A stretch of DNA of 26,104 bases, taken from IMG/VR virus record IMGVR_UViG_3300018481_000066, positions 1 to 26,104 of that record. One strand, written 5' to 3'. The notes beneath the pieces were generated by a model. That model was given only the letters and a program-made list of their open reading frames with translations. It was not told where the DNA came from and did not search any database. Each line of letters starts with the position of its first letter. Position 1 is the stretch's first letter. The position numbers and the translations under genes are program-made. Shown piece after piece: positions 1 to 26,104 of this stretch. Source of the DNA: a virus.

Positions 1-933
1 ATCTGTCGGCTGCCCTACAAGACAATGTGGGTCGAAACCTCCGGCGGATTCTCCGAGAACACCCGCGATCCCATCGTCGCGCCGATCCCGGCGTCGCAGG
101 GCACGCTGATCGACGGGTTCGACAGTCAGCGCGGCTGCATGACTATCGCGTGGGTGCATGGGCCGACCGCCGAGCATAGAGAATATCAGTGCAACGCGAG
201 TCCGTACGGGCTGTGGTTTGATTTCTCGGAAGACGGCGACGCCATCGCGATGGTGCGAGCCCATCACGCCAAGGTGGTGGCCAATGTTGAAGCCGATCTC
301 ACCACCCGGCTTGCCAGTCAGTTGATCCGCATCGTGTGCGAGCGGATCGAGTCGCGGTTCAGCTTGTCGGAAGACCCGGACAGGATTCGCGAATTCATGA
401 GGCGTCACGAAGTGTGGGCGCGCTGGGTCAATGATCCGCATGAGGTCGAGGCATTGCAACGACACAACCGGCACATGAAGGTCGGGCTGTCGCCGCACGG
501 GATCGGCAGCGTATTGGCTGCGCTTGCCATTGGCGCGTCGTTCAACAGCCCGGACGCCTTCGCGAGGATGATGGGCAATTGGGAGCAGGACATCGAGGGC
601 GAGGGGCCGTTCGGCCAATTTTTCTTGACGCTGCTCAACAGCAAGAACTGCATGACGCAAGCGCCGGTGTCGATGGCCAAGCTCAACAAGGCGCGAGCCA
701 AGCGCAGCGGAAACAAACCAGCGCTGCTCGACTACACCACGATCAACCTGACGATGTCGCCCGCGCGCGCGCGTGCTGGCGCGGCGAGCGGCCTGTCGCG
801 CGAGGCGATGCGGCTTCACTTGGTGCGCGGGCACTTCAAGGTCAGGAAGACCGGCGTGTACTGGTGGAACTCGTTCCCGCGTGGCGACGCCAGCAAGCCC
901 GCCCCGGAGCGCCAGCGGTACGAGGTGGCCTGA
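1..933 (+). CDS. Phage protein of unknown function, 5'-truncated
   Basis: The reading frame is open from the first base, so the true start lies left of the window; the first in-frame ATG is at 25. About 310 residues are visible, ending in TGA at 931-933. I do not recognise an enzymatic domain. Near the C-terminus there is a segment GHFKVRKTGVYWWNSFPRGD. It resembles the RGHFKVRKTG(V/I)(Y/F)WW tail that recurs in uncharacterised phage proteins (recalled, not searched). The gene is on the opposite strand from the late operon and convergent with it, so it belongs to another transcription unit. The next ORF begins at a TGATG overlap. The function is unknown and I do not guess one. I am fairly sure the gene is real, because the frame is long, its composition looks protein-like, and no minus-strand gene competes for this stretch. 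Confidence 0.75.
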   Translation: MCRLPYKTMWVETSGGFSENTRDPIVAPIPASQGTLIDGFDSQRGCMTIAWVHGPTAEHREYQCNASPYGLWFDFSEDGDAIAMVRAHHAKVVANVEADLTTRLASQLIRIVCERIESRFSLSEDPDRIREFMRRHEVWARWVNDPHEVEALQRHNRHMKVGLSPHGIGSVLAALAIGASFNSPDAFARMMGNWEQDIEGEGPFGQFFLTLLNSKNCMTQAPVSMAKLNKARAKRSGNKPALLDYTTINLTMSPARARAGAASGLSREAMRLHLVRGHFKVRKTGVYWWNSFPRGDASKPAPERQRYEVA

Positions 934-1352
934 TGGGCAACACACCACAACGTCGTGTCAGGTGGGCCCCAGACCGGACAGCCGTGGCCCGTGGTGCGGC
1001 GGCGCGGGCATGGGGTGCCCGGACAGGGGAGCAGCTCGATAAGCTCATGGACGAGGCGGATTTCGTGGCTGGCCGGGCATTGGCGGTGGCGCAGGGGATC
1101 GCCAGCCGGATGCCCGGAAGGGGGGTGGCGCGCCGTTCCGGGGTACGTGGGGAGGTCGGCCTGTTTCGGGATGCCCCGGACGGCGCGCCACGGCAGGGTC
1201 TAGACCCGAACCAGAAACAAAAAAAGGGCCGCCTTCAGGGGGCGGCCCAAGTCGGGACGTTGACCACAAAAAAATTAGCCGAACGGCAGCCGGTAGGCGC
1301 TGTGCCCGGTGACCCCGGCGATCCACAGCACGATGACGATCAGGACGAGTAG
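933..1352 (+). CDS. Possible coupled small ORF downstream of the plus-strand gene
   Basis: An ATG at 933-935 overlaps the TGA of the preceding gene as TGATG, the coupling seen repeatedly in this window. The frame gives 139 residues rich in Arg, Ala and Gly, with a more natural-looking stretch around residues 30-60 (GEQLDKLMDEADFVAGRALA). No domain is recognised. It has no stop before 1352, so it reads antisense through the late terminator (1214-1248) and overlaps the end of the holin gene by 78 bases. That is unusual for a real gene. The polar C-terminal part looks like chance read-through in GC-rich DNA. If it is not a gene, 934-1213 is non-coding on both strands apart from a small perfect hairpin (1005-1010 with 1016-1021). 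Confidence 0.35.
   Translation: MGNTPQRRVRWAPDRTAVARGAAARAWGARTGEQLDKLMDEADFVAGRALAVAQGIASRMPGRGVARRSGVRGEVGLFRDAPDGAPRQGLDPNQKQKKGRLQGAAQVGTLTTKKLAERQPVGAVPGDPGDPQHDDDQDE
1214..1248 (-). terminator. Intrinsic terminator of the late operon
   Basis: Read on the minus strand, a perfect 8-bp GC stem (GGGCCGCC paired with GGCGGCCC; 1241-1248 with 1226-1233, loop 1234-1240) is followed directly by seven T residues (1225-1219) and then GTTTC. It lies 26 bases past the holin stop, at the end of the leftward gene train. The plus-strand reading has no T tract after the hairpin, so it should act on leftward transcription only. Confidence 0.93.
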
Positions 1353-1499
1353 GGCGACGATAGCCTGACCGAACTTCATCATCATCGGGTCGATGGTGAT
1401 GTGGAGCCAATCGCGGAGAACCCAGAGGATCGCATAGGCGATGAACAGGATCACCGCGATGTGCAGCAACAAATATAAAAACGAGATGAGAAGACTCAT
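1275..1499 (-). CDS. Two-TM small membrane protein, probable holin
   Basis: This 74-residue protein is dominated by two hydrophobic segments, at about residues 3-27 and 43-63. They are joined by a short loop with charged and polar residues (RDWLHITIDP), and a short polar C-terminus follows. That size and topology fit a class II-type holin, which would permeabilise the inner membrane and release the endolysins. Its ATG overlaps the stop of the GH24 lysozyme gene as ATGA, and it is the last gene before the late terminator. The holin call rests on topology and lysis-cassette context. Small two-TM membrane proteins of unknown role have a similar look, so that remains an alternative. Confidence 0.65.
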   Translation of the reverse strand: MSLLISFLYLLLHIAVILFIAYAILWVLRDWLHITIDPMMMKFGQAIVALLVLIVIVLWIAGVTGHSAYRLPFG

Positions 1500-2068
1500 G
1501 TCTCTCTCCTTTGCGGTTCGTCTACCTTTTGCGGCATGGCATCGCCGAGCGGCCTGACCACCTTGTCAGGTCTGCCGTCGTAATTTGCATCGGCGATGTT
1601 CTGAAACAGCAGCGCCTCGCTGGCGCGCCTGCGCACGAGACCGGCGAGAACCTTGCCGCCGCCCTTATTCCATTTGTGAAATTCCAGCGCCGCCGACTCA
1701 AAGTCACCGGCGTTCACCTTGCGCAGCAACGTCGAGTGCTGCAAAGCACCGGCCCCGCAATTGTAGGTGAAGCTCACCAGCGCATCGAACTGCCACTGCG
1801 CCAGCTTCACCTTGACCAGCCGCTTCACCTCGGCCTCGAACACCCGCATGTCCAACAGGAACGCGGCGTCGCATTCCGCCTTCGACCACACCGTGCCCCC
1901 GGCGATCTTGTGGCCATGCTCGCTGGTGGTGCCCCAGCCGATGGTCATGACTCCGGCCGGGCACTTGTACGCCGCATAGCGGTCCGGTCCGCACTGCTTC
2001 ATGCAGCTCTCGAAATGCTTCACGAGGTTCGCGCCTGCGGGGCTCAGCGTCAGGTCTTCGTTGGGCAT
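1496..2068 (-). CDS. Endolysin, GH24 lysozyme (muramidase)
   Basis: This 190-residue protein would hydrolyse the beta-1,4 bond between N-acetylmuramic acid and N-acetylglucosamine. The phage-lysozyme pattern is clear. E20 in KHFES is the catalytic acid candidate, followed by YKCPAGVMTIGWGT (residues 34-47), which places C36 in the usual Asp/Cys position and T42 in the Thr position. A further family-like segment is FDALVSFTYNCGAGAL (about 94-109). The spacing between E20 and the Cys is longer than in T4 or lambdoid enzymes by several residues, which is a small oddity. No signal peptide or SAR-type N-terminal helix is seen, so export should depend on the holin. It follows the amidase gene by 3 bases and overlaps the holin start (ATGA). 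Confidence 0.88.
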   Translation of the reverse strand: MPNEDLTLSPAGANLVKHFESCMKQCGPDRYAAYKCPAGVMTIGWGTTSEHGHKIAGGTVWSKAECDAAFLLDMRVFEAEVKRLVKVKLAQWQFDALVSFTYNCGAGALQHSTLLRKVNAGDFESAALEFHKWNKGGGKVLAGLVRRRASEALLFQNIADANYDGRPDKVVRPLGDAMPQKVDEPQRRET

Positions 2069-2071
2069 CGG

Positions 2072-2731
2072 TTATCCCTTCGTGCCGACTTGCACACCAT
2101 TGACAAACACCAGCACCTCGCTGTCGCTGGAGCTGATGTTGATATCCACGCGCGGGATGTCCGCCGGTGCGGTCTCCGGCACCTCGGGATCGGGCGGCGG
2201 CAGCGACTCCTCCGGAACGTCGCCGACCAGCACGTCGGCAATGGAGTCACAGATCGCTTCGAAATTTTCTTCGTACAGCTCGCAGTCGGCTTCGGAGTCC
2301 ACGAAGCAGATTTCCAAAAGCACGGCTGGCTCTTCCGTCGCGTTGAGAAATTTCAGGTCGGTCCGCTTCTTGGCACCACGGTTGATGAAATCACCGGCGT
2401 CGGCGATGGCGCTCGACAGCATTTGCGCGAGCGTGGACTGCGTGAGGTAAAGCACCTCGACGCCCATCGGCTTCGTGGTCTCGACGTAGGCATTGAAATG
2501 TACACTCACGTCGAGTTCGCGTTCTTGCGCGTTGTGCGCGTTGACGATGGCGTTGAGGTTCGCGCCCTGCGAGGTGGAGCTGTTGTCGTGAAACACAAAC
2601 ACCGCAGCGCCGCGCCGCTCCAGCTCCTGCGCCAGATAATCGACCACGCGCCTCGCCTCTTCGACCTCGTCGATCACGCCGCTCGCGCCTGCCACGTGCT
2701 TGCCGTGGCCCGAGCTGATGCAAATGCGCAT
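2072..2731 (-). CDS. N-acetylmuramoyl-L-alanine amidase (Amidase_3-like)
   Basis: This 219-residue protein would cleave the amide bond between muramic acid and the stem peptide. Amidase_3 landmarks are visible: H9 in the N-terminal SSGHGKH, E25 in the EEARRVVDYLAQEL helix and H78 in DVSVHFNAY are the zinc-ligand candidates, and E140 in VLLEICFVDS is the catalytic Glu candidate. The catalytic domain ends near residue 168. A Pro/Glu-rich linker (about 170-190) then leads to a short beta-like tail (DINISSSDSEVLVFVNGVQV) that could be a small binding module. No signal peptide is seen. It sits between the D tail gene and the GH24 lysozyme, so it could be a second endolysin or, less likely, a virion-associated enzyme. 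Confidence 0.85.
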   Translation of the reverse strand: MRICISSGHGKHVAGASGVIDEVEEARRVVDYLAQELERRGAAVFVFHDNSSTSQGANLNAIVNAHNAQERELDVSVHFNAYVETTKPMGVEVLYLTQSTLAQMLSSAIADAGDFINRGAKKRTDLKFLNATEEPAVLLEICFVDSEADCELYEENFEAICDSIADVLVGDVPEESLPPPDPEVPETAPADIPRVDINISSSDSEVLVFVNGVQVGTKG

Positions 2732-2740
2732 GATGCGCTC

Positions 2741-4192
2741 CTATTCCGGAGGGAAGTTAATTCCGCCTTCACCGGCTTGGCCGGGAACGAACTCGTCGGG
2801 CGCGTCCGGAGCGATGGGGACCAGCGACGGTGCCCTTTGCAGCGCTGGCGGCAGCGGCATGCCGCGCTCCAGAAACCATTGCCGCATGTTGTCCCTCTCC
2901 GCCTCCGACATCTCGCCGGGGCGGTTCAGCAGCACCTGCGGCAACGGCGGCGGCGCTGGCGCTGGCTCCGGAAGCTTCTGCTCCTTGCGCCCCCAGCCGA
3001 CGCCGCCGGGCGGCGGGTTCGGGAATTGCACGTTCATACGCGTGCTGTAGCCGACGCCGCGCTGATAATTATGCTCGGCCTCGACGATGGTGTACGTGCC
3101 ATCGACGCCGGGACGCGCCTTCTTGATCTCCAGCACGCCGTTGGCCTTGGCGCGCGGATCGCCGTTGATCAGGCACCAGCCGGTGCCGCGACGGCCCTTT
3201 GAATCCCGGTTGGAGCCCGTGTTTGCCGCCTCGGCCGCGCCCTTGTCGGCGACCGCGTTGACCAGCTGGTTCACCGCCACGGTGCCGCCGAACGGCGCAG
3301 CTTGCGAACCTATCGCCTCTCTCGCCTTTTCCCAGACCGCAGCGTTGATGTCGAAGAAGCGCGCGGCGGCCCCAGCGAACTGCGGACGACCGGCGTACGG
3401 CTTGATGCGCCAGCCGATCAGGTTGACGCCCCACACCGCATCCAAAGCTTCCATCGTCGAGCCATCGACGTTGACGCCTTCGCCCTTGCCGACAATTGAA
3501 GCGACGCCGTTCGCGATCTTGAGGAAGCCGCCATACTTCTGCGCCAGCGAATTGGCGAAATCCATCGGGCTGCCGTTCATGTGGAAGAAGCTGTCGGTGA
3601 TCTTCATCATCTCCGGCGAGAGCTTTACGGTGATGCCGGTCCCGGCGAACGCTTCGGTCAGCACCTTCATCAGCGGAATTTTCTCTGCTGTGCCTGACGC
3701 GTCGCTCTCCTTGCCCTTGCCCCATGTGTTGATGAAGCCTTCCTTGCCGGTGCCCAGCACGTTGCCGGATGTCGCCTCGATCCAGACCCGGCGACCGCCG
3801 CCGCGCCGACCGAAGCCAGACTCCACCGACGACACCACGCCGGAAAAAACCGTCTGCATGCCGGGCCCGCCATAACGCAGCTCGACATCCTCGTGCTTGG
3901 TTCGCGAGATCGGACCCTGTCCGCCGATCACGCTGGAGCGGCCCCAGTCGGGAAGGCGCGGGCCCTCTCCGGCCCAGCCCATCGCCACCATCAGCTTGAC
4001 GCCGTCCGGCGGCAGCTGGAGCTGCGCGTTGCGGTCGTCCAGTTCGAGGTTGCACTGGTCGTGGCCGCCACCCTGCAGCGTGTCGATCACCTGCACCGAA
4101 ATCAGATACGGATCGAGCCGGTCGGTGACATCCTGTCCATCGACGATGATCTGCACCGCAGCCCGGCGTCGCGGCCCCTGATGCTCAGCCAT
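2741..4192 (-). CDS. D: Baseplate hub protein, P2 gpD-like
   Basis: At 483 residues this is longer than P2 gpD (387). The gpD family forms the trimeric baseplate hub that joins the tube to the central spike, equivalent to T4 gp27. The N-terminal region (VQIIVDGQDVTDRLDPYLISVQVID, about 13-37) and the following LELDDRNAQLQLP are typical of the late-control D family. Residues in the range 190-240 (GITVKLSPEMM, SPMDFANSLAQKYGGFLKI) match the region where the family describes evaluation of a test-field-like fold. The C-terminal 90 or so residues are Pro-rich and polar (PAPAPPPLPQVL) and probably form a tail specific to this phage. The start overlaps the X stop by 8 bases. Family assignment is also supported by the U-X-D gene order. 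Confidence 0.87.
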   Translation of the reverse strand: MAEHQGPRRRAAVQIIVDGQDVTDRLDPYLISVQVIDTLQGGGHDQCNLELDDRNAQLQLPPDGVKLMVAMGWAGEGPRLPDWGRSSVIGGQGPISRTKHEDVELRYGGPGMQTVFSGVVSSVESGFGRRGGGRRVWIEATSGNVLGTGKEGFINTWGKGKESDASGTAEKIPLMKVLTEAFAGTGITVKLSPEMMKITDSFFHMNGSPMDFANSLAQKYGGFLKIANGVASIVGKGEGVNVDGSTMEALDAVWGVNLIGWRIKPYAGRPQFAGAAARFFDINAAVWEKAREAIGSQAAPFGGTVAVNQLVNAVADKGAAEAANTGSNRDSKGRRGTGWCLINGDPRAKANGVLEIKKARPGVDGTYTIVEAEHNYQRGVGYSTRMNVQFPNPPPGGVGWGRKEQKLPEPAPAPPPLPQVLLNRPGEMSEAERDNMRQWFLERGMPLPPALQRAPSLVPIAPDAPDEFVPGQAGEGGINFPPE

Positions 4193-4508
4193 TGTCGTCC
4201 TGCGGTGTCAGCTCCTCGCTGTCGAGGGTGCCCTGTGTCGTGTTGCCTTCCGGCGTCACGCCCCACAGCACGATCTGGTTCTTCTTGATCTCGACGCCGC
4301 TCATCACGTCGTAGTCAATCGGGATGCGCACCTGCGTGCCGACCGGCAGAAACGGCGAGTAGCGATGCACCTTGGCGAGGTGCGGGTTGTCGTCCATCAG
4401 CCGCTCGATCATCCCCGGCGAGCGCATGCGATAGCGCCGCCACAGGATGATGTCGGCGGTGATGAAGTCCGAGCCGACAGTGACAACGTCATAGGATACG
4501 ACCGGCAT
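4185..4508 (-). CDS. X: Tail protein X (LysM-like), P2 gpX family
   Basis: This 107-residue protein starts at an ATG sharing bases with the U stop (TGATG), which decides the start over a longer, antisense-looking N-terminal reading of the same frame. The central segment ERLMDDNPHLAKVHRYSPF followed by LPVGTQVRIP (about 35-64) is the hallmark LysM-like motif of phage tail X proteins (NPxLA...LPxGTxIxIP). X proteins are small tail components encoded with U and D. The C-terminal 40 residues (VEIKKNQIVLWGVTPEG) extend beyond the short classical X proteins (about 67 residues in P2) and have no motif I recognise. Confidence 0.85.
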   Translation of the reverse strand: MPVVSYDVVTVGSDFITADIILWRRYRMRSPGMIERLMDDNPHLAKVHRYSPFLPVGTQVRIPIDYDVMSGVEIKKNQIVLWGVTPEGNTTQGTLDSEELTPQDDNG

Positions 4509-5068
4509 CAGGCACCAACCCCTTCGACAGCACCTGAACTCCAGAGCTGCACGATGCCGTCCGCGCCGTCGTTGGGAACTGGCACTCGCTGAAACGTCGC
4601 CTCGAACTCGATCTGCTGACCGATACCGTCGGCGGCGATCAGGCTGTGGCCGCGCTGCAGCGACTCGATGATGAACCAGCCGAAGTGCCAGCCGTCGCCG
4701 CGTATCAGAATGTGCGACTGACCGAGCCGCCGCATGTTGTCCAGCACGTCGAGGTGAAACAGGCCGCCCGCCGACGGATGCCCGCCGGTGTGTTCGCGCA
4801 GCAAGCGGCCGTCGAAGCCAGCGCTGCCCTGCAGCACCGGCTGCCGGATGCCGCGCTCGCGCATCTTTCGCGCGAAGAAGTGCGGAAAGATCAAACCCTT
4901 TACGGTAATAGTCTCGTCGCCCTCGCCCACCCATTCGCGATACATCGCAGCTCCGGCGATCTCCTTCTTCGCCCAGTCCGATGTGGTCGCGTGCGAATAC
5001 TGGTTGATGTTGAACGGGAAGACCTGAAACTGAATTGGTCCCCACTGGAATAAAACGAAGTTGGCCAT
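4508..5068 (-). CDS. U: Tail protein U, P2 gpU-like
   Basis: This 186-residue protein belongs to the P2 gpU family, a tail protein needed for completion of the shaft near the tip. The N-terminal pattern MANFVLFQWGPIQFQVFPFN is characteristic (a short protein opening with gxxxF and a hydrophobic strand). So are DWAKKEIAGAAMYREWVGEGDETITVKGLIFPHF (about 31-65), DNMRRLGQSHILIRGDGWHFGWFIIESL and the terminal EFEATFQRVP strand. Start and stop are both coupled: TGATG with the preceding 80-aa gene and TGATG with X. Length is close to the usual 150-190 residues. I see nothing abnormal in it. Confidence 0.87.
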   Translation of the reverse strand: MANFVLFQWGPIQFQVFPFNINQYSHATTSDWAKKEIAGAAMYREWVGEGDETITVKGLIFPHFFARKMRERGIRQPVLQGSAGFDGRLLREHTGGHPSAGGLFHLDVLDNMRRLGQSHILIRGDGWHFGWFIIESLQRGHSLIAADGIGQQIEFEATFQRVPVPNDGADGIVQLWSSGAVEGVGA

Positions 5069-5310
5069 CAGCGGACCTCCGCAACGATGGGTTTGAGGCC
5101 ACGCGCAACGCCGTCGTCCAGAAACTTGTCCCAGTCATCGGCGGGCCCGATGATCGGCCGCCACGAACCGGTGCCCTCCTCATCACTGTCGCCCTTGGCG
5201 GAGTGCCTCGCGATGCGCACGCATTCCTCGCGCGTGCCGCGATAGAACTCGACGATCAGGTTGTCGTCGTTGGTCTCGACCCTGTAGGTGACGACCCATT
5301 GCTCGGTCAT
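5068..5310 (-). CDS. Small acidic phage protein, unknown function
   Basis: This 80-residue protein has a beta-alpha look: MTEQWVVTYRVETNDDNLIVEFYRG, then a TREECVRIARHSA helix, then an acidic loop and SWRPIIGPADDWDKFLDDGV. I do not recognise the family. The start at 5310 was chosen because GGGGGC lies a few bases upstream and a start farther upstream would overlap the previous gene by about 80 bases. It lies between the 85-aa gene and U, and its stop overlaps the U start (TGATG), so it is translated with the tail genes. A minor virion or tail-assembly role is possible from position only. Confidence 0.6.
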   Translation of the reverse strand: MTEQWVVTYRVETNDDNLIVEFYRGTREECVRIARHSAKGDSDEEGTGSWRPIIGPADDWDKFLDDGVARGLKPIVAEVR

Positions 5311-5320
5311 GCTGCCCCCG

Positions 5321-5578
5321 TTAGTGCATCGCTCCCGCCGGAGGTGCGTTGAGCGCGTCCGCTGCATCTTGCCAGTCAGCATATTCGAGGAGATCAACCA
5401 GTAATTTTCTGGTGCGCCGCTGTTGCGTGCCTCGCCTCGGCTCGCCGTACTCGATCATTCTGAAGCGCGGCTGGACCGTGCTTTGATAGTGCCGCTCGTA
5501 AGCGCCCTCATCCATCTCTATCGAGAAGGTAAGGCGCAGGCGCATATCACCTTGCTGCAGACCATGCGCCGTTATCAT
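5321..5578 (-). CDS. Small protein after tape measure, unknown function
   Basis: This 85-residue protein starts at an ATG overlapping the tape-measure stop as ATGA, which favours it over an upstream in-frame start at 5608. It is rich in Arg and Met (RLRLTFSIEMDEGAYERHYQ, RRGTQQRRTRKLLVDLLEYADW), with a probable C-terminal helix. No family is recognised. Its position between tape measure and U is normally occupied by tail-tip or assembly genes in P2/Mu-like phages, so a tail role is a reasonable guess but nothing more. Confidence 0.6.
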   Translation of the reverse strand: MITAHGLQQGDMRLRLTFSIEMDEGAYERHYQSTVQPRFRMIEYGEPRRGTQQRRTRKLLVDLLEYADWQDAADALNAPPAGAMH

Positions 5579-8500
5579 GCTGCTCCAATATCCGAATAGC
5601 TGTTCCACCTTGCCTCGCGGACCTCGCGATCCGCCGAGCGCCGCATCGACGTGCGCGCGAACTGCACCTGCGTGTCATTGACCTTGAGATTCAAATTCAC
5701 GTAGCGCTCATCGCTCTTGGGTGCGCGCCCCGGCGCAGGAGGTGTGCCGCCGGTCTCTGGAGTTGGCGCGGTCGGCTCAGCACCGCTCGGCGGTGTGCCA
5801 GCGACAGCCGGTGGGCCAGACGGCGGGCCTGCCGGTGCTGCACCACCCGGTGCGCCAGCCGTCGCGGGCGCGTCTCCGCCGGGCGTCGGAATTTTTGTAC
5901 CGCGCGCGACAACCTGAGCCCGCCCGTTCTTATCCACGTCGATGCGCAAGCCGCCCGGCGTGCGCTTGTGCATGTCGAGCAAATGCTCGCGATAGGCTGG
6001 CCAATCCTTCGGATGAATCGCGAAACAGCCAGCCGAGTACAGCTTGTCGAGTCGTCCTGCCGCCGCGCTGTGAATTTGCACACCAGCGCGCTGCGACGCA
6101 TAGCGTGGGTCTTTGTAAGTGCCGCCGAGGCCGCCGACCGTGGCAATCGAGCGCGGTTGCTGGCCGGGTAAATGCGGATCGTCGCCCCTGCCCCAGTCGC
6201 CAAGCTGTCCTTTGCCACCATACTCTTTCGCGATGTTGATATCGTAAGAGCCCGCAGGTGTCGCACCGCGCGCCGTTCCGCCGGTGCCATACCGATAGGT
6301 CTTGCCCTCTAGCTCCATCGTGCCTTGGTAGTGATACGGAATCTTTGATGGGTCCTGCCCCGGAGAAGGACCACCCGACGGGCGCGTGCCCTCGGGAAGC
6401 GCTGGCGCACCGCCGGGGGGAAGCGATGCGGTCTGGCCGCCACCGGGCGTCGCCAGCTGCCTTTGATAGCCGGTGACGCCGCTCTGCCAGTGCTTGTTGA
6501 GCCCGCCCGGATCGTTCGCAGCGCCGACCGGCGCATAGCTCTTCGCCATCTGGCCGACATCGCCACCGGCCCTATGATAATTTTTGCCAATGGTGCGCCC
6601 GGCCGCAGCAATGCCTTCATCGATTGATCCGAACGACTGTCCGGTTTTCCATCCAGTCTTTGGGTCCATCAAGCCTGCGGGGTTGTTTTTATCCCGCAGC
6701 ATCTTCGACGTGCCCTTGCCCGTCTCGTGCGCCAAGATTCCAGCCATCAGCGACGGCGGCACATTGTTCTTCTGCGCTTCGGCAACGACGGTGTCGTACC
6801 TGCCTGCCAGCGGCGTGCCACTGAACATCTTGTCGTAGGCTTCGCGACTCAGATCGCCGCCAGCACCGCCACCAGCCTCTGCGGGCGCGCTCGGCGGAAG
6901 AGCCGCTTGGCGGCCCGTGCCGCTGCCGGTCCCCGGCATTGCTCCGGGCGTGCTGCCGCCGTAGCCGGTGCCACTGCCGCCGGGGCCTGCGGTCTGCTGA
7001 CCGCCGCCGATGCCGCCGGGGCCACCACCACTGCCACCGAGATATCCGCCACCGCTCGGCATGTACGACGCCTTGAGAACGCGAGCGTCGCCGCTGCCGC
7101 CGTAGCCCGTGCCGCCAGCCAGCGTGGTATCGCCGCCGCCGCCGGTGATGAACGACGACTTCTTCGGCGCTTCGGACGGTTGCAGGTTTTGAAATTTCTT
7201 CGCTTCTTCTGCGTCCCTTTTTTTCTTCTCTTCTTCCTGCTTGAACTTCTCTTGTTCTTTCTTGGCTTCCTCTGGATCGATATTGAGCCGCTGGAGTATA
7301 TCGCCAAGAGTCATCAACTGCCCAAGGCCGGGGGTCACTCTAAGAACCGACTTTCCTGCTTCCGCCCCCACCCCCTTGGGAAGCATGTCGGACAGCTTCT
7401 TCATAAGGCCGATGATTTTCTCAATCGTTTTGGCAATGCCGGACAGTATGGTCGCGAGCGCTTCAATGCCCGCTGTCACACCGATGGTGTCGAGAACAAA
7501 CCCGATGGACGTGCCCAGCTGAGTGAATGAATTGGTCAACCGCATCACCGAGCGCGCAGGACCCTCGATGACATTCTGGCCTTTCTCCCACATACCTCTG
7601 GCTCGGTTGGTCTTCTCGATGGTGGTGCCAAGCTCGCCCCAGACCTCCTTCAGCTTGACGATGACTTTCCGGTCGCGGATTCCAAGAACCTTCATCGCGG
7701 CTTCCGGGTCTTGCGATTTGATGAGCCGCTCGATCATCGCGCCGACGACATCACCCTCGCCACCAAGCTCGGCGATCTTCTTCATCTCCTCGTAGAACTT
7801 GCCGGGCGCGTAGCCAAGCGCGTCGCCCAGCTGTTCGTTGCCCATGTTGGCGAGCATGTTGCTGAACACCGCCGCCGCCTTGCTGGCGTCACCGGTTGCT
7901 TCCTTCATGGCACCAAGGATGGTGATGATGCTGGCGAAGCCCTCCTTGCCCTTGTATCCCCATTCCGAAGCCATCGTGGTCAGCTCCGACAGTCTCGGGC
8001 CGACTTGGCTCAGGTCCAGATTAAATTCAGATGCCGCGTGCGACATCGCCTCCATGACGCTGATGGCTTGGTCGGCCGGAATTTTCATGTTGCGCATCAC
8101 GTCGCCGACGGCGCGACCAGCTGCGCGAAGCTGCATGTTCGACCCTGCAGCAAGCCGCGTCAGGTTCGGCATCAGCTTCTGCGCCACGTCGGGCGCAAGG
8201 TTGCCCGCCTCGCGCAGCTCTTCGAAGCCAGCAAGCAGCTCGTCCACGCTGTCGCCGGTAATCGCCCCCAGCCGCTTCATCGAATCGCCGAGCGCATCGA
8301 TGGCTTTGCGCGACAAACCGGTCTGGTTCTGGATCAGCCGCAGCTTGTTGTCGTAGTCGGCAAAGCCCATGAAGCTGCGACGCAGCACCTCGAACGCTGC
8401 AGCGGCTGACAGCGCGCCTGCGGCTGACGTTGCCAGCCCAACCGCCGCGCCAGACAGCGCGGAACCGAACACCCGAGCCGCGCCACCAGCGCCGGTCGCA

Positions 8501-8769
8501 GCGTTGCCCAGCGCGGTGAGGTTTGATCCCATCACCTTCGCGGCCTGCGCGTTCTGCTGCAGATGTCCCATCATCTGCTTGAACGGCACACCGGTTTGCT
8601 CTGCGAATTTCTTGACCTGCGCGATGTTGATCTTGGTGCCGTCTTCGAGGGTCTTGATGCCCTTCTTGGTGTCGGCACCCATCTGCAGGACGTTGCGGCT
8701 CACCGACCGCAGCGCCGCTGCGGTGTTGTCCTCCATCGTGAGACGAAGTGTTGCTTCCTGATCGGACAT
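5575..8769 (-). CDS. T: Tape measure protein with C-terminal lysozyme-like and L,D-transpeptidase-like domains
   Basis: This 1064-residue protein would set tail length and pass through the tube during injection. Residues 1-130 hold helices and a hydrophobic Ala/Gly stretch (about 104-127). Residues 130-400 look like the TP901-type tape-measure core. A second hydrophobic region lies at about 420-457 and a charged coiled coil at 498-528. A Gly-rich linker (about 541-637) follows. Residues 650-772 look like a lysozyme-superfamily peptidoglycan hydrolase: LMAGILAHETGKGTSKM (E682 candidate acid), NNPAGL, and a helical end. Residues 808-950 look like an L,D-transpeptidase (YkuD-like) domain, with GATPAGSYDI, H900 in VQIHS and S912-A-G-C915. 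A Pro/Gly linker (960-1018) and a conserved-looking tail (YVNLNLKVNDTQVQFAR) end the protein. The RBS AAGGAA precedes ATG by about 6 bases. Confidence 0.88.
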   Translation of the reverse strand: MSDQEATLRLTMEDNTAAALRSVSRNVLQMGADTKKGIKTLEDGTKINIAQVKKFAEQTGVPFKQMMGHLQQNAQAAKVMGSNLTALGNAATGAGGAARVFGSALSGAAVGLATSAAGALSAAAAFEVLRRSFMGFADYDNKLRLIQNQTGLSRKAIDALGDSMKRLGAITGDSVDELLAGFEELREAGNLAPDVAQKLMPNLTRLAAGSNMQLRAAGRAVGDVMRNMKIPADQAISVMEAMSHAASEFNLDLSQVGPRLSELTTMASEWGYKGKEGFASIITILGAMKEATGDASKAAAVFSNMLANMGNEQLGDALGYAPGKFYEEMKKIAELGGEGDVVGAMIERLIKSQDPEAAMKVLGIRDRKVIVKLKEVWGELGTTIEKTNRARGMWEKGQNVIEGPARSVMRLTNSFTQLGTSIGFVLDTIGVTAGIEALATILSGIAKTIEKIIGLMKKLSDMLPKGVGAEAGKSVLRVTPGLGQLMTLGDILQRLNIDPEEAKKEQEKFKQEEEKKKRDAEEAKKFQNLQPSEAPKKSSFITGGGGDTTLAGGTGYGGSGDARVLKASYMPSGGGYLGGSGGGPGGIGGGQQTAGPGGSGTGYGGSTPGAMPGTGSGTGRQAALPPSAPAEAGGGAGGDLSREAYDKMFSGTPLAGRYDTVVAEAQKNNVPPSLMAGILAHETGKGTSKMLRDKNNPAGLMDPKTGWKTGQSFGSIDEGIAAAGRTIGKNYHRAGGDVGQMAKSYAPVGAANDPGGLNKHWQSGVTGYQRQLATPGGGQTASLPPGGAPALPEGTRPSGGPSPGQDPSKIPYHYQGTMELEGKTYRYGTGGTARGATPAGSYDINIAKEYGGKGQLGDWGRGDDPHLPGQQPRSIATVGGLGGTYKDPRYASQRAGVQIHSAAAGRLDKLYSAGCFAIHPKDWPAYREHLLDMHKRTPGGLRIDVDKNGRAQVVARGTKIPTPGGDAPATAGAPGGAAPAGPPSGPPAVAGTPPSGAEPTAPTPETGGTPPAPGRAPKSDERYVNLNLKVNDTQVQFARTSMRRSADREVREARWNSYSDIGAA

Positions 8770-8779
8770 CGGGAATTCC

Positions 8780-9205
8780 TTACGGCTCTTCGCTCAGGTC
8801 AAAGCCTTCGTCGGCCGCCGACGGAAACGGCACGCCCGGACCCTGCAGCGGTTGCTCCGGCGGAGCGCCGCCATTGGTTGCCGGTTGCGGCGCAGCCGCC
8901 GGGATCACGCCCGTCGGAACGCGACCGTTGATGATGTCGTCGCGGATGTCCGGCGTGAGCATGGTGAGGAACGATTCCATCACCCGGTCGGCGTCCGGGT
9001 AACGCAGCTCGCGGATCACCGCCTCCTCGACATCTGCAAGCTCGACCAGCAAGGCGACCGAGGTTTTCCACGCGCCCTCGTTCCAGCGCAGCGCGTGGCC
9101 GAGCCGGAGCGGGGACAACGTGATGCTCTCGATCCTCTTGCCGTTGAAGTCGAACGGGATGAAAAGCTGGATGGTCTTGCCGCCTGTCTTGTTCAGTGTG
9201 ATCAC
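8780..9205 (-). CDS. E: Tail assembly chaperone, P2 gpE-like
   Basis: About 141 residues. The gene lies directly before the tape measure, as all tail assembly chaperones do. The N-terminal part (ITLNKTGGKTIQLFIPFDFNGKRIESITLSPLRLGHAL) has the beta-strand pattern of the P2/Mu gpE class. It is followed by a helical acidic part (VELADVEEAVIRELRYPDADRVMESFLTML) and a Pro/Ala-rich tail. These chaperones hold the tape measure during tail polymerisation. There are two in-frame GTG starts. GTG at 9205-9203 forms a GTGA overlap with the stop of the 53-aa ORF; GTG at 9214 would add three residues. I looked for a slippery site for a gpE/E'-style minus-one frameshift and saw none. Confidence 0.75.
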   Translation of the reverse strand: MITLNKTGGKTIQLFIPFDFNGKRIESITLSPLRLGHALRWNEGAWKTSVALLVELADVEEAVIRELRYPDADRVMESFLTMLTPDIRDDIINGRVPTGVIPAAAPQPATNGGAPPEQPLQGPGVPFPSAADEGFDLSEEP

Positions 9206-9363
9206 GTGTGACACCAGATCGTGACGACCAGCTCGCCCCTATCGACGCGCTGATCAATGAACTCGACGTTCGCGATGGGGCCAGCGCCGTCGCGATCCGC
9301 AACGACGACGCGCTTCTTTTCATCCTGCTTCTGCAGGAGGTCGATCAGCTCGCGGACTGTCAT
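9202..9363 (-). CDS. 53-aa ORF between tube and chaperone genes, unknown function
   Basis: Reading the minus strand from 9363 gives ATG, then 53 codons, then TGA at 9204-9202. The product begins MTVRELIDLLQKQDEKKRVV and ends ELVVTIWCHT. The ATG overlaps the tube stop as ATGA and the TGA overlaps a GTG of the chaperone gene as GTGA, so it fits a fully coupled chain and fills what would otherwise be a gap of about 150 bases. The opening MTVxELIxLLxKxxxxxxVVV resembles many short phage proteins of unknown function, with a helix followed by two strands. I do not assign a function. In P2 the FII and E genes are adjacent, so this is an extra gene at that point. Confidence 0.72.
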   Translation of the reverse strand: MTVRELIDLLQKQDEKKRVVVADRDGAGPIANVEFIDQRVDRGELVVTIWCHT

Positions 9364-9932
9364 ACGTTAGTCGGGATCGCGAGCAGCTCGACCATGTCGT
9401 CGGTCAGCTCACGGTTACCGACGCGCACGCGCGAGGTATAGAAGTCCCACCAGTAGATTTCGGTGGGCTCCTCGTCACGGTGCATCTGCAGCCACAGCTC
9501 GTAATGCGTGATGCTTTTGATGCTGAACTCGTGTGACTGCAGGTTGCCTTTGGAGAACGCGGTCGGGTTCACCCGGCCAAGTCGCCCTTCCATGATCGCC
9601 GTGGCCTTCAGCGCTTCGGCCGAGCGGCGGTCGCGGATCAAACCGTACGCGGTGAAGCGGTGGAAGAACGGATCGTTGGTGCCGATGAACGTCATCACGT
9701 CGGGGTCCCACCCGGCGAGATTGAACGTCGCTTCCATCTTGTTGATATGGGTCGGAATTTCGATAGCGATCATCGCCCCGCCCGGCGCGTGATCGACAAA
9801 GTTTTCTTCCAGCGTCGGCAGCTTCAGCTCCTGCAGGATCAGGTGCGTGTTGAAGCCCGGCGCGCGGGAGCCGCGCCAGTCGCCGCAGATCAGGTTGGCG
9901 CTTTCCATCACATAGATGGTCTGGTTTTGCAT
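9360..9932 (-). CDS. FII: Tail tube protein, P2 gpFII-like
   Basis: This 190-residue protein is the inner tube subunit of a contractile tail. The family (P2 FII, about 172 residues) is recognised from VMESANLICGDWR near the N-terminus, LILQELKLPTLEENFVDHAPGGAMIAIEIPTHINKMEATFNLAGWDPDVM (about 31-80), then RRSAEALKATAIMEGRLGRVNPTAF and the closing YEL/W strands with RELTDDMVELLAIP. It follows the sheath gene, as in P2. An AAGGAAA Shine-Dalgarno lies about 6 bases before the ATG, and a branched stem-loop sits between that site and the sheath stop. The stop is coupled to the 53-aa ORF by ATGA. Confidence 0.9.
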   Translation of the reverse strand: MQNQTIYVMESANLICGDWRGSRAPGFNTHLILQELKLPTLEENFVDHAPGGAMIAIEIPTHINKMEATFNLAGWDPDVMTFIGTNDPFFHRFTAYGLIRDRRSAEALKATAIMEGRLGRVNPTAFSKGNLQSHEFSIKSITHYELWLQMHRDEEPTEIYWWDFYTSRVRVGNRELTDDMVELLAIPTNV

Positions 9933-9965
9933 GACCGTTTCCTTGTGCCAGTGGTTTGTCAGGTG

Positions 9966-10032
9966 AAAAAGTGAGCGGGCGCTTGCAGTCGCCCCGCCAG
10001 TTCAAAGCACGTCAGTTCGTGCTGCTCACTTT
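9966..10032 (-). promoter_or_regulatory. Branched stem-loop with U tract between sheath and tube genes
   Basis: On the minus strand, 3 bases after the sheath stop, AAAGTGAGC (10032-10024) pairs perfectly with GCTCACTTT (9976-9968). Inside this 9-bp outer stem lie two hairpins: AGCACG/CGTGCT (10023-10018 with 10011-10006, loop of 6), immediately adjacent to the outer stem, and a GC-rich GGGCG/CGCCC hairpin (9994-9990 with 9981-9977). The T run at 9970-9966 follows the closing strand. The arrangement is a three-way junction that could act as a partial terminator, RNase-processing site or mRNA stabiliser. It was found by reading, not by folding software. Confidence 0.7.
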
Positions 10033-10035
10033 CCG

Positions 10036-11799
10036 TTACGAAGTCGCCAGACTGAGCTGGGACGACAGATCGGCGACCATCGCATCGACCGCCTCGCGAT
10101 AACGCGAAGACTCGATGGTCAGGTGCTTGAGGACCGGCGGCTCCTCCGCCTTGAAGCCGACGGTGAGATGGCCGAGCCTGATCTGCTCCGGTGAATTACC
10201 CTCGGTCTTGAAGTTCACCTTGTAACCGAGAATATGCTGGTCGGCATGAAGATCACGCAGGAAGAACTGCATGGTGTTCATGATCGCCTGTATGGTGTGG
10301 CCGATGATGTTGTAGCGGCCGAGATAGAAGCGCAGCGCGCGCAGCATGCCTAGGTGGATGTAGTCACGCCCGCGCATCACGTTGTACATTTGCCACAACG
10401 GGTCTTCGCCTGCGTTGTCAGTGGAGACAAGCACGAAGCCGCCCGATGCAATTGCAAAGTCGTCGCCGACTTCGCCGCGCACCAGCACACCGATGTTCGC
10501 CGCAAGAAGCTCCTGCGCCTCGTTCGCCGAGTCGGTGAGGTTGAAGCCGATGTCGCGGTTCGGCGAGATGATGCCCTGCACCGCTTGGTTCGCCGCGCTG
10601 TGGAACGGCGCGCCGGTTTCGTGGTCGCGCCGCACCATGATGCCAGCCATGCGCGGAGCCAGCGGACGGATCACGATGAAGGACGTGGCCGGGTCCATCA
10701 CGCGGCAGCCGCCCGACAGCGGGATCAGCCGATGCGACTGCATCGTCTCGCGCCAATCGAGATCGTTCTGCATCGACGAGCCAGCCGATTCGACGATCAT
10801 CATGCCCATCAGCTGGTTGCAGATCGCCGTCGCGCCCGCCACCACCGGGTTGGCTCCGGCGACGATCTCGGCGGTGTAGGTCGCCGTGGTGCCGGTCTCC
10901 TCCCACGTAATGGTGAACTCCGCGCCGGTGCCTGCGCCGGTCGAGGTCTCCGGTGCAGTCGCAACCACCGGAGGGTCTTCGGTGCCGACGATGAAGCCGG
11001 GGCTGGTGACCGTGGCGGTGAGAACCGATCCGCCAGCGCCGACGGTGGCGACAGTCAGGATCACGTTGTGCGGCAGCATCAGCTGCTCGTTGACCTGATA
11101 GCCGATGCCGCCGACCGCGACCGCAGCGGTGTCCGCCTGATGGCCGGGCGGCGGTGCCGTGATGGTCGGCGGCGTGTCGTACCAAGCGCCGGGAATCTCC
11201 AGCTCAATAGGCCCGAGCGACCCATCGCTCAGGCCGTAGGCATGGCCCTGCGCCTGCACCGCGTCAGGACCGCCGCCGGAGAACTCCACCGGATAGAGAT
11301 GCTCCAGCACGTAGCCGGTGCCTGCGGCAGTGCGCTCGATGGCACCGACGCCGTTCGCCATCTGCGACGTGTAGCCCGGCGCGGTCAGGATGCGCGGCGT
11401 GAAGCCGAGCTTCGGTGCCGACTTGAGGAACGCCCACATGCCGGTGCCGTTGAGACTGTCGCCAGCGATCTTCGAGATGGTCTGCTGCAGCTTGATCGCC
11501 GGATCGGAATCGACACCTTCCGCCGTGCGGACGACAACGATGCGCGCGGCGAACTGGGTCTCGCCGAGCTGATCGTTGATGCCGCGCACCGCGTCCGACA
11601 GATAACCAAGCTCGCCGAGCTTCTTAGTCTTGGCTTGGTCGTTCGAATTGATGAACACCGGCGTGTCGAGCGGAAAGATCACCGGGTCGGCGAGCGCGGC
11701 TGGCCCGACGATACCAATGGTCGAAAGATCGGCAGCCAGAACCGGCCGCGCGCCTTCGTCCACCTTGCGAATGCTAATACCGAAGATCGGGTCAGCCAT
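10036..11799 (-). CDS. FI: Contractile tail sheath protein with inserted domain
   Basis: At 587 residues this is much longer than P2 FI (396). The sheath family surrounds the tube and contracts to drive injection. Family features are: an N-terminal strand region with GIVGPA and FINS (28-51), LGYLSDAVRGINDQ, AARIVVVRT, then FTPRILTAPGYTSQ (133-146). After an interruption they resume with NPVVAGATAICNQLMGMMIVESAG, HRLIPLSGGCRVMD, GIMVRRDHETGAPFHSAANQAVQGI, and a C-terminal RDYIHLGMLRALRFYLGRYN and NNTxxx-type strand region. The interruption (about 150-312) contains GGIGYQVNEQL and a TSTGAGTGAEFTITW segment, like modules decorating phage structural proteins. The RBS AGGAGAA lies 6-7 bases before the ATG. 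A stem-loop follows the stop. Confidence 0.9.
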   Translation of the reverse strand: MADPIFGISIRKVDEGARPVLAADLSTIGIVGPAALADPVIFPLDTPVFINSNDQAKTKKLGELGYLSDAVRGINDQLGETQFAARIVVVRTAEGVDSDPAIKLQQTISKIAGDSLNGTGMWAFLKSAPKLGFTPRILTAPGYTSQMANGVGAIERTAAGTGYVLEHLYPVEFSGGGPDAVQAQGHAYGLSDGSLGPIELEIPGAWYDTPPTITAPPPGHQADTAAVAVGGIGYQVNEQLMLPHNVILTVATVGAGGSVLTATVTSPGFIVGTEDPPVVATAPETSTGAGTGAEFTITWEETGTTATYTAEIVAGANPVVAGATAICNQLMGMMIVESAGSSMQNDLDWRETMQSHRLIPLSGGCRVMDPATSFIVIRPLAPRMAGIMVRRDHETGAPFHSAANQAVQGIISPNRDIGFNLTDSANEAQELLAANIGVLVRGEVGDDFAIASGGFVLVSTDNAGEDPLWQMYNVMRGRDYIHLGMLRALRFYLGRYNIIGHTIQAIMNTMQFFLRDLHADQHILGYKVNFKTEGNSPEQIRLGHLTVGFKAEEPPVLKHLTIESSRYREAVDAMVADLSSQLSLATS

Positions 11800-11821
11800 T
11801 GTGTTTCTCCTGTTGAAGGGG

Positions 11822-12115
11822 TCAGACCGTGTGAGCGGGGGTTGCGATTTCGAGCTGCTTCACTGTCAGTGCATGCAGCCGGACAGACAGAAGTAACTCC
11901 GGCTCAGCGCCAGAGGCCGGGAGCGAAAAGATGCGGATTTCGCGAACGTAGTCGCCGATGTTCTGGTCTTGGATGATCGGCGTGACGATGATGTTGCCGA
12001 CCGGATTGCACTCCAGCCGCACACCCAGCGTCTGCAGAGCTGCAATCGGCGCAACCGAATGCGCGACAGGCACCTGCGCAGTCTGCCGTCCCTCAAAAAA
12101 CGCGATGTCCGCCAT
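11822..12115 (-). CDS. Small protein upstream of sheath gene, unknown function
   Basis: This 97-residue, mostly beta-strand-like protein (VRLECNPVGNIIVTPIIQDQ, YVREIRIFSLPASG, ELLLSVRLHALTVKQLEI) has no family that I recognise. The ATG follows the stop of the preceding gene by one base (TGACATG), so it is coupled. It is 22 bases upstream of the sheath gene. Its position between fibre and sheath modules makes a minor tail or fibre-attachment role possible, but the sequence itself gives no function. Confidence 0.6.
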   Translation of the reverse strand: MADIAFFEGRQTAQVPVAHSVAPIAALQTLGVRLECNPVGNIIVTPIIQDQNIGDYVREIRIFSLPASGAEPELLLSVRLHALTVKQLEIATPAHTV

Positions 12116-12116
12116 G

Positions 12117-12557
12117 TCAGCTCCTGTTGGCTTCCATTTTCTTTCTGAATTTTTCCCAGTCGATGCCCAGCTCCTCGGCCATCATTTGCATCGGCGATGG
12201 AGGGGACGGGCGCATCGGCAAGAACTCCTTCTTGTCGAAGTCGAAGCGCTTGTGCCGGAACGTCTCGTGTTCTCCGTCGAGCCCCTGCACCTCGATCAGG
12301 CGCATCTCCATCGGACTGGAGGGAAACAGCAGCGTGATGTCGCGCGTCGTCATCAGGACGACCCACTCGCCGAGCGCCGGTGGCTTCAGGAGCGTCATCC
12401 AGACGCTGTCTGTTTTGCCGACGTAGGCGTCGCGGAATTGATACCAGTCCACGCCATCGGTCTCGCGCCGCGCGAACATGATGTTCGAAGGCAGCCCCTT
12501 CACCGGATAATCCACCGGCTGATAGAGAACCCACTTGCCCTGATTGATGATGTTCAT
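12117..12557 (-). CDS. Probable tail fibre assembly protein (gpG position)
   Basis: This 146-residue protein starts at an ATG overlapping the tail-fibre stop as ATGA, which favours it over an earlier start at 12578. The first 85 residues look like a beta domain (NIINQGKWVLYQPVDYPVKGLPSNIMFARRETDGVDWYQFR). The C-terminal part is helical and charged (FDKKEFLPMRPSPPSPMQMMAEELGIDWEKFRKKMEANRS). I see no clear match to the P2 gpG or T4 gp38 chaperone families. The call rests on position immediately after the fibre gene, where these phages carry the cognate chaperone. An alternative is a fibre-tip or accessory virion protein. Confidence 0.45.
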   Translation of the reverse strand: MNIINQGKWVLYQPVDYPVKGLPSNIMFARRETDGVDWYQFRDAYVGKTDSVWMTLLKPPALGEWVVLMTTRDITLLFPSSPMEMRLIEVQGLDGEHETFRHKRFDFDKKEFLPMRPSPPSPMQMMAEELGIDWEKFRKKMEANRS

Positions 12558-14434
12558 GCGTACCACGCGACGTACCAAGCGCCGTTCCCTGTTGCGAATT
12601 GCACCTGACGATAGCGAAGGGCGGTAATGCCGGTGTAATAATAATAATCGAATGAAAAACCGGAGACGACTGATCCATGTGCGGGTTCAGTCATGCCCGC
12701 CATGTTGTACCACATCAATTCGACGTCACCGACGTGGACCAACCGGTTGTGTGAGACGCTGCTGTAGTTGTAGCGATAGTTCGCCGCCTCCCACGCGTAG
12801 GCGGAGGCGCGGTTGTTGATGTAGTCGTGCATCCATCCGTATTGCGACGACCAGATTTGTCCGTAGACGTTGGTGTACTGAATCCAACTCTGCTGGTGAT
12901 TAAGAAATCCGATCAGCTGTTGATTACAGTGGATGAACATCGTCCCTTCATTGGTATCCGCCATGTTGATGGTCGGATTTGCCGAAGAAACATTCAGAGC
13001 GCCATTGACGATATGCGACCCATTGACCGTGACGGTTCCGTTACTGGTGAGCCCTGACACCGTGACCGGGTTACCCTGCGTACTGATGCTCAGGCAGTTG
13101 ATGTGCCCGGTCGAAAGACCGCCACCAGCCAGAACGTGTTCGGTGCCGTTGAACGAATGGTAGGCGGTCTTCGCCTGATTCATGTAGATCGTGGACATGG
13201 TCGGCTGCGCCGAGCGATACAGCGAAAGATCGCCAACCACATTGAGATCGCCGGTGCCGGTCACCGGACCGGTGAAATTCAAGGCCTTGATCGACACCGC
13301 ACCGGTCGCGCGGCTCACCGTCAGCGGCGCATCAATCAGCACGCCGGTGTCCGAATAGCGCACCAGACGGAAGTCCGATCCTGCGTTGTTGCCGGATTCC
13401 ACTGAGGCGTCAGCCATCACCAAGACCCAGCGGCGAACCACGGACGATGAAACTGCTTCGATGGCGCGGCTCTGTAGCGTGCCGGTGGTTTGCAGGATCA
13501 TCGTCGGGTTGACCATCGCGATGGTCAACGCAGTGTTCAGAATTCCCTGTGCCATCGGACCGAGCAGCAGGTCGTCCACGTAAGCCTTGTTGACCGCGTG
13601 GCTGCGCTGGGTGATCGCCGCCGTCAGGATCAACGGGCCCGACATCGTGTCGCCGCCCTTGTTCACGCGCTGGTTAGAATACTCGATCATGCGCGCGCGG
13701 GCCCACGCGGTGGTCGCCAGCATGGTGTCGTTTGCGCCGGGCGCTGCTGTGATGCCGGGCTGCAATGCAGTGAACGCAACGATACCGTCCCGACGAATGA
13801 AGTTTTCCGCGTCGAGCCCGGCCCCCTCCAGCGCCTCCTGCGACGCCAGCACGTCGTCGCGCATCGCCGCGACTTCGATCTTGTCCGCCGCGACCTGATC
13901 GCGCATCGGCCCGACCGCGTCGTGGTACAGCTTGGTAGAGTCCGCCATGCCCGGCGTTGACGAGATCACCCAGTCGGAATGCGGGCCGGGATCGCCGTGC
14001 CATGCCGTGATGGTCACCACCAGCTCGCCGTTCTCTTGGTTGTAGCTATCGACGCGGGCGATGGCGTAGTCGTCGATGTTGGCTTCGCGCTCGCAGATCA
14101 CATAAGGCGACGGTGTGAACGAAGTCCGCTGCGGGCCCTCGTCGAGAACAAAGAACGTCGGCCCCAGCTTCAGCTCGACCAGCGTGGATGACGGGCCGAG
14201 CAGAAAGCCCAACCTAGTGACGGCGATGATATTTTCCGTCGCCGGGATCAGAATTTCGTTCATCCGCATCAGCGCAGCAGCGCGGATTTCCTCGGTCAGC
14301 TGCTGAACGATATCCTGCTGCGTTTCGATGGTTTGAAAGCGGCCTTCAAGCGAAGGCAGCAGCCGTTTCATATACGGCAACAGCTGCGTGCCCGGCTTCA
14401 GCTCGAACTCTTCATCCAGCCGTTTCAGTGCCAT
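12554..14434 (-). CDS. H: Tail fibre protein (P2 gpH position)
   Basis: This 626-residue protein would bind the host receptor. Residues 1-75 are helical and probably attach to the baseplate. Residues 75-160 are strand-rich. A helical segment follows at about 165-205. Residues 256-288 carry the typical fibre repeat (RVNKGGDTMSGPLILTAAI, then AVNKAYVDD). Residues 340-480 contain short beta-repeats (GTGDLNVVGDLSLYR, VSGLTSNGTVTVNGSHIVNG) as in trimeric shafts. The last 150 or so residues are rich in Tyr, Trp and Asn (QSWIQYTNVYGQIWSSQYGW, SFDYYYYTG) and end with a hydrophobic strand, a likely receptor-binding tip. No S74 peptidase motif is seen. Base composition drops near 12601-13020 to about 51% G+C by hand count. 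Confidence 0.82.
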   Translation of the reverse strand: MALKRLDEEFELKPGTQLLPYMKRLLPSLEGRFQTIETQQDIVQQLTEEIRAAALMRMNEILIPATENIIAVTRLGFLLGPSSTLVELKLGPTFFVLDEGPQRTSFTPSPYVICEREANIDDYAIARVDSYNQENGELVVTITAWHGDPGPHSDWVISSTPGMADSTKLYHDAVGPMRDQVAADKIEVAAMRDDVLASQEALEGAGLDAENFIRRDGIVAFTALQPGITAAPGANDTMLATTAWARARMIEYSNQRVNKGGDTMSGPLILTAAITQRSHAVNKAYVDDLLLGPMAQGILNTALTIAMVNPTMILQTTGTLQSRAIEAVSSSVVRRWVLVMADASVESGNNAGSDFRLVRYSDTGVLIDAPLTVSRATGAVSIKALNFTGPVTGTGDLNVVGDLSLYRSAQPTMSTIYMNQAKTAYHSFNGTEHVLAGGGLSTGHINCLSISTQGNPVTVSGLTSNGTVTVNGSHIVNGALNVSSANPTINMADTNEGTMFIHCNQQLIGFLNHQQSWIQYTNVYGQIWSSQYGWMHDYINNRASAYAWEAANYRYNYSSVSHNRLVHVGDVELMWYNMAGMTEPAHGSVVSGFSFDYYYYTGITALRYRQVQFATGNGAWYVAWYA

Positions 14435-14438
14435 GTGA

Positions 14439-14903
14439 TCAGGCCTTGCTCTTCTTCGTCATGCTGGGCTGTGCGTCGGGATCGACCGGAACGTCGCCCA
14501 TCTCGACCGCGTCGAGAACCGAGCCGCTGATCGCGGTGCAGGCTGTACCAACCATCATGTACAGCTTGCCGGGCGACAACGTGCGGCCAGCATGCATCGC
14601 AGGCTTGCCGAGCTGTATCTGATAGACCTTGAGCGGATCGTAGCTCGCGGGTGGCGTACCCTTGGTGCCCGGAAGCTCGGGCGGCGAATCCTCCGATGGA
14701 GATGACGGGCCGCCGATCTCGATCCTGCGGTCGTCAATCCACTCGCCCGCCCGCACCTCGCGGCGGCTTCCCTTGCCGTTCGCGGCAGCTGGCGGCGGAG
14801 CCGAGAACGAGCGCGCAGGCGCGAGCCTCTCGCGCGCGGCAGCGACCGCGCCCTCATCCATCGGCATGTTGACATTTCGGTTCGGAAATTTATCGGTGGC
14901 CAT
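14439..14903 (-). CDS. Disordered-N-terminus phage protein, unknown function
   Basis: The start at 14903 gives 154 residues and is preceded by a strong GGGAGGG Shine-Dalgarno 4-5 bases upstream; an earlier in-frame start at 14933 lacks this. The first 100 residues are rich in Pro, Ser, Ala and charged residues (FSAPPPAAANGKGSRREVR, PSSPSEDSPPELPG) and are probably unstructured. Residues about 95-140 look folded (YDPLKVYQIQLGKPAMHAG, LSPGKLYMMVGTACTAIS). A Lys/Ser-rich tail ends it. I do not recognise the family. Its place between the 789-aa protein and the fibre suggests an adaptor or minor distal-tail protein. Confidence 0.6.
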   Translation of the reverse strand: MATDKFPNRNVNMPMDEGAVAAARERLAPARSFSAPPPAAANGKGSRREVRAGEWIDDRRIEIGGPSSPSEDSPPELPGTKGTPPASYDPLKVYQIQLGKPAMHAGRTLSPGKLYMMVGTACTAISGSVLDAVEMGDVPVDPDAQPSMTKKSKA

Positions 14904-14916
14904 CAGGCCCTCCCTG

Positions 14917-17286
14917 TTAGATGAAGACGCCAATATCGATGCGCTCGCCGACGAGGTAGCAGGCCAAGACGTTGTCGGTCGTGCCCTCCGCCCTGATCTT
15001 GTAGGCAGAGATCGTGGAGCCGCCGAGCGCGGCCAAATCCCACGTGCATCGACGCACCAGTGTCGTCGGATCGTTTGGATCGAGTTCGTCCTCGATCAGG
15101 CTTGGCGTACGAACCTCGGTGTAGCCCGCGCCGGTCAACAGCCTTGGGGTGAAGGTATGGTACGGCGCGCCGCGCCACGACTCCAAGAGGAAGTCGCAGT
15201 ACACCGTGTTGACCGCCGACGGCATGGTGCGCGCTGTCGAGATATGCCTGAAGTCCGAGCGCGGTCGCGAAGTCAGCGTGCGCGAGTTGCTGGCCACGCC
15301 GATGCCCGGCATCTCGTCGGTGGTGCCCATCAGCAGGACACGGAACGGCAACAGCGGCGGCAGGTTTATCAGCGGGTTGTCTTCGTAGTAGCCGAGCGCA
15401 ACCCACTCGCCATTGTGCTGCACCTCGAACATGATCGTGGTGCCCGGCGGCCTCGTCGAGTCGAAGTTCAGATCAATGGCGGCGATGCCGCCGTTCAGCT
15501 CCAGCGACAGCAATTGCACGGTGCAGCGGTTGCTTCTGAACTTGGCGAAGTTCAAGCGGAATGCCATGTCCTTTGTCAGGTCGCCGACCGACCAAGCGCC
15601 GTCCGTCGATGAGAACAACGAGCCCTGCGCGAACTTGTTGTTATGCACCAGCGATATGAAATGGTTTCCGGGCGTCTGCAGCACGATGCAGTAGCGCGCG
15701 CCTTTCGCCAGATAGGTCGGCAAGAACTCGACGCGGGTATGGTTCGGCGGCGTGCGCAGCAAATCGGCTGCGATGGTTGCGCGCGCGATAGCCCGCTGGA
15801 AGTCCGGGGCACCGGCCCCGTTGACCTCGCAGATCAGCACATGCACGTCACCTGACGTTGCCACGCGGGTGAAGTACAGATCGACCGACGTGAGCCAGCC
15901 ACCCTGCGAATTGAGGAAGCTCTGCGAGATCACCGAGCCGTTGAGGCCCTCGATGGTGACGATCTGCCGCCAGTAATAGCTGTCGATGATCTCATCGACC
16001 CAGAACTGTGCGAGCCGCAAAACCGTGTGGCTAGGGTTGTCCTGCACGTCGAGAATCTGGAACGTCTCCGCTCCACGGGTCAGGATGTTTCTGATCGGAT
16101 CGTAGATCAGGTCGGTGTTCGGCGTCATGCCGCCGATACCCCATCCGTTGGCCATCTCTCCCTGAGCAAGCGACGTTTGATAATCTCGACCACTCGGTGC
16201 ATACCACCACACGCCATTGGCGCACACATAGAACGGCATGCCCCAGCGGATGCGCGTGCGGGTCTTGGTGCAAAGCTCCCATGAGATGGTCTGAAACTGG
16301 TACTGCGAAATCGACAGCTCGCTGTCGTTGCCAAGCACCTCCAGCCGCGACACCTGATCGTAGACCGGAAGAATAAAGTTCGCTTGGTTGACGACGTTCG
16401 GGTCCATCGGGTTGAGCAGCCCGATCTGCGAGTCGCGCTGCGCCGCGTCGGAAAAGCGGATGCCCTCCTCGACCTTCGCCAAATAATCGACGTGGTTATA
16501 ATCGCTTTCGTCGTTGGTCAGGAAATGATCCGCGCCCCACGCCGTGTAGTTGTCGGGCAGGTTCAGCGTCTCCTTCACGCGCGCAACGTCGGACGCGATC
16601 TTCAACGTGAACTTCATCGACGCGGTGCCGTTGAGGCGGGCGGCAAGCGCAGCAATGTCAGTTGCCAGCGTATCGAGGCGTGACGCAGTGCGCGTGCGCC
16701 ACGCATCGTTCTCGTTCATCCGGTTGTCGAGATCGCGAACTGTCGGCGCGCGGTTCTCATCGACCATCTGGATCGAAATGATCCCGGTGGAGTCGAGCAG
16801 TATCCACGCCACCGCCAAGGTGTTCGACGCGATGGCGGGCTGCTGCGGGTCCGGCCCTTCCGCGCCGACCACGGTCGAGATGTTGGCCCAGCGCCTGCTC
16901 TCGGTCGAAACCACACGCGCCACCGTCGCGCGTGTCACCGGATCGGTCAGAAAGGTTCGCGGCTCAGTGTCGGTCTCGATCTCCTGACCCCAGACCACGA
17001 CGCCGATATAACGCCGCGTCACCACCGGAAGCACGCCGAGCAGGTCGAGCGATGCCCCGCCTTCGCTATTGTTGAAGAACACCAGACCGTTGTGATAGAG
17101 GCGGCCATTGCCAACCGTCACCACCGCCGGTGCGGTCTGCACCGTGGTGAAGCCGGTGTAGGCCATGTCGGGAATGATGGTATCGACGACGATGTGATCG
17201 AAGGACGCGCGCGGGAAGAGGCCGAAATTGTTGAAGTCCTCGACCGTAACCTTCTGCCAGTCTTGGATATTGACCTTGCGTTCCAT
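14917..17286 (-). CDS. Large distal-tail/baseplate structural protein
   Basis: This 789-residue protein has no P2 counterpart at this point (P2 goes from I straight to H). The N-terminus (VNIQDWQKVTVEDFNNFGLFPR) is followed by strand-rich sequence with VTVGNGRLYHNGLVFFN (about 58-74). A helical linker (VRDLDNRMNENDAWRTRTASRLDTLATDIAALAARLNG, about 183-220) probably trimerises. The rest is beta-rich with repeated V/T strands, including FTRVATSGDVHVLICEVN and GTTIMFEVQHNGEWVALGYYEDN. The pattern fits baseplate-periphery or fibre-connector proteins. I cannot place it in a named family with confidence. Start ATG at 17286 follows the I stop by 14 bases with a GGAGAGGCAG Shine-Dalgarno. Confidence 0.7.
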   Translation of the reverse strand: MERKVNIQDWQKVTVEDFNNFGLFPRASFDHIVVDTIIPDMAYTGFTTVQTAPAVVTVGNGRLYHNGLVFFNNSEGGASLDLLGVLPVVTRRYIGVVVWGQEIETDTEPRTFLTDPVTRATVARVVSTESRRWANISTVVGAEGPDPQQPAIASNTLAVAWILLDSTGIISIQMVDENRAPTVRDLDNRMNENDAWRTRTASRLDTLATDIAALAARLNGTASMKFTLKIASDVARVKETLNLPDNYTAWGADHFLTNDESDYNHVDYLAKVEEGIRFSDAAQRDSQIGLLNPMDPNVVNQANFILPVYDQVSRLEVLGNDSELSISQYQFQTISWELCTKTRTRIRWGMPFYVCANGVWWYAPSGRDYQTSLAQGEMANGWGIGGMTPNTDLIYDPIRNILTRGAETFQILDVQDNPSHTVLRLAQFWVDEIIDSYYWRQIVTIEGLNGSVISQSFLNSQGGWLTSVDLYFTRVATSGDVHVLICEVNGAGAPDFQRAIARATIAADLLRTPPNHTRVEFLPTYLAKGARYCIVLQTPGNHFISLVHNNKFAQGSLFSSTDGAWSVGDLTKDMAFRLNFAKFRSNRCTVQLLSLELNGGIAAIDLNFDSTRPPGTTIMFEVQHNGEWVALGYYEDNPLINLPPLLPFRVLLMGTTDEMPGIGVASNSRTLTSRPRSDFRHISTARTMPSAVNTVYCDFLLESWRGAPYHTFTPRLLTGAGYTEVRTPSLIEDELDPNDPTTLVRRCTWDLAALGGSTISAYKIRAEGTTDNVLACYLVGERIDIGVFI

Positions 17287-17300
17287 GTGTTCTGCCTCTC

Positions 17301-18695
17301 CTAGAGCAAGTTCGGGACTTGCTGATCCACTTTGGTTTCAGTCCAAGCGTGTTCGCGCAGCTCGATCAGCCGCGTCGGGTCGTAAGCCACGCGCACCCGG
17401 TCGCGCAGCGCTTGCGACGTGACGACGGCACGGTTGCTGCGGTCGAAGTCCTGCAGCTGCGTTTCGCTGGAAAAATAATTGTCATCGACCGTGAAGGCTT
17501 CGTCGGCGAAGAAGCTCCACACCTCGTCCTCGGTGTGCAGATCGATCATCACGTCGGCCGTGTAGGCTGGCCAGCTCACGTAATCGACACCGACAAACGA
17601 GATGCCGCCGGTAATGACCCCGGCGATCTCCGGATCGTGCAGGAAGATGCGATCCGCCAGCATGCGGGCGGCGTCGTATCCGGCGTCGGCGTAGAACACC
17701 ACCGGCTGATATTTGCGCGGCACGTTCGGCGGCAGATAGATCGGCGGCTCCGGCTCCGGCACCGGCACAAACTCGTTGCGCGAGTCGGCCCAATCGTTGA
17801 CGCAGAAAAACGAATTGGCCCAGCCGATGTCGCTGTCGCGCACATAGCGCACGTCTATCGGATCGAGACCGGGCACCACGGTGTCGAGGTGCAGCAAAGA
17901 CTGTTCGTGGTCATACGATCCATCGACGCGGATCGTCACCAGCTGCGGAACGATGGCCTCGGCGCACACGAAGCGCTCATCGTCGTTGACGAAGTCCTCG
18001 GTGGTAAACGCGAGCCCGGCCTGACCGGGGATCGCCACGCGCTCGTAATCCACCGATGTCTTGCCGTCGATGGTCTTGGTGAACGTGTAGATTTGCAGCG
18101 GGATGTCTTCCTTGCCCTTCACCCGCAGGTACGCCTTGCGCCCGTGCAGGGCCTCGCCGTCATCGAGGCCGACGTGCCAGCCAGCCCCGCCGTCACCACA
18201 GAACAACACATCGACGCCGTCCCAGCCCACGCCCTCGTAGAACGTGATGCGCAGCTCCGGCATCAAGTGAATCCAGAAGTCGTATTCCTCCTTGCTCAGG
18301 CCCGGTGATGCAAAGAACGCCTGCGGCGGACGGATCGTCTGCACCACGTCGTAGCCGCCGGTGAAGTCGCGTCCGGCGTAGTGCAGCGCCATCTCGATGC
18401 CAGCCTGCGTTCCACGCAGGCTCTTGTATTCGAACTGGCGCTCGGTCCACTCGCGTTGGGTGCTTTCGCTCCAACCGTCTTCCCAGATCAGCACGCCCAT
18501 CGCGTAGGCAAGATAGGGCAGGTTGTTGTAACTGATGCGGACCGGGTCCCACTGGTCGGAGATGATCTCCGCATAGGTGCCGATCAGCCGCTCGCCATCG
18601 ACATCCGCCATCGCCTTTTCGAGGCCGGTCGCAGAGCGATACAGCAGCTTCGCCCCCGGCGCGCTGATGATTCCCTCGGTGACGATGTCGCTCAT
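17301..18695 (-). CDS. I: Baseplate protein I (tail protein I), enlarged
   Basis: This 464-residue protein starts at an ATG overlapping the J stop as ATGA; an upstream in-frame start at 18815 would read antisense-like Arg-rich sequence and is rejected. Residues 30-110 match the gpI theme: DGERLIGTYAEIISDQWDPV, LPYLAYAMGVLIWEDGW and RQFEYKSLRGTQAGIEMALHYAG, where the WR/W-type helix and short acidic motif are typical. P2 gpI is 176 residues, so this protein has a C-terminal extension of nearly 290 residues. That extension includes EPEPPIYLPPNVPRKYQ (a Pro hinge) and FYADAGYDAARMLADRIF. The I family joins the baseplate wedge to the fibres. The role of the extension is unknown. Confidence 0.8.
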   Translation of the reverse strand: MSDIVTEGIISAPGAKLLYRSATGLEKAMADVDGERLIGTYAEIISDQWDPVRISYNNLPYLAYAMGVLIWEDGWSESTQREWTERQFEYKSLRGTQAGIEMALHYAGRDFTGGYDVVQTIRPPQAFFASPGLSKEEYDFWIHLMPELRITFYEGVGWDGVDVLFCGDGGAGWHVGLDDGEALHGRKAYLRVKGKEDIPLQIYTFTKTIDGKTSVDYERVAIPGQAGLAFTTEDFVNDDERFVCAEAIVPQLVTIRVDGSYDHEQSLLHLDTVVPGLDPIDVRYVRDSDIGWANSFFCVNDWADSRNEFVPVPEPEPPIYLPPNVPRKYQPVVFYADAGYDAARMLADRIFLHDPEIAGVITGGISFVGVDYVSWPAYTADVMIDLHTEDEVWSFFADEAFTVDDNYFSSETQLQDFDRSNRAVVTSQALRDRVRVAYDPTRLIELREHAWTETKVDQQVPNLL

Positions 18696-19627
18696 AGAGC
18701 GCGCCCAGCCACAAGCACGCTGATGTTGGTCACCTTCACCACCCAGTCGAGCGGGATGAACACGTCCTCGGCTGGCTCGATGATGTCCACGTGATGCACG
18801 CCGGACAAAGCACACGCGGCATGGATCGCGGTGTGGCTGTGATCGTGACCGAGCCAGTACTGCTCCGACACCAGCTTCTGCAGGTTCGAAATGATCTTCA
18901 GGACGGTCTGATCCGCCAGCGTGCCGGGATAGAGCCAGACCGAAACCTTGTACTCGATCTCCGTCACCTTCGGCGGGTTGACCGAGATCACGTCGGTGAA
19001 GCCCTGTCGCGACAACGACTGGATGTAGGCGCGCACCCGCACCAGCTGCTCCTGCGTCGGCTTCGGATCAACGCTGTCGTTCATCAGGCAGGTGATCAGG
19101 ATGGTCGGATAGTAATCGTGTGTCACCGAGCGGATCGCCGTCACGTCACGCAGCTCCGGCAATGCCGTCAGCGCCCAGTACTCGTAGGCCTCCGCCGTGC
19201 CGTGCGGGCTCAGCGTGTTGGGCGAAAGCCAGATGCGCCGCCGATAGCGGTCGTCACTCTCGCCTTCGAGGCGCGGCACACCGCCGGGATAGCGCGACGC
19301 GATGGCGTCGAGATCGGTGCCGATGGCGTAGGCCAGCGTGATCGAGCGCGCCGCCTGATTGACGCGGTCCCGCAGCATCAGCTCGAAGTACGCGCAGGCC
19401 TCTTGGTTGATCTTGATCGGATCGAACTCAAGCTGCTCCACGTCATACTGCGCCGCCATCGGCGGGTCGTAGCTCGCCCACAGCTGCTTAAACCGCACCA
19501 TGCGGTCGGCGATGATCTGCTCAACGTCGATCTGCTCCAGCACCACCATCGGCTGCAGGTTGGCGGGCAGCAGGATCGAGATGCGCTCGGTCAACCGGTC
19601 GGCAAGCGCCTGTCCACCATTGGCCAT
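18692..19627 (-). CDS. J: Baseplate protein J
   Basis: This 311-residue protein (P2 gpJ 302) is a wedge component, equivalent to T4 gp6. Diagnostic segments are an N-terminal acidic helix, YDVEQLEFDPIKINQEACAYFELMLRDRVNQAARSITLAYAIGTDLDAIASRYPG (about 61-115, the J-family core with GTDLD), then GESDDRYRRRIWLSPNTLSPHGTAEAYEYWAL (121-152) and the strands TILITCLMND and VTEIEYKVSVWLYPG. Length agrees well with the family. Start is TAATG-coupled to the W stop; stop is ATGA-coupled to I. Confidence 0.9.
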   Translation of the reverse strand: MANGGQALADRLTERISILLPANLQPMVVLEQIDVEQIIADRMVRFKQLWASYDPPMAAQYDVEQLEFDPIKINQEACAYFELMLRDRVNQAARSITLAYAIGTDLDAIASRYPGGVPRLEGESDDRYRRRIWLSPNTLSPHGTAEAYEYWALTALPELRDVTAIRSVTHDYYPTILITCLMNDSVDPKPTQEQLVRVRAYIQSLSRQGFTDVISVNPPKVTEIEYKVSVWLYPGTLADQTVLKIISNLQKLVSEQYWLGHDHSHTAIHAACALSGVHHVDIIEPAEDVFIPLDWVVKVTNISVLVAGRAL

Positions 19628-20193
19628 TACACCGCCCCTCCCGGCAACACTGTCGGCGTCGTACCGATGCCTTCAGGCGGAGCGCCAGCCACCAGACCGG
19701 GCTGCCGCTCCCAGAGATTGTAGCCGCGCGAGACCAGCCCGACCGCGCGCCGCACCTGCGGCTGGTCGTTGCCGAGATGCCCGCGCGGCCGATACACGCC
19801 TTCCATCGCCGTGGTCAGATGGCCGGTGCGCAGCTCTTCCGTCGATGTCAGGCTGGTGCCGTCCGCGCGCGTGCCCACGCGCACGCGCTGGATGCGGTAG
19901 TTCGGCTCCCACAGATCGATGCCGGTGGCTATCGCCCAGTAGAACCGGGTGATGGTGGTCTCGGTCGCGTTGTTGCCGATCAGGTGCGGAACGAACGAGC
20001 CGCACCACCGGCGCAGGACACGCTCGTGATAGCGCGTCGAGAAGATCAACAGCATCGATTGAACGACGTGGTCCCACCCGGTGATCATCTTGCCGGTGTA
20101 GCGATCCATGCCGATGCGGACCGGATTGAGTACGACGTTGCCGTACTTCAAGTCCGGCCACATCGCTAATTCTTGGTCGTAGACGTAGGACAT
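19627..20193 (-). CDS. W: Baseplate protein W (gp25-like)
   Basis: This 188-residue protein is longer than P2 gpW (115) because of a Pro/Gly-rich C-terminal tail. Gp25-family features are MDRYTGKMITGWDHVVQSMLLIFSTRYHERVLRRWCGSFVPHLIG (about 29-74): the helix after a Thr-Gly turn, the strand-like RxLRRxxGSxxP and the following IxxA/T segment, then TRFYWAIATGIDLWEPNYRIQRVRV (about 82-106), the usual EPR/EP motif and terminal strand. It is a wedge and inner-ring component and helps start sheath assembly. It is 3 bases from the preceding gene and TAATG-coupled to J. Confidence 0.88.
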   Translation of the reverse strand: MSYVYDQELAMWPDLKYGNVVLNPVRIGMDRYTGKMITGWDHVVQSMLLIFSTRYHERVLRRWCGSFVPHLIGNNATETTITRFYWAIATGIDLWEPNYRIQRVRVGTRADGTSLTSTEELRTGHLTTAMEGVYRPRGHLGNDQPQVRRAVGLVSRGYNLWERQPGLVAGAPPEGIGTTPTVLPGGAV

Positions 20194-20196
20194 GCG

Positions 20197-20646
20197 TTAC
20201 GCCGCGCCGGGCGGCGGCGTCGCTGGCTTGGGCTGTGGCTTCTTCGCGGGCTTGTCCTTGCCCTGCGCCTTCTTGGCGTCCTTCGCCCGCTGCTTCATGC
20301 GCGCGCTCGCGGGTGTGCCAGCGAACTGCGGTGAGCCGGATTGCATTGCCTTGCTATACTTCGGCACCCGCTTCGGCGTCTCGTAAGGCTCCTCGCTGCG
20401 CCCGCGCGTGATCTGCGCCAGCAGCTTCTTGCCAGCGCCGCTCAGCTTCGAGGATGGCCCCGTGCTGAGCAGACCCTGATCAAACCACCACTGCACCTGC
20501 ATCGGCGTGGCAAGAATGTGCAGCGCGTTGTCGTTGTCCTTGTCTTCGAGGACACGCAGGCCGCCAACCTCGTCACCGGCGCTGACGCCCGGATCGAGGA
20601 TGTAGTACTTGTTCAGGATCACAGACCTGATGGGGGTTTTAGCCAT
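20197..20646 (-). CDS. Small baseplate-region protein, unknown function
   Basis: This 149-residue protein has an AAGGAG Shine-Dalgarno before the ATG and lies between V and W, where P2 has no gene. The N-terminal half looks folded (SVILNKYYILDPGVSAGDEVGGLRVLED, ALHILATPMQVQWWFDQGLL). The C-terminal third is Lys/Ala/Pro-rich (KQRAKDAKKAQGKDKPAKKPQPKP) and likely disordered. No family is recognised. Position suggests a baseplate-accessory role, which is inference only. Confidence 0.6.
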   Translation of the reverse strand: MAKTPIRSVILNKYYILDPGVSAGDEVGGLRVLEDKDNDNALHILATPMQVQWWFDQGLLSTGPSSKLSGAGKKLLAQITRGRSEEPYETPKRVPKYSKAMQSGSPQFAGTPASARMKQRAKDAKKAQGKDKPAKKPQPKPATPPPGAA

Positions 20647-20664
20647 GCTCGTCTTCTCCTTGTG

Positions 20665-21348
20665 TTAAGCGTCGTCGTTCGGGATCGGATCGCGCTGGAT
20701 GATCGGCGGCTTCGACATGATGATCTGACCCTTGGTCGTCACCACCACCCAGTCGGCCTTGGTGCGTAGCTTCGCGCCGTCCTTGTGCGCGGCCACGCGC
20801 GAGTCGGTGCCGACGCGATGCGTGATGCCGCCGTCCTTGTTCATGCGTGACTTCAGCTTGGCCTTGGCACCGCCGGAGTGGCCCTTCTTCTGCTGCTGCT
20901 GTCCGCCGCCCTGTTGGCCCTGTTGGCCTTCCTGCTTTTTCTCCTCGTCCTGCAGCCACATGTCGTTACCGTCCTTGCTCTGCTTCTGACGGTAGTTCTC
21001 AAGCTGATAGGACTCCTCGCCGTCGCTGTTTTCGTTCGCCTGCTCGGGGCGCTGAAAGTTCTTGTTCGGCGCGTACGGCGCTATCGAGCCCATTGCCATA
21101 TCGCCATTCGGACAGATCAGCTGCAGCGTCTGGCCCTTCTTGTAGAACCGCGCTTCGGTCGCGCCGCCGCGATGGTTCGAGGTGTTGAGCCAAGGCGACA
21201 GCACCTCCTTGCCCTTCTTGTCCTTGCCGATCACCATCCGCAGCTTGTCGCCCTTCACCTCATGGACGGTGCCGACCTGAAACGTGTCGGCCATCTGCCG
21301 TCGCAGTGCGGAGAGCTGTGCGATTACGCGTTGATAATCTTCGGTCAT
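20665..21348 (-). CDS. V: Baseplate assembly protein V (tail spike hub)
   Basis: This 227-residue protein is the central membrane-piercing spike. After an N-terminal helix, residues 23-93 form the OB-fold typical of gpV/Mu gp45 (FQVGTVHEVKGDKLRMVIG, SPWLN, ARFYKKGQTLQLICPNGDMAMGSIAPY). A Gln/Gly/Lys-rich low-complexity part (about 100-165, with GQQGQQGGGQQQQKKG) follows, then a beta-helix-like C-terminus (GGITHRVGTDSRVAAHKDGAKLRTKADWVVV). P2 gpV is 211 residues, so length is close, but the low-complexity part is unusual. I see no HxH metal motif at the tip. Start ATGA-couples to the previous gene. Confidence 0.82.
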   Translation of the reverse strand: MTEDYQRVIAQLSALRRQMADTFQVGTVHEVKGDKLRMVIGKDKKGKEVLSPWLNTSNHRGGATEARFYKKGQTLQLICPNGDMAMGSIAPYAPNKNFQRPEQANENSDGEESYQLENYRQKQSKDGNDMWLQDEEKKQEGQQGQQGGGQQQQKKGHSGGAKAKLKSRMNKDGGITHRVGTDSRVAAHKDGAKLRTKADWVVVTTKGQIIMSKPPIIQRDPIPNDDA

Positions 21349-21992
21349 AGGCCCCTCAATGAAACGCTGACGTTGCGGGCGGATTTATCGAGAAACTTCT
21401 GTGCGATCTGGCGCACCGTCATGTCGTCGCTCAGCGGCCTTCGCCTCGCGCGCGCGCGCCGCTCCGAGCTGGTGCCGGTCAGAGTGGTCATGGTGACCGG
21501 CAGACGCTTTCCCTTCTGCACGTACGGCATGATGATGCAGCGACAATTCGGATGAACCGGCAGATGCGCCATCGCGGTCTCCACCGGCATCGGTCCCGCC
21601 GCTGCCAGCGCTTCGCAGTCCATGCAGACCAGCTCGTCCTGCTTGGACACCACGATCACCAGCGTGCCCGGCCGTCGCTTGCCGAAATCGGTACTCTCGC
21701 GACGGCCCTCCAAGCTGGCCGGGTCCTCCAGCACGGCGCGGTCCATCTTGATCTCGTAAGCCAAGTCCCGGCGCGTCGCGCGCTTCACCCGCATCAGCCC
21801 ACGCACCTGCTCCAGTGAAAGCCCGCTTTCCCTCACCACCTTGAGGGACATCGTCGCGACGACTTGATCACCGATGTCGTTGAGGTCGTTGGCCATGATT
21901 GCGGAAGCGGTCTTTTCCACCGCCAGCGTCCGCTTCGCGAATTGAACCAGCTCGCGAACGTCGAGCTTGAACTTGACGAGCGGCTCAGCCAT
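21345..21992 (-). CDS. Tail completion/minor head-like connector protein with Cys/His motif
   Basis: This 215-residue protein starts at ATG 21992, 8 bases inside the previous gene; a TTG at 22001 is an alternative. The N-terminus (MAEPLVKFKLDVRELVQFAKRT... and NDLNDIGDQVVATMSLKVV) resembles gp10/P2 gpS-type tail completion proteins. The middle carries C123-x2-C126 and H147-P-N-C150-R-C152, the HPNCRC pattern known from Mu gpF/SPP1 gp7-type minor head proteins, where the Cys/His set can bind zinc. Finding both in one protein is unusual. A C-terminal Arg-rich segment (SSERRARARRR) and a short helix follow. Which family it truly belongs to is uncertain. Genome position fits a connector or tail-completion role. 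Confidence 0.55.
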   Translation of the reverse strand: MAEPLVKFKLDVRELVQFAKRTLAVEKTASAIMANDLNDIGDQVVATMSLKVVRESGLSLEQVRGLMRVKRATRRDLAYEIKMDRAVLEDPASLEGRRESTDFGKRRPGTLVIVVSKQDELVCMDCEALAAAGPMPVETAMAHLPVHPNCRCIIMPYVQKGKRLPVTMTTLTGTSSERRARARRRPLSDDMTVRQIAQKFLDKSARNVSVSLRGL

Positions 21993-22920
21993 CGGCCTCA
22001 ACGTCGCCTTCGCTCACCAGCTTGTCCTTCTTGTCCTTGGCCTTGCCGGTCACGACGTTGGTGCTGATGGTCATGCGGTCGATCAGGCCAACGTCGGGCT
22101 TCTCTTCCATCTGCATGTCTTGCGCGGAGAACTCGCGCAGGATCGGCGCGTCGCCGCTCGCGTCGGTCAGGTCGTCGCCATAACGCGAAACGATGTTCGG
22201 CAAATCGGCCGGGAGCGGCGCTTGGCCGATGGCCTGCAGGCCGATCCTGCGTAGCCCGAGCGTGGCCTGTATCTGCTCCCACGTCGGCGCTGCCTTGCGG
22301 GTGGCGATGGCGGCGCAGATTTCTGCAGCGTGATCCATCTCCGCCTCCGGGTGCAGCTTGGCCACTTCGGCGAACTGGTTGATCGGATGATCGACCGGCA
22401 CCGGGACGCCCGGCGGCAGATCGGACAGCACGTCACAGATGATCGAGAGCTGCCGCGCCGCCCATCGCCGGTCACGGTCGGCCGACGCGCCGCGTTGTCC
22501 CGACACGCGCGTGATGGTCAGGATGAAGCCCTTCAGCAGCTCGGCCCAGTCGTTCTGAGGATCGCCGAACAGCGCCGCCAGCGCTTGGTCCTCGATCATG
22601 TCCAGCGCGATCTCCATGCCCTCGTCGGTCAACGGGGTCTTGAGCTGCGCCGTTCCGGTCTCGCCTTCCACCTTCGACGCGACGCCGATCTCCAGCACCA
22701 GATTGAGTTCACGGCGGATCGCGTACAGGTCGGTGCCGTTGACCTCGGTGCGGTTGTCGGCGTCGGTATAAACAACGATGTACGGCTTGCCTTCCTCGTT
22801 CAGCGTCAGCGCCTGCGACAGCGGTGTGTTGTCGCTGTCGAACACCCGATTATCCGCCCACGTCGTGCCACGCAGCGCAGCCACTGCGGTAAGACGCGTC
22901 AGCATGCGGATGATGCTCAC
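21985..22920 (-). CDS. Candidate tail terminator protein
   Basis: This 311-residue protein starts at a GTG that overlaps the previous stop as GTGA; an ATG at 22905 is the alternative. Features that fit a tail terminator are PYIVVYTD after an early helix, LNLVLEIGVA strands, LTDEGMEIALDMIEDQALAAL, and WAELLKGFILTITRVSGQRGASADRDRRWAARQLSIICDV. The last is the strand-helix pattern near the end of such proteins. The first 175 residues could make the whole fold. The remaining 135 or so are a helical extension of unknown role. The neighbours are neck and completion genes. I am only moderately confident of the family. Confidence 0.5.
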   Translation of the reverse strand: MSIIRMLTRLTAVAALRGTTWADNRVFDSDNTPLSQALTLNEEGKPYIVVYTDADNRTEVNGTDLYAIRRELNLVLEIGVASKVEGETGTAQLKTPLTDEGMEIALDMIEDQALAALFGDPQNDWAELLKGFILTITRVSGQRGASADRDRRWAARQLSIICDVLSDLPPGVPVPVDHPINQFAEVAKLHPEAEMDHAAEICAAIATRKAAPTWEQIQATLGLRRIGLQAIGQAPLPADLPNIVSRYGDDLTDASGDAPILREFSAQDMQMEEKPDVGLIDRMTISTNVVTGKAKDKKDKLVSEGDVEADG

Positions 22921-23315
22921 TCCTCCTCCTCCAGCACGCGCACCATGTGGACATCAGGCCGACCGCCGGGCTCGTCGTGAACGAAAGTAACCTCGTAGGT
23001 TTCATCGCGATCCGGAAAGAACACCCGGTCGCCCTTCTTCAGCTTGCACTGGATCACCGGCTCCTCGCGGATCGACAAAGTGGAGTCCACCGTCGCCTGC
23101 CGATGCATCATTGAGCCGCCGGTCGCCTCCACAGCGCCCCGCGTCTGATCGTAGATGCCTCGCGTGATGATCGGCGGCCGATCCGGATCGGGCCCTGACT
23201 CGCGATAGCCGCCGTTCGCCGTCTTCATCGGCTTGAGAACCACCGGCTCGCCGAACACTGCATCGACATGCAGATCGAGCGGTTTTAGATCGTTGCTGAC
23301 CGTACGGTTAGCCAT
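22917..23315 (-). CDS. Probable head-tail joining (neck) protein
   Basis: This 132-residue protein has a compact beta-rich pattern: VFGEPVVLKPMK (about 20-31), PPIITRGIYDQ (47-57), then VIQCKLKKGDRVFFPDRDETYEVTFVHDEPG (86-116). The sequence GDRV....Y.V..V followed by a short C-terminal strand recurs in neck proteins that join head to tail (Phage_attach/FII-like), as does an early FGE strand. The acidic end (EEEE) is local. Start overlaps the previous stop by 8 bases and the stop overlaps the next GTG as GTGA. Family assignment is by pattern and context only. Confidence 0.45.
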   Translation of the reverse strand: MANRTVSNDLKPLDLHVDAVFGEPVVLKPMKTANGGYRESGPDPDRPPIITRGIYDQTRGAVEATGGSMMHRQATVDSTLSIREEPVIQCKLKKGDRVFFPDRDETYEVTFVHDEPGGRPDVHMVRVLEEEE

Positions 23316-23691
23316 GTTCGATCACCGCCGTGATGAGGGTCACCTGCTTGCCAACCTCAAGCATATTGTCGTCGAGGCAGATTTCGTAATCGTTGCCATC
23401 GTCGATGGTCAGATCAATGCCGACACTCAGGTTGTCGATCACGAGGTTGCCGGAGCCATCGGTGATGGTGCCAACGGTCGAGGTGCCCGCGATGGCCACG
23501 AACGTCGATGTCGGCGCGCACAGCTGCAGATCGTCACCGACCAGATAGAACGACGGCTTGGTCAGGAGGAACGTCGCCAGCACATTGCGATCCACGTCGC
23601 GCAGCTCGATGGTGCCCGGACCGTTGCCGCCATCGATGGAGTCCAGCACCGCCTTCATGCGCAGGCGTCGGACTGTCATAGAATAATCCAT
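23308..23691 (-). CDS. Beta-rich small virion protein, unknown function
   Basis: This 127-residue protein starts at an ATG overlapping the DUF4054-like stop as TAATG; an ATG four codons later (MTVRRLRMKAVLDS) is a good alternative and I see no strong Shine-Dalgarno for either. It is rich in short strands (TIELRDVDRNVLATFLLT, FVAIAGTSTVGTITDGSGNLVIDNLSVGIDLTIDDGNDYEICLDD). No family is recognised. Position among connector genes suggests a neck or decoration protein. Confidence 0.6.
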   Translation of the reverse strand: MDYSMTVRRLRMKAVLDSIDGGNGPGTIELRDVDRNVLATFLLTKPSFYLVGDDLQLCAPTSTFVAIAGTSTVGTITDGSGNLVIDNLSVGIDLTIDDGNDYEICLDDNMLEVGKQVTLITAVIEHG

Positions 23692-24164
23692 TAGACCACC
23701 GCCACGTGTGCGACGTTCCGCCTGCGGAACGCCAAATACATTTGACCGTATGGCGTGGATTCCCAAAACTCGGAAGACGCCGCCGTCGAGCCGCCGCTGG
23801 AAGTCTTTGGCTGTTCTGTTCCGACCCGCTCGTAGCTCACCTGCCGGTCGCGAAACCGGACCGACTTGACCCAGATTGTCCCGACCTCGGGATCAACCAC
23901 GCCGCCGCCGCCTAGGCCGCCTTCGCCGCTGATCTCACCTCCGCTCGCCTGATCGTGCAGCGAGAGGAAGTGAGCAGCGGCGTACATGGCGGCGATCTTG
24001 GCATCGGTGAACCACCAGAACGCGGGGTCCACCCAGAGCATGCCAATATCGAGGTAGAGCTGGACTCGCTCGTCGCTCACGCCGGAGAATTCCGGGAAAG
24101 CGGCCCGGAATTCCTCGACGGTCGGCGGCAGCGTCGGGTTGATGGTCGTCGTGGTGACGTGCAT
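23691..24164 (-). CDS. Head-tail adaptor, DUF4054-like
   Basis: This 157-residue protein carries VEEFRAAFPEFSGVSDERVQLYLDIGMLWV (about 17-46), the DUF4054-type opening (FR..FPEF..VSD..I...L), and then KIAAMYAAAHFLSLHDQASGG, which matches the second helix that precedes the flexible loop. A Gly-rich loop and DPEVGTIWVKSVRFRDRQVSYERVG follow, then SEFWESTPYGQMYLAFRRRNV, the terminal YGxxYLxLxR motif typical of this family. These proteins form the adaptor ring below the portal. It starts 4 bases after the 129-aa gene and ends in TAATG with the next. Confidence 0.8.
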   Translation of the reverse strand: MHVTTTTINPTLPPTVEEFRAAFPEFSGVSDERVQLYLDIGMLWVDPAFWWFTDAKIAAMYAAAHFLSLHDQASGGEISGEGGLGGGGVVDPEVGTIWVKSVRFRDRQVSYERVGTEQPKTSSGGSTAASSEFWESTPYGQMYLAFRRRNVAHVAVV

Positions 24165-24168
24165 GGGC

Positions 24169-24558
24169 TTACCGCTTGTGCGGGGTTCGCTTGTCGTCGT
24201 CGTCGTCGTCCTTCTTGCCGTATGCCTTCTGCTTCTCCTGCCGCTCCTTCTCGGTCTGCGGCGTCACCTGCATTTGCGGTGGCACCGTGCCCGGAACAGG
24301 AACTGGCGGCTCGGTGGACTGCGCGGGCATCTCCTCGCCTTCCTCCTTCTTGTCCTTCTTCGCCTTCACGCCGCCGTGGCTGCCGGAAAGCTCGAAGGGC
24401 TTGGGGTCGTCCGAGTTCTCCAGAGACTGCTGCAGATTTTTGAAATCCGCCTCGGTCATGTTGAACTCCTTCTCCTCGCCCGGATGCACGACGACCTGCC
24501 CGCCGTCCTCGGTGAAGAAGCCGCGCGGCTGCCCGCCGGTGTTTTTGACTTTGGCCAT
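24169..24558 (-). CDS. Charged small protein downstream of capsid gene, unknown function
   Basis: This 129-residue protein has an AGGAGG Shine-Dalgarno before ATG 24558. The first 50 residues look folded (GGQPRGFFTEDGGQVVVHPGEEKEF, then a MTEADFKNLQQSLE helix). The rest is Lys/Glu/Pro-rich (AKKDKKEEGEEMP, VPVPGTVPPQ) and ends with six Asp in a row coded by a GAC/GTC-type triplet run (24193-24210). No family is recognised. Its location between the capsid and the adaptor suggests a head-associated or assembly protein. Confidence 0.6.
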   Translation of the reverse strand: MAKVKNTGGQPRGFFTEDGGQVVVHPGEEKEFNMTEADFKNLQQSLENSDDPKPFELSGSHGGVKAKKDKKEEGEEMPAQSTEPPVPVPGTVPPQMQVTPQTEKERQEKQKAYGKKDDDDDDKRTPHKR

Positions 24559-24609
24559 ATTGGCCCTCCTGTGTTTTGTTGAACGGTTTCAGTCGGTTCA
24601 GTTAATTCG

Positions 24610-24636
24610 CCGGTTCGCGCTATTTACGCGAACTGG
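24610..24636 (-). promoter_or_regulatory. Stem-loop after the major capsid gene
   Basis: On the minus strand, 7 bases past the capsid stop, CCAGTTCGCG (24636-24627) pairs with CGCGAACCGG (24619-24610) across a 7-base loop (TAAATAG); only the third pair is mismatched. No T run follows, so it is not a classical terminator. It could slow decay of the capsid mRNA or mark an RNase processing site. It lies in the 85-base gap before the next gene, whose AGGAGG site is farther downstream. Confidence 0.6.
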
Positions 24637-24643
24637 TGTTTTC

Positions 24644-25600
24644 TCAGATTCCGTCGAGATAACGCATCGCGGCGGGCAACCTGATCTCGACGCCGCCGAG
24701 CCGGAAGATTCCGGGCACGTCGAACACCAAAGGACCACGCTGCCAGACCGGCAGGAAGCGATGCGGCATCGGAATCCACATCTTCAGCACCTGCGGATCG
24801 CGGCGGTAGGCCACCATGCGCGAGATACCGCCGAGCCCTGCGGTCTCCAGTCCGCGCACGCCAGCGAGCGTGATCGGGCGTCCGGTCTGCACCGTCAGCA
24901 CGTTGTACTGCTTGATCCAGTCGAGCAGCGTCATCGACGAATACTCGATGATGCGTCCGGCCAGACCGACCAGCACCGCTGGCGGCAACAGGATCGTGTC
25001 GGCGTAGTACAGCCAGTTGGTGCCGGTCGCGATGCCCATCATGGCGCTATTGATGTCGCGAATGACCTGCTGGTTGGTCTTGCTGGCGAACGTGGTTGCG
25101 CCCGCAGCGCCATCCGCCGGTGCCGTTGTCGCGGTGACCAGCGAGCTGTTGATCAGCCCCTGCATTGCCTTCGGCACCGAGCCGCGCAGCGCAAGGTTGT
25201 CAACGAACTCCTCGTAGGCCCTGCGGCAGGCTGATGCCTTGTCTGCCGTAAGGTTGAGGCCCGGCGTGTTCATCGCCGACGCCACCTCCTCCAAAGTATA
25301 GCGATAGCCGATGGCCGCCATCTCGATGCCGCGCTCGAACTTCTCGCGCGCCAGCTCGGCAATCGGAACGTCGAGAGCCGCGTGGTGAAACCAATCAGCG
25401 CGGCCCATCATGTCGGCGCTGAAGTAGGTTATGCTTTTAACCCACTCGTTGCCCGTCGCGGTATCGACCGGCACAAGGTCCGGATACTGCACGTCGGGGT
25501 ATTGCATTTTGACCACCGTGGATTCGATGGCCGTGGTCTGGTTGACGACAAAGTTGTACGCAGTCTGCTGCGCATCTCTGCCAAACATATGATAATTCAT
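24644..25600 (-). CDS. Major capsid protein, DUF2184-like
   Basis: This 318-residue protein would form the head shell. The DUF2184 major-capsid family typically has about 300-330 residues. Supporting features are FVVNQTTAIESTVVKMQYPDVQYPDLVPVDTATGNEWVKSITYFSADMMGRADWFHHAALDVPIAE (about 17-80), a helix TLEEVASAMNTPGLNLTADKASACRRAYEEFVDNLALRG, NWLYYADTILLPPAVLVGLAG, and the C-terminal region with WIPMPHRFLPVWQRGPLVFDVPGIFRLGGVEIRLPAAMRYLDGI. The last few residues match the RxP..xxYxxGI family ending. An AGGAGG Shine-Dalgarno precedes the ATG. No scaffold or protease is visible in the window. A stem-loop follows the stop. Confidence 0.88.
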   Translation of the reverse strand: MNYHMFGRDAQQTAYNFVVNQTTAIESTVVKMQYPDVQYPDLVPVDTATGNEWVKSITYFSADMMGRADWFHHAALDVPIAELAREKFERGIEMAAIGYRYTLEEVASAMNTPGLNLTADKASACRRAYEEFVDNLALRGSVPKAMQGLINSSLVTATTAPADGAAGATTFASKTNQQVIRDINSAMMGIATGTNWLYYADTILLPPAVLVGLAGRIIEYSSMTLLDWIKQYNVLTVQTGRPITLAGVRGLETAGLGGISRMVAYRRDPQVLKMWIPMPHRFLPVWQRGPLVFDVPGIFRLGGVEIRLPAAMRYLDGI

Positions 25601-25653
25601 CTTCCGCCTCCTGACGGTTTGATGCTGGTTGAAAGAACGTCGGGATGACGTGC

Positions 25654-26104
25654 TTAACGCTGGATGCCCAACTGGACGACGTTGAGTTCGTTGGCGGGAC
25701 GCGAGTACTTCCAGCGCGCGCCGACAACCGGACCGATGCCGCCGGTGTTAGTGAGAACACCGTCAGCCGCACCAAAGTGAACAGGATCGCCCGCCGCCGT
25801 GATGACCGTCGCGGTGGCGAAAATTTCGCCCTTGGTCAGCACGCCGATGTTCGAGTACTGCGGATAGACACCGTCGGCCAGCGCCGAGCCGACCGGGTTG
25901 ACCAGCGTCGGATCGAGAATGCTGATGCCGACAAATCCGACGACAGTGCCGCCAAGCGAGCAATCGATGTCGGCAGCGACCGACTGCGACACCGCACGCG
26001 CCGGAGGGATGCCCGCAGCGGTGGCCACCGAACGCGTTACCGCGTTGTAATCCACCATGCGGTTGATCATGCCCGGAAGGCCTTGCCGCATCTGTTCCGG
26101 GAAT
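25654..26104 (-). CDS. Structural cement/capsid decoration protein, 5'-truncated
   Basis: The frame stays open to the right edge. The first visible ATG is at 26091, but the residues before it (FPEQ) join naturally to MRQGLPGMINRM, so the real start is probably beyond the window. About 150 residues are visible. The pattern (GLPGMI...YNAVTRSVATAAGIPPARAVSQSV, GTVVGFVGISILDP, YPQYSNIGVLTKGEIFATATV, GARWKYSRPANELNVVQL) matches structural cement proteins that sit on the head surface just upstream of DUF2184-type capsid genes. It is 53 bases upstream of the capsid gene. Confidence 0.75.
   Translation of the reverse strand, partial: FPEQMRQGLPGMINRMVDYNAVTRSVATAAGIPPARAVSQSVAADIDCSLGGTVVGFVGISILDPTLVNPVGSALADGVYPQYSNIGVLTKGEIFATATVITAAGDPVHFGAADGVLTNTGGIGPVVGARWKYSRPANELNVVQLGIQR

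Follow-up and report, generated by a model that had tools for sequence, protein, structure and literature searches.

The window, i.e. the whole stretch of 26,104 nucleotides that was analysed (a virus contig of 26.1 kb), encodes a tape measure protein whose tip probably carries two enzymes in tandem: a GH73 glucosaminidase and a hydrolase of the YkuD (L,D-transpeptidase) fold that would act on peptide links at meso-DAP. Muralytic domains in phage tape measures are known, as are two-enzyme tail proteins such as CwlP. New here is the family of YkuD-fold domains in tape measures, which was not found in the literature, Pfam models and annotated phage records searched.

Tape measure gene and tail module

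The ORF at 5575..8769 (minus strand, including the stop codon) encodes 1064 aa and is, by its sequence, the tape measure protein of a contractile-tailed phage (myovirus). It matched PF10145 (PhageMin_Tail) with 60.7 bits and an E-value of 2.3e-16, above the curated cut-off of 33.2 bits, and TIGR01760 with 37.4 bits and an E-value of 1.5e-9 (cut-off 28.8), as well as several PHROG tape measure families. The PhageMin_Tail core comprises residues 162-326 (7792..8286, minus). As expected of a tape measure gene, it is situated between chaperone-like, tube and sheath genes and a GpU-like gene. The surrounding myovirus tail module contains the tail sheath (10036-11799), a gene in the tube position (9360-9932) and a tail protein (8780-9214) upstream, the GpU-like gene (4508-5068) and a tail protein (2741-4192) downstream, and baseplate genes. 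The host is probably Gram-negative because of the closest capsid and sheath relatives: the capsid protein was nearest to phages of Gram-negative hosts (Acinetobacter, Rhizobium, Pseudanabaena) and the sheath to a Microcystis phage and to Bradyrhizobium phage BDU-MI-1.

Two minor features were observed next to the tape measure gene and in the sheath. An ORF of 85 aa (MITAHGLQ...) lies at 5321-5578 on the minus strand, and its start overlaps the tape measure stop (ATGA). It is absent from the close-relative contigs L002 and L003, which carry a CHAP domain in place of the YkuD-like domain, and had no homologue among the related loci compared. Residues 217-349 of the sheath resemble an insert and matched the head decoration family phrog_9703 (E 1.9e-4).

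GH73 glucosaminidase domain

Residues 639-775 (6445..6855, minus) are assigned by sequence to the GH73 glucosaminidases of the lysozyme superfamily. PF01832 (Glucosaminidase) was matched with 35.1 bits by the whole protein and 38.8 bits by the domain alone (cut-off 30.2), and the closest solved structure by sequence was the phage cell wall hydrolase 8yxk (E 3.4e-10). The predicted catalytic acid E682 (6724..6726, minus) matches the HETG Glu of 8yxk in the alignment and was invariant in 23 of 23 related tape measures, across which N696-P697, G699, M701-D702 and a YAP motif were also invariant or nearly so. The lysozyme-superfamily-like region around E682 that had been recognised in the initial annotation is hereby confirmed, and the motifs quoted there are all found at the residues given: AHETGKGTSK at 680, NNPAGL at 695, GATPAGSYDI at 835, H900 and SAGC at 912-915. 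From its family, the domain is expected to cut glycan.

Divergent YkuD-like domain

Behind a Gly/Pro-rich linker (residues 776-810; 6340..6444, minus) follows the second domain, residues 811-955 (5905..6339, minus), which can be classified as a divergent YkuD relative below the Pfam thresholds for YkuD and Tlde1. On residues 811-961, YkuD (PF03734) reached 16.5 bits (E 0.013) with a curated cut-off of 23.4, and Tlde1_dom (PF10908) 15.3-15.7 bits (E 0.02) with a cut-off of 30.1; no Pfam, NCBIfam or PDB sequence match was significant for the window's own domain. A pattern scan of viral contigs with this domain alone gave no match, and the family search needed a second member, the second domain of the GH73 tape measure of L017, which is 44% identical. 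Iteration from this pair led to 18 and then 79 loci in viral contigs (IMG/VR), mostly tape-measure-like ORFs, and 48 non-redundant homologues were 30-62% identical to the window's domain. Among family members, the best E-value for YkuD was 2.5e-4 and Tlde1_dom was matched as well; the divergent tape measure of L097 reached 21 bits and an E-value of 5e-6 for YkuD (cut-off 23.4). Pgp2 of C. jejuni was the top PDB match of the family profile and of a divergent member (E 0.4-0.6), with His and Cys aligned, and it was the only PDB match with an L,D-transpeptidase fold at the sequence level (E 0.4-1.4 across queries).

The domain was not found by tblastn in 50,697 annotated phages, and short-pattern scans of 84,980 bacterial and archaeal genomes, by which absence is not proven, gave no homologue. 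Two apparent matches were rejected as chance: one is antisense to the tape measure of RHEph10, and in protein GHHBBDOD_00165 of avDM4 the motif is missing. Comparison by hhalign with LdtA/B/C/E and DpaA of E. coli gave no match; such narrow profiles cannot test kinship because the GH73 and CHAP controls gave the same null level as the E. coli YkuD proteins.

An AlphaFold model based on the alignment of 48 sequences had a pLDDT of 85.5 and a pTM of 0.83. An earlier model from four sequences (pLDDT 68) was discarded, as a Foldseek search with it was meaningless. With the 48-sequence model, Foldseek gave no significant match in PDB or BFVD, and its top three rows were LdtA of V. cholerae, the best, and DpaA (E about 0.57-1.2). 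Re-alignment with VIA-align, which covered only chains already ranked by Foldseek and gave Z-scores that were all below 8, placed enzymes of the L,D-transpeptidase fold in all of the top 37 structural rows (Z 7.1 to 5.2), with the first unrelated row at Z 2.7. The highest scores were obtained for Pgp2 (7.1) and Csd6 of H. pylori (6.9), in both of which His and Cys align with those of the phage domain, followed by YkuD (6.7), DpaA (6.4) and Bd1075 (6.3).

The predicted catalytic His, H900 (6070..6072, minus), was invariant in all 48 sequences, and so was the predicted nucleophile C915 (6025..6027, minus) of the S912-A-G-C motif, which reads [ST]xGCF throughout with Ser or Thr at residue 912. 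The invariant positions also include G816, G830, G840, G896, L907, D908, L910, G914, F916, W923 and P924. The model, the sequence hints and these invariant residues combined, of which no single line is decisive, make an L,D-transpeptidase fold very likely for residues 811-955. The L,D-transpeptidase-like region had been proposed from motifs; the structural comparison suggested along with it returned this fold, and the Cys-His pair is present.

The short distance between His and the SxGC motif had raised doubt about activity. The 11 residues that separate H900 from S912 had been counted correctly, but as a sign of inactivity this gap was dropped: the His-to-Cys distance is 15 in the window and in 45 of the 48 members and spans 8 to 17 in characterised enzymes, with 8 in DpaA, 16 in LdtB and 17 in the Pgp2 alignment. 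Active Tlde1a, with H121 and C131, has a distance of 10 (PMC9638812).

Exchangeable slot behind the glucosaminidase

The contigs L002 and L003 are close relatives of the window, with 85-92% DNA identity over about 6 kb and 3 kb, respectively. Within the tape measure gene, similarity to both (blastn) ends at 6424 and resumes at 5769. The cassette in between (5770..6423, minus) had no match in L002 and L003, where a CHAP domain is found instead (E 2.4e-6 in L002). Similarity resumes with the conserved C-terminal tail of the protein (residues 1001-1064; 5578..5769, minus), which has 88% DNA identity to L002. The predicted products on both sides of this exchange are enzymes of wall penetration.

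A survey of 25 GH73 loci indicates that the second enzyme position is an exchangeable slot for putative stem-peptide cutters. The slot is occupied by CHAP/TIGR02594 in L003, L008-L010 and L012, by an M15_4 peptidase in L015 and L026 and, by resemblance, in L016 and L027, by Amidase_2 in L024 (E 1.7e-5, just below the cut-off), by other peptidase-like sequences in some GH73 loci and by the YkuD-like domain in L017. Nothing was found in it in L021 and L023. In L011:4409-5131 and L022:4403-5431, it contains a domain with Cys (ATCGQF and GPACGIV, respectively) that had no convincing Pfam match and is possibly another peptidase family.

The YkuD-like domain in turn was found with GH73, SLT, Phage_lysozyme2, M23, Amidase_2 or without any partner. 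Its carriers matched PHROG families of tape measure or lytic tail proteins, the largest two accounting for 23/50 and 18/50. Judged from these loci, the domain is a recurrent module of tape measures and not a one-off.

Predicted activity of the second domain

Catalysis would be carried out by the pair H900-C915, as predicted from conservation and the model. The second domain is most likely a hydrolase and not a cross-linking transpeptidase because all but one of the 48 members lack the transpeptidase Arg and related phages have hydrolases in the slot. The position two after Cys is Arg in LdtA/B/C/E of E. coli and Ala in DpaA (PMC8263019), and A917 in the window. Of the two actions considered in the initial annotation, cutting or re-forming of cross-links, cutting is favoured and re-forming has become less likely.

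A true L,D-transpeptidase, or a D-amino-acid exchange enzyme such as Tlde1a, that modifies or re-seals stem peptides at the injection site is, for the same reasons, unlikely. It would have the same fold class, and Tlde1_dom is among the best Pfam matches. Tlde1a itself, a T6SS effector (PF10908) with an L,D-transpeptidase fold, is delivered by a contractile machine and has carboxypeptidase and exchange activity (PMC9638812). However, the phage domain scores 15.7 bits in comparison to the cut-off of 30.1, and residues 811-961 contain no Cys besides C915, so neither of the two disulfides of Tlde1a is possible.

Somewhat less probable still is a D-Ala-removing L,D-carboxypeptidase that trims tetrapeptides rather than opening cross-links. 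Pgp2 and Csd6, the closest solved structures, are of this type, and Pgp2, which alone was also matched by sequence, shows Ala in place of the transpeptidase Arg (GCIAL), as the window does with A917. Both are cellular enzymes and not virion parts, share 16-19% identity with the phage domain and possess, two residues ahead of His, the Trp by which the D-Ala pocket is lined in L,D-carboxypeptidases (PMC10653827). This Trp is missing in all 48 members, with Q898 in the window and Gln as the commonest residue; the Trp rule, like the Arg rule, is a correlation from few enzymes. Moreover, the mesh would stay closed if only free tetrapeptides were trimmed.

A catalytically dead domain that serves as a peptidoglycan-binding or spacer module would fit several low sequence scores and the long linkers in the tape measure tip. 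It is nevertheless improbable, given that His, Ser/Thr and Cys are invariant in 48 sequences down to 30% identity and would not be needed for binding alone. Chance motif matches in a low-complexity tail, to which the Gly/Pro-rich surroundings and the lack of a significant library match for the window alone might point, are already contradicted by conservation and can practically be dismissed in view of 79 homologous loci, a confident fold and top structural rows with only L,D-transpeptidase-fold enzymes.

The preferred hydrolase has a parallel in DpaA of E. coli. It detaches Braun lipoprotein from peptidoglycan by hydrolysing the bond between meso-DAP and the lipoprotein. DpaA, likewise of the YkuD fold, has Ala at the second position after Cys and lacks a Trp at the second position before His, so that the transpeptidase Arg and the carboxypeptidase Trp are both absent as in the phage domain; it differs in its His-to-Cys distance (8 compared to 15), and no kinship was detected by hhalign. 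From the Arg and Trp absences common to DpaA, our best guess is therefore that the domain hydrolyses a bond whose leaving group is bulky, i.e. a cross-link or a protein tether. More specifically, the domain might be a virion-borne L,D-endopeptidase that breaks 3-3 (meso-DAP to meso-DAP) cross-links or the tethers between outer-membrane proteins and peptidoglycan, which we put forward tentatively.

Proposed mechanism and comparison with known systems

During infection, the tape measure would leave the tube upon contraction and its tip would reach the wall. The GH73 domain would then cut glycan strands, and C915 of the YkuD-fold domain, as nucleophile, would hydrolyse the amide at the L-centre of meso-DAP, this amide being a cross-link or a protein tether. 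Together, both domains would breach the wall locally and leave a small opening through which the tube can pass. A role of the YkuD-like domain as endolysin was dropped, since the window has lysis genes of its own at 1496-2068 and 2072-2731.

The tape measures of TM4 and T5 pb2 have muralytic activity, as is predicted for that of the window; unlike in the latter, no YkuD-like domain was found reported in the literature consulted on them. Motif 3 of the TM4 tape measure helps the phage to infect cells in stationary phase (PMC1796659). In the SP-beta prophage, the large tail protein CwlP (YomI) unites a lysozyme, which cuts glycan, with an endopeptidase, which cuts peptide (PMC5380687), a combination also predicted for the window's protein. 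However, its peptide cutter is a D,D-endopeptidase without the L,D-transpeptidase fold and its host is Gram-positive. In a review from 2017, five virion lysins are listed that have two lytic domains each, and all five belong to phages that infect Gram-positive bacteria (PMC5380687). Closer in sequence are the tape measures of Bradyrhizobium phage BDU-MI-1 (ARQ95328.1) and of L002/L003 (IMG/VR), whose GH73 domains are 48% and 91% identical to the window's, respectively, and are likewise followed by a second enzyme, which is CHAP/TIGR02594 and not YkuD-like.

YkuD-family enzymes can be transpeptidases, carboxypeptidases, endopeptidases or amidases (PMC12729407). The initial annotation had regarded a YkuD-like domain in a tape measure as uncommon. 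This agrees with the ten entries for YkuD domains in phage lytic proteins in PhaLP (PMC8310338) and with a literature search that returned no tape measure with a domain of the YkuD or L,D-transpeptidase type, the sole co-occurrence being, by its title, a review on Mycobacterium cell walls.

Lytic transglycosylases are inhibited by L,D-cross-links, which also give E. coli protection from the phages lambda and P2 (PMC11390936); walls with such links reportedly withstand the lytic transglycosylases of phages as well. If the proposed activity is true, a phage enzyme directed against the bonds made by L,D-enzymes would directly counter walls of this kind, which we offer as a hypothesis. In the near-identical phage pair that differs in the cassette, the putative peptide-cutting half of the tip is exchanged and the glycan-cutting half is kept; host-wall peptide chemistry may therefore drive the swap. 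Lysins with new specificity might also be derived from the YkuD-like domain.

Further arrangements of the YkuD-like domain

In L104 and L106-L113 (e.g. L110:5971-7482), the YkuD-like domain opens an ORF of approx. 500 aa and is followed by lysozyme-like or other sequence. This ORF may encode a separate virion protein and not a tape measure. In the tape measure of L060 (4081-7278), a sequence resembling M15 peptidases (SQHPNALAVDW ... HVSID) comes behind the YkuD-like domain, the reverse of the glycosidase-first order. L093:4081-6159 is a near copy of the L060 tape measure that is broken inside the YkuD-like domain, the frame being lost after ...TPYGGKG, which could be due to a sequencing error or decay.
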